64,000 nucleotides of DNA from positions 124,001 to 188,000 of the forward strand of contig CANFOS010000004.1 of the NCBI GenBank assembly GCA_947448735.1, read 5' to 3'. Source of the stretch: Comamonadaceae bacterium. GTDB taxonomy: Bacteria; Pseudomonadota; Gammaproteobacteria; Burkholderiales; Burkholderiaceae_C. The position numbers and the translations under genes are program-made. Positions 1 to 64,000 of this stretch are shown piece by piece. Within the stretch, counting starts at the first letter, position 1, and every line of letters begins with the position of its first letter. The notes below the pieces were generated by a model. It did no database searches, was not told where the DNA came from, and was given only the letters and a program-made list of their open reading frames with translations.

Positions 1-2
1 CC

Positions 3-806
3 GGGGACAAGGAGCATCGCGTCACAACCATCAAAAAAGTGACGTCAGGCTCGACGCCTGAGATAGCCGAGGTTGTCGATGCCCTCTACAACGAAATTAT
101 TGTGGCGGGTACGCACAAGGCCAGCAGCATCAAGGTAGCTGAGGCTGCCAAGGTGATTGAGAACACCCAGCGTGATCTCAACATTGCGCTGATCAACGAG
201 CTGGCCGTGATCTTCAACAAGATGGGCATTGATACCGAGGCGGTATTGAAAGCGGCAGGCACCAAGTGGAATTTCTTGCCCTTCCGGCCCGGACTCGTCG
301 GCGGCCACTGTATCGGTGTGGATCCCTACTACTTGACGCACAAGGCTCAAGCCTTGGGTTATCACCCTGAAATCATATTGGCTGGACGTCGGCTGAACGA
401 CAGCATGGGCAGCTATGTGGTGGCCCAGTTTGTGAAGGCAATGACCAAAAAACGCATTCAGGTAGACGGCGCACGCATTCTGGTGATGGGTTTGACATTC
501 AAGGAAAACTGCCCTGATTTACGCAACACCCGGGTTGTTGATATCGTTGCCGAGTTGAAAGAATACAACTGCGAAGTCGATGTTTATGACCCCTGGGTCA
601 CGGCCGAAGAATCGGTTCACGAATACGGAATTTCCCCGGTCGCCACGGTGGATCCGGCAACCTACGACGGCATCATTCTGGCTGTGTCACACAACGAGTT
701 TCGTGCCATGGGCGCGGAAGGCATTCGGGCGCTTGGCAAGCCGGTGCATGTCCTGTATGACCTTAAATATGTGTTGACGGCCGAGGCGGTTGACCTGCGT
801 CTGTGA
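3..806 (+). CDS. Nucleotide-sugar dehydrogenase (UDP-GlcNAc/GalNAc 6-dehydrogenase, TviB/WbpA type), 5' end outside window
   Basis: Open frame from the window edge ([20 protein letters not shown]); motifs [19 protein letters not shown] and [17 protein letters not shown] are typical of the C-terminal half of UDP-sugar dehydrogenases. Confidence 0.9.
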
Positions 807-1984
807 TGTTGCCTGTGGCCGCTGACATCGTGAACCATCGATCGGCTGATGCTGGCGTTCGCAAAAAACTGCTTTTCCTCGTCACTGAAGACTGGTACTT
901 TTGCTCGCACCGCCTACCCCCAGCGCGGGCTGCGCAGCAGGCCGGTTACGAGGTCATTGTGGCCACACGGGTTGGTAGTCGTGGCGCGGACATTGCTGCT
1001 GAAGGATTCAAGCTGGTGCCGATTGCCATGCAGCGGCGAAGCCGCAATCCTTTTCGCGAACTGGCAGCCATTGCACAAATCGTCAAGATCTATTGGCACG
1101 AACGGCCAGATATTGTTCATCATGTTGCGCTCAAACCCGTTTTGTACGGCTCTCTGGCCGCGTTCATGGTGCGCGGCCCTGTGGTGGTCAATGCGCTGGC
1201 TGGCATGGGGTTTTTATTCAGTTCCACCAGTCTCCTTGCAAGCGTGTTGCGCACGGTGGTATCACGGCTTTTTCGCCTGTTGCTGAACGCAGGCCGCAAT
1301 CTGCTGATATTGCAAAACCCCGACGATGAGGCCATGCTGGTCAACAGCGGACTGGTGGCGGCCAAACGGGTTCGACTGATTCGCGGGTCTGGCGTTGACA
1401 TTCAACGTTTTGTAGTCTCACCTGAAGTGCCAACAACGCCTGTCGTGATGTTGCCTTCACGCATGCTGTGGGACAAAGGTGTGGGCGAATTTGTGGAGGC
1501 GGCCCGTCTGCTGCGCGCAGGTGGCAGCGCAGCACGCTTTGTCTTGGTGGGCACTGGCGACCCGGAAAACCCGGCGTCCATTCCTGAAGGCCAGCTCAAG
1601 GCATGGCATGACAGTGGCGTGGTGGAGTGTTGGGGGCATCGCGGGGACATGCCTGCTACGCTGGCTCAGTCCCACATTGTTTGTCTGCCGTCCTATCGGG
1701 AGGGCTTGCCCAAAGTCTTGCTGGAGGCTGCAGCTTGCGGCAGGCCACTGGTTGCAACAGATGCACCCGGTTGCCGCGAAATCGTGCACGATGGTGAAAA
1801 CGGATTGTTGGTTCCTTTGCGCGACGCGGCCAGTTTGGCTGATGCGATCGGGCGCCTGCTGGCTGACGCAGATTTACGACGGACGATGGGACAAAAAGGT
1901 CGGCGGATGGTTGAGCTGGAGTTTTCTGAGGCAAAGGTTGCCCAGCAAACGCTTGCTGTGTACCGTGAGCTATGCCTGCCATGA
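803..1984 (+). CDS. Glycosyltransferase family 4 protein
   Basis: 393 aa; [35 protein letters not shown]4 signature; overlaps the upstream gene by 4 nt. Confidence 0.88.
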
Positions 1985-2976
1985 TCGCAACGACCACCCA
2001 TCAGCGCGTGCTGGTAACCGGTGCTTCGGGTTTTGTCGGGCGATGCCTGACAGGAACACTGGCGGCCGCCGGTCGGGATGTTCGTGTTGCGCTTCGCCAG
2101 TCGCCTTTCTTGCCCACGATCGAAAGGGCTGAGTCCGTGATGGTGGACGAGCTTCATGCGAAGACAGACTGGACGGCAGCTCTCAACAATGTTGTCAGCG
2201 TCGTTCATCTCGCCGCTCGCGTTCACGTGATGCAAGACACCGCATTGGATCCGCTGACCGAGTTTCGCCGTGTCAATGTCCAGGGCACCTTGCGTTTGGC
2301 TCAACAGGCGGTTGCTGCGGGTGTTCGCCGCTTTGTGTTTGTCAGCTCGGTCAAGGTCAATGGCGAGGGCAAACCTGCCGGTAGCCCCTACACCGCAGAC
2401 GACGTACCGGCCCCTGTTGATGCGTATGGCATTTCCAAACTCGAGGCTGAACAGGGACTGCTGGAACTGGCAGCGAGCACAGGGCTTGAGGTGGTCATCG
2501 TCCGGCCGGTGCTGGTTTATGGACCGGGCGTCAAGGCAAATTTCTTGAAGATGATGCAGTGGCTTGATCGCGGTTTGCCATTGCCGCTGGGAGCCATTGA
2601 CAATCGTCGCAGCCTGGTCGGTGTAGACAACCTGGTGAGCTTGATATTGACATGCCTTGAGCACCCGGATGCCGTCAATCAGGTGTTTCTGGCCAGTGAT
2701 GGAGAGGACTTGTCGACGACTGCCCTGATGCGCCGAACGGCCCTGGCGCTGGGCAAATCGGCTCGCCTTGTGCCCGTGCCCGAGTCTGCCTTGACCGCCA
2801 TTGCAGGCCTGCTCGGTAAAGGTGAGGTGGCGCAGCGGCTGTGCGGTTCACTGCAGGTGGACATCAGCAAAACGCGTCGTGTTTTGGACTGGACGCCGCC
2901 TTTGACTGTCGATGCCGGTCTGGCGCTGGTCGCTCAGGACTTTTTACGCCAAAAGCAAGCGCAGATGACCAAGTGA
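1972..2976 (+). CDS. NAD-dependent epimerase/dehydratase (UDP-glucose 4-epimerase-like)
   Basis: VLVTGASGFVGR Rossmann motif, YGISKLEAE (YxxxK); downstream of GT4. Start could be 1981. Confidence 0.87.
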   Translation: MPAMIATTTHQRVLVTGASGFVGRCLTGTLAAAGRDVRVALRQSPFLPTIERAESVMVDELHAKTDWTAALNNVVSVVHLAARVHVMQDTALDPLTEFRRVNVQGTLRLAQQAVAAGVRRFVFVSSVKVNGEGKPAGSPYTADDVPAPVDAYGISKLEAEQGLLELAASTGLEVVIVRPVLVYGPGVKANFLKMMQWLDRGLPLPLGAIDNRRSLVGVDNLVSLILTCLEHPDAVNQVFLASDGEDLSTTALMRRTALALGKSARLVPVPESALTAIAGLLGKGEVAQRLCGSLQVDISKTRRVLDWTPPLTVDAGLALVAQDFLRQKQAQMTK

Positions 2977-3948
<972 letters not shown>

Positions 3949-3953
3949 ACGGC

Positions 3954-4000
3954 GCGGCAAAACGGACCCGCCTGCCTGCCTGTGCGTGTGGTTTTGCCGC
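3954..4000 (+). terminator. Possible hairpin terminator downstream of argB
   Basis: 10-bp perfect inverted repeat gcggcaaaac ... gttttgccgc; long loop and no clear T-tract. Confidence 0.35.
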
Positions 4001-4103
4001 AGGAAAACTCGCATCGCCCGACCTGAAAAGCGTCATGGGCCTGTGAGAGAATCATTTGCATACGCTCTTAGCTGTTTGACACATCCTTAACTGCCCCACC
4101 ACC

Positions 4104-4748
4104 ATGTCCGACCTAGCGCTTGATGCCGATGCCCCCCAGCCGGATTTAACTGACTTGAGCGCCGCGCGCAAACGGCTCAAGCCTGGCGAGCGCCGCGTAC
4201 AAATTTTGCAGGCCTTGGCCACCATGCTGGAGCAGCCCGGTGCCGAGCGCATCACCACGTCTGCCCTGGCCGCCAGGCTGCAAGTAAGCGAGGCCGCACT
4301 TTATCGCCACTTCGCCAGCAAGGCGCAGATGTTTGAAGGCCTGATCGAGTTCATCGAGCAAAGCGTTTTTACCCTGGTTAACCAGATTGCCGAACGCGAG
4401 GTTGACCCCGCGATACGAGGTCGCCGCCTCGTGACGATGGTGCTGCAATTTGCCGAGAAAAACCCCGGCATGACCCGCGTGATGGTGGGCGACGCTCTGG
4501 TGTTTGAAAACGACCGCTTGCAAGCGCGCATGAACCAGTTTTTTGACAAGCTCGAATCCAGCCTCAAGCAAAGCCTGCGCGACGCGGCCACGGCCAGCGG
4601 CGCTGCCACCCCCACGGTGGATGCGCAAGTCCAGGCATCGGTGGCGCTTGCCTTCATGGTGGGCCGCTTGCAGCGCTTTGCCCGCTCAGGCTTCAAGCGC
4701 CTGCCGTCCGAGCATCTGGATGCGAGTTTGGCGACGATCCTCGGTTAA
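4104..4748 (+). CDS. slmA: Nucleoid occlusion factor SlmA, TetR family
   Basis: KPGERRVQILQALATMLEQPGAERITTSALAARLQVSEAALYRHFASKAQMFEGLIEFIE. Confidence 0.9.
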   Translation: MSDLALDADAPQPDLTDLSAARKRLKPGERRVQILQALATMLEQPGAERITTSALAARLQVSEAALYRHFASKAQMFEGLIEFIEQSVFTLVNQIAEREVDPAIRGRRLVTMVLQFAEKNPGMTRVMVGDALVFENDRLQARMNQFFDKLESSLKQSLRDAATASGAATPTVDAQVQASVALAFMVGRLQRFARSGFKRLPSEHLDASLATILG

Positions 4749-4773
4749 CCCGCGTGTCGCCAGAAATTTAACT

Positions 4774-4822
4774 GCTATTTAATTTATAGCGGATAGCCTA
4801 GGTATTTATTGGCCTGGAAGCC
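4774..4822 (+). repeat. About 49-bp two-hairpin dispersed repeat (family A)
   Basis: gctatttaatttatagcggatagcctaggtatttattggcctggaagcc; aligns with the other family A copies. Confidence 0.75.
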
Positions 4823-4852
4823 AATTTAATATCTGAAATCTTAAGGTAGTCT

Positions 4853-5761
4853 CTAACGGCCAGCGCCGTTTTCTGAAAACAGCTCGGCCATCGTCTGGCG
4901 CAGCCAGATGTTGCCTGCGTCGAGGTTGAAGCGTTCATGCCAGTGCTGCTTGACCTTGTAGGTCGGCAGCGGCAGGGGCGGCTCCAGCACCTTGACCTTT
5001 TCCTGCTCGGCCAGTGCCTGGCCCAGCTGGCGCGGCACAATCACCAAAAACTCGGTTTGCGCCACGATGCGTGCAACCCCCAGGTAGCTTGGCACGCGCA
5101 GCACAACGCGGCGCTCGACTTTGTTGCTGGCCAGCACCTTGTCCACAATCGAATGGCCTGTACCTGAGGCAATGACCAGAATGTGACTCTCGCCCGCGAA
5201 AGCCTTGCGCGTCAGTGTTGCGCCAATGCGGGGGTGCTCGCTGGCGGCAAGGCACACAAAGTCCTGTGCAAACAGGGCCTGCTGGTAAAACCCTGCTTCC
5301 AGGTCGGGCGTGAAGCCCACCGCCAGATCCACATCACCGGATGCCAGTCTGCGGCGGCTGTCGGGGGTCGTTTTTTCGGCTTCGATCACCAGACTGGGCG
5401 CTGTGGCCTGAAGATGGTTGACAAGCCGGGGCAGCAGCACGATTTCGCTGATGTCGGTCATGCAGATTCTGAACTCACGCGTGGCCTGCCTGGGCAAGAA
5501 AGCCTGGGCGGCACCGCGCGCTTTGTTCAGCCTGCCAAGCGCTTCAACCACATCGGGGTAGATCGCTTGGGCTCTGGGCGTGGGGGCCATGCCGGTGGCC
5601 GTGCGACAAAAAAGCGGGTCATCAAAATGCCGCCGCAGCTTGGTTAAAACCATGCTGGCACTGGCTTGCTCCATGCCAAGGGTTTGCGCCGCGCGCGAGA
5701 CGCTTTGGGTTTTGTAGACCTCAACGAACACGCCGAGCCAGTCCAGATCAAGCTTTGCCAT
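4853..5761 (-). CDS. LysR-family transcriptional regulator
   Basis: N-terminal wHTH LDWLGVFVEVYKTQSVSRAAQTLGMEQASASMVLTKLRRHFDDPLF; divergent from the mobA-like gene. Confidence 0.9.
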   Translation of the reverse strand: MAKLDLDWLGVFVEVYKTQSVSRAAQTLGMEQASASMVLTKLRRHFDDPLFCRTATGMAPTPRAQAIYPDVVEALGRLNKARGAAQAFLPRQATREFRICMTDISEIVLLPRLVNHLQATAPSLVIEAEKTTPDSRRRLASGDVDLAVGFTPDLEAGFYQQALFAQDFVCLAASEHPRIGATLTRKAFAGESHILVIASGTGHSIVDKVLASNKVERRVVLRVPSYLGVARIVAQTEFLVIVPRQLGQALAEQEKVKVLEPPLPLPTYKVKQHWHERFNLDAGNIWLRQTMAELFSENGAGR

Positions 5762-5778
5762 GGGGTCAGTGTATCTGC

Positions 5779-5797
5779 GTATATCAAAACAATATAC
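5779..5797. promoter_or_regulatory. Candidate LysR-type operator in the lysR/mobA divergent region
   Basis: gtatat-caaaaca-atatac imperfect dyad. Confidence 0.4.
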
Positions 5798-5873
5798 TGA
5801 ATATTTTAAATAGGGCTTTGACGAAATAGTCTGAGCCTGCGACAGTTGCACCCATCAAACTCAGGAGACAGGC

Positions 5874-7784
5874 ATGCAATTTCACCTCAACGGATTCAGA
5901 ACCGGCGACCCCACCGTTTTGGAGCCGACCGCTTCAGCGCAAGAAAATGGTGCCAGGCTGCCTGCCCAAGCGGATGTCCTGATCGTCGGCTGCGGCCCGG
6001 CCGGACTGACGCTGGCGGCGCAACTGGCGGCCTTCCCGGACATTCGTACTGTCATCGTTGAGCAAAAGCCCGGCCCTTTGCAGCTGGGCCAGGCAGACGG
6101 CGTGGCCTGCCGCACGATGGAGATGTTCGAGGCATTTGGCTTTGCACACAAAGTGCTCGAAGAAGCCTATTGGGTCAACGAAACCACCTTCTGGAAACCC
6201 AGCGAAGCAGACAGCAGCTGCATTGTGCGCAGCGGGCGCGTGCCTGATGTGGAAGAGGGCCTGTCACACATGCCGCATGTCATTCTCAATCAGGCGCGTG
6301 TTCATGATTTTTATCTGGAGAAGATGCAAAAATCAGCCGCGCGCCTGACGCCGCATTACAGCCGCCGCCTGGCATCGCTGGTGCGCGATGCGGATGACGC
6401 CAGCCCTTATCCGGTTGCCGCACAGTTCGAGCGGCAGGACGAGGGTCACCAGGGCGAGCTGGAAACCATTCGTACCAAATACGTCGTGGGCTGCGACGGC
6501 GCACGCAGCGGTGTGCGCCAGGCTATGGGCTTGTCGCTCAAGGGCGAGTCTGCCAACCACGCCTGGGGCGTGATGGACGTGCTGGTCAACACCGACTTCC
6601 CCGACCTGCGCTTCAAGTCGCTGGTCCAGTCGAGCACCGAAGGCAGTCTGTTGATCATTCCGCGCGAGGGCGGTTATATGGTCCGGATCTATGTGGAGAT
6701 GGACAAACTCGCTGAAAACGAGCGGGTTGCCGGACGCAACATCACGCTTGAACAATTGATCGCCGCAGCGCAGCGCATCTTTCACCCGTACAAGCTGGAC
6801 GTCAAAGAGGTGCCGTGGTGGTCGGTGTATGAAATTGGTCAGCGCCTGACCGATCGGTTTGACGATCTGAAACCCGAAGAAGTCGCCACCCGCCTGCCGC
6901 ACATCTTCATTGCTGGCGATGCTTGCCACACGCACAGCCCCAAAGCCGGGCAGGGCATGAATGTGTCCATGCAGGATGCGTTCAACATCGGCTGGAAGCT
7001 GGCAGCGGTGCTGCAAGGGCGTAGCCCGGCCAGCTTGCTGCACACCTACTCGGCAGAGCGACAAGCCGTGGCCAAGGAACTGATCGAGTTCGACCGCGAA
7101 TGGGCCGCCATGCTGAGCGACCGTGCCAGCAACGACGCCGCTGCGGTACAAAAGTATTTTGTGCAGCACGGCCGCTACACAGCGGGCACGGCGACGCATT
7201 ACAAGCCTGCCTTGCTGACAGGCTCGGGGTCGCATCAGGCTTTGGCGACAGGCCTGCAGATTGGCAAGCGCTTTCACTCCGCACCTGTGGTGCGCATGGG
7301 GGACGGCAAGCAGATGCAAATGGGCGCAGCTTTTTTAGCTGACGGTCGCTGGCGCGTACTGGCTTTTGCGGGCCAGGGTGATGCCGCTGCGCCCGATTCA
7401 CCCATCCACCGCCTGTGCAAATTTCTGCTGGCGTCGCCTGATTCCCCCCTCAAGCGCTTTACCCCTGCGGGTGCAGATGTCGACTCGGTCATTGATGTGC
7501 GCGCCGTGTTTCAGCAAAGCCACCACACGCTGGCCGTGACGGCGTTGCCTGAGCTGCTGTTCCCGCACAAGGGCCGACTCGGCCAGCGTGACTATGAAAA
7601 AGCTTTTTGCGCCATGGATGATGAGAGCCAAAACATCTACCGCATGCGCGGCATCGACCGCCAGCAGGGCTGCCTGGTGGTGCTGCGGCCAGACCAGTAT
7701 GTCGCGCAGGTCTTGCCGCTTGCCGATACCCAAGCACTGACCCAATTCTTCGCCGGCTTCATGCTGGACAGCTCGACCAAGTAA
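5874..7784 (+). CDS. mobA: FAD-dependent 3-hydroxybenzoate 4-monooxygenase (MobA-like)
   Basis: 636 aa; ADVLIVGCGPAGLTLAAQLAAFPDIRTVIVEQKPGPLQLGQADGVACRTMEMFEAFGF and FIAGDACHTHSPKAGQGMNVSMQDAFNIGWKLAAVL closely resemble Comamonas MobA as remembered. Confidence 0.82.
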   Translation: MQFHLNGFRTGDPTVLEPTASAQENGARLPAQADVLIVGCGPAGLTLAAQLAAFPDIRTVIVEQKPGPLQLGQADGVACRTMEMFEAFGFAHKVLEEAYWVNETTFWKPSEADSSCIVRSGRVPDVEEGLSHMPHVILNQARVHDFYLEKMQKSAARLTPHYSRRLASLVRDADDASPYPVAAQFERQDEGHQGELETIRTKYVVGCDGARSGVRQAMGLSLKGESANHAWGVMDVLVNTDFPDLRFKSLVQSSTEGSLLIIPREGGYMVRIYVEMDKLAENERVAGRNITLEQLIAAAQRIFHPYKLDVKEVPWWSVYEIGQRLTDRFDDLKPEEVATRLPHIFIAGDACHTHSPKAGQGMNVSMQDAFNIGWKLAAVLQGRSPASLLHTYSAERQAVAKELIEFDREWAAMLSDRASNDAAAVQKYFVQHGRYTAGTATHYKPALLTGSGSHQALATGLQIGKRFHSAPVVRMGDGKQMQMGAAFLADGRWRVLAFAGQGDAAAPDSPIHRLCKFLLASPDSPLKRFTPAGADVDSVIDVRAVFQQSHHTLAVTALPELLFPHKGRLGQRDYEKAFCAMDDESQNIYRMRGIDRQQGCLVVLRPDQYVAQVLPLADTQALTQFFAGFMLDSSTK

Positions 7785-7959
7785 ACAGCAAGACGAGCAG
7801 CTGAGAGAACTCAAAAAATATCATATGCTATTTATTCAGGAGCATACTAATCAGATAATACGGGAGCTATAGGCTTATTTTTAGCCTAAATGGCTTAAAA
7901 ATAGCTTAAAAATTCCTCAAAAAAGTCAAAACCAGCTCAGACGCGCCAGGTTGTCGGTG

Positions 7960-9042
7960 TCACAGTCGAACCCCGACCTTTCCAGCCGCTGCAACGATTT
8001 CTTGCCAGGTCTGCTCATCGACCTCAATGCCACCTGCCTCGCGCTCTATGCGCGCCAGGCGTTCAGCGTCACCAGACATTTGTACCGCATCAAAGCCGCT
8101 GGCGGCAGGGCTTTGCTTGACCCAGTCAATAAACGCGGCAGCTTCTTTGTCGAACGCGACCTGCGTGCCCAGCTTGGCCGGGTCAAGCAGGATGGTCAGC
8201 ATGCCGTTGACGACGGCTCGCTTGCCGCTGTCTGGCCCGCGCCAGGTACCGCCGCCTGTTAGCGCGCCGCCCATCAGCTCGCAGGCCACCGCCATGCCGT
8301 AGCCTTTGTGCTCGCCAAAAGTCATCAGCGCGCCCATCAGCCCGCCCGGCTGCGGCACGACCACAACGGCTGGGTTGGTGCTGGGTTTGCCTTGCTCATC
8401 AATGAGCAAGCCCGGCTTGACTCGCTGGCCCTGGTTGTGGGCGACACGCATTTTGCCGTGTGCCACCACGCTGGTCGCAAAGTCGAGAATGAAATGCGCC
8501 CCCCCGCTGCGTTCGCGGTCACGTCCCGCCATCGGGATGCCGACACAAAACGGGTTGGTGCCAAAGCGCCCATCGCTGCCGCCCCAAGGCGCAACCACCG
8601 GGCGTGACAGCACATTGACAAAATGAATCGACACCAGCCCTTGGGCGACTGCCATTTCAGCAAAGTGGCCAATACGGCCCAGGTGGTGTGCGTTGCTCAG
8701 GGCCATGATGCAACTGCCGTGCGTTTTGGCGCGGGCCATGCCGAGCGCCATGGCTTGGGTTCCCACCACCTGACCAAAGCCGCGCTGGCCGTTCAGCGTC
8801 AGCATGCTGCCGATATCCACCTCTGTGGCAACGGCAGCATTGGGGATCAAGCCGCCTTCCAGCACGGCATCCACATAGCGCGGCAGCATGCCGATGCCAT
8901 GGGAGTCATGACCGCTCAGATTGGCCATGACCAGGTTGCTGGCGACGGTTTCAGCTTCTTGTCTGGAGGAGCCACAAGCGATGAATACAGCAGTTGCTTG
9001 CGTGCGAAGAGAGGCGGCTTCAAATGTGTTTGACATGTTCAA
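7960..9042 (-). CDS. Ldh family (malate/L-lactate dehydrogenase type 2) oxidoreductase
   Basis: SGHDSHGIGMLPRYVDAVLEGGL motif; 360 aa. Confidence 0.88.
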   Translation of the reverse strand: MNMSNTFEAASLRTQATAVFIACGSSRQEAETVASNLVMANLSGHDSHGIGMLPRYVDAVLEGGLIPNAAVATEVDIGSMLTLNGQRGFGQVVGTQAMALGMARAKTHGSCIMALSNAHHLGRIGHFAEMAVAQGLVSIHFVNVLSRPVVAPWGGSDGRFGTNPFCVGIPMAGRDRERSGGAHFILDFATSVVAHGKMRVAHNQGQRVKPGLLIDEQGKPSTNPAVVVVPQPGGLMGALMTFGEHKGYGMAVACELMGGALTGGGTWRGPDSGKRAVVNGMLTILLDPAKLGTQVAFDKEAAAFIDWVKQSPAASGFDAVQMSGDAERLARIEREAGGIEVDEQTWQEIVAAAGKVGVRL

Positions 9043-9063
9043 TAGCTTTGTTTTAAGAAAAAA

Positions 9064-10590
9064 TCACATCACGGCGCCGACTTGCCACGGAACGAACTCG
9101 TTTTGCCCATAGCCGTGCTTTTCGCTTTTGCTCAGCTTTCCTGATGCCGTGGCCAGCACCATCTCAAAAATACGCTGGCCCATTTCTGCCACCGTGGCGC
9201 CGCCGTCAATGATCTCGCCGCAGTTGATATCCATGTCTTCTTCTTGTTTTTTCCACAAAGCGGTGTTGGTGGCCAGCTTCAGCGAGGGCGATGGCGCGCA
9301 GCCATAGGCAGAGCCCCGGCCGGTGGTAAAACAAATCAGGTTGGCGCCGCCCGCCACCTGACCGGTGGCACTGACCGGGTCATAGCCTGGCGTGTCCATG
9401 TACACAAAGCCATGCGCTTTGACCGGCTCGGCGTACTCACACACCGCCTGCAAATTGCTGGTGCCGCCTTTTGCCACGGCGCCCAGTGATTTTTCTAAGA
9501 TCGTCGTCAAGCCGCCCGCTTTGTTGCCGGGTGACGGGTTGTTGTTCATTTCACCGCCATTGATGTCGGTGTAGTGCTCCCACCACTTGATGCGTGCGAT
9601 GAGCTTGCTGGCAATCTCGGGGCGCACTGCCCGGCGGGTCAGCAAATGCTCGGCCCCATAAATCTCTGGGGTCTCGCTCAAGATCGCCGTGCCGCCATGC
9701 GCCACCAGCAAGTCGACCGCTGCGCCCAGCGCCGGGTTGGCGCTGATGCCCGAGTAGCCGTCAGAGCCGCCGCACTGCAGGCCAATGGTGATGTGCGCCG
9801 CGCTGCACGGCTCGCGCTGCACAGCGTTGGCGCGCGGCAGCATGTCCTTGATCAGCGCAATGCCTTTGGCCACGGTTTGGGCGGTGCCGCCTGTGTCTTG
9901 GATGCTGAAGACGCGCAGGTTCTCGCCTTCGGTCAAGCTGCCGTGCGCCAGCCAGGCGTTGATCTGGTTGGACTCGCAACCGAGCCCCACCACCAGCACG
10001 CCCGCAAAGTTGGGGTGGGTGGCGTAACCCGTCAGGGTGCGTTGCAAAATCTGCATGCCCAGACCGTCGGTGTCCATGCCGCAGCCGGTGCCGTGCGTCA
10101 GGGCCACCACGCCGTCGACGTTGGGGAAGTCTTTGAGTGCTGATGGGTTGTTGTGGCGTGAAAAGTGGTCGGCAATTGCCCTTGCAGCCGTGGCCGAGCA
10201 ATTGACGCTCGACAAAATACCGATGTAGTTGCGGGTGGCCACCCGGCCATCGGCCCGTTTGATGCCCATGAAGCTGGCTTCTAACTTGGCCGACTCAGGT
10301 TTGACATCTGCACCCACAGCGTAGTCGCGTGCAAAGTCGCCTTTGTTGTCACCCATATCCAGGTTATGGGTGTGCACGTGCTCACCTGCTGCAATTGGCT
10401 TGCTGGCAAAGCCGATGATCTGGTTGTAGCGGCGGACGGCATCGCCTGTGGTGAGCGTCTTGGTGGCTACTTTATGGCCTGGGGGAATCAGGCCTTTGGT
10501 GGTGAAGTCTTCTATTTTTGTGCCGCTGATGAGTTGTGTCCGTGCTATGACGACGTCGTCTGCAGCATGGAGTCTTATAAAAGGTGTCAT
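9064..10590 (-). CDS. UxaA family hydrolase / altronate-galactarate-type dehydratase (SAF + UxaA)
   Basis: GYVRADGRVATRNYIGIL-like motif, HGTGCGMD, GLQCGGSDGYSGISANPALG, NNNPSPGNKAGGLTTILEKSLG. Confidence 0.9.
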   Translation of the reverse strand: MTPFIRLHAADDVVIARTQLISGTKIEDFTTKGLIPPGHKVATKTLTTGDAVRRYNQIIGFASKPIAAGEHVHTHNLDMGDNKGDFARDYAVGADVKPESAKLEASFMGIKRADGRVATRNYIGILSSVNCSATAARAIADHFSRHNNPSALKDFPNVDGVVALTHGTGCGMDTDGLGMQILQRTLTGYATHPNFAGVLVVGLGCESNQINAWLAHGSLTEGENLRVFSIQDTGGTAQTVAKGIALIKDMLPRANAVQREPCSAAHITIGLQCGGSDGYSGISANPALGAAVDLLVAHGGTAILSETPEIYGAEHLLTRRAVRPEIASKLIARIKWWEHYTDINGGEMNNNPSPGNKAGGLTTILEKSLGAVAKGGTSNLQAVCEYAEPVKAHGFVYMDTPGYDPVSATGQVAGGANLICFTTGRGSAYGCAPSPSLKLATNTALWKKQEEDMDINCGEIIDGGATVAEMGQRIFEMVLATASGKLSKSEKHGYGQNEFVPWQVGAVM

Positions 10591-10635
10591 GGTGTTGAGT
10601 TTTTAAATTCAGGTTGCAGTTGGGTTCTATTGCTG

Positions 10636-10738
10636 GCCTGTGAGGCTGGGGTGAGTAGCTCCGCGAATGTCCCCCGCGCGGCCTAGGGCCGCAGCTCTTC
10701 CTTGATGTCGCTGCGCTACCCACCCCAGCCTCACAGGC
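10636..10738 (-). repeat. Structured element B1: 24-nt self-complementary arms around a 55-nt core
   Basis: gcctgtgaggctggggtgagtagc (10636-10659) pairs with gctacccaccccagcctcacaggc (10715-10738), 23/24; core 84% identical to B2. Confidence 0.9.
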
Positions 10739-10790
10739 TTGTTAACAGCGCATGTTTTTTGGGGCCGACGAACACCCACACTGCTCACAA

Positions 10791-10893
10791 GATCATGCCG
10801 ATGCGGTGCTTGGCGCAGCGGCATCAAGGAGGAGCTGTCGCCATAGGCGACGCGGGGGACAGCCGCGGAGCCAAGCACCGCGTCGGCATGATC
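10791..10893 (+). repeat. Structured element B2: same 55-nt core, opposite orientation, different 24-nt arms
   Basis: gatcatgccgatgcggtgcttggc (10791-10814) pairs with gccaagcaccgcgtcggcatgatc (10870-10893), 23/24. Confidence 0.9.
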
Positions 10894-10924
10894 CCAACCA
10901 AGGCATAACTCTTTCATGCAAAGG

Positions 10925-12319
10925 CTAGTAAAACATCTTGGGCAACCAAAGCACCAACTTAGGAAAGTAAGTAATGATCACAAGCGATCCCAGCAGCGGA
11001 ACCAGCCAGGGCAATATCGCAACCGTCGTTCGCTCAACAGACAGTTTCGCCACCCGAGCCAGCACAAACAGCACCATCCCCATCGGCGGGTGCAGCAGGC
11101 CAATCATGAGGTTCAGCACCATCACCAGCCCAAAGTGAACCAGGTCAATGCCCAGCTTCTGGCAAATTGGCACCAGGATAGGCACCAGAATCGTGATGGC
11201 AGCGGTCGTCTCTAAAAAGCAGCCCACAAACAGCATCAGCAAATTGGCCAGCAGCAAAAACACATAAGGGTTCTGGGTAAAGCCCAGCACCCATTCGCTG
11301 ATGGCTGCCGTCACGCCAGTGGCCGTTAACATCCAGCCAAAAATACTCGCTGCAGCCACGATCAACAACACGGTGGCGGTCGTCTCCACCGTGTCCAGAC
11401 AGACTTTCACAAACATCTTGAAGTTCAATGTTTGGTACCAGGCAAAGCCCAGCACCATGGCCCACAAGCAGGCAGCGATGGCGCCTTCAGTCGGGGTAAA
11501 AATGCCGGTGGTCATGCCGCCAATCAGCAGCACCGGTGTCATGATGGGCAGGGCGGCTTGAAACTTGAACAGCTTGTCCATCGCAAACAGCACGATCAAA
11601 CCGCCAAACACCGTGACTTGCGCAGGCAGCCCGCCTTTGACAATCAGCAGCCACAGCGTGACTGGCCAAACGATCACCACCAGTGTTTCTATGAGCGCCT
11701 TGATAACGCGGGGCCATTCAAACTTGACATCTGCGCCCCAGCCGTTTTTATGAGCAAAGTAGGCCACTGTCACCATCATCAAAATAGCCATCAGCACGCC
11801 CGGCAAAATGCCCGCCAAAAACAGTGAACCAACACTGACGTTGGCCATCATGCCGTAGATCACAAACGGCAAACTCGGCGGAATGATGGGGCCCAGCGTG
11901 GCTGATGCAGCGGTGACGCCGACCGCAAACTCGGTGCTGTAGCCATGGTCTTTCATGGCCTTGATTTCAATCGTACCCAGCCCGGCTGCGTCGGCAATGG
12001 CCGTGCCGCTCATGCCTGCAAATATCACCGAGCCCACCACATTCACATGGCCCAGGCCGCCCTTCATCCAGCCGACGAGTGCCAAAGCGTAGTTGTAAAT
12101 GCGGTTGGTGATGCCGGCGTTGTTCATCAAATTGCCAGCCAGAATGAAAAACGGCACAGCGAGCAGCGGAAAGCTGTCGATGCCCGACACCATGCGGTGA
12201 ATCACCACAAAAGCCGGTAGCCCGCCCGTCCACCAGATGTAGATCAGCGCCGAGCCCGCCATGGCAATGGCGACCGGGATGCCGCCACTCATCAAGATCA
12301 AAAAGATAATTTTCAGCAT
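10925..12319 (-). CDS. dctM: TRAP transporter large permease (DctM-like)
   Basis: GIPVAIAMAGSALIYIWW, AGNLMNNAGITNRIYNYALALVGWMKGGLGHVNVVGSVIFAGMSGTAIADAAGLG. Confidence 0.94.
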   Translation of the reverse strand: MLKIIFLILMSGGIPVAIAMAGSALIYIWWTGGLPAFVVIHRMVSGIDSFPLLAVPFFILAGNLMNNAGITNRIYNYALALVGWMKGGLGHVNVVGSVIFAGMSGTAIADAAGLGTIEIKAMKDHGYSTEFAVGVTAASATLGPIIPPSLPFVIYGMMANVSVGSLFLAGILPGVLMAILMMVTVAYFAHKNGWGADVKFEWPRVIKALIETLVVIVWPVTLWLLIVKGGLPAQVTVFGGLIVLFAMDKLFKFQAALPIMTPVLLIGGMTTGIFTPTEGAIAACLWAMVLGFAWYQTLNFKMFVKVCLDTVETTATVLLIVAAASIFGWMLTATGVTAAISEWVLGFTQNPYVFLLLANLLMLFVGCFLETTAAITILVPILVPICQKLGIDLVHFGLVMVLNLMIGLLHPPMGMVLFVLARVAKLSVERTTVAILPWLVPLLGSLVIITYFPKLVLWLPKMFY

Positions 12320-12333
12320 GGCAATGGTTGTTT

Positions 12334-12903
12334 CTAGCGATCTTGCATGGTCGATTCAGGCTGTTCCAGCACCGTATAGCCCCGCCTCCTGTGCAGCAAC
12401 GCGACCTGAACTGATCGGCACGCCATGGCGGCAAACGCCAGCAAACACACGCCGTAGACCCAGTTCATCGGCAAGTCCACCATGGTCATGCGGGATGTGC
12501 TGCCCAGCTTGAGCATCATTAACCCGCACAGCACGGTAGCAGCTGCAAAAAAGCCAATCCTCATCCCGTCGACCAGGCTGGCGGTCACGCGGGCCAGCTT
12601 TTTGGGCATGAAGCGGTAGAAAAAATCAACCTGGATGTGGTTGTTTTTAATCACCCCAATCGTCGCGCCAGTAAACACCGTTGCAATCAACAAATAGCGG
12701 GCAATTTCTTCGGTCCAGGAGGCGGAGTTATTGAGCGCGTAGCGGGTAAAAAACTGGTAAAAAACCGTGATGCCCAGCAGCCAGAAAAAGCCCAGTGCGA
12801 CCCAGGCCTCCAAAGGGGTGCCGGACAAGTCCACCGCCTCATCCTGTGCGTTGAACTGCCCGTCAGGCCCCATCACCGGGGCCATGTCGTCAATGATGGA
12901 CAT
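12334..12903 (-). CDS. dctQ: TRAP transporter small permease (DctQ-like)
   Basis: FYQFFTRYALNNSASWTEEIARYLLIATVFTGA. Confidence 0.9.
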   Translation of the reverse strand: MSIIDDMAPVMGPDGQFNAQDEAVDLSGTPLEAWVALGFFWLLGITVFYQFFTRYALNNSASWTEEIARYLLIATVFTGATIGVIKNNHIQVDFFYRFMPKKLARVTASLVDGMRIGFFAAATVLCGLMMLKLGSTSRMTMVDLPMNWVYGVCLLAFAAMACRSVQVALLHRRRGYTVLEQPESTMQDR

Positions 12904-12912
12904 GCTGCAGGC

Positions 12913-13914
12913 TTACTTGATCATCACAATACGATCCCAGTCCTTTTTGTCCATCTTCATGGACTCAAAAGTAATGGCCTTGAGCACCCGTTGCTGAAAC
13001 TCATTGCGGTCAACCGTCACCACGTTGATTCCTTTTTTCTTGAACTCATCGACCAGCTCGCCTTCGCGTTTGCGAATCTCGTTTGTCGCGCTGACGGCCG
13101 CCTCCTGGGTGATGTCTGCCAGCAGTTTTTGCTCTGCTGCGCTCATCTTGCCCATGGTGCTGGGCGATATGACGGTGAGCAGCGCGTCTGAGATATGGCC
13201 GGTCAAAATAATGTTTTTCTGTACCTCAAAAAACTTTTTGGCCTCAATGGTGGGCAGCGGATTTTCTTGCGCATCGACCGTGCCGTTTTGCAGCGCCAGG
13301 TAGACCTCGGCAAAGGCAATGGGCGTGGGGTTGGCACCGCAGGCACGCGGCAACGCGGTGTAAACCGGTGAATCAGGCACCCGCATTTTGATGCCCTTCA
13401 TTTCGTCGCAGTTTTTAAACAGCTTGTTGCTGGTGGCATGGCGTGCGCCGTAGTAGGTCAGTGCCGTGACGGTGTTGCCGGTGGCTTTCTTGTAGCCCTC
13501 GGTGAGCTCTTTGAAGACATCGCTTTTGCCGTATTTGATGACGTGATCAGCATCCCGGAAAGTAAAAGGGTAGTAGCTCACGCCCAGCCGCGGGAATGAA
13601 TTGGACGCAAACGATGCACCCGTCAAAATAATATCGACCGTGCCCAATTGCAAGCCCTGGTTGATGTCGCTTTCTTTGCCGAGGCTGGAGGCAGGAAATA
13701 CCTGGATTTCAAATTTGCCGTTGGTGCGCTTTTTAAACTCTTCACCCGCCCAAACCGACCACTTGTGGTAGGGCTCGCTGGTTTCATACACGTGTGCCCA
13801 TTTCAGCTTGGTTTGCGCATTGGCAATGCTGAATTGGCCTGTAGCCCCCGTTATCAGGGCGCAAGCAGCTATTAATTTAAGAGTAGCGTTAAACGTTGAC
13901 GATTTGCTTTTCAT
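12913..13914 (-). CDS. dctP: TRAP transporter substrate-binding protein (DctP-like)
   Basis: LKWAHVYETSEPYHKWSVWAGEEFKKRTNGKFEIQVFPASSLGKESDINQGLQLGTVD; N-terminal signal peptide. Confidence 0.93.
   Translation of the reverse strand: MKSKSSTFNATLKLIAACALITGATGQFSIANAQTKLKWAHVYETSEPYHKWSVWAGEEFKKRTNGKFEIQVFPASSLGKESDINQGLQLGTVDIILTGASFASNSFPRLGVSYYPFTFRDADHVIKYGKSDVFKELTEGYKKATGNTVTALTYYGARHATSNKLFKNCDEMKGIKMRVPDSPVYTALPRACGANPTPIAFAEVYLALQNGTVDAQENPLPTIEAKKFFEVQKNIILTGHISDALLTVISPSTMGKMSAAEQKLLADITQEAAVSATNEIRKREGELVDEFKKKGINVVTVDRNEFQQRVLKAITFESMKMDKKDWDRIVMIK
13836..13886 (-). repeat. Family A repeat copy inside the dctP signal-peptide coding region
   Basis: minus strand gctactcttaaattaatagctgcttgcgccctgataacgggggctacaggc, in frame as ATLKLIAACALITGATG. 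Confidence 0.7.
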
Positions 13915-14711
13915 GATGTCTCCTGGTTGGTTTTGAACTTGCTTTTGAAGGGGCTACTGAAGAAGGGGCGACTGAAACTTTGACGGCGCACGGCGCACGG
14001 CGCGGGCGGGTTGGCCAGCTTCCAGCTCGCCGAAAAGCGCGTCAGGGCTTTGGACATGTGGTTTTGCATCGCCTCGCGTGCGGCGTTCGGCTTGCGGTTT
14101 TTAATCGCGCTCAGCACGGCGCTGTGTTCAGCCATCACCGCCCGCCAGGATGCGGGCCGTTCAAAGTAGTCCGCGAGCCGCAGGTACAGCGGGCTTCGGC
14201 GTGCCAGCCAATAGCGGCTGACGGTATCGGCCAGCACTTCGTTGCCGCAAGCCTGCGCAATCGCCCGGTGAAATAGCTCATCGCCCACCAGCGGGTCTTT
14301 ATGCTCTTTCAGTGCAAGTTTCATTTGTGCCAGCGCGTGAGCGATGCGGTCAATTTGTTCTTGGTTTGCTTGCTGGGCGGCCATGGCCGCGGCTTCGCCT
14401 TCGATCAGGCCGCGCGCCATGATGAGCTCGAGCGGGCCCCATTCGTCGTAGGCCGCTTTTGCGTCAGCAACCGGCGGCGTGTTTCTCTGGACGTACACAC
14501 CCGAACCGCTGCGTACCTCGACCCAGCCTTCTACCTCAAGCGCAATCAGGGCCTCGCGCACGGAGGGGCGGCTCACGCCCATCTGCACGGCCAGGTCGCG
14601 CTCGGCGGGTAGGCGCTGACCAATGGCAAATTCCCCAGCCTCCATCAACCCACGCAACTGCTCGGCGATGTGCCGATACAAGCGTTTGGGTTCAAGCGGT
14701 TGCACAGGCAC
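13911..14711 (-). CDS. FadR/GntR-family transcriptional regulator (FCD)
   Basis: LYRHIAEQLRGLMEAGEFAIGQRLPAERDLAVQMGVSRPSVREALIALEVEGWVEVRSGSGVYV; ATGA overlap with dctP. Confidence 0.93.
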   Translation of the reverse strand: MPVQPLEPKRLYRHIAEQLRGLMEAGEFAIGQRLPAERDLAVQMGVSRPSVREALIALEVEGWVEVRSGSGVYVQRNTPPVADAKAAYDEWGPLELIMARGLIEGEAAAMAAQQANQEQIDRIAHALAQMKLALKEHKDPLVGDELFHRAIAQACGNEVLADTVSRYWLARRSPLYLRLADYFERPASWRAVMAEHSAVLSAIKNRKPNAAREAMQNHMSKALTRFSASWKLANPPAPCAVRRQSFSRPFFSSPFKSKFKTNQETS

Positions 14712-14751
14712 GTTGAGATCGATGGTTAAGGGTTAGCCAGAACTGAAAAAG

Positions 14752-14762
14752 TGGTCAGACCA
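14752..14762. promoter_or_regulatory. Candidate FadR/GntR operator
   Basis: tggtcagacca, perfect 11-nt dyad in the GntR/SDR divergent intergenic region. Confidence 0.6.
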
Positions 14763-14829
14763 ATTCATAATCACACAAAAGCTTTTGGCCAACATCCGGC
14801 AAAACCCTCGACAATTTCAAGGACTCACT

Positions 14830-15561
14830 ATGCGACTGACAGGAAAGACCGCGCTCGTTACCGCGGCAGGCCAAGGCATTGGAAAAGCCAGCGCGCTGGC
14901 GTTGGCGGCAGAAGGCGCGACCGTGTGGGCAACTGACTTGAATGAAAAGCTGCTGGCCAGTTATGCGGGCGTGCCAAACATTCATACGGCTGTGCTCGAC
15001 GTCATGGACAAGTCCGCGATTCAAAAACGCATTGGCGCCATGCCCGCCATTGACGTGCTGTTCAACTGCGCCGGCTTTGTGCATGCAGGCACGGCACTCG
15101 ATGCCACCGACGAGCAGTGGGACTTTGCATTCGATTTGAACGTGCGTTCGCAGTTCTGGACCATCCAAGCCGCGTTGCCTTATATGCTGGCCCGTCAAAA
15201 AGGCAGCATCATCAACATGGCCAGCGTGGTCAGCATCAAGGGGCTTCCCAATCGGTTTGTCTATGGCGCGTCGAAGGCGGCGGTGATTGGCTTGACCAAA
15301 AGCGTCGCCGCAGATTTCGTCATGCAAGGCGTGCGCTGCAATGCCATTTGCCCCGGCACGGTCGACACGCCGTCGCTGACCGACCGCATCAATGTGTACG
15401 AAGACCCGGTCGAGGCACGCAAAAACTTCATCGCCCGCCAGCCCATGGGCAGGCTGGCGCAGGCCCATGAGATTGCGCCACTGGTTGTCTTTTTGGCCAG
15501 CGACGAGTCTGCCTTTGTCACCGGCCAGTCGTATGGCATTGACGGCGGTATGACCATATGA
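14830..15561 (+). CDS. SDR oxidoreductase, DHRS6/2-keto-3-deoxy-L-fuconate dehydrogenase-like
   Basis: GKTALVTAAGQGIGKASALALAAEG, DVLFNCAGFVHAGT, YGASKAAVIGLTKSVAADFVMQGVRCNAICPGTVDTPSL; start 14830 preferred over 14785. Confidence 0.85.
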   Translation: MRLTGKTALVTAAGQGIGKASALALAAEGATVWATDLNEKLLASYAGVPNIHTAVLDVMDKSAIQKRIGAMPAIDVLFNCAGFVHAGTALDATDEQWDFAFDLNVRSQFWTIQAALPYMLARQKGSIINMASVVSIKGLPNRFVYGASKAAVIGLTKSVAADFVMQGVRCNAICPGTVDTPSLTDRINVYEDPVEARKNFIARQPMGRLAQAHEIAPLVVFLASDESAFVTGQSYGIDGGMTI

Positions 15562-16304
15562 ACCGGCTGGATCTGGCAGGTCGGCATGCCGTCATCACTG
15601 GCGGTGCAACGGGTCTTGGTTTTGCGATTGCCCAGCGCATTCTGGCGTCGCAGGCCGTGGTCACACTATGGGATGTGAATGCTGCTGCGCTTGAACATGC
15701 ACAGCAGCAATTAGGTGTGGGCGTGTCCACCGTGGTGGTCGATGTGGGTGATCCGGCCAGCGTGGCCCGTGCGGCAGCGCACACGGCTACCCTGCATCCG
15801 GCCATCGATGCGTTGGTCAATTGCGCGGGTATCACCGGCCCGAATGCGAAACTGTGGGACTACCCGCCGCAGGCATGGCAGCAAGTCATGCAGGTCAACT
15901 TGAATGGCGTTTTTTATTGCTGCCGCGAAGTCGTGCCGCTGATGCGTCACCAAAACTACGGCCGCATCGTCAACATCGCGTCGGTCGCAGGCAAAGAGGG
16001 CAACCCCAACGCCAGTGCTTACAGCGCCAGCAAAGCAGGGGTGATCGCCTTGACCAAATCACTGGGCAAAGAACTGGCTGATACCGGGGTAAGGGTGAAC
16101 TGCGTCACACCGGCCGCTGTTAAAACCGCCATCTTCGACCAGATGAGCCAAGAGCATATTGCGTTTATGCTCTCCAAGATTCCTATGGGCCGTTTTGGCG
16201 AGCCCGAAGAAATCGCTGCGATGGTGGCTTGGCTGTGCACTGAAGAGTGTTCGTTCTCTACCGGTGCCGTGTTTGACCTGTCCGGCGGCCGCGCCACTTA
16301 TTGA
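15558..16304 (+). CDS. SDR family oxidoreductase
   Basis: HAVITGGATGLGFAIAQRIL, YSASKAGVIALTKSLGKEL; 4-nt overlap with the upstream SDR. Confidence 0.92.
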   Translation: MNRLDLAGRHAVITGGATGLGFAIAQRILASQAVVTLWDVNAAALEHAQQQLGVGVSTVVVDVGDPASVARAAAHTATLHPAIDALVNCAGITGPNAKLWDYPPQAWQQVMQVNLNGVFYCCREVVPLMRHQNYGRIVNIASVAGKEGNPNASAYSASKAGVIALTKSLGKELADTGVRVNCVTPAAVKTAIFDQMSQEHIAFMLSKIPMGRFGEPEEIAAMVAWLCTEECSFSTGAVFDLSGGRATY

Positions 16305-16335
16305 TTTTTACCACCTGAATAAAAAAGGAAGCTTC

Positions 16336-17187
16336 ATGAAACTCGTTCGTTATGGCAAGCCCGGCAAAGAAAAGCCAGGCCTGATAGATGCTGAAGGCAA
16401 GCTGCGTGACCTGAGCGCCGTCGTCAAGGATTTCAGTGGCGACCAGCTGGGCGAGGCGACGCTCGCCAAGCTGCGCAAACTCAAAACCGACAAGCTGCCG
16501 CTGGTCAAAGGCTCGCCGCGCATGGGCTGCCCAGTGGCCAATGTCGGCAAGTATGTCGCCATCGGTCTGAACTACCGCGACCACGCCGCCGAGGCCGGCA
16601 TGCCGATCCCCAAAGAGCCGATCATTTTCATGAAGGCCAACAGCTGCATCCAGGGGCCCAACGATGACGTGATGCTGCCCAAGGGCTCGGTCAAGGGCGA
16701 CTGGGAGATTGAACTGGGCATCGTGATTGGCACGCGCGCGCGCTATGTGTCGCAAAAAGACGCACTGACCTACGTTGCCGGCTACACCCTGTGCAACGAC
16801 GTGAGCGAGCGCGAGTTCCAGATCGAGCGTGGCCCGCAGTGGGACAAGGGCAAGGGTTGCGACACCTTCGGCCCGATCGGCCCTTGGCTGGTGACGACGG
16901 ACGAGATCACCAATCCGCAAAAACTCGACATGTGGCTGGACGTCAACGGCACACGCCGCCAGACCGGCAACACCAAGACCATGATCTTCGGTGCCGCCAA
17001 AATCGTCAGCTATTGCAGCCAGTTTTTCACACTGATGCCTGGCGACGTGATCTGTACTGGCACGCCTCCCGGCGTAGGCATGGGCGCAAAGCCCAACCCG
17101 GTGTTCCTGCGCAAGGGTGATGTCATGACTCTGGGCATCGAAGGCCTGGGTGAGCAGCGACAGTTGGTGGTTCCCTTCAAGCTTTAA
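16336..17187 (+). CDS. Fumarylacetoacetate hydrolase family protein (2,4-diketo-3-deoxy-sugar-acid hydrolase-like)
   Basis: YVAIGLNYRDHAAEAGMPIPKEPIIFMKANSCIQGPNDD, GDWEIELGIVIG, GDVICTGTPPGVGMG; ATG 16336 preceded by aaaggaag. Confidence 0.9.
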   Translation: MKLVRYGKPGKEKPGLIDAEGKLRDLSAVVKDFSGDQLGEATLAKLRKLKTDKLPLVKGSPRMGCPVANVGKYVAIGLNYRDHAAEAGMPIPKEPIIFMKANSCIQGPNDDVMLPKGSVKGDWEIELGIVIGTRARYVSQKDALTYVAGYTLCNDVSEREFQIERGPQWDKGKGCDTFGPIGPWLVTTDEITNPQKLDMWLDVNGTRRQTGNTKTMIFGAAKIVSYCSQFFTLMPGDVICTGTPPGVGMGAKPNPVFLRKGDVMTLGIEGLGEQRQLVVPFKL

Positions 17188-17208
17188 AAGGCTGAAGTTC
17201 GCATCAGA

Positions 17209-17238
17209 AGCAGATCAAGGGTTTGCCCTTGATCTGCT
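17209..17238 (+). terminator. Strong hairpin downstream of the FAH gene
   Basis: agcagatcaaggg-tttg-cccttgatctgct, 13-bp perfect stem; no U-tract. Confidence 0.55.
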
Positions 17239-17320
17239 AAGACCGCCGCGTCTATAAAGCGGTATTTCCCCCAAAAACAAGTTGGTTTTGTACGCGTGGG
17301 CACAATTTGCTGCAAAATAG

Positions 17321-17334
17321 AACGACCGTTCGTT
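17321..17334. promoter_or_regulatory. Candidate TetR operator
   Basis: aacgaccgttcgtt near-palindrome just upstream of the TetR gene. Confidence 0.55.
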
Positions 17335-17350
17335 TTATTTTTCAACCTAT

Positions 17351-18025
17351 TTGCACACCATGGCCGTCGTTGAACTCCCTGTCAAAGTCGCTCGCCCTGC
17401 ATCGTCCCAAGCAGGTGGCACCGCTATGCACAAGGGCCAGCAAACCAAATCAGCCATCGTGGATGCGGCATTGGGTTTGGCCACGCAGATTGGCCTGGAA
17501 GGCCTGAGCATCGGTGCGTTGGCTGAGGTCATGCGCATGAGCAAGTCGGGTGTGTTTGCGCATTTTGGTTCCCGCGAAGAGCTGCAAATCTCTGTGATTC
17601 GCGAGTACCACGCCCGCTTTGAAGAAGAAGTGTTTTACCCCGCACTGCAAAAGCCCAAGGGCCTGCCACGCCTGAAGGCACTGTTTCAAAACTGGATGAA
17701 CCGCACCTCGGTCGAGCTTGATTCAGGCTGCCTGTACATCAGCGGCGCGGTCGAGTTTGACGACCGACCAGGCCCGGTGCGCGACGCGCTGGTCGGCTCT
17801 GTGCAGTCCTGGCTGGCTGCCATGCACCGCGCGGTGGTGCAGGCCAAGGAGGCCGGGCACCTGGCGCCAGACGCCGATGAGCACCAGATCGCGTTTGAAA
17901 TTCATGGCCTGATCCTGGCGCTGCACTATGAAGCGCGGTTTTTAAAAACGCCCAGTTCCGTCCATCGTGCCAACACCGGGTTCAACCGCATTCTTGAGCG
18001 CCGCCGAAGCGCAACAGCCCCATGA
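17351..18025 (+). CDS. TetR-family transcriptional regulator
   Basis: IVDAALGLATQIGLEGLSIGALAEVMRMSKSGVFAHFGSREELQISVI; start uncertain. Confidence 0.9.
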   Translation: MHTMAVVELPVKVARPASSQAGGTAMHKGQQTKSAIVDAALGLATQIGLEGLSIGALAEVMRMSKSGVFAHFGSREELQISVIREYHARFEEEVFYPALQKPKGLPRLKALFQNWMNRTSVELDSGCLYISGAVEFDDRPGPVRDALVGSVQSWLAAMHRAVVQAKEAGHLAPDADEHQIAFEIHGLILALHYEARFLKTPSSVHRANTGFNRILERRRSATAP

Positions 18026-18061
18026 CTTCACTTGTTTACTTTCATTTTTAGGAGCTGCCCC

Positions 18062-19873
18062 ATGCCTGTTTACAACCCGCCCCTGCGCGACATGCAATTT
18101 GTGATGCACGAAGTGCTCAAAGTCACAGAAGAACTCAAGCCAATCACCAAGTATGCCGATGCGGACGTTGACACCATCAATGCCGTGCTCGAAGAAGGCG
18201 CAAAATTCGCCACCGAGGTCGTGTTTCCGCTCAATATCAGCGGCGATGAAGAAGGCTGCAAACTGGACATCACCACCCACGCCGTGACCACGCCAAAGGG
18301 CTTCAAAGAAGCCTACGCCAAGTACGTAGAAGGCGGCTGGCCGGCACTGAGCGGCGACCCGGAATTTGGTGGCCAGGGCTTGCCGCTGGTCATCAACCAG
18401 TGCTTTTATGAAATGCTCAACAGCGCCAACCAGGCCTGGACCATGTACCCCGGCCTCACGCATGGCGCGCACGCCGCGCTGCACAGCCACGGCACTGAAG
18501 CGCAAAAGCAGACCTACCTGCACAAAATGACCAGCGGCGAATGGACTGGCACCATGTGCCTGACCGAACCGCATTGCGGCACCGACCTGGGCCTGATGCG
18601 CACCAAGGCTGAAGCCTTGCCTGACGGCACTTACAAAATCACCGGCAACAAAATTTTCATCAGCGCTGGCGAACACGACATGGCTGGCAACATCATTCAT
18701 CTGGTGCTGGCACGCGTGGTTGATGCGCCTGCAGGCATCAAGGGCGTCAGCCTGTTCATCGTGCCCAAGTTTCACGTCAACGCAGACGGCTCTTTGGGCG
18801 AACGCAACGGCATTTACTGCGGTGGGCTGGAGCACAAAATGGGCATCCACGGCAACGCAACAGCGCAAATCGTTTTAGACGGTGCGATTGGCACCATGGT
18901 CGGCGCGCCCAACAAAGGCATGCAGGGCATGTTTGTGATGATGAACGCTGCCCGCCTGGGTGTGGGCAACCAGTCACTCGGCCTGACCGAAGTGGCGTAT
19001 CAAAACGCCTTGGCCTACGCCAAAGACCGCATTCAAATGCGCTCCTTGTCTGGCACCAAAGCCAAAGACATGCCCGCCGACCCGATCATCGTGCACCCCG
19101 ACGTGCGCAAAATGCTGTTGACCGCCAAAGCCTACGCCGAAGGTGGCCGCGCCTTGGCGACCTACTGCGCGGTGCTGCTTGACAAAGAGCATCAGCACCC
19201 CGACGAGGCGGTGCGCAAGGAAAGTGGGGAGTTGTTGTCGCTGCTCACACCTATCGTCAAGGCCTTCCTGACTGACAACGGCCATATCGCCACCAGCGCC
19301 TGCCTGCAGGTGTTTGGCGGCCACGGCTACGTCAAAGAGTGGGGCATGGAGCAGTTTGTGCGCGACAACCGCATCAACATGATTTATGAAGGTACCAACA
19401 CCATCCAGTCACTGGACTTGCTGGGCCGAAAAATTTTGAGCAACAACGGCGCAACGCTTAAAAAATTCGGCAAGCTGATTGCTGCGCTGGTGCAGGAAGA
19501 GGGCGTGAACGAAAAGATGGCCGAGTTCATCAACCCACTGGCCGTGCTGGCTGAGCAGATGACCAAGTTCACCACCGAGCTGGGTTTCAAGGGCTTTCAA
19601 AATGCCGACGAAGTGGGCGCCGCTGCGGTGGACTATTTGCGTGTGGCCGGTCACCTGGTATTTGGCTACTTTTGGGCGCGTATGGCGCAGGTCGCGCTGC
19701 GTGAGATTGCTGCGGCGCAATCACAAGGCAAGCCGACCGACAAGTTTTACATCGCCAAGCTGCAAACCGCCCGCTTTTACTTTGCCAAGCTCTACCCTGA
19801 GACCGCCACGCTGATGCGCACCGCGCGCAGCGGCGCCAAGTCGCTGATGGAAACTGACGAAGCACTGGCTTGA
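18062..19873 (+). CDS. Acyl-CoA dehydrogenase
   Basis: TGTMCLTEPHCGTDLGLMRTKAEALPDGTYKITGNKIFISAGEHDM, QVFGGHGYVKEWGMEQFVRDNRINMIYEGTNTIQ. Confidence 0.94.
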   Translation: MPVYNPPLRDMQFVMHEVLKVTEELKPITKYADADVDTINAVLEEGAKFATEVVFPLNISGDEEGCKLDITTHAVTTPKGFKEAYAKYVEGGWPALSGDPEFGGQGLPLVINQCFYEMLNSANQAWTMYPGLTHGAHAALHSHGTEAQKQTYLHKMTSGEWTGTMCLTEPHCGTDLGLMRTKAEALPDGTYKITGNKIFISAGEHDMAGNIIHLVLARVVDAPAGIKGVSLFIVPKFHVNADGSLGERNGIYCGGLEHKMGIHGNATAQIVLDGAIGTMVGAPNKGMQGMFVMMNAARLGVGNQSLGLTEVAYQNALAYAKDRIQMRSLSGTKAKDMPADPIIVHPDVRKMLLTAKAYAEGGRALATYCAVLLDKEHQHPDEAVRKESGELLSLLTPIVKAFLTDNGHIATSACLQVFGGHGYVKEWGMEQFVRDNRINMIYEGTNTIQSLDLLGRKILSNNGATLKKFGKLIAALVQEEGVNEKMAEFINPLAVLAEQMTKFTTELGFKGFQNADEVGAAAVDYLRVAGHLVFGYFWARMAQVALREIAAAQSQGKPTDKFYIAKLQTARFYFAKLYPETATLMRTARSGAKSLMETDEALA

Positions 19874-20361
19874 TGATTAGAGAAAAAATGACTCTAACCC
19901 TTATCAATCGTGCGCAAGCTGCTATTTTTATAGTAGCGTTTGGATTTGTTTCGATGCCCGCGGGTGCCCAGTCAGCAGCCTCAGCCAGTGCCACGCCTGT
20001 CGGCTTGTGGCGCAATATTGACGACAAAACCGGTCAGGCCAAGGCGGAGATTCGCATCACTGCAAACGCTGCCGGCGTGCTGACGGGTGTGATTGAAAAA
20101 CCCTTGATCAAGGCTGTTGAACTCAATTGCAGCATGTGCACCGATGACCGCAAGGACAAGCCCAAGCTGGGCATGGAGATCATTCGCGGCGCGGTCAAAG
20201 CGGAAGGCAAAGACGTCTGGGAAAAGGGCCAAATCTTGGAGCCCGACAGCGGCAAAAACTACACGCTGCGCCTCACGCCTATTGAGGGTGGTAGCAAGTT
20301 AGAGGTGCGTGGCTCCATTGGGCCGTTTGGACGAACACAAACCTGGGTGCGTGTTCAGTAA
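19873..20361 (+). CDS. DUF2147 domain-containing secreted protein
   Basis: Signal peptide then GLWRNIDDKTGQAKAEIRITANAAGVLTGVIEK; start codon overlaps the ACAD stop. Confidence 0.85.
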   Translation: MIREKMTLTLINRAQAAIFIVAFGFVSMPAGAQSAASASATPVGLWRNIDDKTGQAKAEIRITANAAGVLTGVIEKPLIKAVELNCSMCTDDRKDKPKLGMEIIRGAVKAEGKDVWEKGQILEPDSGKNYTLRLTPIEGGSKLEVRGSIGPFGRTQTWVRVQ

Positions 20362-20396
20362 AAGCGCCTCGTATTGACTTCATACGAAAGAAACAC

Positions 20397-22817
20397 ATGT
20401 CAAGATTCATGGTTAAAAAAGTGGCCGTTTTAGGCGCAGGCGTGATGGGTGCGCAAATCGCTGCCCATCTGGTCAATTGCAAAATCCCGGTCGTATTGTT
20501 TGATTTGGCAGCCAAGGAGGGGCCAAAAAACGGCATCGTGACCCGCGCAGTGGAGGGCTTAAAAAAGCTCAAACCCGCGCCGCTCGGTGTCTCCGAAGAC
20601 GCGGCGCTGATTCAGCCGGCCAACTACGAAGAGCATATGGACGTGCTCAAGGAGTGCGACCTGATCATTGAAGCCATTGCCGAGCGCATGGACTGGAAAA
20701 CCGACCTGTATCACAAGATTGCCCCTTACATTGCCAAAGAGGCGATTGTGGCCAGCAACACCTCGGGCCTGTCGATCACCCAGCTCAGTCAGGCCTTGCC
20801 CGAAACGATGAAGCCGCGCTTTTGCGGCATTCACTTTTTCAACCCGCCGCGCTACATGACGCTGGTTGAGCTGATCAACACGCCAACCACCGGTGCGAAT
20901 GTGCTTGACAACCTGGAAGCCTTCGTCACCAGCGGCCTGGGCAAGAACGTGATTCGCGCCCATGACACCCCCAACTTTATTGCCAACCGCATCGGTATTG
21001 CTGGCATGCTGGCGATCATCAAGCAAACTGAAGCTTTCGGCTTGACCTATGACGTGGTCGATGACTTGACGGGTAAAAAACTCGGCCGTGCCAGCTCTGG
21101 CACTTACCGTACGGCGGATGTTGTCGGCCTGGACACCATGGCGCATGTGATCAAAACGCTTCAAGACAACCTCGGCGAGGGCAAACAAACACCTGACCCG
21201 TTCTCAGGCATGTACGGCACACCGACCGTGCTGGCCAAGCTGCTCGAAGCAAAAAGCCTGGGTCAAAAAACAGGTGCCGGTTTCTACAAAAAAGTAGGCC
21301 GCGACATCCTGCGGCTTGACCCTGAAAGCATGGAATACGTCGCTGGTGGCGCCAAGGCCAACGACGTGGTGGGCCGCATGCTGAAAAAGCCTGCCGGTGA
21401 GCGCTTGGCTTTGCTGCGCCATGCAGAAGGTGCCGAGGCGCGCTTTTTGTGGGCTATTTTGCGCGACCAGTTTCATTACGCTGCGGTGCACCTGCAAACC
21501 ATTGCTGAAACCGCACGCGACATTGACCTGGCGATGCGTTGGGGCTTTGGTGCCAAGCAAGGCCCGTTTGAGCTGTGGCAGCAAGCGGGCTGGTTGCAAG
21601 TGGCGAACTGGATCAAGGAAGACATTGACACCGGCAAAACCCTGTCCAGCGCGCCGCTGCCTGACTGGGTGTTCAAAGGGCCGGTCGCCGAATCGAACAA
21701 TGGCTCGGGTGGCGTGCACACGCCGCAAGGTTCGTGGTCCGCATCGGCTCAACAATTCATCCTCAAGCGCGAGCTGCCGGTGTACGCGCGTCAGCATTTC
21801 CCTGAAGACGTGCTGGGCGCTAAAGCACCGTCTTTCATGACAGCCGGAACTACGCTGCATGAAGACGATGCGGTTCGGCTGTGGACCCTGGACGATGAGG
21901 TGCTGATCGCCAGTATCAAAACCAAAATGCATGCCATCAGCCCCGACGTGGCTGAAGGCTTGGCGCTTGGCATCGACATGGCCGAAAAAGGCTACAAGGG
22001 CATGGTGATCTGGTCAAACGACGAGATGTTCTCGGTTGGCGCTGACCTGCAAGCCATGCTGCCTGCCTTCATGATGAGTGGCGTTGATGCCATCGATGAG
22101 GTCGAGGCAGAGCTGCAAAACGTGATGCTGAAAATGCGTTATTCGACTGTGCCCGTGGTGTCCGCCATTCGCGGCTTGGCGCTTGGCGGCGGTTGCGAGA
22201 TGGCTGTGTATTCCGCCAAGCGGGTGGCGGCCATGGAAAGCTACATCGGCCTGGTAGAAGTCGGTGTGGGCCTGGTACCCGGTGCGGGCGGCCTGGCTTA
22301 TATTGCCCGTCGCGCGGCAGAAAACGCCGCCAAATCGACCCACAAAGACATGCTGCCGTTTTTGATTGAAGGCTTCACCGCCGCAGCCATGGCCACGGTG
22401 GGCACCAGCGCCATTGAAAGCCGCAAGCTGGGTTATTTGCTTGACAGCGATGTCATCGTGCCGCATGTCAATGAGCTGCTGTTTGTGGCGATCAATGAAG
22501 CGCGGGCCATGTTTGACTCAGGCTACCGTCCCCCTGTCAAACGCAGCTTTCCTGTGGTGGGCCGCAACGGTCTGGCCACCATCAAGGGTCAGCTCGTCAA
22601 CATGCGCGATGGCGGCTTTATCAGCGCGCATGACTTTCACATCGCCAGCCTGATTGCAGGCGTGGTGTGCGGCGGCGATGTTGACAACGGCACGCTGGTC
22701 ACCGAGGCGTATTTGATGACCTTGGAACGCAAGGCATTTTGCTCGCTGCTTGAGCATCCAAAAACGCAAGAACGCATCATGGGCATGATGTCCACTGGCA
22801 AGCCTGTACGTAATTGA
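20397..22817 (+). CDS. 3-hydroxyacyl-CoA dehydrogenase / enoyl-CoA hydratase fusion
   Basis: VKKVAVLGAGVMGAQIAAHL, IHFFNPPRYMTLVELI, IRGLALGGGCEMAVYSAKRV. Confidence 0.94.
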   Translation: MSRFMVKKVAVLGAGVMGAQIAAHLVNCKIPVVLFDLAAKEGPKNGIVTRAVEGLKKLKPAPLGVSEDAALIQPANYEEHMDVLKECDLIIEAIAERMDWKTDLYHKIAPYIAKEAIVASNTSGLSITQLSQALPETMKPRFCGIHFFNPPRYMTLVELINTPTTGANVLDNLEAFVTSGLGKNVIRAHDTPNFIANRIGIAGMLAIIKQTEAFGLTYDVVDDLTGKKLGRASSGTYRTADVVGLDTMAHVIKTLQDNLGEGKQTPDPFSGMYGTPTVLAKLLEAKSLGQKTGAGFYKKVGRDILRLDPESMEYVAGGAKANDVVGRMLKKPAGERLALLRHAEGAEARFLWAILRDQFHYAAVHLQTIAETARDIDLAMRWGFGAKQGPFELWQQAGWLQVANWIKEDIDTGKTLSSAPLPDWVFKGPVAESNNGSGGVHTPQGSWSASAQQFILKRELPVYARQHFPEDVLGAKAPSFMTAGTTLHEDDAVRLWTLDDEVLIASIKTKMHAISPDVAEGLALGIDMAEKGYKGMVIWSNDEMFSVGADLQAMLPAFMMSGVDAIDEVEAELQNVMLKMRYSTVPVVSAIRGLALGGGCEMAVYSAKRVAAMESYIGLVEVGVGLVPGAGGLAYIARRAAENAAKSTHKDMLPFLIEGFTAAAMATVGTSAIESRKLGYLLDSDVIVPHVNELLFVAINEARAMFDSGYRPPVKRSFPVVGRNGLATIKGQLVNMRDGGFISAHDFHIASLIAGVVCGGDVDNGTLVTEAYLMTLERKAFCSLLEHPKTQERIMGMMSTGKPVRN

Positions 22818-23326
22818 ACATGACGTACACCCCCAATCGCCTGGAGCGCCAGCTTGAGCGCCTCAATGAAGTGCCAGCTTTTGCCCGACCCTGGTTTCGC
22901 AGCGTGGTGATGGGGCGTGCCGTGCCATTTACCGGCACGGCCAAGCTGCGCTACGAAGAAATGTCTGCCAGCAGCGTGCAAATCTTGGTGGCCAATAACC
23001 ACAAGGTACACAACCACATCGGCGGCGTGCATGCCGTGGCCAGCACGCTGGCTGCTGAAACCGCCACAGGGATGGTGATGGGCATGAACGTGCGTGATGA
23101 CTGCATTCCGGTGGTCAAAGACATGCGCGTGCAGTTCAAAAAGCGCGGCCAAGGCGCCATGCGCGCTGTGGCCACGCTCAGCGATGTGCAGCGCGAGCTG
23201 ATCCGCAGCACCACCAAAGGCGAAGTCACGGTGGCTGTGACGGTGACTGACGAATCGGGCAACCAGCCCATCGAGTGTGAATTCATCTGGGCCTGGGTTC
23301 CTTCTCAACGCCCCACCCAAAACTGA
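22814..23326 (+). CDS. DUF4442-type hotdog-fold thioesterase-like protein
   Basis: NNHKVHNHIGGVHAVASTLAAETATGMVMGMNVRDDCIPVVKDMRVQFKKR; in the beta-oxidation operon. Confidence 0.75.
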   Translation: MNMTYTPNRLERQLERLNEVPAFARPWFRSVVMGRAVPFTGTAKLRYEEMSASSVQILVANNHKVHNHIGGVHAVASTLAAETATGMVMGMNVRDDCIPVVKDMRVQFKKRGQGAMRAVATLSDVQRELIRSTTKGEVTVAVTVTDESGNQPIECEFIWAWVPSQRPTQN

Positions 23327-23374
23327 AAACACCAAACACGATATTTAATGCCCCTGCAGGCACAAGGACTCACC

Positions 23375-24574
23375 ATGAGCAAACAAATTCAAGAAGCCTA
23401 TATCGTTGCCGCGACCCGCACACCGATTGGCCGTTCGCATCGCGGGTTTTTCCGCAACACCCGACCTGACGACCTGTTGGTCAAGGCCTTGCAAGCCGCT
23501 CTGGCGCAGGTGCCTGCGCTGGACCCAAACGCGATTGAAGACATCATTTGCGGCTGCGCCATTCCTGAAGGCCCGCAGGGCCTGAACATTGCGCGTATTG
23601 GCGCGGTGCTGGCCGGCCTGCCCACCAGCGTGGGCGGCATCACGGTGAACCGTTTCTGCGCGTCGGGTCTGTCGGCCGTGCAAATGGCGGCGGACCGCAT
23701 TCGTGTCGGTGAGGCTGACGTCATGATTGCAGCGGGCGTTGAAAGCATGAGCATGGTGCCCATGTCGGGCAACTCGCCGTCACTGTCGCCCGCCATGTTT
23801 GCAAACGATGAAAACATCGGCATCGCTTACGGCATGGGCCTGACCGCCGAGAAGGTCGCGCAGCAATGGAAAGTCTCGCGTACCGCGCAAGACGAGTTTG
23901 CCTACGCCTCACATATGAAGGCCCTCAAGGCGCAGCAGGCCGGCGAGTTCATGAACGAAATCACGTCGGTTGAAGTCACCGACCGCAGCGCGAATCTGGA
24001 AACCGGAGAAGTCATCACCACCACCCGCACTGTGAACATGGACGAAGGCGCACGGCCTGACACCACCGTTGAAGGTCTGGCAAAACTCAAAACGGTTTTT
24101 GCAGCGCGTGGCTCGGTCACCGCGGGCAACAGCTCGCAAACGTCGGACGGCGCCGGTGCGCTCATTCTGGCCAGTGAAAAAGCCGTCAAGCAATTTGGCC
24201 TGAAGCCGTTGGCACGCTTTGTCAGCTATGCCGCCAAGGGCGTGCCGCCGCACATCATGGGCATCGGCCCGATCGAGGCGATTCCGGCTGCGCTGCGCTA
24301 TGCCGGCTTGAAGCAGGACGACATCGACTGGTTTGAACTGAACGAGGCTTTTGCCGCGCAGTCGCTGGCCGTTATTAACACGCTGGGGCTGGACCCCGCC
24401 AAGGTCAATCCGATGGGCGGTGCGATTGCCCTGGGCCATCCGCTGGGCGCGACCGGTGCCATTCGTGCGGCAACCGTGATTCATGCCTTGCAACGCCACC
24501 AGCTCAAGTACGGCATGGTGACGATGTGCGTGGGCATGGGGCAGGGCGCTGCGGGTATTTTTGAGCGGGTGTAG
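23375..24574 (+). CDS. Acetyl-CoA C-acyltransferase (thiolase)
   Basis: ITVNRFCASGLSAVQMAADRI, NPMGGAIALGHPLGATGA, GMVTMCVGMGQGAAGIFE. Confidence 0.95.
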   Translation: MSKQIQEAYIVAATRTPIGRSHRGFFRNTRPDDLLVKALQAALAQVPALDPNAIEDIICGCAIPEGPQGLNIARIGAVLAGLPTSVGGITVNRFCASGLSAVQMAADRIRVGEADVMIAAGVESMSMVPMSGNSPSLSPAMFANDENIGIAYGMGLTAEKVAQQWKVSRTAQDEFAYASHMKALKAQQAGEFMNEITSVEVTDRSANLETGEVITTTRTVNMDEGARPDTTVEGLAKLKTVFAARGSVTAGNSSQTSDGAGALILASEKAVKQFGLKPLARFVSYAAKGVPPHIMGIGPIEAIPAALRYAGLKQDDIDWFELNEAFAAQSLAVINTLGLDPAKVNPMGGAIALGHPLGATGAIRAATVIHALQRHQLKYGMVTMCVGMGQGAAGIFERV

Positions 24575-24637
24575 TCAGAAATGGTCTGAAAACCACCTCA
24601 AAAGATCGCATTACGGTATGTTGTAGGATATGTCGTA

Positions 24638-24686
24638 GGCCTCCAGGCCAATGAATACAAGCGCAAGTAGCTATCAAGAATAGAGC
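24638..24686 (-). repeat. Family A dispersed repeat copy
   Basis: minus strand gctctattcttgatagctacttgcgcttgtattcattggcctggaggcc. Confidence 0.8.
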
Positions 24687-24695
24687 ATTTGAAAA

Positions 24696-25520
24696 ATGAG
24701 CCATCACCCGTTTGACCAGGCCCTGCAGCTGATGCCAGGCGAAGCTGCCAACACTTTCGCCGGCGCCACCGCCCCTGATTACTGGAACATGGTGGGCCCG
24801 TTCGGCGGCTACACGGCGGCCCTGGCAGTCAGGGCCGTCATGCAGCACCCGGCATTGTTGGGCGAGCCTGTGGCCTTGACGGTCAACTACGCGGGCGCGA
24901 CGACGCAAGGCCCGTTCACCGTCACGGCCACGCCTGCCCGCACCAGTCGCTCGACCCAGCACTGGGTGATTGCCCTGAGTCAAACCAGTCCCACCGGCCA
25001 GCCAGAAGTCGCCATGACCGCCACCGTCATGACGGCACTCAAGCGCGATACCTGGCAAGCCAATGACATGCCCATGCCGGTGGTGACGCCAGTGAACGCG
25101 GCGACGAAAGACCGCCACGACGGTGCGCCTGTCTGGTTTGACCGATACGATATGCGCTTCGTTCATGGCAGCATTCCGGCGCAATTTGATGGCCGCGAGG
25201 CCAGCAGTGTGACGCAGCTGTGGATGCGCGACGAGCCACCGCGACCGCTGGACTTTGCGTCCCTGACCGCCATGGCCGATGTGTTCTACCCCCGCATCTG
25301 GCTGCGCCGCGCCAAACGGGTTGCCGCTGGCACCGTGTCGATGACCACCTACTTTCATGCGAGCCAGGCCCAGATGTCAGATGTGGGCACCGGCTACCTG
25401 CTGGGCCAGGCCCAGGCACAGGCTTTTCGCCACGGGTTTTTTGACCAGACGGCGCAGTTGTGGTCTGAAGACGGCACGCTGCTGGCGACCAGCACGCAGC
25501 TGGTTTATTACAAGGAATAG
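24696..25520 (+). CDS. Acyl-CoA thioesterase, TesB-like (double hotdog)
   Basis: YWNMVGPFGGYTAALAVRAVMQHP, GREASSVTQLWMRDEPPRPLDFASLTAMADVFYPRIW. Confidence 0.83.
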   Translation: MSHHPFDQALQLMPGEAANTFAGATAPDYWNMVGPFGGYTAALAVRAVMQHPALLGEPVALTVNYAGATTQGPFTVTATPARTSRSTQHWVIALSQTSPTGQPEVAMTATVMTALKRDTWQANDMPMPVVTPVNAATKDRHDGAPVWFDRYDMRFVHGSIPAQFDGREASSVTQLWMRDEPPRPLDFASLTAMADVFYPRIWLRRAKRVAAGTVSMTTYFHASQAQMSDVGTGYLLGQAQAQAFRHGFFDQTAQLWSEDGTLLATSTQLVYYKE

Positions 25521-25592
25521 CGGCGGTCTGGATTGATCGGTCGTGGGCTTTAAACTCATGACATTTCACCTGTGGCACAACCTGAGACACCC

Positions 25593-26372
25593 ATGACTAC
25601 TTCACCCATCGCCGAAATTCTCACCCACCTGGATGCGGGCGTCTTGAGCCTGACCATCAACCGCCTGGACAGAAAAAATTCGATCACTGCCGTCATGTAC
25701 GCGGCGATGGCTGATGTGCTGATGGCGGCTGAAAGCAATGATGCTGTGCGCGTTCTGGTCATTCAGGGCCATGAAACGATTTTTTCAGCGGGCAATGACA
25801 TTGGCGATTTTTTAAACAAACCGCCTTCGACGCAAGACGCCCCGGTGTTTCGTTTTCTGCACGCCATCAGCGCTTTTACAAAGCCTATCGTGGCCGCTGT
25901 CTGTGGCCCGGCCGTGGGCATTGGCACCACGCTGCTGATGCATTGCGATCTGATTTACGCAGGCGACAACGCGGCCTTCTCGATGCCGTTTGTCAACTTG
26001 GGGCTGTGCCCGGAAGCCGGCTCCAGTCTGCTGGTGCCGCAACTGATGGGCTACCCGCGCGCCGCCGAGGCGCTGCTGCTGGGTGAGCCCTTTACGGCTG
26101 AAACGGCATTGGAGATGGGCCTGATCAACCGCATCGTGCCGCCTGCCGAAGCGAGTGCTTTGGCGCATCAACAAGCCAAAAAGCTGGCCGCCAAGCCGCT
26201 GACATCCGTCATCGAAACCAAGCGACTGATGAAGCAAGCCAACGCCGGTGCGGTCAAACAGCGCATTCACGATGAAAGTCTGAGCTTTGGGCGAATGCTG
26301 TCGGAGCCGGCTGCGCGTGAGGCTTTCACAGCGTTCATGCAAAAGCGCAAGCCTGATTTTTCACAGATTTAA
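25593..26372 (+). CDS. Enoyl-CoA hydratase/isomerase family protein
   Basis: FSAGNDIGDF, AVCGPAVGIGTTLLMHCDLIYAGDNAAFSMPFVNLGLCPEAGSS. Confidence 0.92.
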   Translation: MTTSPIAEILTHLDAGVLSLTINRLDRKNSITAVMYAAMADVLMAAESNDAVRVLVIQGHETIFSAGNDIGDFLNKPPSTQDAPVFRFLHAISAFTKPIVAAVCGPAVGIGTTLLMHCDLIYAGDNAAFSMPFVNLGLCPEAGSSLLVPQLMGYPRAAEALLLGEPFTAETALEMGLINRIVPPAEASALAHQQAKKLAAKPLTSVIETKRLMKQANAGAVKQRIHDESLSFGRMLSEPAAREAFTAFMQKRKPDFSQI

Positions 26373-26398
26373 ATCAACAGCCAAATCCATTAGAAAAA

Positions 26399-26448
26399 GG
26401 CCTTCTGGGCCAATGAATATCTATGCTATCAGCTACTAAGAATGTAGC
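26399..26448 (-). repeat. Family A dispersed repeat copy
   Basis: minus strand gctacattcttagtagctgatagcatagatattcattggcccagaaggcc. Confidence 0.8.
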
Positions 26449-26457
26449 GAGCTGGGG

Positions 26458-27261
26458 CTAACGCAGCGACGGCAAACCAATGCCTGCTGCGTCAAAGCCG
26501 CCATCCACCGCCAGCACCTGGCCATTGATGTAGCTGGCTGCCGGGCTGCATAAAAACCCCACCCCTTCTGCAATTTCTTCGGGTGTGCCGTAGCGTGCCA
26601 ACGGAATGGCATCAGCGTAGTCGGCCCGAATGGCTGCGCTATGCACCTTCTTGGCCATGTCGGTATCCACCGGACCGGGTGCGATGGCGTTGACGCGAAT
26701 TCCCATGTTGCCCAGCTCGACGGCTTGCTGTTTTGTCAAATGGATGATGGCCGCCTTGCTGGTACCGTAGGCCACCCGCAACGCGCTGGCCCGCAAGCCT
26801 GAAATGGACGCGATATTGACAACCGCACCAAAGCCGCCAGCAGCTTTGGCCTGATCGCCGGCATTTCTGAGCATCACCGGCGCACAGGCCTGGGTGCATA
26901 AAAAGGCACCATCGAGGTTGACCGACATCACCTGCCGCCATTCATCAAAGGTGTGCTCCAGCAGCGGCTTGAAAACCGCGACACCTGCATTGTTGACCAG
27001 CGCATCGATGCGGCCAAATGTGCTGCTGACCCGGTCGATTGCCGTTGTGACTGAGGCTGGACTGGCCACATCACAGTGCAGTGCCAAAACGCGCGCGGAT
27101 TCGCGCAATGCTGCACTGGCCTGTTGGAGCTCTGCGTTGTCAATGTCGAGCAACGCAACCCGGTAGCCACGCGCTAAAAACCATTTGGCGCAAGCCAGGC
27201 CAATGCCGCGGGCAGCCCCTGTGATGATGGCGACCGGTTGGCTTGATAAATGGGTTGTCAT
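26458..27261 (-). CDS. SDR family oxidoreductase (FabG-like)
   Basis: VAIITGAARGIGLACAKWFLARG, YGTSKAAIIHLTKQQAVELGNMGIRVNAIAPGPVDT. Confidence 0.92.
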   Translation of the reverse strand: MTTHLSSQPVAIITGAARGIGLACAKWFLARGYRVALLDIDNAELQQASAALRESARVLALHCDVASPASVTTAIDRVSSTFGRIDALVNNAGVAVFKPLLEHTFDEWRQVMSVNLDGAFLCTQACAPVMLRNAGDQAKAAGGFGAVVNIASISGLRASALRVAYGTSKAAIIHLTKQQAVELGNMGIRVNAIAPGPVDTDMAKKVHSAAIRADYADAIPLARYGTPEEIAEGVGFLCSPAASYINGQVLAVDGGFDAAGIGLPSLR

Positions 27262-27546
27262 GACAGTGTCGGGTTAGGTTAAAGCGTGATGAGCCAGATG
27301 CCTGGTGCTTGAGTGGCCCATTTTGCCCAGTTTTTCATCAAGTCTTTGAATCGGCGCCGGCAGACATGCCCTGGTGTTTGTCAGCGCACGCCTACATCGC
27401 TTCGCACAAATAACGCGCATACGGGCTCTTCCAGTCAGCGGGCAGCAGGGCGTGGGCCAGCTTCGGCTCGGGCGGCAACCGTGCGACAGCCATGGATCAG
27501 CAGCGTGCGTATAAGCAGACGGAGTCGATAGGTGACAATCACACCC

Positions 27547-28047
27547 ATGACTGAACCATCACCTGCCCCGCTGAATACAACCGCTGAAATGGAAATCGAT
27601 ATCGACACTGTCAGTAGCCTGAAAAACCTGTTTGAAGAAAAAATTGTCTTCAATCAGCTGTTGGGCTTGAGGTTGAATGTGGTGACGGCGACGCATGTGT
27701 CTGTCGGCATGGCCATGCGGCCCGAGCTGATTGGTAACTTCAGCGAAGGGCGGTTGCATGGCGGTGTGATCAGTGCCGCGCTGGACACCACGGGCGGTAT
27801 CGCGGTCACGGCAGGGCTGTGTGCCCGTTATGCCGGCGATCGCTTTGAGCAGCATGCGTTGCGTTTCGCCAAATTGGGAACGATTGACCTGCGAATTGAC
27901 TACCTGCGGCCCGGCATCAGCACACATTTTGAAATCCGTGCACAGGTCATCCGCTTGGGTGCACGCATTGCCAACACACGCATGGAATTTTTGGGCGCTG
28001 ACGGCAAGCTGCTGGCCACCGGCAACGGGGTTTACATCATTTCCTGA
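27547..28047 (+). CDS. Hotdog thioesterase (YigI/PaaI type)
   Basis: NFSEGRLHGGVISAALDTTGGIAVTAGL; ATG 27547. Confidence 0.82.
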   Translation: MTEPSPAPLNTTAEMEIDIDTVSSLKNLFEEKIVFNQLLGLRLNVVTATHVSVGMAMRPELIGNFSEGRLHGGVISAALDTTGGIAVTAGLCARYAGDRFEQHALRFAKLGTIDLRIDYLRPGISTHFEIRAQVIRLGARIANTRMEFLGADGKLLATGNGVYIIS

Positions 28048-28508
28048 GTTTTCTCGACTTTGCTCTGAATTTTGCGCGGCCGGCCCGCATCGTCGATGGC
28101 GACGTAGGTCAGGCTGGCTTCGGTCACTTTCACATACTTTTTCTGGCTGTGAAAACGCTCTGCATACACCTCGACCTGTACCGTCACAGAGGTGTTGCCA
28201 ATGCGGGTCACATCGGCAAAAAAGCTCAAAATATCGCCAACCCGGACAGGCTGCTTGAAAATAAACTGGTTCACCGCAACGGTGGCCATCCGGCCATTGA
28301 CGTAGCGGGCGGGCACCACAGCGCCGGCCAGGTCGACCTGGGCCATGACCCAGCCACCAAAAATATCGCCGTTGGCGTTGCAATCCGCTGGCATCGGGAT
28401 GACCTTGAGCACCAGTTCCTTATCAACCGGTAGCGCGACGTTGGGCGTCGTCAGCAACTCTGCGGCATGAGAACTTGAGTGACGGCTTGATTCGGTGTTC
28501 ATAGGCAC
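28032..28508 (-). CDS. Acyl-CoA thioesterase, YciA/BFIT type
   Basis: MPADCNANGDIFGGWVMAQVDLAGAVVPARYVNGRMATVAVNQFIFKQPVRVGDILSF. Confidence 0.9.
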   Translation of the reverse strand: MPMNTESSRHSSSHAAELLTTPNVALPVDKELVLKVIPMPADCNANGDIFGGWVMAQVDLAGAVVPARYVNGRMATVAVNQFIFKQPVRVGDILSFFADVTRIGNTSVTVQVEVYAERFHSQKKYVKVTEASLTYVAIDDAGRPRKIQSKVEKTQEMM

Positions 28509-28547
28509 AATCTATGGCAAAACTAACAAAGATTGCGATTGTCCCTT

Positions 28548-30377
28548 ATGCGTTCCATGGCTCCAAGCGCCCCCTCCACACCAGATCCAACCCTATCAAC
28601 CACTGGCCCTGCCGCCCCTGCCCGTTCTGACTGGGACACGCTAAAACGCCTGTTCCCCTACCTTTGGGACTACAAGTGGCGCGTGCTCGCCGCCCTGAGT
28701 TTCATGGTCGGCGCCAAGCTGGGCAATGTGGGTGTGCCGTTGTTGCTGAAGAATTTGGTCGACACCATGAACATCAAGCCCGGCGACACACAGGCGCTGC
28801 TGGTGGTGCCTGCCGCGCTGCTGCTGGGCTACGGCCTGCTGCGCTTGTCAACCTCGTTGTTCACCGAGCTGCGTGAGCTGGTTTTTGCAAAAGCAACTGA
28901 GGGTGCGTCGCGCAAAATCTCGCTACAGGTCTTTCGGCACCTGCATGCGCTCAGCTTGCGCTTTCATCTGGAGCGTCAGACCGGCGGCATGACACGGGAC
29001 ATCGAACGCGGCACCCGCGGCGTGCAGTCGCTGATCTCTTATTCTCTGTACAGCATCATCCCCACGTTGATTGAAGTGGGTCTGGTGCTCAGCATTCTGG
29101 CCGTCAAGTTTGACGTGTGGTTTGCCTGGATCACCCTGGCCGCACTGGCCTGCTACGTCACCTTTACCGTCACCGTGACGGAGTGGCGCAGCAAGTTTCG
29201 CAAGCAGATGAACGAGCTCGACTCGTCAGCGCACAGCCGGGCGATTGACTCGCTGTTGAACTACGAAACCGTCAAGTACTTCAACAACGAAGACTTTGAA
29301 ACCAGGCGCTATGACGAAAACCTGGAGCGCTACCGCAAAGCTGCCATCAAGAGCCAGCGCACCCTCAGCCTGCTCAACACCGGCCAGCAGCTCATCATTG
29401 CTGTGGGGCTGGTAGCCATGCTGTGGCGCGCCACACAGGGCGTGGTTGATGGCCGCATGACGCTGGGCGACCTGGTCATGGTCAACGCTTTCATGATCCA
29501 GCTTTATATTCCACTCGGATTTTTGGGCGTGATTTACCGCGAGATCAAGCAAAGCCTGACCGACCTGGACAAGATGTTCACGCTGATGGAAAAAGAGCGC
29601 GAGATTGCCGATGTGCCCGGTGCGCAGCCGATACAGATCAGCACGTCACCTGCGGTTAAGTTTGAAAACGTTAGCTTTGCGTATGAAGCGGCCAGGCCCA
29701 TTTTGAAGGAGGTGAGCTTTGAGATCCCGCCAGGTAAAACGGTTGCCGTGGTGGGGTCATCCGGCGCGGGAAAATCGACCCTGGCACGGTTGCTGTTCAG
29801 GTTTTATGACGTGCAGCAGGGCCGCATCACCATTGCCGGACAAGACATCAAGCAGGTCACCCAGGCCAGCGTGCGGCAAGCCATTGGTATCGTGCCGCAG
29901 GACACCGTGCTGTTCAACGACACCGTTGAATACAACATCGCCTATGGACAAACGGGCGCATCAAGGAAGCAGGTTGAAGAGGCTGCCAGGTCTGCCCGGA
30001 TTCACGACTTCATCAACAGCACGCCAAAGGGCTACGACACCATGGTGGGCGAGCGCGGGTTAAAGCTATCCGGCGGTGAAAAGCAGCGCGTGGCCATCGC
30101 CCGTACGCTGCTGAAAAACCCGCCGGTGGTGATCTTTGACGAAGCCACCTCGGCGCTTGATTCGGCCAACGAGCGTGCCATCCAAGGCGAACTGCGCGCC
30201 GCAGCGCAAAACAAGACCACGCTGGTCATCGCCCACCGCCTGTCCACGGTGGTGGATGCGCATGAGATTTTGGTGATGGAAGACGGCTGCATTGTGGAGC
30301 GCGGAACACATGCCGAACTGCTGGCTCAGGACCAAAAATACGCCAGGATGTGGAACTTGCAGCAGAGTGCTGAGTAG
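28548..30377 (+). CDS. ABC transporter ATP-binding/permease protein, Atm1/HMT type
   Basis: Walker A VGSSGAGKSTLARLLFRFYD, LSGGEKQRVAIARTLLKNPPVVIFDEATSALD. Confidence 0.93.
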   Translation: MRSMAPSAPSTPDPTLSTTGPAAPARSDWDTLKRLFPYLWDYKWRVLAALSFMVGAKLGNVGVPLLLKNLVDTMNIKPGDTQALLVVPAALLLGYGLLRLSTSLFTELRELVFAKATEGASRKISLQVFRHLHALSLRFHLERQTGGMTRDIERGTRGVQSLISYSLYSIIPTLIEVGLVLSILAVKFDVWFAWITLAALACYVTFTVTVTEWRSKFRKQMNELDSSAHSRAIDSLLNYETVKYFNNEDFETRRYDENLERYRKAAIKSQRTLSLLNTGQQLIIAVGLVAMLWRATQGVVDGRMTLGDLVMVNAFMIQLYIPLGFLGVIYREIKQSLTDLDKMFTLMEKEREIADVPGAQPIQISTSPAVKFENVSFAYEAARPILKEVSFEIPPGKTVAVVGSSGAGKSTLARLLFRFYDVQQGRITIAGQDIKQVTQASVRQAIGIVPQDTVLFNDTVEYNIAYGQTGASRKQVEEAARSARIHDFINSTPKGYDTMVGERGLKLSGGEKQRVAIARTLLKNPPVVIFDEATSALDSANERAIQGELRAAAQNKTTLVIAHRLSTVVDAHEILVMEDGCIVERGTHAELLAQDQKYARMWNLQQSAE

Positions 30378-30450
30378 CGGCCGCTAAACGGATTGTCCAG
30401 CGCTGAATTCGGGTTTTTGGGTGTTTTGGCGGCTGTTTTTGGCCATTTTT

Positions 30451-30499
30451 GGCCTCCGGGCCAATAGATATATACGCGAAATGCTCCTGAATAAATAGC
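30451..30499 (-). repeat. Family A dispersed repeat copy
   Basis: minus strand gctatttattcaggagcatttcgcgtatatatctattggcccggaggcc. Confidence 0.8.
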
Positions 30500-30564
30500 G
30501 CTTGATAGCGGACTCTGGAAATTTCCGTATTTGTCCTTCACCCGCTCACTTGCATAATCTGGTC

Positions 30565-31509
30565 ATGGAAACCAAATGGCTAGAAGACTTTGTCAGCCTG
30601 GCTGAAACCCGCAGTTTCAGTCGATCGGCGACGTTGCGGCATGTCACCCAACCGGCTTTTTCGCGCCGAATTCAGGCGCTGGAGGCGTGGGCTGGCACTG
30701 ACCTGGTCGACCGCTCCTCATACCCGACGCGCCTCACGCCGGCCGGAGAAACGCTGTACAACCAGTCGCTTGATATGCTGCAGAGCTTGCAGTCCACCCG
30801 AGCCATGTTGCGCGGCCATGCATCCGCCGGGCAGGACATGATTGAGTTTGCGGTGCCGCACACGCTGGCCTTTACCTTTTTCCCAGCCTGGGTCAGCTCC
30901 CTAAGTGAAAAGTTTGGTCCCCTCAAAAGCCGACTGATTGCGCTGAACGTGCACGATGCGGTGCTGCGTCTGGTGGAGGGCAGCTGCGACCTGCTGATTG
31001 CCTATCATCACAACTCCCAGCCGTTCCAGCTTGACCCGAACCGCTATGAAATGGTCACGCTCGGGCAAGAAGTGCTGGCGCCTTACGTCAAACCCAATGC
31101 AGAAGGCGAGCCGCTGTACAAACTGCCGGGGCGCGCCGGGCAGCCCTTGCCGTATTTGGGCTATGCACCGGGCGCCTATCTGGGCCGCGTGGTCGACCTG
31201 ATCTTGAAGCAGTCCGCCACTGCCATTCACCTGGACCGGGTGTACGAGACCGACATGGCCGAGGGTCTGAAGGCCATGGCACTTGAAGGGCATGGCATTG
31301 CCTTTTTGCCGTTCAGTGCCGTTAAAAAGGAGCTGCGCGCCAAAAAGCTGGTCAGTGCGGCCCAGCCGTCACACACCGGGCTGGACATGGCCATGGACAT
31401 CCGCGTTTACCGGGAACGCCCAGCATTGAGCTCGGCTGCCAAAAGCTCTGCCCAGGCGCTGTGGACTTACCTCGAATCCCAAACCCGTCCGAAAACGGCG
31501 CCTAAGTAG
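30565..31509 (+). CDS. LysR-family transcriptional regulator (HypT-like)
   Basis: METKWLEDFVSLAETRSFSRSATLRHVTQPAFSRRIQALEAWAGTDLVDRSSYPTRLTPAGE. Confidence 0.9.
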   Translation: METKWLEDFVSLAETRSFSRSATLRHVTQPAFSRRIQALEAWAGTDLVDRSSYPTRLTPAGETLYNQSLDMLQSLQSTRAMLRGHASAGQDMIEFAVPHTLAFTFFPAWVSSLSEKFGPLKSRLIALNVHDAVLRLVEGSCDLLIAYHHNSQPFQLDPNRYEMVTLGQEVLAPYVKPNAEGEPLYKLPGRAGQPLPYLGYAPGAYLGRVVDLILKQSATAIHLDRVYETDMAEGLKAMALEGHGIAFLPFSAVKKELRAKKLVSAAQPSHTGLDMAMDIRVYRERPALSSAAKSSAQALWTYLESQTRPKTAPK

Positions 31510-31649
31510 CAACCCTAGTCACATATTAAAAAAATGCATAAACCGTTTGAGATTTGGCATTTGCTTTGCAAGCGCTTCAAACTTACAATTCGTAACCACT
31601 GAATTTTGAAAAAACATTTACCTTGCATGCGGGCCCTCTTGCTTGTTTC

Positions 31650-31666
31650 TGGCACAAAGACTGCTT
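31650..31666 (+). promoter_or_regulatory. Candidate sigma-54 (-24/-12) promoter upstream of the ABC transporter operon
   Basis: TGGCAC-aaaga-CTGCTT vs consensus TGGCAC-N5-TTGCW; GG/GC spacing exact. Confidence 0.5.
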
Positions 31667-31827
31667 GACCGTTGACTTGCTTTGGCAAAAATTCAGGTAC
31701 GCACCACCCCGGTGATGGATGCCGCAGGGCAGACACAATGGTGCATCAAGCTCGGGTAAACCTTTGGGCAAACCCTGAACCTGCTCCCTAAAATGCTCAG
31801 TTGTTACCTTTCTTTATAGGATCTCAC

Positions 31828-32727
31828 ATGAAATTAAAACTCGCTGCTCTCACATTTGCCATGTTCGCTGCCTGTGGCGCCTTTGCCCAGGCAACCGACA
31901 CCGTCGCCAAAGTCAAAGCCTCTGGCGTGATCACGATGGGTGTTCGTGACTCGTCCGGCGCGTTGTCGTACACGCTGGGCGACGGTAAGTACACCGGCTA
32001 TCACATCGAGGTCTGCAACAAGATCATCGCCAACCTTGAGAAGGTTGTAGGTCGCAAGCTGGAGGTCAAATATCAGCCTGTGACGTCACAAAACCGCATT
32101 CCGCTGGTGCAAAACGGTACGGTTGATGTCGAATGTGGCTCCACCACCAACAACGCCACCCGTCAAAAAGACGTGGCTTTCCTGCCAACCACTTTTGTTG
32201 AAGAAGTGCGCATCGCTGTGAAAGCCAACTCAGGCATCACATCGATCGTCCAGTTGAACGGTAAAAATGTGGCCACTACCACCGGCACCACATCAGTCCA
32301 GACCCTGCGCAAAAACGAGCGAGCCAGCAACATCGACTTCAAGGAAGTTTTTGGCAAAGACCATTCAGACAGCTTCCTGTTGCTCGAGTCTGGCCGTGCG
32401 GAAGCCTTCGTCATGGACGGCGCCATTCTGGCTGGCAATATTGCGATCGCCAAAAACCCGGCTGATTTCAAACTGGTTGGTGAAGTGCTGAGCGTCGAGC
32501 CGATTGCCATCATGATTCGCAAGGACGATACGGCGTTCAAGAAAGTTGGCGATGACACCGTCAAGGAGATGATGAAGTCCGGTGAAATGGCCAAACTGTG
32601 GGACAAGTGGTTCCTGCAGCCCATTCCACCAAAAAACACACGCGTGGGTTACGCCGCCAGCGAAAGCACCAAGGCTGCCTGGGCTAATCCCAACGACAAG
32701 CCCATGGAAGATTACGCGAAGAAGTAA
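31828..32727 (+). CDS. gltI: Amino-acid ABC transporter substrate-binding protein (GltI-like)
   Basis: Signal peptide; SGVITMGVRDSSGALSYTLGDGKYTGYHIEVCNKI. Confidence 0.88.
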   Translation: MKLKLAALTFAMFAACGAFAQATDTVAKVKASGVITMGVRDSSGALSYTLGDGKYTGYHIEVCNKIIANLEKVVGRKLEVKYQPVTSQNRIPLVQNGTVDVECGSTTNNATRQKDVAFLPTTFVEEVRIAVKANSGITSIVQLNGKNVATTTGTTSVQTLRKNERASNIDFKEVFGKDHSDSFLLLESGRAEAFVMDGAILAGNIAIAKNPADFKLVGEVLSVEPIAIMIRKDDTAFKKVGDDTVKEMMKSGEMAKLWDKWFLQPIPPKNTRVGYAASESTKAAWANPNDKPMEDYAKK

Positions 32728-32757
32728 TTTTTCTGTCTGGTTGAAGGTTTAAGCACG

Positions 32758-32788
32758 AACCCCGCCATTGGATTCAACCGGCGGGGTT
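32758..32788 (+). terminator. Terminator/attenuator hairpin between SBP and permease genes
   Basis: aaccccgcc-attggattcaacc-ggcggggtt followed by tgttgttt. Confidence 0.6.
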
Positions 32789-32861
32789 TGTTGTTTCAAG
32801 CCAATTGAATTTCAATGCGAGCCATCGCATGGTCAAGCTATAACAACACAACGGAGCGTTC

Positions 32862-33584
32862 ATGAATTGGGACTGGAGAGTATTTTTAAACGACGATGGC
32901 GGTGGCCGTACCTATTTGCAGTGGATGTTTGACGCCTGGGGCTGGACGCTGTCGGTGGCTGGCGCCTCTTGGGTCGTGGCCATGGTGGTGGGCGCACTGG
33001 TCGGTACTTTGCGCACGCTGCCCAACAGTCCATGGCTGGTCAAGCTGGCCAATGCCTGGGTGGAGCTGTTTCGTAACATTCCGCTCTTGGTGCAGATCTT
33101 CATCTGGTACTTTGTTGTCCCCAAGATCTTTCCTTTGATGAAAGGGCTGCCCAGCTTTATTCTCGTGGTTTTCGCCCTCGGCTTTTTCACATCCGCCCGA
33201 ATCGCTGAGCAATTTCGGGCGGGTATTCAGGCGCTGCCGCGCGGCCAGCGCTACGCCGGCATGGCGATGGGGTTTAGCACGGCGCAAACCTATCGTTATG
33301 TGATCCTGCCGATGGCTTTTCGCATCATCATTCCGCCACTGACCAGCGAGTCCATGAACTTGCTGAAAAACTCGTCGGTCGCCTTTGCGGTGTCGATTGC
33401 CGAGTTGACCATGTTTGCCATGCAAGCGCAGGAAGAGACATCGCGCGGCATTGAAATTTACCTGGCAGTGACGCTTGTGTATGCCATCTCTGCGTTTGCC
33501 GTCAACCGGATCTGCGCCTTTGTTGAAAAGCGGCTTCAAATCCCAGGCATGGTGATTGCTGGGGCAAGCGGCGGGGGGCATTGA
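32862..33584 (+). CDS. gltJ: Amino-acid ABC transporter permease (GltJ-like)
   Basis: WVELFRNIPLLVQIFIWYFVVPKIFP, GQRYAGMAMGFSTAQTYRYVILPMAFRIIIPPLTSE. Confidence 0.9.
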   Translation: MNWDWRVFLNDDGGGRTYLQWMFDAWGWTLSVAGASWVVAMVVGALVGTLRTLPNSPWLVKLANAWVELFRNIPLLVQIFIWYFVVPKIFPLMKGLPSFILVVFALGFFTSARIAEQFRAGIQALPRGQRYAGMAMGFSTAQTYRYVILPMAFRIIIPPLTSESMNLLKNSSVAFAVSIAELTMFAMQAQEETSRGIEIYLAVTLVYAISAFAVNRICAFVEKRLQIPGMVIAGASGGGH

Positions 33585-33585
33585 C

Positions 33586-34272
33586 ATGTTTGGACTTGAC
33601 CTTTCCTTTTTAAGCTGGGACATCATTTCGAAGTTCGTCATCAAGGGCTTTTGGTTCAGCATTCAGCTGACCATCATTGCCACGATAGGCGGCATCATTC
33701 TGGGCACCATCCTGGCGTTGATGCGGCTGTCAGGAACGCGGTTTTTGACGGTGCCTGCCGCCATTTACGTCAACGGCATGCGTTCGGTGCCGCTGGTGAT
33801 GGTGATCTTGTGGTTCTTTTTGCTGGTACCCGCTGGTTTTTATGCAGCGATACCGGGCGGCGCCAACTACCGGGCCGAGATTTCAGCCATCATCACTTTT
33901 GTGGCCTTCGAGGCCGCTTATTTCAGCGAGATCATGCGGGCGGGCATCCAGTCCATTTCGCAGGGGCAAGTCAACGCCGGTCGGGCGCTGGGCATGACCT
34001 ATTCGCAAAACATGAAGCTCATCATCTTGCCGCAGGCATTTCGCAACATGGTGCCGATTTTGTTGACGCAGACCATTATCTTGTTTCAGGACACCTCACT
34101 GGTGTACGCTATCGGCGCGTATGACCTGCTCAAGGGTTTCAGCACCGCCGGCAAAATTTACGGCCGGCCCGAAGAGGCCTACCTGCTGGCCGCTGTGGTT
34201 TACTTTGTGATGTGCTTTGGCCTGTCTTACATGGTCAAACGCCTGCAAACCAAAATTGCGATCATCCGTTGA
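33586..34272 (+). CDS. gltK: Amino-acid ABC transporter permease (GltK-like)
   Basis: YVNGMRSVPLVMVILWFFLLVP, GRALGMTYSQNMKLIILPQAFRNMVPILLTQ. Confidence 0.9.
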   Translation: MFGLDLSFLSWDIISKFVIKGFWFSIQLTIIATIGGIILGTILALMRLSGTRFLTVPAAIYVNGMRSVPLVMVILWFFLLVPAGFYAAIPGGANYRAEISAIITFVAFEAAYFSEIMRAGIQSISQGQVNAGRALGMTYSQNMKLIILPQAFRNMVPILLTQTIILFQDTSLVYAIGAYDLLKGFSTAGKIYGRPEEAYLLAAVVYFVMCFGLSYMVKRLQTKIAIIR

Positions 34273-34320
34273 CTTGTTGACCCGACTGGCAACACAAACA
34301 AATACATATTGGAGAAAAAG

Positions 34321-35064
34321 ATGGCGATGATTGAAATGAAAGAAGTGTCCAAGTGGTACGGCACAGTGCAGGTTTTGAACAATTGCACCACCAGCATCAA
34401 CAAGGGCGAAGTGGTGGTGGTTTGCGGGCCGTCGGGCTCGGGCAAATCAACACTGATCAAAACCATCAATGCGCTGGAGCCTTTTCAGAAAGGCCAGATT
34501 TTTGTAGACGGCCAGGCTGTGCATGACCCGAAGACTGATCTGCCCAAACTACGCAGCAGGGTGGGTATGGTGTTTCAAAACTTTGAACTGTTTCCGCATT
34601 TGAACGTGACAGAAAACCTCACCCTGGCGCAAATGAAGGTGCTGGGGCGCAAACCCGAGGACGCCAAGGCACACGGTCTGAAGTACCTTGACCGTGTGGG
34701 CCTGATGCTGCACAAAGACAAGTTCCCTGGCCAGTTGTCAGGCGGCCAGCAGCAGCGTGTGGCCATTGCCAGAGCCCTCAGCATGGACCCGATTGCCATG
34801 TTGTTTGATGAGCCGACCTCGGCACTCGACCCTGAAATGGTTGGCGAGGTGCTTGACTGCATGATGGACCTGGCCAAAGAAGGCATGACCATGCTGGTGG
34901 TCACTCACGAGATGGGTTTTGCCAAAAAGGTCGGCAGCCGCGTGATTTTCATGGACGTCGGCGGCAAAATTTTAGAGGACTGCTCAACCGAAGAGTTCTT
35001 CCAGCACCCTGAAAACCGCCAGCCGCGCACCAAGGATTTCCTGAACAAGATTCTGGCGCATTGA
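34321..35064 (+). CDS. gltL: Amino-acid ABC transporter ATP-binding protein (GltL-like)
   Basis: [63 protein letters not shown]. Confidence 0.93.
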
Positions 35065-35080
35065 AGCTGCTTGCCACGTT

Positions 35081-35106
35081 AAAAAGCCCCGTGAGCGGGG
35101 CTTTTT
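35081..35106 (+). terminator. Rho-independent terminator
   Basis: aaaaagccccgtgagcggggcttttt. Confidence 0.9.
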
Positions 35107-35133
35107 AAGGAATATTTGCCTCTCGGCGCGTGA

Positions 35134-35781
35134 TCAACGCAGCAGCGCTTTAGCCGCGCACTCAACGCAGTCCAGCAAGCCATGTGTGTCGACACCGCTT
35201 TCTTGTATCAAGGACTTGTAGCCTGCAAACACAGCCCCACCCAAAATAATGTTTTCAGCACCTGCCAGACGCGCTGTGGTGATGGCGTCTTGCACGACGG
35301 GCAGGGCCGCTAGCGGGTCATTAAAAACGTCCAGCCCTGTTCCGCCCATCACCTGTACGCCGCGAAACAAATTGCTCGCACCCCATTGCTTGAAGCGCTG
35401 CACAAGAATGACTTCCCACGCCGTGCCCGCGGTCACCACTGAATAGGGCTTGCTCATGTGTTCTGCGACTTCCATAGATGCGCGCGCCAGCCCGACAACG
35501 GGCTGCTTTGTTGTCAAGCCCATGGCCTCCAGACCGGGGTCGCCAAAGCAGGCTAGCAGGACGCGGTCAAACAGCTCGCCTTCACGTCGTGTGTTTTGCA
35601 AAACAGCGATTGCCGTTTGCGCCGCTTCATCAAACGCCTGCCGCGTGGCTATCACCGGCGGGCCATTTGTGGCGGTACGCTGCAGGATGTGTACTTGCGG
35701 ATCTAGATGTGTTTTCAGTTGCTTCGCCACGTGTGTCGTCATGGCCGCTGTGCTGTTGGGGTTGATGACCAAAATACGCAT
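35134..35781 (-). CDS. Asp/Glu/hydantoin racemase family protein
   Basis: MRILVINPNSTAAMTTHVA, LLACFGDPGLEAMG, IILGGAVFAGY. Confidence 0.88.
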   Translation of the reverse strand: MRILVINPNSTAAMTTHVAKQLKTHLDPQVHILQRTATNGPPVIATRQAFDEAAQTAIAVLQNTRREGELFDRVLLACFGDPGLEAMGLTTKQPVVGLARASMEVAEHMSKPYSVVTAGTAWEVILVQRFKQWGASNLFRGVQVMGGTGLDVFNDPLAALPVVQDAITTARLAGAENIILGGAVFAGYKSLIQESGVDTHGLLDCVECAAKALLR

Positions 35782-35784
35782 GCG

Positions 35785-36486
35785 TTAGTCGCCGTGACTC
35801 TGCGCGGCAGTGCTCAGCCACGCACGCTTGAGGACTTCTTCAGCTTCTACTGGCGCAGCAGGCTTGCGGTATTGCAAGCGCGTTTCAATCAGGGACAAGT
35901 GCGCGTAAGTGGCGTTGAGTACACCATCGACATCGCCGAGCGCCAGCTGTTTCAAAATCGCTTCGTGTTCGGCACAGCCGCAGTGTGATGCATGGCTTTC
36001 TTCAAATAGCGCGACCAGCATGGATGTGCGGCTGACGAGCTCACGCAAATCGTGGATGACCGCATGGCTGCCGGTGGCCTCGGCCAGCAGCAAATGAAAC
36101 TCGCCTGACAGCCGGATGCTGGCTGCCCTGTCGCCTCTGGTGGATGCAGCTTGCTCGGCCGCTAGGTGGGCCCGCAAACCATCAATCTGTTGCAGTGTCA
36201 TGCGGCCCGCAAGCCGGGCCACAATGCCGCCCTCCAGCACCCGGCGTGCTTCGTAGATGTCGCGCGCTTGTTCAAGTGTGGGCGCTTTGACAAAAGCCCC
36301 TTTGTTGGGCACCAGCTCTAGGAGTCGCTCGTGGCCCAGCTGGTGCAAGGCCTTTCGCACCCGCTCACGGCTGACACTAAAAATGGCTGCCACGCGTGTT
36401 TCTATCAGTTGGGTGCCGGCAGGTAACGCGCCCGTCAGCAGCGCTTGGCTGAGGGTGGCATAAACAGCGTCACTGGTTTTTTTCAT
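35785..36486 (-). CDS. GntR-family transcriptional regulator (FCD)
   Basis: GTQLIETRVAAIFSVSRERVRKALHQLGHERLLELVPNKGAFVKAPTLEQARDIYEARRVLE. Confidence 0.92.
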   Translation of the reverse strand: MKKTSDAVYATLSQALLTGALPAGTQLIETRVAAIFSVSRERVRKALHQLGHERLLELVPNKGAFVKAPTLEQARDIYEARRVLEGGIVARLAGRMTLQQIDGLRAHLAAEQAASTRGDRAASIRLSGEFHLLLAEATGSHAVIHDLRELVSRTSMLVALFEESHASHCGCAEHEAILKQLALGDVDGVLNATYAHLSLIETRLQYRKPAAPVEAEEVLKRAWLSTAAQSHGD

Positions 36487-36496
36487 GCCACCTACT

Positions 36497-37396
36497 TTAA
36501 AGCGGGTTGGCATGGATCCAGTGTTCAGCAATGGCTCTGCGTGTCGTGACCCATGCGGTTTTGCACTGCGTGATGTGCTGCAAGATGTGTTCTAGCGCCC
36601 CCATTCGTCCGGGCCGGGCAATCATGCGAAGGTGCAAACCCACCGACAGCATGCGCGGCTTGTGTTCGCCTTCGCGAGAGAGCCAATCGTACGCATCGCA
36701 CACATACTGGCTGAAGTCGCGGCCCGTGCCAAAGCGGTCGGTGTGCTGAAAGTGCATGTCGTTGGTGTCAAACGCATATGGCAACACGAGGCGGCGCTTG
36801 CCGTTGACTGGCACAAAGTAGGGCGTATCGTCGTTGTACGCATCGCTGTCATACAAAAAACCACTTTCTGCCAGCAGCCTGCGCGTGTTCGGGCTGGGGC
36901 TGGAGCGGGTGTGCCAGCCTGCGGGCGGGTTGCCAGTCGCATCAACAATGGCTTTGACAGTCGCCTGAATTCTGGCGCGTTCCGTGGCTTCGTCCATCTC
37001 CAGATGCTTTTCCCATCTGTAGCCGTGAGCTGATACTTCGTGGCCGCGCATGATGGCATCACGCGCCAGCCATGGTGAGCGCTCCACTGCTCTGCCGCAG
37101 GCGCTCAAGGTAAAGGGCACACCAAACCGCTCAAACAGATCGGCAATGCGCCAGTAACCGACGCGCGTGCCGTATTCAAAATGTGAGTCAATGCAGGCAT
37201 CGGCCACCCCTTGCCTGTCAGTCACCTCGTAGACGGCTTCGTTTCGGTCATCGCCATCGCTGATTGAAAACTCCGCGCCCTCTTCAAAGTTCAGCACAAA
37301 AGAAACCGCTACCCGCGCTTTGTGGGGCCAGCGTAGGTTGGGCAGATTTTGGCCGTAGCCTTTCAAGTCCCGCACGGACACAGCGTTGCTTTGCAT
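36497..37396 (-). CDS. Polysaccharide deacetylase family protein, PuuE-type allantoinase-like
   Basis: WPHKARVAVSFVLNFEEGAEFSISDGD, GHEVSAHGYRWEKHLEM, SVGLHLRMIARPGRMGALEHIL. Confidence 0.87.
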   Translation of the reverse strand: MQSNAVSVRDLKGYGQNLPNLRWPHKARVAVSFVLNFEEGAEFSISDGDDRNEAVYEVTDRQGVADACIDSHFEYGTRVGYWRIADLFERFGVPFTLSACGRAVERSPWLARDAIMRGHEVSAHGYRWEKHLEMDEATERARIQATVKAIVDATGNPPAGWHTRSSPSPNTRRLLAESGFLYDSDAYNDDTPYFVPVNGKRRLVLPYAFDTNDMHFQHTDRFGTGRDFSQYVCDAYDWLSREGEHKPRMLSVGLHLRMIARPGRMGALEHILQHITQCKTAWVTTRRAIAEHWIHANPL

Positions 37397-38404
37397 TCAT
37401 TCAGCCTTGATGTTTCGTTCTTTGGCGACCTTGCTCCAGCGGTCAAACTCACCATTGAGCAGGTCATTGGTTTCCTTTAATGTCGGGCTGGCTACCACGC
37501 CACCCATGCCTTCAATTTTGCTGCGTACGTCCGGCATCGCTGCCATGCGACGCAGGTCTTCATTGAGCTTGGTAAGAATAGGCGCGGGCGTGCCGCTGGG
37601 TGCAAGCAGCATGTACCAGGCGGTGAAGTCATAGCCGGGCAAGCCAGATTCAGCCACCGTGGGCACATCCGGTAGCAGTGGCGAGCGCTTGGCGCTGGTG
37701 ATGGCTAGCGCGCGCAGTTTGTTGCCTTGTACCAGCTGCAATGAAGACAAAATAATGTCTACGGACATGTCTACGCGCCCACCCATCACGTCTTGCAGGG
37801 CTGGCGCCGCACCCTTGTACGGCACATGCAGCATGTCTACGTTGGCCATCGACTCCATCAATGCGGCGCCAACGTGGCTGGTGGTTCCCGCTCCTGAGCT
37901 GGCGAACTTCACCATGCCCGGCTTGGCTTTGGCGTTGGCCATAAAGTCCTTGAAAGTTTTGCCTTCAGCTGACGGGCCGACCACCACAATACTGGGCACA
38001 TTGGCTATGACGCCGATAGGGGTAAAGTCCTTTTTGGTGTCGTAAGGCAAGTTGTTGAACATGAAGGGGTTGAGCGCGTGGCCGATGGTCACCATCAGCA
38101 GGGTGTAGCCATCAGGCGCAGACTTGGCCGTTGCGTCACTTCCAATGATGCCGCTGGCCCCGGCGCGGTTATCAATCACCACGGCCTGTTTCCCAGCCCA
38201 AAGTTCGCCATACTTTTGCCCGATCAGGCGCGCGAAAATATCAGCTGCGCCGCCCGGCGGGAAGGGCACGATGATGCGGACGGGTTTATCGGGGTATGTG
38301 GCGGTCTGCCCGTGGGCGGCAGGCACCAGCAGTGTTGCCAAAGCGGTGCAGACGATCACAGTTGTTGTCAAGGCCAGGCGGCGGAGGTTAAAAGTGGTCA
38401 TCAA
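37397..38404 (-). CDS. Bug/TctC-family tripartite tricarboxylate transporter substrate-binding protein
   Basis: YPDKPVRIIVPFPPGGAADIFARLIG, VIDNRAGASGIIGSDATAKSAPDGYTLL. Confidence 0.92.
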   Translation of the reverse strand: MMTTFNLRRLALTTTVIVCTALATLLVPAAHGQTATYPDKPVRIIVPFPPGGAADIFARLIGQKYGELWAGKQAVVIDNRAGASGIIGSDATAKSAPDGYTLLMVTIGHALNPFMFNNLPYDTKKDFTPIGVIANVPSIVVVGPSAEGKTFKDFMANAKAKPGMVKFASSGAGTTSHVGAALMESMANVDMLHVPYKGAAPALQDVMGGRVDMSVDIILSSLQLVQGNKLRALAITSAKRSPLLPDVPTVAESGLPGYDFTAWYMLLAPSGTPAPILTKLNEDLRRMAAMPDVRSKIEGMGGVVASPTLKETNDLLNGEFDRWSKVAKERNIKAE

Positions 38405-38455
38405 AGCACCTTTTTGGAGTCAAAGCACCGGTAGCCCCGGCTGGCACGAACCTTT

Positions 38456-38488
38456 ATTGTGCACATAGATTGAATTATTGTGCACAAT
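38456..38488. promoter_or_regulatory. Tandem GntR-type operator candidates
   Basis: attgtgcaca (38456) and attgtgcacaat (38477), 21 bp apart, upstream of the Bug-puuE-gntR-racemase operon. Confidence 0.55.
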
Positions 38489-38570
38489 CAATGAAGTTAC
38501 GCATATTTGATGCCTGCTTCATCGCCGTGGTGAGATTTTGTGTGGGGAGAGCAATGCGACAATTTGAATC

Positions 38571-39626
38571 ATGACACCCACCGCTATTGAATCCCTGACC
38601 ATCACCCGCCCCGACGACTGGCACCTGCATGTGCGCGACGGCGATGCGCTGCACACCGTGGTGCCGCACACGGCCGCGCAGTTTGCCAGAGCCATCATCA
38701 TGCCCAACCTGCGTCCACCCGTGACGACAGCGGCACAAGCGCTGGCCTACAAAAGCCGCATTCAGGCCGCTGTGCCCAAACGTGAAGATGGGGGAGTGTC
38801 TTTCGAGGCATTGATGACGCTGTACCTGACCGACAACTTGCCGCCCGACGAAATCAGGCGCGCCAAAGACGCAGGAGTCGTGGCGGCCAAGTTGTACCCG
38901 GCAGGCGCCACCACCAACAGCGATGCCGGCGTGACCGACCTGCGTAAAACCTACAAAACTCTGGAGGCGATGCAAAAGGAAGGCCTGCTGCTGCTGGTGC
39001 ATGGGGAGGTGACGTCGCCTGACATTGACCTGTTTGACCGAGAAGCTGTGTTCATCGACACGCAGCTGATTCCGCTGCGCCGTGACTTTCCAGAACTCAA
39101 GATCGTGTTCGAGCACATCACCACGAAGGAAGCTGCGCACTATGTGCGTGATGCCGGTCAATACACCGGCGCCACCATCACCGCGCACCACCTGCTGTAT
39201 AATCGCAACGCCATTTTTATGGGGGGCATCAGGCCTCATTACTACTGTTTGCCGGTACTCAAACGCGAAACGCATCGCCTGGCGCTGGTTGACGCGGCGG
39301 TGAGCGAGAACACGCGATTTTTCCTCGGCACCGACAGCGCACCGCACCCCGCGCATTTGAAAGAGCACGCCAGCGGCTGCGCAGGCTGCTATACCTCCCA
39401 TGCTGCGATGGAGATGTACGCCGAGGCCTTTGAAGCGGCCGGCGCATTGCACAAGCTGGAGGCTTTTGCCAGCTTCAATGGCGCTGACTTTTACGGCTTG
39501 CCGCGCAACACCGGCACCGTGACCTTGAAGAAAGAAAGCTGGACACCGCCCGAGAGTTTTGCGTTTGGAGAAGGCCAGCTCAAGCCGCTGCGCAGCGGGG
39601 AAAGCCTGGCCTGGCGCATGGTGTGA
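38571..39626 (+). CDS. pyrC: Dihydroorotase (class II)
   Basis: [45 protein letters not shown]. Confidence 0.95.
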
Positions 39627-40354
39627 CCCGCCATGTGATTGATGGGGCCGCGCCTTGGCTCGCGCCTTATGCAGCCAATGCCTTGGTCATGCCAGACAGT
39701 GGCGTTGCAAAGGCACTGAACTCAGCAGCCCCGTCACCGGTTCGCTTCGTCAGTCAATCTGCCTTGCCAGACGGCCAAGCCTACGAGCAATTTATCTTTG
39801 AGACCCAAACCGTCCCCACACGCGACAACCTGCACGACTTTTTCAATGGGTTGAGCTGGCAGACCTTTCCCCAGACGAAAAAAAAGCTCAACCAGCTGCA
39901 AGCGGCGCAACTGGCCATCGATGGTGTGCAGCAAGTGCGCGGTCCGGTGCGCGACGCACTCACCCTGTTTGACGAAAACGCCGCTTTTCTGATGGCGCCG
40001 CAACCGCTGTGGGACGCGCTGATCGCCAGAAACTGGCAGCGGTTGTTTGTTGAACTGCGCTCGATGTGGGCAGGCGCGCAACTGGTGCTGTTTGGCCATG
40101 CACTGCTGGAAAAGCTGGTGGCGCCGCGCAAAGCCATCACGGCTCACGTCTATCTTGCGCAGCCGGCGGCGGATTCCATGGCTGCGCTTGATGCGTGGAT
40201 AGCCGGTGATATCAGTGCTGACAAGTTGGCTGGCAAACCTTTTGTACCGCTGCCCGTGCTGGGTGTGCCTGGCTGGTGGCCCGAGAACGAGAAACTTTCG
40301 TTTTATGAGGATATTCTTGTTTTCAGGCCGAAAACCCAGAAAATCAGCAGCTGA
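39623..40354 (+). CDS. DUF3025 domain-containing protein
   Basis: [39 protein letters not shown]; 4-nt overlap with pyrC. Confidence 0.85.
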
Positions 40355-40456
40355 GCAAGCAAAATCTAAGCATCGCTTTTCGCATCACTTGATTTGGGAT
40401 GCGTCCCCCCCCATTTATTGAACAGTGCTGACAAGCGATCAACCCACGGAGATTTC

Positions 40457-41341
40457 ATGAAACGCATCTTTTTATTTGTCATGACCAACCTGGCCGTTGT
40501 GCTGGTTCTGGGCCTGGTCGCCAACCTGCTGGGCGTGAACCGCTTTTTGACGGCCAACGGGCTGAACCTGGGCGCGCTGCTGGGTTATGCACTCATCATG
40601 GGCTTTGGCGGCGCGATTATTTCGCTGCTGATCAGCAAGCCTGTGGCCAAGTGGAGCTCTGGCGTGCGCGTGATCAACAACCCGCAAAACGCCGACGAAG
40701 CCTGGATTGTGGACACGGTCAAAAAATTCGCTGACAAGGCGCAAATCGGCATGCCTGAAGTCGGTATTTTTGATGGCGAACCCAATGCCTTTGCCACTGG
40801 CGCCTTCAAGAACTCCGCGTTGGTGGCGGTGTCTACCGGCTTGCTGCAAGGCATGACACGTGAAGAAATTGAGGCTGTGATTGGCCACGAGGTCGCCCAC
40901 ATCGCCAACGGCGACATGGTGACGATGACGCTGATTCAGGGCGTGATGAACACCTTTGTCGTCTTCCTCAGCCGCGTCATCGGTTATGCGGTTGACAGCT
41001 TTCTGCGCAAGGGCAGTGACAACAACTCTGGTCCGGGCATCGGTTACTGGGTGACCACCATCGTGCTCGACATCGTGCTGGGCTTTGCTGCTGCGATGGT
41101 CGTGGCCTGGTTTTCGCGCCACCGCGAATTCAGGGCGGATGCAGGCGCGGCGCAGCTGATGGGCAGAACCCAACCCATGATGAATGCGCTGGCCCGTCTG
41201 GGCGGCATGGTGCCTGGTGAGTTGCCCAAGTCGGTGGCGGCGATGGGTATCACCGGCGGCATTGGCAAGCTGTTCTCAACCCATCCGCCGATTGAAGAGC
41301 GCATTGCCGCTCTGCAAAATGCGCAACCTGGACGTGTCTGA
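40457..41341 (+). CDS. htpX: Protease HtpX
   Basis: [40 protein letters not shown]. Confidence 0.95.
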
Positions 41342-41355
41342 TGAGGTGTAGGCAT

Positions 41356-41404
41356 GCTCCTGAATCAGGAGCTGCTCGTATAGGTAAATATTGGTCTTGA
41401 CGCC
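41356..41404 (+). repeat. Family A dispersed repeat copy
   Basis: gctcctgaatcaggagctgctcgtataggtaaatattggtcttgacgcc; 5' hairpin GCTCCTGAATCAGGAGC is a perfect palindrome. Confidence 0.75.
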
Positions 41405-41440
41405 AATTTGATACCCAAAAAGGCCTTTTCAGGCCTTTTT

Positions 41441-42163
41441 TTACGCCGAAACGTCTGTCGAGTGACTGTTTTTGGCGGCTTCTTCTGACCGCACTCTGGC
41501 CAGCACACTGCTGACCAGCTTCAAGTCCATGCCGTACATGTCGGCAAACTCTGCTTCGGTTTTGCCGCTGGCTTTGAAGGTTGTCATCAGCGCTTCGCGC
41601 TTGGCGGCCTCGGCCTTCAGCTCGGCCATGGCGTCGTCCAGCAGCGCATTGGTCGCCTCGTCCTGAACCCGCACCCGTGCGGCGTAATCGTCCAGCGCCA
41701 GGCCTGAGTTTTCAATGGCCTGCTTGAGCAGCCTGCGCAGGCGGGGACGCAAGTCGTCTTTGGAGCGGGCTTGCCGCCGGCGAAAGACCTCCAGAATCGC
41801 GTGATGCACATGCTCGGGTGCCACAGGTTCGACCGCTACGCCGTCCAGGTCATGCCGCGCCAGTCCGGCGGCGACGCATTCGAGGTAACGGGTCGACCGG
41901 GCGTGCTGGCCCATCGCCAGCTTGAGCTCGTCTTTCTTGAACACCTCCGGATGGCGTGCCATCAGGTCATGAAAAACACCCAGCTTGAGCGGCAAAAAAG
42001 TCGCACCAAACAGCTTGGGGTGCAGCTCAAACAGCTTTTCCAGCACCGGGTTCACCTCTCTTGCCCGGCGCAAAGCGTGTTGTTTGGGTGTTGGCTCGGC
42101 AGGCACGGCGCTGGCGCTGGCGTCAAGCATCTGTTCAGGGACGGTATTTTGCATGGCCTGCAT
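41441..42163 (-). CDS. ProQ/FinO-family RNA chaperone
   Basis: LEKLFELHPKLFGATFLPLKLGVFHDLMARHPEVFKKDELKLAMGQHARSTRYLECVAAG. Confidence 0.88.
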   Translation of the reverse strand: MQAMQNTVPEQMLDASASAVPAEPTPKQHALRRAREVNPVLEKLFELHPKLFGATFLPLKLGVFHDLMARHPEVFKKDELKLAMGQHARSTRYLECVAAGLARHDLDGVAVEPVAPEHVHHAILEVFRRRQARSKDDLRPRLRRLLKQAIENSGLALDDYAARVRVQDEATNALLDDAMAELKAEAAKREALMTTFKASGKTEAEFADMYGMDLKLVSSVLARVRSEEAAKNSHSTDVSA

Positions 42164-43785
42164 TATCGCGGCTTGGCAATATGCAATGCCACAGCCTCGG
42201 CCACTTCAATGCCGTCGACGCCAGCCGACAAAATACCACCCGCATAACTGGCGCCTTCACCAGCCGGGTACAGGCCCTTGACGTTCAAGCTTTGAAAGTC
42301 GTCGCCACGGGTGATTTTGACGGGTGACGAGGTACGGGTCTCAACGCCGGTCAGCACAGCGTCATGCATGTCAAAACCGCGAATCTTTTTGCCGAACACG
42401 GGCAGCGCCTCGCGCATGGCAGCAATGGCGTAAGCGGGCAGGGCGCCGTGTAAATCGCCCAACAACACGCCCGGTTTGTAAGACGGCTCCACGCTGCCGA
42501 GCTGGGTGGACGGCTTGCCGGCAACAAAGTCGCCGACCAACTGGCCCGGTGCCTGGTAGTTGCTGCCGCCCAGGGCGTAGGCATGGGTCTCCAACTGGCG
42601 TTGAAATTCAATGCCAGCCAGCGGGCTGCCGGGGTAGTCAGCCGGCGATATGCCCACCACAATGCCGGCATTGGCGTTGCGCTCGTTGCGCGAGTACTGG
42701 CTCATGCCGTTGGTCACCACCCGGCCTGGCTCCGATGTGGCGGCCACCACTGTGCCGCCGGGGCACATGCAAAAGCTGTAAACGCTGCGACCATTGGCTG
42801 CATGGTGCACCAGCTTGTAATCGGCCGCGCCCAGCAGCGGGTGGCCGGCATGCTGGCCAAGCCGCGCGCGGTCAATCACGCCTTGCGGGTGCTCAATGCG
42901 AAAGCCGATGGAAAACGGTTTGGCCTCCATGTACACGCCGCGCTGGTGCAACATGGCCACCGTGTCGCGCGAGCTGTGACCAAGTGCCAGCACAACGTGG
43001 TCTGCGCGCATGTCGTATTGCGTGCTGTCATTCAGGTTTTGCACCGTCAGCCCGCGAATGCAGCCGTTTTCAATCAGCACATCACTGACACGCTGCTCAA
43101 ATCGCACCTCACCACCGAGCGCGATGATTTGCTCACGCATGTGCTCGACCACCTTGACCAGTTTGAAGGTACCAATGTGCGGCTTGCTGACCAGCAAAAT
43201 CTCGGGCGGTGCGCCGGCTTTGACGAATTCCATCATGACCTTGCGTCCCAGGTGCCGTGGGTCCTTGATCTGGCTCCACAACTTGCCGTCCGAAAACGTG
43301 CCGGCACCGCCCTCGCCAAATTGCACGTTCGATTCCGGGTTCAAGGTACTTTTGCGCCACAGTCCCCAGGTGTCTTGCGTGCGTTCACGCACTTTTTTGC
43401 CACGCTCCAGCACGATCGGCTTGAAGCCCATTTGCGCCAACAGCAGCGCTGCAAAAATACCGCAGGGGCCAAAGCCGATGACAACCGGTCTCAATGCGGG
43501 CGCTGCATTGAGTTGCACCACCGGGTAGTAGTTCTGGTCGGGCGTGGGGCGAATGTGCGGATGCGTTTCAAACCGTTTGAGCAGCGGCGCTTCGAGCGAG
43601 GCGGCCAGCTCTACATCACAGATGTACACCAGCAGCAGCTTTTGCTTGCGCGCGTCGTAACTGCGTTTGTAGACGGTGTGGCTGATGAGATCGCTAGGGG
43701 CGATACCCAGCGTTTTGACGATCAGCGCAGGCAGCGCCTGCTCGTCGTGGTCAAGCGGCAGCTTGAGTTCAGTGATGCGGATCAT
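42163..43785 (-). CDS. NAD(P)/FAD-dependent oxidoreductase
   Basis: VVIGFGPCGIFAALLLAQMGFKPIVLERGKKVRERTQDTWGLWRKSTLNPESNVQFGEGGAGTFSDGKLWSQIKD; TAATG overlap with the proQ-like gene. Confidence 0.9.
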   Translation of the reverse strand: MIRITELKLPLDHDEQALPALIVKTLGIAPSDLISHTVYKRSYDARKQKLLLVYICDVELAASLEAPLLKRFETHPHIRPTPDQNYYPVVQLNAAPALRPVVIGFGPCGIFAALLLAQMGFKPIVLERGKKVRERTQDTWGLWRKSTLNPESNVQFGEGGAGTFSDGKLWSQIKDPRHLGRKVMMEFVKAGAPPEILLVSKPHIGTFKLVKVVEHMREQIIALGGEVRFEQRVSDVLIENGCIRGLTVQNLNDSTQYDMRADHVVLALGHSSRDTVAMLHQRGVYMEAKPFSIGFRIEHPQGVIDRARLGQHAGHPLLGAADYKLVHHAANGRSVYSFCMCPGGTVVAATSEPGRVVTNGMSQYSRNERNANAGIVVGISPADYPGSPLAGIEFQRQLETHAYALGGSNYQAPGQLVGDFVAGKPSTQLGSVEPSYKPGVLLGDLHGALPAYAIAAMREALPVFGKKIRGFDMHDAVLTGVETRTSSPVKITRGDDFQSLNVKGLYPAGEGASYAGGILSAGVDGIEVAEAVALHIAKPR

Positions 43786-43850
43786 GGCAACTTTCGAGGA
43801 TCTGTTTTTCGGATCAGGATGCCATTTTAAGTTGCGCCGATAATCACGCC

Positions 43851-44232
43851 GTGAAGCACGCCAGACCGCCGCTGGTGCAACTCGAGCAATTTGCAAGGGA
43901 CAGCAACGAAAGTTGTTGTGGGGGAAACCCCGCACTGGAGGAACGTCCGGACTGCACAGGACAGCGTAGGAGGTAACACCTCTCCACCGTGAGGTGAGGA
44001 TCAGAGCAACAGAGACGAGTCGGCTTGTCAGGGAAACTTGAAAAGCCGGGTGAAACGGGCAATCTCTACGCGCAGCAATACCAAATAGGCCAGCATTGAG
44101 GCGGTTCGCTGAGCTGGCGGGTAGGTAGCACCGAGCCGGGTAGGCGACTCCCGGCCCAGATTAATGGCGGTCACACTGCGGCGTTGAAAAACGCCTCAGC
44201 GCACAAAATCCGGCTTATCGGCGGGCTTCACA
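43851..44232 (+). ncRNA. rnpB: RNase P RNA, bacterial type A
   Basis: Conserved ggaggaacgtccggactgcacaggacag, gcgggtaggtagcaccgagccgggtaggcgactcccggcccag, aaaatccggcttatcggc; ends pair gtgaagc / gcttcac. Confidence 0.93.
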
Positions 44233-45916
44233 CTTTTATTTTTTCTGACTGGGGCGTCGATTGAATTCGCTCCACATGCGCCAGCAATGAACGCTTGGCC
44301 ACCGGCCAGATGCGCTGGTCCACATCGTCGTAGGCCAGCGGCACCCAGTCATCCAGCGTGCCATCAGGCAGCGCTTGCATCACACCAATGATTTTGGCTT
44401 CGCGTTTCAGGCGATGCGCCTTCAGTTGTGCGATCGCAGTTTTGGCCTGGCCAATCACATAGCCGTGGGCGGGCAGGATGAAGTCGATCGCGTTTTCATC
44501 GCAGGCCTGGCTCAGCAAGTCCAGAGAATCCAGGTAGGCGTTCATGTTGCCATCTGGCGGATTGATGACCGTGGTGCTGCCGTTCAGAATATGGTCGCCA
44601 CTGAACAGCAGGCCGTCTTCCAGCAAAACCAGACACAGGTGGTTGGCCGCATGGCCTGGGGTGAATAACACCTTCAAGGTGTGACTATTTTCGCTGCTTT
44701 CAGCTGTCAAATCGGGCTTTTGGCCTTGAGATACGTGGGTGAGAAGCTCATTATTCGATAGCGTCCAGTCTGGTGTGAAGGCGCTGTCTGCACGCGCGGT
44801 GTCGGCCGATGGCAAGCCTGCGATCAGCGGCCGCTTGCCTGCCGCCTCGCACAGCGCTTGCAATGGCCGCGCACCGGGCGAATGGTCGGGGTGTGAGTGG
44901 GTGCACACAATCAGGCGGATGTCGCCGCCAGCGGCCTGATAGAGCCTTTGCAGATGGTCGGCATCGGCCGGACCAGGGTCGATGGCGATATAGCCGGACA
45001 GCGCATCGCCCACCAGATAGCTGTTGGTGCCGGGCCCGGTCATCACGCCGGGGTTGGGGGCGGTCAGCCGCATGAGGTTCTTGAGCAGCTTGACGGGCGT
45101 ATCGCTTTGCCAGTCCAGCGTGTGCACGATCTGCCCGTCCGGGCTGGTCAGTTCCAGCTCACCGAAGGGCGATTCATGCTCCATGTAGCGTGCCGTCTGG
45201 CCTTTCAGAAAGCCGGCGCGCGGACAGGATGTCCACAGCGGCTTTTCACCTTTGCAAGCATTTAAAACGGCGTCCACGCTGGCGTAGTGTTGCAAGCGCT
45301 CCAGCGTGCGAATGGTCGGAAAGATGATGAAAAAGTTGCCTGCTGCGTGCTTGGCAAGCGCATCGCCTGGGCGTATCCATTCGGGCTCGAATTGCTCGGA
45401 CTCGTCAGCCACAGGCTCTTGGCCTTCTGGCATGCGGGCGACCAGAAACGGCACGTCAAAGCGCCGCGGCAGGTCACGGTCGGTGATCCAATGGGCGAGC
45501 ACAAAAACGTCAGCGCCTGCCAAGGTCAAGCCGCGCGCCTGGCACTGCGCGGCAAACGGCGCTTTTCGGTCCAATGCGGCAATGTCGGCGGTGGTGACGT
45601 GGCCTCCATCGGCATGGCGCGCCAGCAGCACGCCAAGTTCTTCAAAGCTTTCCCGAATGGCGGCCACGGCTTGCGTCAGGTGCAGGTCACTTTGGGTCGG
45701 CCTGCGGGTGGATTGGCGGTGTGCCGCACTGTCTGCGGCATCAATGCCGCCGCCTGGAAACACGTAAGCGCCCGGCGCAAAGCTGGCTGTCATGGAACGG
45801 CGCGTCATCAGCACTTCGATGCCGTGCTTGCCATCGCGCAGCAGCAAAACGGTGGCGGCGGGGCGCAGCGCTACGGGTTCTCGCGTAGGCTGGAGCAGTT
45901 GATTTGGTCTTACCAT
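44228..45916 (-). CDS. NUDIX-like + metallo-beta-lactamase fold two-domain hydrolase
   Basis: N-terminal ALRPAATVLLLRDGKHGIEVLMTRRS...YVFPGGGID; C-terminal CTHSHPDHSPGARPL, VLFTPGHAANHLCL, SGDHILNGSTTVINPPDGNM. Confidence 0.88.
   Translation of the reverse strand: MVRPNQLLQPTREPVALRPAATVLLLRDGKHGIEVLMTRRSMTASFAPGAYVFPGGGIDAADSAAHRQSTRRPTQSDLHLTQAVAAIRESFEELGVLLARHADGGHVTTADIAALDRKAPFAAQCQARGLTLAGADVFVLAHWITDRDLPRRFDVPFLVARMPEGQEPVADESEQFEPEWIRPGDALAKHAAGNFFIIFPTIRTLERLQHYASVDAVLNACKGEKPLWTSCPRAGFLKGQTARYMEHESPFGELELTSPDGQIVHTLDWQSDTPVKLLKNLMRLTAPNPGVMTGPGTNSYLVGDALSGYIAIDPGPADADHLQRLYQAAGGDIRLIVCTHSHPDHSPGARPLQALCEAAGKRPLIAGLPSADTARADSAFTPDWTLSNNELLTHVSQGQKPDLTAESSENSHTLKVLFTPGHAANHLCLVLLEDGLLFSGDHILNGSTTVINPPDGNMNAYLDSLDLLSQACDENAIDFILPAHGYVIGQAKTAIAQLKAHRLKREAKIIGVMQALPDGTLDDWVPLAYDDVDQRIWPVAKRSLLAHVERIQSTPQSEKIKV
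44684..44725 (+). repeat. Possible degenerate family A repeat inside the NUDIX-MBL gene
   Basis: actattttcgctgctttcagctgtcaaatcgggcttttggcc; weak similarity only. Confidence 0.3.
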
Positions 45917-45942
45917 GCCATCATTTAATCACGGAGACGACC

Positions 45943-46926
45943 ATGTTGATGAAGCGCTTTTCTTTCTGGGCCTGCCTGCTGGGTACGACTGCCGTGTTGT
46001 CGACAACGGCCCTAGCGCAAACAACGCCCGCCTGGCCGGCACGCGGCCCGATCAAATTGGTGGCGGTGTTCCCGCCGGGCGGCTCGGTGGACCAGGTCGC
46101 GCGCATTTTGCAGGTGCCCCTGCAAACCGCCCTGGGCCAAACCGTGATTGTTGAAAACAAGGGCGGCGCATCTGGCTCCATCGGCGCTGCCGCAGTCGCC
46201 GCAGCCCCGGCAGACGGCTACACCTTCGCCGTGGTGTTTGATACCCACGGTGTCAACCCGGCGCTCATTCCCAACATGCCGTTTGACAGCAAAAAAGACT
46301 TGTCGCCCATCGTGCTGGTGGGCACATCACCGATGGTGCTGGCCACCTTTGCGGGCAGTGAGTACAAAACCTTTGCCGATGTGGTGGCTGCCGCCAAGGC
46401 CAAGAAGAACGTCAGCTACGGCAGCATTGGCTCGGGCAGCCTGGGCCATGTGGCCATGACGCTGCTGGGTAAAAACGGCGGCATCGACTGGGCGCACATC
46501 CCGTACAAAGGCGGTGGCCCGCTGATGAACGATGCCGTGGCTGGCCACGTCCCCTTGTCGATTGGCTCGGTGTTTGTGACCAAGCCGCACATTGACAGTG
46601 GCCGCATGCGCCCGCTGGTCGTGACCAGCAGCAAGCGCAGCCCCGACTTGCCCAATGTGCCCACGGTGGCCGAAAGTGGCTACCCCGGTTTTGAAGCCCC
46701 TGCCTGGTGGGCCGTGCTGGCCCCAGCCAAAACCCCGCCTGATATTTTGAAACGCATGAACGACGCGCTGAACACCGTTTTAAAAGCCCCGGACATCGCT
46801 AAAAAGCTTGATGCGCAGGGCATTGATGTGGTCGGTGGCACGCCCGAGGCAGCGCGCGTTTTCATTGACAAGCAAATGGACATCTGGGCCAAGGTGGTCA
46901 AGGACAACAACATCAAGGCGGACTGA
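45943..46926 (+). CDS. Bug/TctC-family substrate-binding protein
   Basis: WPARGPIKLVAVFPPGGSVDQVARILQ, VENKGGASGSIGAAAVAAAPADGYTF. Confidence 0.92.
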   Translation: MLMKRFSFWACLLGTTAVLSTTALAQTTPAWPARGPIKLVAVFPPGGSVDQVARILQVPLQTALGQTVIVENKGGASGSIGAAAVAAAPADGYTFAVVFDTHGVNPALIPNMPFDSKKDLSPIVLVGTSPMVLATFAGSEYKTFADVVAAAKAKKNVSYGSIGSGSLGHVAMTLLGKNGGIDWAHIPYKGGGPLMNDAVAGHVPLSIGSVFVTKPHIDSGRMRPLVVTSSKRSPDLPNVPTVAESGYPGFEAPAWWAVLAPAKTPPDILKRMNDALNTVLKAPDIAKKLDAQGIDVVGGTPEAARVFIDKQMDIWAKVVKDNNIKAD

Positions 46927-46940
46927 TGAACCGGCTACCT

Positions 46941-47288
46941 TCAACGCGCTGTCATAGCCTCCAGCTTGGCCAGGCATTCGTCAAGTAAATCGTCTGGTAC
47001 GGCTTCCAGTTTTTTACCAGCTCGAGCGGTCAGGTCAAGCACGCGGCATTGGCTGACCACGACCGCTCCTTGTGTGGCTGTACCGCTTCCCATCAAGGCG
47101 ACAGCCCAGCCAGCGACGCGGTCAAAGTTGCCACCCTGGGTGATGGGCGCTACCAAAGCGCGTCCGCCCTGGTTGAAGTCCTTGTTTGAGAGCACCAACA
47201 CCGGCCGGACGCCTCGTACTTCGCTGCCGATGGTTGGACTCAAAGAGATCATGAAAACGTCTCCTTGAAGTGCGCCTTTCGCGCGCAT
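46941..47288 (-). CDS. MazF/PemK/ChpB-like toxin
   Basis: GDVFMISLSPTIGSEVRGVRPVLVLSNKDFNQGGRALVAPITQGG; ATGA overlap with the antitoxin gene. Confidence 0.87.
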   Translation of the reverse strand: MRAKGALQGDVFMISLSPTIGSEVRGVRPVLVLSNKDFNQGGRALVAPITQGGNFDRVAGWAVALMGSGTATQGAVVVSQCRVLDLTARAGKKLEAVPDDLLDECLAKLEAMTAR

Positions 47289-47548
47289 CAAAAAGCCTCG
47301 TTACCCATGGGGGCCATATGTTCCCAAGCCACCAGGTCGTCTGGCATCGGCGCTTTCAGGTTGCACTGGGCATTGAGTTCAGCGGCGGAATACTTGCGCT
47401 TGCTCACTTTAGGCGTGAGCAATATCGAGCCATTCGGTGTTGTGCGCAAGGTCATCAGTTGCCCGGCGGCAAGGCCCAAGTCACGCATCAACGATGGTGG
47501 GAGCGTCAAGCCTGTAGAGTTGCCAAGTTTGCGAAGTTGAAGTTCCAT
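47288..47548 (-). CDS. AbrB/MazE/ChpS-like antitoxin
   Basis: MELQLRKLGNSTGLTLPPSLMRDLGLAAGQLMTLRTTPNGSILLTP. Confidence 0.87.
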   Translation of the reverse strand: MELQLRKLGNSTGLTLPPSLMRDLGLAAGQLMTLRTTPNGSILLTPKVSKRKYSAAELNAQCNLKAPMPDDLVAWEHMAPMGNEAF

Positions 47549-47775
47549 AAAGTCGAGTTTGAAATGTTGTCAACAGCTTGAACGTAAAAAACAATTGTCA
47601 AACATTGTATGACTTGGGCTCCGAAGATGTTGAGCGTCGCTTTTGAAGCTCCCAAAAATGAGCCCACCATTGGGTCCGCAGAAAGCGCTGCTTGAATGCC
47701 CTTTGTCGTGGCAGCACTGACTTCAACAGCGCACCTGTCGCTAGCTGTAACGCAGGCATCATTTCATTGCCATCT

Positions 47776-48321
47776 TCACACCTCTGGCGACACCCCCATC
47801 GCCACCAAAAACCGGGCCACCATGTTGTAGGTGGCAATGGCTGCGGTCAGCTCGACGATTTGCGTCGTGTCGAAATGCTGCTTGAGCTGCGCGAACACGT
47901 CGTCTGTGACTTTGACATCCAGCGTCATTTGTGCAGCGTACTGAACCACGATGCTTTCAACAGCACCCAGCGCTTGATGTGATGCGGCCAAACGCGCATC
48001 TGCCTTGCAAATTTGCTGCAAGGCATCGAGTTCAGCCTGGGTGCCGCCAGCCTTTAAAAAATCGGGTGCGTGGTGGTGGTATTCGTACGCTGCGCCTGTC
48101 AGCAGCGCAACGGTGCAGATGCCGAGCTCGCGCAGCTTCCAGCTGGTGGGCAGGTCGGTGCGCACGGCTTTGAGGTACACGTTCCAGCCGCGTGCCAGCG
48201 GTTCGCTCCAGAGCAGGGCTTTGTCGAGGTTGATCAGTTCGCCGCCGCGGCGTTTCAAAATGGCTTGCACCAGGTCGTCGGGTTGGGGCTTGGCGGTGGG
48301 GGTCCAGTCAGGGATGCGCAT
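47776..48321 (-). CDS. Carboxymuconolactone decarboxylase family protein
   Basis: LRELGICTVALLTGAAYEYHHHAPDFLKAGGTQAELDAL. Confidence 0.83.
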   Translation of the reverse strand: MRIPDWTPTAKPQPDDLVQAILKRRGGELINLDKALLWSEPLARGWNVYLKAVRTDLPTSWKLRELGICTVALLTGAAYEYHHHAPDFLKAGGTQAELDALQQICKADARLAASHQALGAVESIVVQYAAQMTLDVKVTDDVFAQLKQHFDTTQIVELTAAIATYNMVARFLVAMGVSPEV

Positions 48322-48373
48322 GGCTTGTCTTCATAAAGTGATTAAAACCATAGCGTAGCGCGATAATCCGGCC

Positions 48374-49255
48374 ATGAAAGTGAAATTCACAAAAATGCAG
48401 GGCGCGGGCAACGACTTTGTGGTGCTCGACGAGACACGAGGCCTGCTGGGTTTGACGTCTGCGCAGTACCGGTTTTTGGCCGACCGTCATCTCGGTGTGG
48501 GTGCTGACCAGATTTTGTCGGTGCGGCCTGCGCCAACGCCTGCGGTCGATTTTGCGTACGTCATTCACAATGCCGATGGTGGTGAAGTAGAGCATTGCGG
48601 CAACGGCGCGCGCTGCTTTGTGCGCTTTGCGCGTGAGCAGGGCTTGACCGACAAGTCGACGCTGCGGGTGCAAACCATGAACCGCGTTTTGACTCTGACC
48701 CTGCAAAGCGATGGCCGTGTGACAGTCGATATGGGCGCACCGGTATTCGACTTGGCCCAAGTGCCGTTTGATGCGGCGGGACTCACCCCGCAAACCATCC
48801 ATTCCTGGCAGAAATGGCCATTGAATGTGGCTTCAGCGCCCTCAATTCAAGCACCAGAAGCTCCTGTATTCATAGCAGTCTTGTCGATGGGAAACCCGCA
48901 TGCCGTGCTGCTGGTCGACGATGTCGAGACCGCGCCAGTGCGCGAGCTGGGCCCCCTGATTGAAGGCCACGCGCGCTTTGCCAAGCGCGTCAACGCTGGT
49001 TTCATGCAGATCGTCAATCGCCATACCGTCGGCCTGCGCGTCTACGAGCGCGGTGCGGGCGAGACGCTGGCGTGCGGCACCGGGGCTTGCGCGGCGGTGG
49101 TGGCCGGCATTCGCCTTGGGCTGCTGGGCAGCGTGGTCGATGTGCAAACGCGCGGCGGCGTGCTGACGATCGAGTGGTCTGGCAAGCTGGACGGGTCAGT
49201 CATGATGACGGGGCCCGCAACCACCGTTTTTGAGTCCGAGATTGACATTCCATAA
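48374..49255 (+). CDS. dapF: Diaminopimelate epimerase
   Basis: [65 protein letters not shown]. Confidence 0.96.
48829..48876 (-). repeat. Family A repeat copy inside dapF, antisense to the gene
   Basis: minus strand gctatgaatacaggagcttctggtgcttgaattgagggcgctgaagcc. Confidence 0.6.
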
Positions 49256-49257
49256 AT

Positions 49258-49350
49258 GACGCCCCCACGCTTGTCGCCTCGTGTGCCGCGCTGCCCCCCA
49301 ACGGGGCTGACCTTGCTAGGGGCGGCACTTCGCTGCGGTCGTTATATAGT
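49258..49350 (+). repeat. GC-rich intergenic repeat-like hairpin element
   Basis: gacgcccccacgcttgtcgcc...gccccccaacggggctgaccttgctaggggcggcacttcgctgcgg; nested gtgccgc/gcggcac and cccc/gggg stems. Confidence 0.5.
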
Positions 49351-49379
49351 TTCCCCAGCAAAACCATCACAATCCCACC

Positions 49380-50078
49380 ATGAACCCAACCGACCACAAC
49401 AACCCCATCACGGAAGACGACATCGCCAATTTTCTGGCCAATACGCCGGACTTTTTCGAGCGTCATGCCGAACTGCTTGCCACGGTGCAACTGTCCAGCG
49501 GGCACGGCAGCCGCGCGGTGAGCTTGCAGGAGCGTCAGGCAGAGCTGCTGCGTGACAAGATCAAAATCCTTGAAGCCAGGATGGTCGACATGATTCGCCA
49601 CGGGCAGGAAAACGTGGCCATTGCCGACAAGCTGCAGCGCTGCACGCGCAACCTGCTGCTCACGGCGCATGCAAGGGACTTGCCCGACACCATCGTGCAT
49701 GAGCTCAAGGGCCAGTTTGCTATTCCGCAGGCGGCCATCAAGCTCTGGCGGGTCAACGGCTTGTTCACCGACGAGCCGTTTGCCCACGGTGCGACCAGCG
49801 ATGCGCAGACCTTTGCGTCCTCACTCGGCGCGCCGTATTGCGGCATGAATTCAAGTTTTGAGGCGGCCAACTGGCTGCCTGACCCGGCCATGGCGATGTC
49901 GATCGCCATGATTCCACTGCGTGAGGATGGTGCGCAGGAAGCCTTTGGCATGCTGGTGATGGCCTCGACCGACCCGCAGCGCTTTCATGCTGCGATGGGC
50001 ACCGATTTCCTGGCGCAAATTGGCGACCTGGCCGGCGCGGCTTTGACCCGTTTGTTGCCGCAAGCCACCGCCGCTTAG
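49380..50078 (+). CDS. DUF484 family protein
   Basis: DIANFLANTPDFFERHAELLATVQL; between dapF and xerC as usual. Confidence 0.92.
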   Translation: MNPTDHNNPITEDDIANFLANTPDFFERHAELLATVQLSSGHGSRAVSLQERQAELLRDKIKILEARMVDMIRHGQENVAIADKLQRCTRNLLLTAHARDLPDTIVHELKGQFAIPQAAIKLWRVNGLFTDEPFAHGATSDAQTFASSLGAPYCGMNSSFEAANWLPDPAMAMSIAMIPLREDGAQEAFGMLVMASTDPQRFHAAMGTDFLAQIGDLAGAALTRLLPQATAA

Positions 50079-50083
50079 CCCCC

Positions 50084-51058
50084 ATGGCCGCCCAAGCGCA
50101 GGCAGATCACACCGATCAGGGCCGCGTCTTTGAGTTTGACCCGCTCGCCGTGCGTTATCTGGCGCATGTGCGGGTTGAAAAGCGTCTGGCCCAGCGCACC
50201 GTGGCGCTGTATGCCGCCGACCTGCAAAAACTTCAAACCAGCGCGCTGGCTGCCGGTGTGTCGCTGCAATCGGTACAAAACAACCATATTCGCCGCTGGG
50301 TGGCCCATATGCACAGCGCCGGCCGCACGGCGCGCGGCATCGCGCTGATTCTGTCGGGATGGCGCGGGTTTTACACCTGGCTGGGGCGCGAAGGCCTGGT
50401 GCCCAGCAACCCGGTGCAGGATGTGCGCGCCCCCAAGGTGCCCAAGCCGCTGCCCAAGGCGCTGGGCGTCGAAGAGGCGGTGCAGCTGGCCAGCTTCAGG
50501 GCTGAAGGCAGCCACCCGATCCGGGAGGCGCGTGACCACTGCATCACTGAACTGCTTTACGGTTGCGGCTTGCGGATTGGCGAGCTGGTCGGGCTGGATG
50601 TGCAGGATGGCAAGGATGCCCGCGGCTGGGTTGACCGCCAAAGCGCGCAGGCGCATGTGCTGGGCAAGGGCAGCAAAAAGCGCAGTGTGCCAGTGGGCAG
50701 CAAGGCGTTGGCTGCTCTGGCGGAATGGGTCAGTCAGCGCGCGCAGTGGGCTAAAAGTGACGCCGCCTTGTTCATTAACGAGCGCGGCCTGCGTCTGAGC
50801 CCACAACACATCCGGGTGCGGCTCAAGCAGCGTTCTTTGCAGGCGGGTTTGGCCACGCCGGTGCACCCGCACATGCTGCGCCACTCTTTTGCCAGCCATG
50901 TGCTGCAGTCCAGCGGCGACTTGCGGGCCGTGCAGGAGTTGCTGGGCCACGCCAACATCACCACCACGCAGGTGTATACACGGCTTGATTTTCAGCATCT
51001 GGCCCGTGTTTACGACGCGGCACACCCCAGAGCGACCAGAACCACGCCCGACAAGTAG
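50084..51058 (+). CDS. xerC: Tyrosine recombinase XerC
   Basis: ELLYGCGLRIGELVGLDV, HPHMLRHSFASHVLQSSGDLRAVQELLGHANITTTQVYTRLDFQHLARVYDAAHPRA. Confidence 0.94.
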   Translation: MAAQAQADHTDQGRVFEFDPLAVRYLAHVRVEKRLAQRTVALYAADLQKLQTSALAAGVSLQSVQNNHIRRWVAHMHSAGRTARGIALILSGWRGFYTWLGREGLVPSNPVQDVRAPKVPKPLPKALGVEEAVQLASFRAEGSHPIREARDHCITELLYGCGLRIGELVGLDVQDGKDARGWVDRQSAQAHVLGKGSKKRSVPVGSKALAALAEWVSQRAQWAKSDAALFINERGLRLSPQHIRVRLKQRSLQAGLATPVHPHMLRHSFASHVLQSSGDLRAVQELLGHANITTTQVYTRLDFQHLARVYDAAHPRATRTTPDK

Positions 51059-51183
51059 CGCAGCGCGGCAGTTTGGCAAGAACAGCGTTTAACGACGACT
51101 CGGCACTGGCCTGAATAACTTATCTTTGAGCGGTACCCATTCAGGGTCAGGGTCAGCCTGACAATAAGGCCATGAATAAGGCC

Positions 51184-52386
51184 ATGAAATCACTGCGTCT
51201 GAAACCCGGAAAAGAAAAATCCCTGCTGCGCCGCCACCCCTGGGTGTTTGACGGCGCCCTGGCGACGGGCGGGGGTGGCGTGGGCTTGGCCGAGGCGGGC
51301 GAGACAGTGCGCATTGAAAGCCATGAGGGCCAGTTTTTGGGCTGGGCGGCTTACAGTCCGCAGTCCAAAATCCGCGCACGGGTCTGGAGCTTTGACGAGG
51401 CACAGCGCATCGACGCCTCGTTTTTTATAGCTGCTTGTGCAAGATCCATAAGGGCTAGAAGCCTTTTTGACATCAAAAGCGATGGCATCAGGCTGATCCA
51501 TGGCGAATCTGACGGCCTGCCTGGTCTGGTGGTGGACAGGTATGGCGACACGCTGGTGGCGCAGTTCTCCAGCTGCGGCTCCGAGCGCTTCAAGGGCGTG
51601 ATTGTGGACGCATTGCTCAAGCAAACCGGCCTGACCAGGCTGTATGAGCGCTCAGACGCGAGTGTTCGCTCACTTGAAGGCCTGCCCGAAGCGACCGGTT
51701 GGCTCGCGGGGTCTGGCAGCACCGACATCATCCTGACGGAACACGACTGGAAGCTCAGCCTGGACGTGGCCAGCGGCCACAAAACCGGGTTTTATCTGGA
51801 CCAGCGGGACAGCCGCCACAAGTTCAGCCAGTACGCCCGCCGCATGGCGTTCAAGCGTGTCTTGAATTGCTACAGCTACACCGGCGGCTTCACGGTGGCA
51901 GCTTTGAGTGGTGGCGCAGCGCACGTCACGTCGATTGACTCGTCCGGCCCGGCGATCGAGCGTGCGGTGGCCAACGTGGCGCTGAACGGTTTTGACGCCA
52001 GCCGCACCACCATGATGGATGCCGATGTCAACGCCGCGTTGCGCCAGTTTTTGAAGGACGGGGTGACGTTTGACGCCATCGTGCTCGACCCGCCCAAATT
52101 TGCCCCCACCGCCTTTCATGCCGAGCGTGCCGCCCGGGCCTACAAAGACATCAACCGCCTGGCCCTGATGCTGCTCGAGCCTGGCGGTGCACTGTTCACC
52201 TATTCATGTTCAGGCGGCATCAGCGCCGATTTGTTTCACAAGATCGTCGCAGGGGCAGGCCTGGATGCGGGTGTGGATGCTTACATCACCGAACGCATGG
52301 GAGGCGCGCCAGACCATCCGATGACGGTGACCTTTCCTGAGGGGGAGTACCTCAAAGGGATGGTTCTGGTCAAAATGCAGGCTTGA
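51184..52386 (+). CDS. rlmI: Class I SAM-dependent rRNA methyltransferase, RlmI-like
   Basis: LKPGKEKSLLRRHPWVFDGAL, GESDGLPGLVVDRYGD, FYLDQRDSR, LNCYSYTGGFTVAALSGGA, IVLDPPKFAP. Confidence 0.92.
   Translation: MKSLRLKPGKEKSLLRRHPWVFDGALATGGGGVGLAEAGETVRIESHEGQFLGWAAYSPQSKIRARVWSFDEAQRIDASFFIAACARSIRARSLFDIKSDGIRLIHGESDGLPGLVVDRYGDTLVAQFSSCGSERFKGVIVDALLKQTGLTRLYERSDASVRSLEGLPEATGWLAGSGSTDIILTEHDWKLSLDVASGHKTGFYLDQRDSRHKFSQYARRMAFKRVLNCYSYTGGFTVAALSGGAAHVTSIDSSGPAIERAVANVALNGFDASRTTMMDADVNAALRQFLKDGVTFDAIVLDPPKFAPTAFHAERAARAYKDINRLALMLLEPGGALFTYSCSGGISADLFHKIVAGAGLDAGVDAYITERMGGAPDHPMTVTFPEGEYLKGMVLVKMQA
51415..51463 (+). repeat. Family A repeat copy inside rlmI
   Basis: gcctcgttttttatagctgcttgtgcaagatccataagggctagaagcc, in frame as ASFFIAACARSIRARS. 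Confidence 0.65.
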
Positions 52387-52442
52387 CATTTGACCGCCAA
52401 AGGCCGGAACGACAAAACGCGTCGTGCTCAGGTATCGAATAA

Positions 52443-52490
52443 GGCTGTAGGCCAATGAATACTTGAGCCATAAGCTATTAAAATAATAGT
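52443..52490 (-). repeat. Family A dispersed repeat copy
   Basis: minus strand actattattttaatagcttatggctcaagtattcattggcctacagcc. Confidence 0.75.
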
Positions 52491-52693
52491 GATTGCCGAG
52501 TGGTTTTTTCAACATCACAGCGTTGCCATCCAGTCCCACCTGAAAGATGCTGATGCGTGTGGCCACGCGTGCTCGCCGTCTTGCTTTGTGGTGTCTTGCT
52601 GATGGCTGCAAAAAGCGCCCTGAACAAGCTGTTGACAGCGTTTGGACAGGCCAAAGCTGGTAAAACGCCCAAAATGCGACAATAGTCGGTTAC

Positions 52694-54145
52694 ATGACCT
52701 CTAACTTTTCCAATCTTTCGCTCGCTCCCCAACTGGCCCGCGCCGTTGCCGAGATGGGCTACGAAACCATGACCCCCATTCAGGAGCAGGCCATTCCGGT
52801 GGTTCTCCAGGGGCGTGACGTGATGGGCGCAGCGCAAACCGGCACCGGTAAAACGGCAGCCTTTGCCTTGCCGCTGCTGCAGCGCATGATGAAGCACGAA
52901 AACGCGTCCACCTCGCCAGCGCGCCACCCGGTGCGCGCCTTGGTGTTGCTGCCCACCCGTGAGCTGGCGGTGCAGGTGGCCGAGCAGGTCAAGCTTTACG
53001 CCAAATACACCCACTTGAACAGCGCGGTGGTTTTTGGCGGCATGGACATGAAGGGCCAAACCGCCGAGCTGAAAAAAGGCGTCGAAGTGCTGGTGGCCAC
53101 GCCAGGCCGCTTGCTGGACCACATTGAAGCCAAAAACGCGGTGCTGAACCAGGTTGAATATGTGGTGCTCGATGAGGCCGACCGCATGCTCGACATTGGC
53201 TTTTTGCCCGACTTGCAGCGCATTTTGAGTTACCTGCCCAAGCAGCGCATCACGCTGCTGTTTTCGGCCACCTTCTCGCCTGAAATCAAACGCCTGGCGT
53301 CCAGCTATCTGCAAGACCCGGTGACGATTGAAGTGGCACGCTCGAACGCCACCGCATCAACGGTGGAGCAGCATTTTTACAGCGTGGACGCAGACGACAA
53401 GCGACGTGCCTTGCACCAGGTGTTAAAAACCCGCGGCATGAAGCAGGCTTTTGTGTTCGTCAACAGCAAGCTGGGCTGCGCTCGCCTGGCCCGCTCGCTT
53501 GAAAAAGAAGGCCTGAAAACCACCGCCCTGCACGGCGACAAAAGCCAGGACGAACGCCTCAAAGCCCTCGAGGCCTTCAAAAGCGGCGAAGTTGACTTGC
53601 TGGTGTGCACCGATGTGGCAGCGCGCGGGCTGGACATCAAAGACGTGCCGGCGGTGTTCAACTTTGATGTGCCCTTCAATGCCGAAGACTATGTGCACCG
53701 AATTGGCCGCACCGGCCGTGCCGGGGCTTCGGGCTTGGCTGTCAGTTTTGTGGCCAGCAGCGACCAGCGGCTGGTGGCTGACATTGAAAAGCTCGTCAAA
53801 ACCAAAATTGAGCTGGAGCCTTTTGCCTTTGACGAAGCGCCTGGCGAGCACCAGCGCATCAACGATGGCAGGCGCATGTACCGCCAAGCCGAAGATGCAG
53901 CGCCGCGTGAGCGGCAAGAGCGCCGCGAGCCCAGAGAATTTAGAGAGCGGCGTGAAGCACCACCGCACCGTCAGGCCGCCGCACCGCGCGACCCGTTTTT
54001 TGACCAGCCCTACGAGAGCAGCGTTGCCCCTGATGCCCAGCCCGCCTGGGAAGCCGCCGCCAAAGCCAACCCTCAGCGCAGTAGTGTGTCGGCCAACATC
54101 AAGCCCAAGAAAAAAGTCGCAGCCTTGTTCAAGCTCGGCGAATAA
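52694..54145 (+). CDS. DEAD/DEAH-box RNA helicase (RhlE-like)
   Basis: MTPIQEQAIPVVLQGRDVMGAAQTGTGKTAAFALPLLQ, VLDEADRML, HRIGRTGRAG; basic/proline-rich C-terminal tail. Confidence 0.95.
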   Translation: MTSNFSNLSLAPQLARAVAEMGYETMTPIQEQAIPVVLQGRDVMGAAQTGTGKTAAFALPLLQRMMKHENASTSPARHPVRALVLLPTRELAVQVAEQVKLYAKYTHLNSAVVFGGMDMKGQTAELKKGVEVLVATPGRLLDHIEAKNAVLNQVEYVVLDEADRMLDIGFLPDLQRILSYLPKQRITLLFSATFSPEIKRLASSYLQDPVTIEVARSNATASTVEQHFYSVDADDKRRALHQVLKTRGMKQAFVFVNSKLGCARLARSLEKEGLKTTALHGDKSQDERLKALEAFKSGEVDLLVCTDVAARGLDIKDVPAVFNFDVPFNAEDYVHRIGRTGRAGASGLAVSFVASSDQRLVADIEKLVKTKIELEPFAFDEAPGEHQRINDGRRMYRQAEDAAPRERQERREPREFRERREAPPHRQAAAPRDPFFDQPYESSVAPDAQPAWEAAAKANPQRSSVSANIKPKKKVAALFKLGE

Positions 54146-54372
54146 GCCAGCTGCGGCGCATCGGTCAGCGCTGGCCGACACATGCTTTGCCCTTCGTGTT
54201 GCCGTTCTTCAATGGCTAGATGCTGGCGGTCTGCGCATGAGCGCAGCGATGTCTTTTGACGTCATTCTCAGAGGGGATCACCGCGTTGCTGATGGCGCTT
54301 GTGCTGCTGCTGCCCGCCAGCATCGCGCGCGCCACTGGTGCGACGAGGCGACTGAAAAACCTGCCCCGTAAG

Positions 54373-55209
54373 CTAACCCGGCCGCTGATGTTGCTCGCAG
54401 GGGACCTTGATCAGCTCAAATTCGCCAGCGCGTGGCCCCAGACGGGCTGCCGTCAGGCAACCGCCCCATACGCAGCCTGTGTCCAGCGCCAGCGTGTTGT
54501 GGTGCAGGATTTGCCCGGCGTTCAGGGTTGACCAATGGCCAAAAGCAATTGGCTGGTCAAGTGTTGCCCGGCCTGGCACCTCAAACCAGCGTGAATAGCC
54601 CGGCGGTGCGTCTGCCTGGCCACCCTTGATGCTGAACTCCATCTCGCCCGCATTCGTGCAAAAGCGCAGGCGGGTCAGGGCGTTGACGATGACCCGCCAG
54701 CGTTCAGCACCCTGCAAGCCGTCGTGCCATTGCGCGGGTTGGTTGCCAAACAGCTGGGTTAAAAAGGATTTGAAGTCGTCTGCACGCAACTGCTGCTCCA
54801 GCTCGCTGGCCAGGGCCAGCGTTTGTGCCGTTGTCCACTGCGGCAGCACGCCTGCATGCACCATCAGCCAGCCGTGGGCGGCTATCGCCAGGGGCCGGTG
54901 CCGCAGCCAGTGCAGCAGATCGGCGCAGTCAGGCGCATCCAGCAGCTGCGCCAGTGTGTCACCCTTGCTGACATGACGAACGCCTTGCCACACACCCAGC
55001 AAATGCAGGTCATGGTTGCCCAGCAGGCATTGCGCCGCATCGCCCAGCGCGCTCAGCCGGCGCAGCACGGCCAATGAATCTGGCCCCCGGTTGACCAGGT
55101 CACCCAGCATGTAGAGGGTGTCGCGGCTGGGCGAAAAGTTGACCGACTCCAGCAGACGCTGAAATGGCGCATCGCAACCTTGCAGGTCGCCAATCAGGTA
55201 CATTGACAT
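54373..55209 (-). CDS. apaH: Symmetrical bis(5'-nucleosyl)-tetraphosphatase
   Basis: MYLIGDLQGCDAPFQRLLESVNFSPSRDTLYMLGDLVNRGPDSLAVLRRL, LLGNHDLHLLGV. Confidence 0.94.
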   Translation of the reverse strand: MSMYLIGDLQGCDAPFQRLLESVNFSPSRDTLYMLGDLVNRGPDSLAVLRRLSALGDAAQCLLGNHDLHLLGVWQGVRHVSKGDTLAQLLDAPDCADLLHWLRHRPLAIAAHGWLMVHAGVLPQWTTAQTLALASELEQQLRADDFKSFLTQLFGNQPAQWHDGLQGAERWRVIVNALTRLRFCTNAGEMEFSIKGGQADAPPGYSRWFEVPGRATLDQPIAFGHWSTLNAGQILHHNTLALDTGCVWGGCLTAARLGPRAGEFELIKVPCEQHQRPG

Positions 55210-55232
55210 GTGTTTATTTTGCTTGAAGACGC

Positions 55233-56531
55233 ATGGACTTTTTGCTGATTGCCTTTTTGACAATGCTCAACGGCGTGTTTGCCATGTCAGAGATGGCCCT
55301 GTCGTCAAGCCGAAAGGCCAGGCTGGCAGCCATGGCCGAGTCGGGCGACAAAGGGGCCGAGGCAGCGCTGGGCCTGCTGGACAACCCGACCCAATTCTTG
55401 TCATCGGTTCAGGTGGGCATCACCTCGATTGGCATGCTCAACGGCATCATTGGCGAGGCGGCTTTCAGTGGCAACCTCTCGGTGTGGATGCAGAGCCTGG
55501 GCATGCCCCTGCGCGCCTCAGACATCACCGCGACGGCCTTGGTCGTGGCCATCATCACCTACATCACGATTGTGTTTGGCGAGCTGGTGCCCAAGCGTAT
55601 CGGCCAGCTGTACCCCGAAACAGCCGCCCGGCTGGTGGCCCGCCCCATGATGTGGGTGGCCAGCGCGGCCAAACCGTTTGTCAAACTGCTGTCCTTCAGC
55701 ACGCACGCTGTGCTCAAGCTGCTGCGAGTCGACAACACGGCAGGCCGCGGCGTGACCGAAGAAGAAATCACCGCCAGCCTGGAGGAAGGCGTGGATGCGG
55801 GCCTGATTGAAGAGCATGAACATCAGATGGTGCAAAACGTGTTTTTGCTGGACGACCGGTTACTCACGTCGCTGATGTTGCCGCGCTCGGACATTGAGTG
55901 GCTGGACGCCGCCGACACCGCAGACCAGGCGATTCAAAAAGCCAGCGTCACGGGACACTCGTGGTATCCCGTTTGCCGGGGCAGTCTGGACGAGGTGGTG
56001 GGCGTGATCAGTGTGGCCAGATTGCTGGCTTTGCGTGGCGCCGATGCGCAGCCGCATGGCCAACGCATCGGCGGGCATGCAACTGCGGCCGTGTTTGTGC
56101 CTGAAACGCTGACGGGCATGGAGCTGCTGGAGCAGTTTCGCGCCAAGTCCAGCCGCATGGTGTTTGTGGTCGATGAATATGGTGTGGTGCAGGGTCTGGT
56201 CACGCCGCTGGACCTGTTGGAGGCGATCACTGGCGAGCTGCAGCCAGGTGCCCAAACAGATGCCTGGGCGACACTGCGGGATGACGGAAGTTGGCTCATT
56301 GACGGGGTGATGCCGGTGGCCGAACTCAAGGCGCGGCTGGACATCAAGGACCTGCCTGCCGAAGACAAGGGCCGCTACAACACCGTGGCAGGGTTGCTGC
56401 AGGCCGTGTCTGGCTGCTTGCTGGCGACGGCCGATCGGGTCGATTGCGCGGGTTGGCGCTTTGAGGTGGTTGACCTGGATGGCAAACGCATTGACAAGGT
56501 GCTGGCAAGCCGCTTGAACTTGCCCGACTGA
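55233..56531 (+). CDS. Hemolysin family protein (CNNM + CBS + CorC_HlyC)
   Basis: DUF21-type N-terminus, GRGVTEEEITASLEEGVDAGLIEEHEHQMVQNVFLLDDR, VFVVDEYGVVQGLVTPLDLLEAITGEL. Confidence 0.92.
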   Translation: MDFLLIAFLTMLNGVFAMSEMALSSSRKARLAAMAESGDKGAEAALGLLDNPTQFLSSVQVGITSIGMLNGIIGEAAFSGNLSVWMQSLGMPLRASDITATALVVAIITYITIVFGELVPKRIGQLYPETAARLVARPMMWVASAAKPFVKLLSFSTHAVLKLLRVDNTAGRGVTEEEITASLEEGVDAGLIEEHEHQMVQNVFLLDDRLLTSLMLPRSDIEWLDAADTADQAIQKASVTGHSWYPVCRGSLDEVVGVISVARLLALRGADAQPHGQRIGGHATAAVFVPETLTGMELLEQFRAKSSRMVFVVDEYGVVQGLVTPLDLLEAITGELQPGAQTDAWATLRDDGSWLIDGVMPVAELKARLDIKDLPAEDKGRYNTVAGLLQAVSGCLLATADRVDCAGWRFEVVDLDGKRIDKVLASRLNLPD

Positions 56532-56607
56532 CAAGACTGTTTTGCAGGCGCCTTGGCTTGAAAACAGACCTCAACGGGCTAAAAAGTCGTTTCCAGGTGC
56601 CAAATCA

Positions 56608-56655
56608 GCCTCTGGGCCACTGATTTCATGCTCAGGTAGCTCCTAAATCAGGAGC
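56608..56655 (-). repeat. Family A dispersed repeat copy
   Basis: minus strand gctcctgatttaggagctacctgagcatgaaatcagtggcccagaggc. Confidence 0.75.
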
Positions 56656-56753
56656 AATTCGACTGCTTTGCCGTAATGCCCGGTGCCGCGCCGGTTTTCG
56701 CCGTGGTCGCTAAACTCTCAGTTGGTTCATTTTCTGATTTTTAGGCGCACACC

Positions 56754-57809
56754 ATGAGCTTGATTCCCGTCACTATCCTCACCGGCTTTCTGGGTTCAGG
56801 CAAAACCACGCTTTTGAAGCGCGTTTTGACCGAAGCCCACGGCCAAAAAATTGCCGTGATCGAAAACGAGTTTGGCGAAGAAAACATCGACAACGAGATT
56901 CTGGTCAATGACACGCAGGAAAACATCATCCAGATGAACAACGGCTGCATTTGCTGCTCGATTCGCGAAGACCTCAGGGACACGCTTCAAACGCTGGCCG
57001 AAAAAAAACGCAAGGGCGAGCTGGTATTCGACCGGGTCGTGATTGAGACCACCGGCCTGGCCGACCCCGGCCCGGTGGCGCAAACGTTTTTCATGGACGA
57101 AGAAATTGCCGAACAGTACCTGCTGGACTCGATTCTGACGCTGGTCGATGCCAAACACGCCGACGCCCAGCTCAACGACCGCCAGGAGGCACGCCGCCAG
57201 ATTGGCTTTGCCGATCAGATATTCATCAGCAAGACCGATCTGGTGGCTGCGGATGAGGTCAAGGCATTGACCCACCGACTGACCCACATGAACCCGCGTG
57301 CGCCGCAAAAAGCCGTGCATTTTGGCGATGTGGCGATCGCCGATGTGTTTGACCTGCGCGGCTTCAATTTGAATGCCAAGCTCGACATTGACCCGGACTT
57401 TCTCAAGGCCGACGACCATGGCCACAACCACGAAGGCCATGACCATGTTCATGGCGAGCATTGCGACCATCCGTCCCATGCGGCGGAGCAGGGTCATCAC
57501 CATGTGCATGATGACGATGTCAAAAGTTTTGTCTTCCGTTCAGACAAGGCTTTCAGCCCGGCCAGACTGGAAGACTTTCTGGGCGCGATTGTCAATATTT
57601 ACGGCCCGCGCATGCTGCGCTACAAAGGGGTGCTCAATATGGAAGGCACCGAGCGCAAGGTGATTTTTCAGGGGGTACACCAGCTGATGGGCAGCGACTT
57701 GGGACCGGCCTGGGCAGACGGCGAGACCAAGACCAGCAAAATGGTGTTTATTGGCATTGATCTGCCGAAAGACATTTTCATGCAAGGCTTGGAACAGTGC
57801 CTGGTGTGA
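56754..57809 (+). CDS. CobW/COG0523 family GTPase, probable metallochaperone
   Basis: PVTILTGFLGSGKTTLLKRVL, NNGCICCSIREDL (CxCC), FISKTDL, His-rich linker. Confidence 0.94.
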   Translation: MSLIPVTILTGFLGSGKTTLLKRVLTEAHGQKIAVIENEFGEENIDNEILVNDTQENIIQMNNGCICCSIREDLRDTLQTLAEKKRKGELVFDRVVIETTGLADPGPVAQTFFMDEEIAEQYLLDSILTLVDAKHADAQLNDRQEARRQIGFADQIFISKTDLVAADEVKALTHRLTHMNPRAPQKAVHFGDVAIADVFDLRGFNLNAKLDIDPDFLKADDHGHNHEGHDHVHGEHCDHPSHAAEQGHHHVHDDDVKSFVFRSDKAFSPARLEDFLGAIVNIYGPRMLRYKGVLNMEGTERKVIFQGVHQLMGSDLGPAWADGETKTSKMVFIGIDLPKDIFMQGLEQCLV

Positions 57810-58014
57810 GCCAGGTTGGAGTGAGTCTGCAGGCTGTTTGTCAAAACTGCTCATTTCGGGATGACAAGCCATGTCCGTCGTGATTCTTCAGTGGTTTGGT
57901 TTTGAGGTCGACCGAGAGCTCAGGCAGCCGCTATAATCGCGCGCCGATCAAAATACCCAGCCGCGCGCACTTGCCGGGGCTCACCCAGAGGCGGCTTCCC
58001 AGAGGAGACAGACA

Positions 58015-59187
58015 ATGAAAGCAAAACCAGCGAAATCAGTCAAAGCGGCAAAGTCAGCAAAGCCGACCTCATCTGCAGGCAAAACGGTGGCTAAAACCAG
58101 CGTGAAAGCCACCGTCAAAGCCAAACCCAAAACACCCTCGAAGGTCGTCAAGTCGGGCGTCAAACCCGTCTCCAAAGTTGCCGTGAAGTCCACAAAAACC
58201 GTCAAACCTCCTGTCAAGTCGGTGGCCAAAAAAGTCGCCAAGCCGCCGGTCAAGGCCAAGCCAGCTGCCAAAAAGCCAGTGGTGAAAGCTGTCACCAAGC
58301 CAGCTGCCAAAAAGCCGGTCGCCAAAGCCGCCACCAAGCCAACTGCCAAAAAGCCGTTGCCCAAAGCGCAACCTGTTGTCAAGCCGGCTGTCAAGCCAGC
58401 CGCCCAGTCAGCCAAGCAAAAGCCGCCTCTGACCGTACCCCAAGTGCTTGCCAAGCCGGCAGCTAAGGCTGCTCAGCGTGCCGCAACCGCCGCGGCCAAG
58501 ACCATCCCCGTCGTGGCTGTTGTCCCTTCGGCAGCTCCTAAACCAGTACCCGTCAGCAACGGTTTGCCGCCCCCGCCACCTCTGAAGCCAGGCCGCCGAA
58601 GTTCGTCGCGCGCGCTGGCTCATATGCCTCCCCCCGCACCCATGGTGCCTACCCATGCGCCAGACGCAGCAAAAGCCAGTTACTCAACAATGACCGAACG
58701 CGTGATCGCGCCGCCCCCCTATGTGGCTGCCAAAAAAGACCCCAAACTAGCGAACAACTGGAAGACCAAGACCCCTGAGACCTTGACCGAAGAAGAGGTC
58801 AACGCCATGCCTGACGCGGAGTACATGAACGACATGCAAATGGCCTTTTTCCGCCATAAGCTGTCCATCCTGAAACAGGACATTCACAACAGCGCCGGCG
58901 CCACAACAGAACACTTGCGTGAAGACACAGTCGTGGTGCCTGACCCGGCCGACCGCGCCACGATTGAGGAAGAACACGCCCTTGAACTGCGCACCCGTGA
59001 CCGGGAACGCAAGTTGTTGAAAAAAATCGAGCAGTCGATTGCCCGCATTGATTCGGGTGACTATGGCTACTGTGACGAAACTGGCGAACCGATCGGCGTC
59101 GGTCGGCTCATGGCTCGGCCTACGGCCAGCCTGTCGCTGGAGGCTCAGCAAAGACGCGAGCTGAAGCAGAAAATGTTTGGCGATTGA
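58015..59187 (+). CDS. dksA: DksA-family RNA polymerase-binding factor with long Lys/Ala/Pro-rich N-terminal extension
   Basis: C-terminal MPDAEYMNDMQMAFFRHKLSILKQDIHNSAG...RIDSGDYGYCDETGEPIGVGRLMARPTASLSLEAQQRRELKQK. Confidence 0.92.
   Translation: MKAKPAKSVKAAKSAKPTSSAGKTVAKTSVKATVKAKPKTPSKVVKSGVKPVSKVAVKSTKTVKPPVKSVAKKVAKPPVKAKPAAKKPVVKAVTKPAAKKPVAKAATKPTAKKPLPKAQPVVKPAVKPAAQSAKQKPPLTVPQVLAKPAAKAAQRAATAAAKTIPVVAVVPSAAPKPVPVSNGLPPPPPLKPGRRSSSRALAHMPPPAPMVPTHAPDAAKASYSTMTERVIAPPPYVAAKKDPKLANNWKTKTPETLTEEEVNAMPDAEYMNDMQMAFFRHKLSILKQDIHNSAGATTEHLREDTVVVPDPADRATIEEEHALELRTRDRERKLLKKIEQSIARIDSGDYGYCDETGEPIGVGRLMARPTASLSLEAQQRRELKQKMFGD
58258..58374 (+). repeat. Three tandem 39-nt repeats within dksA
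   Basis: KPAAKKPVVKAVT / KPAAKKPVAKAAT / KPTAKKPLPKAQP. Confidence 0.85.
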
Positions 59188-59233
59188 CGCTTTGACCCCG
59201 CCCATCGAGTAAGCATCTTTCATCCATCAGGTC

Positions 59234-61066
59234 ATGGCAAAAGAAGACGCCTCATCGGGTTTGCTTGCCAAGATGGTGAAGTTTGTCCGCAATCCTGCAA
59301 CCAGCTGGACTGACCTGGACGCCAAAGAAACTGACCGCGACGAAGCTGTCAGCAATCAGCTGCTCAAGGAGATGATTGAGCGCAGGCAAAGAAATGATTT
59401 TGTGCGCAAGCGCGAATTCGACATGTTGCGCAAAATGCGCAAGCGCGAGGCCATGATGGGCCAGGACCCATCTGCGGAGCCTTCTTTTTTTCAGAGCAGC
59501 CTGACCTCAACGGTGGAGGACCGTGCCAAGACGCTGAAAAAGATCGATGAAATCGAAGCCCAGATGTCCATGCAGTGGTGGAAAACCAAGCCGGTCAACC
59601 TGTCGGCGGTTGATTCTGGAGATTCTGCCGCCTCGTCCAACGTCCCGGATGGGGCAGCTGTTGCAGGCTCGACGGCCCCAGCTCATGGCTCCCCGCCACC
59701 CCCATTGCAGACGCCCCTGCCGGACAAGGCCCTGCCGCTCTTGCCGGCAGACTGCGGGCCCACTGAGCCTATCGGCCTGCTGCCGCAGACCCAAACCCAA
59801 CCCCAAACACCTGCTGTTCCTGCCAAGCAGGCTGCCGACGCGGCTGTCTCGGCGGTCAAGCCGCTCAAGCGGCTGGTCATTGAAGGCTTGGCAGGCCAAA
59901 ACCACGAAGGCGGTGCATCTGATTTTGGTCAAGGCAACATGATGGCCATAGATGTGTCAGAGATTGCCCACGACGCAGAGCTCGAAGAAGCCGCCATCCG
60001 TTTTGCCAATGGTGATGACATCGGTGCCGAGGCGGGGCTGCAGGAAATGCTGGCGCCCGGCGGCTCACGGACGGGCCAGTCAGAAGCCTGGATGGCCCTG
60101 TTTGACCTGTATCGTGCGACGGATCAACAGGCGAAATTTGAAAACGCCGCACTTCAGTTTGTACAGAAGTTTGACCGCTCGGCGCCGCAGTGGTTTTCGA
60201 TGCCGGACATGGTCAAGGCCATGTCAGTGCCGGCCATTTCCGGGGTTGGAAATGGGCCTGCTGCTGACTGGATTTGTCCGTCCTCTGTCGGCATTCAAAC
60301 GACCGTTGCCCTGAAAGCCGCGTTGGCCAAAGCCCCCATGCCATGGCGTCTTGACTGGAGCCATCTCAAAACCATTGAACCACTGGCGGTGGAGGCTTTG
60401 GCCAAAGTTTTTGCCGATTGGTCGGCCCAACCTGTGCAACTGCGTTTTTTCGGTGATGACCAATTGCAACAGGTGCTGCAGCGGGCCACGCCCTCGGGTC
60501 AGCGCGACACCCCACAGGCCTGGTGGCAATTGCGCATGGAGGCGCTGCGGGTTGCGCAGCGCCCTGACGAGTTTGAGCTGGCTGCGCTGGACTTTTGCGT
60601 CACCTACGAAGTCTCTCCGCCCTCTTGGGAAACAGCGCGCTGCGACTACAAATCGGTGGACAAGCAGGGTCTGCCCATTTTTGGAAATACCATCATCGGT
60701 CAGGCGTCGAGCGACTTCATGTCGTCAAGCCTGAACCCTCATGACGGCGACACGCACATGGATGGATTGCCATCGCAAACGGCGAAGCTGATGTCGATTG
60801 ATCTGTCGGGCCAGATCGAAGGCGATGCGGTCACGACTCTGGAAAAACTGGAAGCCAAACTGATGGGTGCAGACATCATGATGATTTCATGCGCCAAGTT
60901 GATTCGTGTCGATTTCTCAGCGGCAGGCACGCTGCTCAACTGGGTATCGGCTCGCCAATCTGAGGGTCGAGCCGTGCAGTTTTCAGACGTGAACCGGCTG
61001 GTTGCGGCCTTTTTCAACGTGATAGGCATCACTGAACATGCCAAAGTGATGACGCGGCGTGACTAA
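59234..61066 (+). CDS. STAS-domain-containing protein of unknown function
   Basis: C-terminal LMSIDLSGQIEGDAVTTLEKLEAKLMGADIMMISCAKLIRVDFSAAGTLLNWVSARQSEGRAVQFSDVNRLVAAFFNVIGI resembles STAS. Confidence 0.7.
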   Translation: MAKEDASSGLLAKMVKFVRNPATSWTDLDAKETDRDEAVSNQLLKEMIERRQRNDFVRKREFDMLRKMRKREAMMGQDPSAEPSFFQSSLTSTVEDRAKTLKKIDEIEAQMSMQWWKTKPVNLSAVDSGDSAASSNVPDGAAVAGSTAPAHGSPPPPLQTPLPDKALPLLPADCGPTEPIGLLPQTQTQPQTPAVPAKQAADAAVSAVKPLKRLVIEGLAGQNHEGGASDFGQGNMMAIDVSEIAHDAELEEAAIRFANGDDIGAEAGLQEMLAPGGSRTGQSEAWMALFDLYRATDQQAKFENAALQFVQKFDRSAPQWFSMPDMVKAMSVPAISGVGNGPAADWICPSSVGIQTTVALKAALAKAPMPWRLDWSHLKTIEPLAVEALAKVFADWSAQPVQLRFFGDDQLQQVLQRATPSGQRDTPQAWWQLRMEALRVAQRPDEFELAALDFCVTYEVSPPSWETARCDYKSVDKQGLPIFGNTIIGQASSDFMSSSLNPHDGDTHMDGLPSQTAKLMSIDLSGQIEGDAVTTLEKLEAKLMGADIMMISCAKLIRVDFSAAGTLLNWVSARQSEGRAVQFSDVNRLVAAFFNVIGITEHAKVMTRRD

Positions 61067-61983
61067 GCTGGTAACCCAACGCTCATAAACTTGACGATCG
61101 CATGGGCCACTTCAACGCCTTTGTCTTCCTGTAAAAAATGTCCGGCTTGACGCGTGATAGCGTGCGCTTGGCCTTGTGCGCCAGGCACCAGTTCTTGCCA
61201 GACTTTATGGCCACCGCGCGTCACCGGGTCACGGCTACTGAACAAGGTCAGAAAGGGCTTGTCCCAGCGCTTGAACAGCTCCCAGGCGCGCTCATTGTTT
61301 TGCCGCTCAGGGTCTTGCGGGGTGGTGGGAACAAAGCCCGGAAACAGCCGGGCTGCGACTTTGTAGCGGCGCGACGGGAAGGGCGCATCGTAAGCCGCCA
61401 CCTCCTCGGGACTCAAACCAGCCACGCAGCCGGTCTTGACGATGCGGCCGATGGGAAACCACGGGCTGTACCTCGAAAACGCCCGCCAGATCTTGAAGGC
61501 GCGCGGCACTTCTTCCATACCGGTGGGCAACCCGCCGTTGGCCAGCACAATGCGCGCGAACCGCTCGGGCGCTTGGGCCACCATGCGCAAGCCTATCAGC
61601 GAGCCCCAGTCCTGGCAAAACAGCGTGACATTCTGCAAGTCATTGGCTTGCAGCCAGGCGCTCATCCATTGCACGTGGAACAGGTACGAGTAGTCAGACT
61701 TGTGGGCGGGCTTGTCCGAGCGGCCAAAACCCACGAGGTCAGGCGCCACCACGCGCATGCCAGCGTCCAGCAGCACCGGAATCATCTTGCGGTACAAAAA
61801 CGACCAGGTCGGCTCGCCATGCATCAGCAGCACGGTGGGCGCGTCGCGTGGGCCTTCATCAATGTGAGCGATGCGCACGCCGCCTATCCCGGTGTAGTGG
61901 GGCGTGTAGGCAAAGTCGGGCAGGTTGGCAAAGCGCGCTTCAGGGGTGCGCAGCACTTGGGTGACACGGGGCAGGTTTTGCAT
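61063..61983 (-). CDS. Alpha/beta hydrolase, haloalkane dehalogenase-like
   Basis: LLMHGEPTWSFLYRKMIPVL, TLFCQDWGSLIGLRM, RQAGHFLQED. Confidence 0.83.
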   Translation of the reverse strand: MQNLPRVTQVLRTPEARFANLPDFAYTPHYTGIGGVRIAHIDEGPRDAPTVLLMHGEPTWSFLYRKMIPVLLDAGMRVVAPDLVGFGRSDKPAHKSDYSYLFHVQWMSAWLQANDLQNVTLFCQDWGSLIGLRMVAQAPERFARIVLANGGLPTGMEEVPRAFKIWRAFSRYSPWFPIGRIVKTGCVAGLSPEEVAAYDAPFPSRRYKVAARLFPGFVPTTPQDPERQNNERAWELFKRWDKPFLTLFSSRDPVTRGGHKVWQELVPGAQGQAHAITRQAGHFLQEDKGVEVAHAIVKFMSVGLPA

Positions 61984-61985
61984 GG

Positions 61986-63068
61986 TCAAAAGCGTCGGCT
62001 CACTTTGATGTCGGTGGACGCGGCAGGCAGACTCACAAAGTCGCCGTCAGCGCCGATGCGAATGGGGCCGCTGTAAATGTCAGGAGCCGCACCCAGAAAC
62101 GCTTTCTCAAGGCCAGGCAGCGGCAGTGGCGGCGCGATGTGGTTGAGCAGCAAGTAGCCCACCTTTGCGTCGCGCGCCGTCTCAGCGGCTTCTTCGGGTG
62201 AGGCGTGGTAGTTCGGGATGTCAGCAAATATTTTGACCAGGTTCACACGCCCAGCTTTGGCAGCGCCGTCTTTCAGCAGGGCCGTGAGCGGCCCCGACAG
62301 CGCTTCATGCACCAGCAGGTCCACACCGGCTGCTTCGCGCTGCACGGCGGCTGATTTTTTGGTGTCGCCACTGATGACCACGCTGCGGCCCTTGTAGACA
62401 AACCGGTAGCCGACGGCTGGGTGGACTGGGCCGTGGTCCACTGTGAAGGCGGTGATTTCCAGGTTCGCGTCCTTCAGCAGCACGACCCTGCCGTCGGCGC
62501 CTGGGACGAAAGGCACAGCCTTGCCGCCAAAGCCGCTAGCTGGCACGGTGGCTTCGCCGTGGTGCGCCACCCGGTAGTCCCGGTCCTGGCTGTAGGCTTG
62601 CATGAAGCCGGCCAGCACGGTTTCAACACCGCTTGCTCCGTACACCGGTACAGGTGCGGTATTGGCGGCCGAGCCCCAACGTTGCAGCAACAACTCGCCC
62701 AGACCGTCAATATGGTCGGAATGAAAGTGGGTCAGCAAGATGGCGTTGATGCGTCCATGCTGAAAACCCATCTTGCCCATGTTGCGCGCGCTGCCGCTGC
62801 CTGTATCCACCACAAACAGCTGTTTGCCCGCCACCACCAGCGTACAGGGGCCACTGCGCTTGTCGTCGGGAAAGGGCGAGCCTGCGCCGCACAGGCCAAC
62901 GTGCAAACCATCCGGCAGGTCGTTCATGGCGTCGGTACCTAACCGGTAGGCCGCTACTTTTCCAGCGATCGCCATGCTGATGGGCACCCGAAATGCAAAG
63001 GCGGCAGCGACCACGATGGCCAACAGCACCAAGACAGAAAGGACAAAAGAACGAGAGGACTTTTTCAT
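61986..63068 (-). CDS. MBL-fold metallo-hydrolase with N-terminal membrane/signal segment
   Basis: LLTHFHSDHIDGLGELLLQRW; N-terminal KKSSRSFVLSVLVLLAIVVAAAFAF. Confidence 0.88.
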   Translation of the reverse strand: MKKSSRSFVLSVLVLLAIVVAAAFAFRVPISMAIAGKVAAYRLGTDAMNDLPDGLHVGLCGAGSPFPDDKRSGPCTLVVAGKQLFVVDTGSGSARNMGKMGFQHGRINAILLTHFHSDHIDGLGELLLQRWGSAANTAPVPVYGASGVETVLAGFMQAYSQDRDYRVAHHGEATVPASGFGGKAVPFVPGADGRVVLLKDANLEITAFTVDHGPVHPAVGYRFVYKGRSVVISGDTKKSAAVQREAAGVDLLVHEALSGPLTALLKDGAAKAGRVNLVKIFADIPNYHASPEEAAETARDAKVGYLLLNHIAPPLPLPGLEKAFLGAAPDIYSGPIRIGADGDFVSLPAASTDIKVSRRF

Positions 63069-63069
63069 G

Positions 63070-64000
63070 TCAAGCACCTTTTGAAAAAACCATGGTGCCG
63101 TCTTCGACAGCCCCAAAGCGCAGTGTGAACAGATCCAGTGCATAGTTTTGATGCAGTCGCCAGGGTTTGCGATTGCCCTGGGTCGGGAACTTATGCAGCG
63201 AGCGCTGAATGTAGCCGGAGGTGAAATCAATCCAGCTTTCTTCCTTCACGCGCGGATCATTGAGGGTCGGCGTGCATTGCCGCCAGCCCTTGCGGGACAT
63301 GGTGTTGAGCAGCCGGCAAGCATAGTCGCCCACCAGGTCCGCCTTCAAGGTCCATGACGCATTGGTATAACCCGTGACGTACACGAGGTTAGGCACGCCA
63401 TTGAGCATCATGCCTTTGTAGCTCATGGTCTTGTTTAGTGCGATGGGCTGGTTGTCCACCATCAGCACCATGCCGCCCATCGCAAGCAGATCCAGGCCGG
63501 TCGCGGTGACGATCACATCGGCCTGCAACTCCTGACCCGAGCGCAGCTTGATACCTTGTTCAGTGAAACTCTCGATGTGGTCTGTGACTACCGAGGCCTT
63601 GCCCTTGCGGATGGCCTTGAACAGGTCGGCGTTGGGCACCAGGCACAGGCGCTGGTCCCAGGGCTTGTAGCTGGGTGTGAAGTGTTTTGCCACATCGCAG
63701 CTGGGCCCAACGGACTTTTTGACGCCCTCAAGGATCATTTTCTTGATGAACTCGGGGTAGCGCTTTGAAAGCCTGAAAAACAGCGCCCCCAGCAAGACGT
63801 TTTTCCAGCGCGTGATGCCATAGGCCACGCGGGCTGGAAAATACCGGCTCATCCGTTGGGCCATACGGTCTTTTGCGGGACGCGCCACCACATAGCTCGG
63901 TGATCGCTGCAGCATGGTGACATGCGCGGCCTTTTCTGCCATCGACGGCACCAGGGTAACCGCCGTGGCACCGCTGCCAATCACGACCACCTGCTTGTTG
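63070..64000 (-). CDS. Flavin-containing monooxygenase (Baeyer-Villiger type), N-terminus outside window
   Basis: KQVVVIGSGATAVTLVPSMAEKAAHVTMLQRSPSYV, VTATGLDLLAMGGM; frame open to window edge. Confidence 0.9.
   Translation of the reverse strand, partial: NKQVVVIGSGATAVTLVPSMAEKAAHVTMLQRSPSYVVARPAKDRMAQRMSRYFPARVAYGITRWKNVLLGALFFRLSKRYPEFIKKMILEGVKKSVGPSCDVAKHFTPSYKPWDQRLCLVPNADLFKAIRKGKASVVTDHIESFTEQGIKLRSGQELQADVIVTATGLDLLAMGGMVLMVDNQPIALNKTMSYKGMMLNGVPNLVYVTGYTNASWTLKADLVGDYACRLLNTMSRKGWRQCTPTLNDPRVKEESWIDFTSGYIQRSLHKFPTQGNRKPWRLHQNYALDLFTLRFGAVEDGTMVFSKGA

Follow-up and report, generated by a model that had tools for sequence, protein, structure and literature searches.

Short palindromic repeats abound in bacteria, and which strand of them is read, in which form, and for what reason the host keeps them are rarely known. 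Among the closest described systems are the REP sequences, REPINs and BIMEs, i.e., multicopy short palindromes which often occur as inverted pairs, have one strand recognised, carry bulges or internal loops in their stems, and are mostly intergenic (PMC8266576, PMC3116915, PMC2817692). The Rickettsia palindromic element (RPE) is a stem-loop of ~100 nt that is found between genes and also in frame in conserved protein genes (PMC2229807, reviewing Ogata 2000, 2002). The BRE repeat, reported by Hot et al. (2011), is a GC-rich repeat of ~90 bp from Bordetella and Comamonadaceae, mostly intergenic with some copies in coding sequences (PMC3110155). It counts 29 copies in Polaromonas sp. JS666 and 4 in P. 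naphthalenivorans CJ2, and forms direct tandem arrays with few nucleotides between the copies (PMC3110155).

The twin hairpins and their family

In the 64,000-nt stretch of DNA from a Comamonadaceae genome that was analysed here (the window), two hairpins of 103 nt each stand back to back within an operon, their 5' ends facing a 52-bp spacer (10739..10790) which is unconserved, with a mean pairwise identity of 0.46 across nine orthologous loci. Upstream lies dctM, encoding the large permease of a TRAP transporter (10925..12319, minus strand; TIGR00786, 417 bits, over the cut-off; PF06808), and downstream lies a gene of the D-galactarate/altronate dehydratase family (9064..10590, minus strand; PF20629, 5e-103; PF04295, 3e-46; PF08666), which the first-pass annotation of this DNA had called uxaA-like and whose match to TIGR03248 is below the cut-off. 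The left twin, hairpin A (10636..10738), has the minus strand as its core-sense strand, i.e., it is sense to the operon, and is composed on that strand of a 24-nt 5' arm (10715..10738), a 55-nt core (10660..10714) and a 24-nt 3' arm that pairs with the 5' arm (10636..10659). The right twin, hairpin B (10791..10893), has the plus strand as its core-sense strand, antisense to the operon; on that strand, its 24-nt 5' arm (10791..10814) and 24-nt 3' arm (10870..10893) enclose a 55-nt core (10815..10869). Core A, which belongs to the part conserved in the family alignment, contains a GCAG/CGGA internal-loop motif, TCAAGGAAGAGC, an inner hairpin and GGGGGACA, and core B contains the GCAG/CGGA motif, TCAAGGAGGAGC, an inner hairpin and GGGGGACA.

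Hairpins A and B match the covariance model of the family, R1, with 83.7 bits (E 2.3e-17) and 92.0 bits (E 2.6e-19), respectively. Fold z-scores of the hairpins run from -8.3 to -9.3 (A, -8.3; B, -8.9), 0/200 shuffles fold as well, and folding is more stable for the core-sense strand than for the complementary one (-73/-74 vs -69/-70 kcal/mol). On re-measurement, the coordinates and the 24/55/24-nt architecture given in the first-pass annotation proved exact, as did the 46/55 identity of the two cores once one of them is reverse-complemented. Within each hairpin the arms form 23/24 Watson-Crick pairs, and the sole exception is a G.T in the core-sense strand, as had been described (pair 19, G.T, in copy A; pair 12, T.G, in copy B). 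The view that the arms of the two copies are unrelated needs correction: they agree at only 13/24 and 12/24 positions, but a left and a right arm type can both be recognised from genome to genome.

Together, the two hairpins make up a single copy of a large, interspersed family of small mobile DNA elements, widespread and apparently unnamed, with the core TCAAGGAGGAGC-(hairpin)-GGGGGACA. With the core as blastn query, copies turned up in 16/87 congeneric genomes, mostly as back-to-back pairs ~150 bp apart. A pattern scan (TCAAGGAGGAGC-N7-22-GGGGGACA) against 85,488 species genomes gave at least 120 matches, and those listed are almost all from Comamonadaceae (Rhodoferax, Variovorax, Polaromonas, Hydrogenophaga, Ramlibacter, Pseudorhodoferax and others), so that the core, for which such a search had been proposed, is a recurrent element in these bacteria. 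R1 matches 118/251 genomes sampled from the GTDB family, in 66/115 genera there; across 399 Pseudomonadota genomes its matches are confined to this family and to four genomes of a single further family, which belongs to the same class and a different order. A genuine twin was also observed in the gammaproteobacterium Luteimonas kalidii (L053:6407 and 6567), and this twin and the four genomes together make horizontal transfer likely. Rfam 15 returned no family match (best E 0.08, all far below gathering scores), and no published account of the family was found in the open-access literature searched, where the encoded peptide yielded no paper and the core sequence only unrelated ones, which does not prove absence elsewhere.

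Genomes with the element carry several copies, with a maximum of 32 in one genome of 3.9 Mb that is a single contig; as 10-16 candidates per genome were scored in the large surveys, most of the counts there are minimum values. Besides the twin in the dctM-dehydratase spacer, the genome of the window holds two others, directly 3' of pccB (C35) and on C47, whose arms are unlike those at the dctM-dehydratase locus. Across the family, hairpin length is 86-108 nt, outer arms and flanks are variable, and many copies sit between co-directional genes or near gene ends. The complementarity of the arms recurs in other copies, in 164/172 pattern matches with enough flank. Close neighbour pairs are back to back (divergent) in 49/53 cases and direct in one; single hairpins exist as well, and the twin is thus not an obligatory unit. 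A subfamily with an insertion of ~18 nt (TGGACTTGGGGTTTTGCC) in the 5' side of one hairpin was observed at L005/L009, L085, L103 and L122, and includes the twin 3' of pccB in the genome of the window.

Fold and strand under selection

Covariation was assessed in 60 copies that had been aligned with MAFFT independently of any structure; arm pairing was required for their selection, a filter passed by 164/172 usable matches. In this alignment, both partners have changed in 33/35 base pairs, pairing holds in 94.3% of cells, and the covariation score is 0.775, vs 0.197 with shuffled and at most 0.126 with slid partners. When the arms are instead taken at offsets fixed by the core type alone, 83.8% of positions are Watson-Crick vs 42.0% with shuffled partners (maximum 44.6%), which, together with the complementary arms of 164/172 family members, excludes a chance origin of the pairing. 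The covariance model that the first-pass annotation had recommended (R1) was built accordingly, and covariation was found in core and arms alike. The stretches TCAAGGAGGAG and GGGGGACA are unpaired and (nearly) invariant. The internal motif GNAG/CGNA keeps apparent G.A and A.G oppositions, and the pair between them varies (C-G, U-G, G-C, U-A, A-U); we infer from this pattern that the G.A pairs may adopt a sheared-type geometry. Base 2 of GNAG is itself a paired position and covaries with column 84.

The mismatches in the arms show which strand is under selection. Counted in the core-sense strand, best-fit arms have 256 G.T vs 17 A.C mismatches (156:5 in twins and 100:12 in singles), and at fixed offsets the split is 355:45, compared with a shuffled ratio of 1.5. 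Where the flanking genes, taken from simple ORF calls, are in tandem, the G.T:A.C split is 38:2 in copies antisense to them and 47:5 in sense copies. In situ, among the nine orthologues of the dctM-dehydratase twin, it is 33:1 for hairpin B and 13:4 for hairpin A. Because hairpins A and B share a locus but occupy its two different strands, a replication- or transcription-strand mutation bias is excluded, and because the bias is also found in hairpin B, which is antisense to the operon, the selected fold is that of an element-defined single strand rather than of the operon mRNA. Covariation in core and arms and the G.T preference in the core-sense strand bear out the earlier suggestion of selection on a folded single strand. 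These substitutions indicate that selection acts on the folded core strand itself, and that the strand is set by the element, not by transcription or replication.

Insertion, movement and upkeep

The twin is present in the dctM-dehydratase spacer of nine congeners, including the genome of the window, whereas about eighteen other congeners have only 3-39 nt between these genes, showing that the twin is an insertion; in one further congener the gap is 122 nt. Two more congeners have a different, BRE-like repeat in this spacer, which suggests an insertion-tolerant or preferred spot. The empty sites contain neither arm, so arms and core arrive together. In the congener G039, the stretch 10632..10887 of the twin, roughly the mobile unit, recurs as a block (84% over 256 nt) elsewhere in the genome, with unrelated flanks. 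The empty sites, the multiple copies per genome and this second location support the mobility that the first-pass annotation had considered. Its particular version of it, a mobile core that inverts target sequence, is contradicted, since the proposed comparison of arms with local sequence found neither arm at the empty sites and the arm sequences form lineages, recurring in varied form across loci and species; this leaves the other explanation put forward for the matched arms, i.e., strong compensatory evolution. The outer ends TTCAGGGCG...CGCCCTGAA are common to twins from different loci of a Variovorax-type genome and are present too in Variovorax copies of the pattern scan.

Once inserted, the twin is kept. 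Among the nine orthologues, mean identity is 0.84-0.92 in the cores and 0.78-0.85 in the arms, compared with 0.46 in the spacer, 0.31-0.50 in the outer flanks and 0.60 at third codon positions of the two genes; the hairpins, being above this last yardstick, are kept well beyond neutral expectation. Compensatory changes, e.g., T-A to C-G and A-T to G-C, are seen at the orthologous locus. Conversion from sister copies is unlikely, as the genome of the window has just two other twins, with different arms. A second position lies just 3' of pccB, where six contigs have a twin; their pccB genes share 91-100% identity with the one in the genome of the window, and two of the six are titled Hydrogenophaga. 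A purely mobile element alone is insufficient to explain conservation in place.

Single hairpins also occur in frame within genes, encoding ..AQVKEEPAKRAGDTEQ.., in Mpl, PutA, MutL, MutS, an AraC-type regulator, DsbA-like proteins and a transporter/hybrid-kinase fusion. The Mpl copy, of ~33 codons, is found in three species and absent from most congeners, and homologues of both PutA and Mpl without the insert exist. In putA, a sense copy stands in L084, and the copy in L094 is at a different site with its core reversed. In the kinase gene, two copies (L064:3660-3749 and L102:2787-2876) share the same site and recognisably similar arms with opposite core orientation, the ORF being kept in both, which suggests that the core was flipped in place through its own inverted repeats; the alternative is two independent insertions. 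The copies in mismatch-repair genes were observed in different species (mutL, L043:7691-7780; mutS, L072:267-356).

A mobilising enzyme was sought among linked genes. Y1-transposase genes (PF01797) are present in 24/24 genomes tested, with or without elements, the genome of the window having one, and no R1 match was found within ~1.5 kb of the Y1 loci that were scanned, each with a neighbourhood of roughly 3 kb. A RAYT/Y1 enzyme is therefore not supported as the mobiliser, and the linked RAYT-like gene anticipated in the first-pass annotation is not borne out. Genes near 120 loci include no recurrent transposase and only host genes, by which a recurrent neighbouring gene was rejected as well, and widely spaced element pairs (L095, L110, G102:C14) were dismissed as an autonomous form of the element because host genes lie between them. 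The Y1 gene in the genome of the window (L160:1059-1901) is itself flanked by perfect 24-bp inverted repeats, TAATAGGGGTCAGATTCCAATTAA, which are unrelated to the twin.

Explanations and comparison with known systems

The explanation that we favour, with a probability of roughly 0.6, is that the twin is a non-autonomous, two-ended mobile element of a REPIN- or MITE-like kind, moved in trans by a putative factor that reads a single-stranded DNA hairpin, and kept by selection. Its two long hairpins, with a conserved core and fast-evolving complementary arms, would move jointly as a unit of ~250-260 bp. The putative factor would recognise the core-sense strand as folded single-stranded DNA; it would probably read the internal loop, which is purine-rich (TCAAGGAGGAG / GGGGGACA), and require the arms only as a stem. 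Its mobilisation of the element in trans would resemble the action of TnpA-REP on REP strands. The insertion between dctM and the dehydratase gene would date to an ancestor of a presumed Polaromonas clade, and this copy would since have been kept because purifying selection maintains the folding of each hairpin as a single strand, in which case the putative factor or a host process would still use the twin in place. A more specific proposal is put forward tentatively, i.e., that this is strand-specific DNA-hairpin recognition outside the Y1/RAYT system, in which a putative Comamonadaceae factor may read a purine-rich loop framed by sheared-type G.A pairs, with targets selected at fixed positions across genera (dctM-dehydratase and 3' of pccB). 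If true, hairpin recognition would be a domesticated host system, beyond a selfish repeat.

It is unlikely that the hairpins act instead as structured RNA in transcripts, whether by affecting the stability, processing or termination of mRNA or as a small RNA, with cis-regulation at the dctM-dehydratase junction as one possible role. Covariation with G.U preferred over A.C is a classic sign of RNA selection, many copies lie near gene ends or between co-directional genes, and the twin sits within an operon. However, the bias tracks the orientation of the element and not transcription (38:2 in antisense copies; 33:1 for hairpin B in situ), and no Rfam family matches. Single-stranded DNA is the simpler reading, as RNA would need separate outward transcription from the spacer, where the divergent transcripts must start and which is unconserved (0.46). 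The case against RNA as the selected strand is an indirect one. The regulatory RNA proposed in the first-pass annotation, uncoupling dctM from the downstream gene, is disfavoured in particular by copy B, which is antisense to the mRNA and carries the bias in its own core strand (33:1). A REP/REPIN in the strict sense, belonging to the RAYT (TnpA-REP) system, is rather improbable. REPINs and BIMEs likewise have hairpins in inverted pairs, recognition of one strand and a spread between genes (PMC3116915, PMC8266576), each hairpin of the family contains a GNAG motif, and the genome of the window has its one Y1-transposase gene, but the units are ~100 nt and not 20-50, a conserved tetranucleotide 5' of the palindrome is lacking and base 2 of GNAG covaries with column 84, and Y1 genes neither track nor adjoin the elements.

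There is only a slight chance that the repeats are purely selfish or neutral and that their apparent conservation results from concerted evolution by gene conversion or re-insertion. This is a multi-copy family with recent look-alike copies in some genomes, yet no donor is at hand, since two of the three twins in the genome of the window have arms unlike those at the dctM-dehydratase locus, and the orthologous arms change stepwise with compensatory pairs. That a mobile core produced the arms by duplicating target DNA in inverted form, as the wide difference between the arms of the two copies might indicate, is highly improbable, since neither arm is present at empty sites and arms from different loci and species belong to the same lineages.

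With BRE, the family shares a GC-rich composition, a mostly intergenic position with some coding copies, and a home in Comamonadaceae. However, the family forms divergent twins, with one direct pair of 53, whereas BRE forms direct tandem arrays. Identity with BRE was rejected, as a separate 86-bp repeat family fits the BRE description, with 62 matches in G006 (taken as JS666) and 41 in the genome of the window, whereas R1 has 0 matches in G006 and in G005 (taken as CJ2). This BRE-like repeat was observed in the genome of the window (G000), e.g., at C4:237657-237742, and in the congeners G005 and G006; two congeners carry a BRE-like repeat in the dctM-dehydratase spacer (L285 in G010 and L303 in G032), and the 86-bp repeat also stands in frame in mpl, at the exact point where other species carry an element of the twin-hairpin family.

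The likeness to RPE, i.e., palindromes in frame inside conserved protein genes, is one of form, and no homology is claimed; the hosts are unrelated, and the family is GC-rich with its own conserved core, has back-to-back pairs and strand-specific covariation, and has coding copies also with the core reversed. It adds a betaproteobacterial case of in-frame palindromes in conserved proteins, including mutS and mutL. Like the MITEs (Correia/NEMIS, ERIC, RUP), the elements are small and non-autonomous, and the Variovorax-type twin, with its outer terminal inverted repeats TTCAGGGCG...CGCCCTGAA, looks like a MITE, although these repeats, clear in the Variovorax-type twins, are not evident in the window's own lineage, and the unit differs from a MITE in holding two internal structured hairpins.

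The REP/REPIN/BIME likeness lies in the inverted pairs (49/53 divergent) and the core-strand bias, which is evolutionary evidence, not binding. We note that the family differs from these in its ~100-nt length, its conserved apical core with variable covarying arms, and the lack of a conserved tetranucleotide 5' of the palindrome, of an adjoining Y1 gene and of a correlation with Y1. By analogy it would work most like a REPIN, yet it fails two defining REP features, the 5' tetranucleotide with a 20-50-nt palindrome and the Y1 gene. For this family, sequence comparison alone answers part of the questions of strand, form and upkeep: a single-strand fold is selected, the element determines which strand that is, and inserted copies stay under selection. 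Its 103-nt targets with a sharp sequence core make the upkeep of such repeats testable and offer a handle on why bacteria keep hairpins. Thus, the covarying interspersed hairpin family is real and widespread, new as a family while its kind, small mobile palindromes, is known; what is unusual beside the known systems is the element-defined selection on a single strand, its persistence in place once a copy has inserted, and the occurrence of the elements both between genes and within them.
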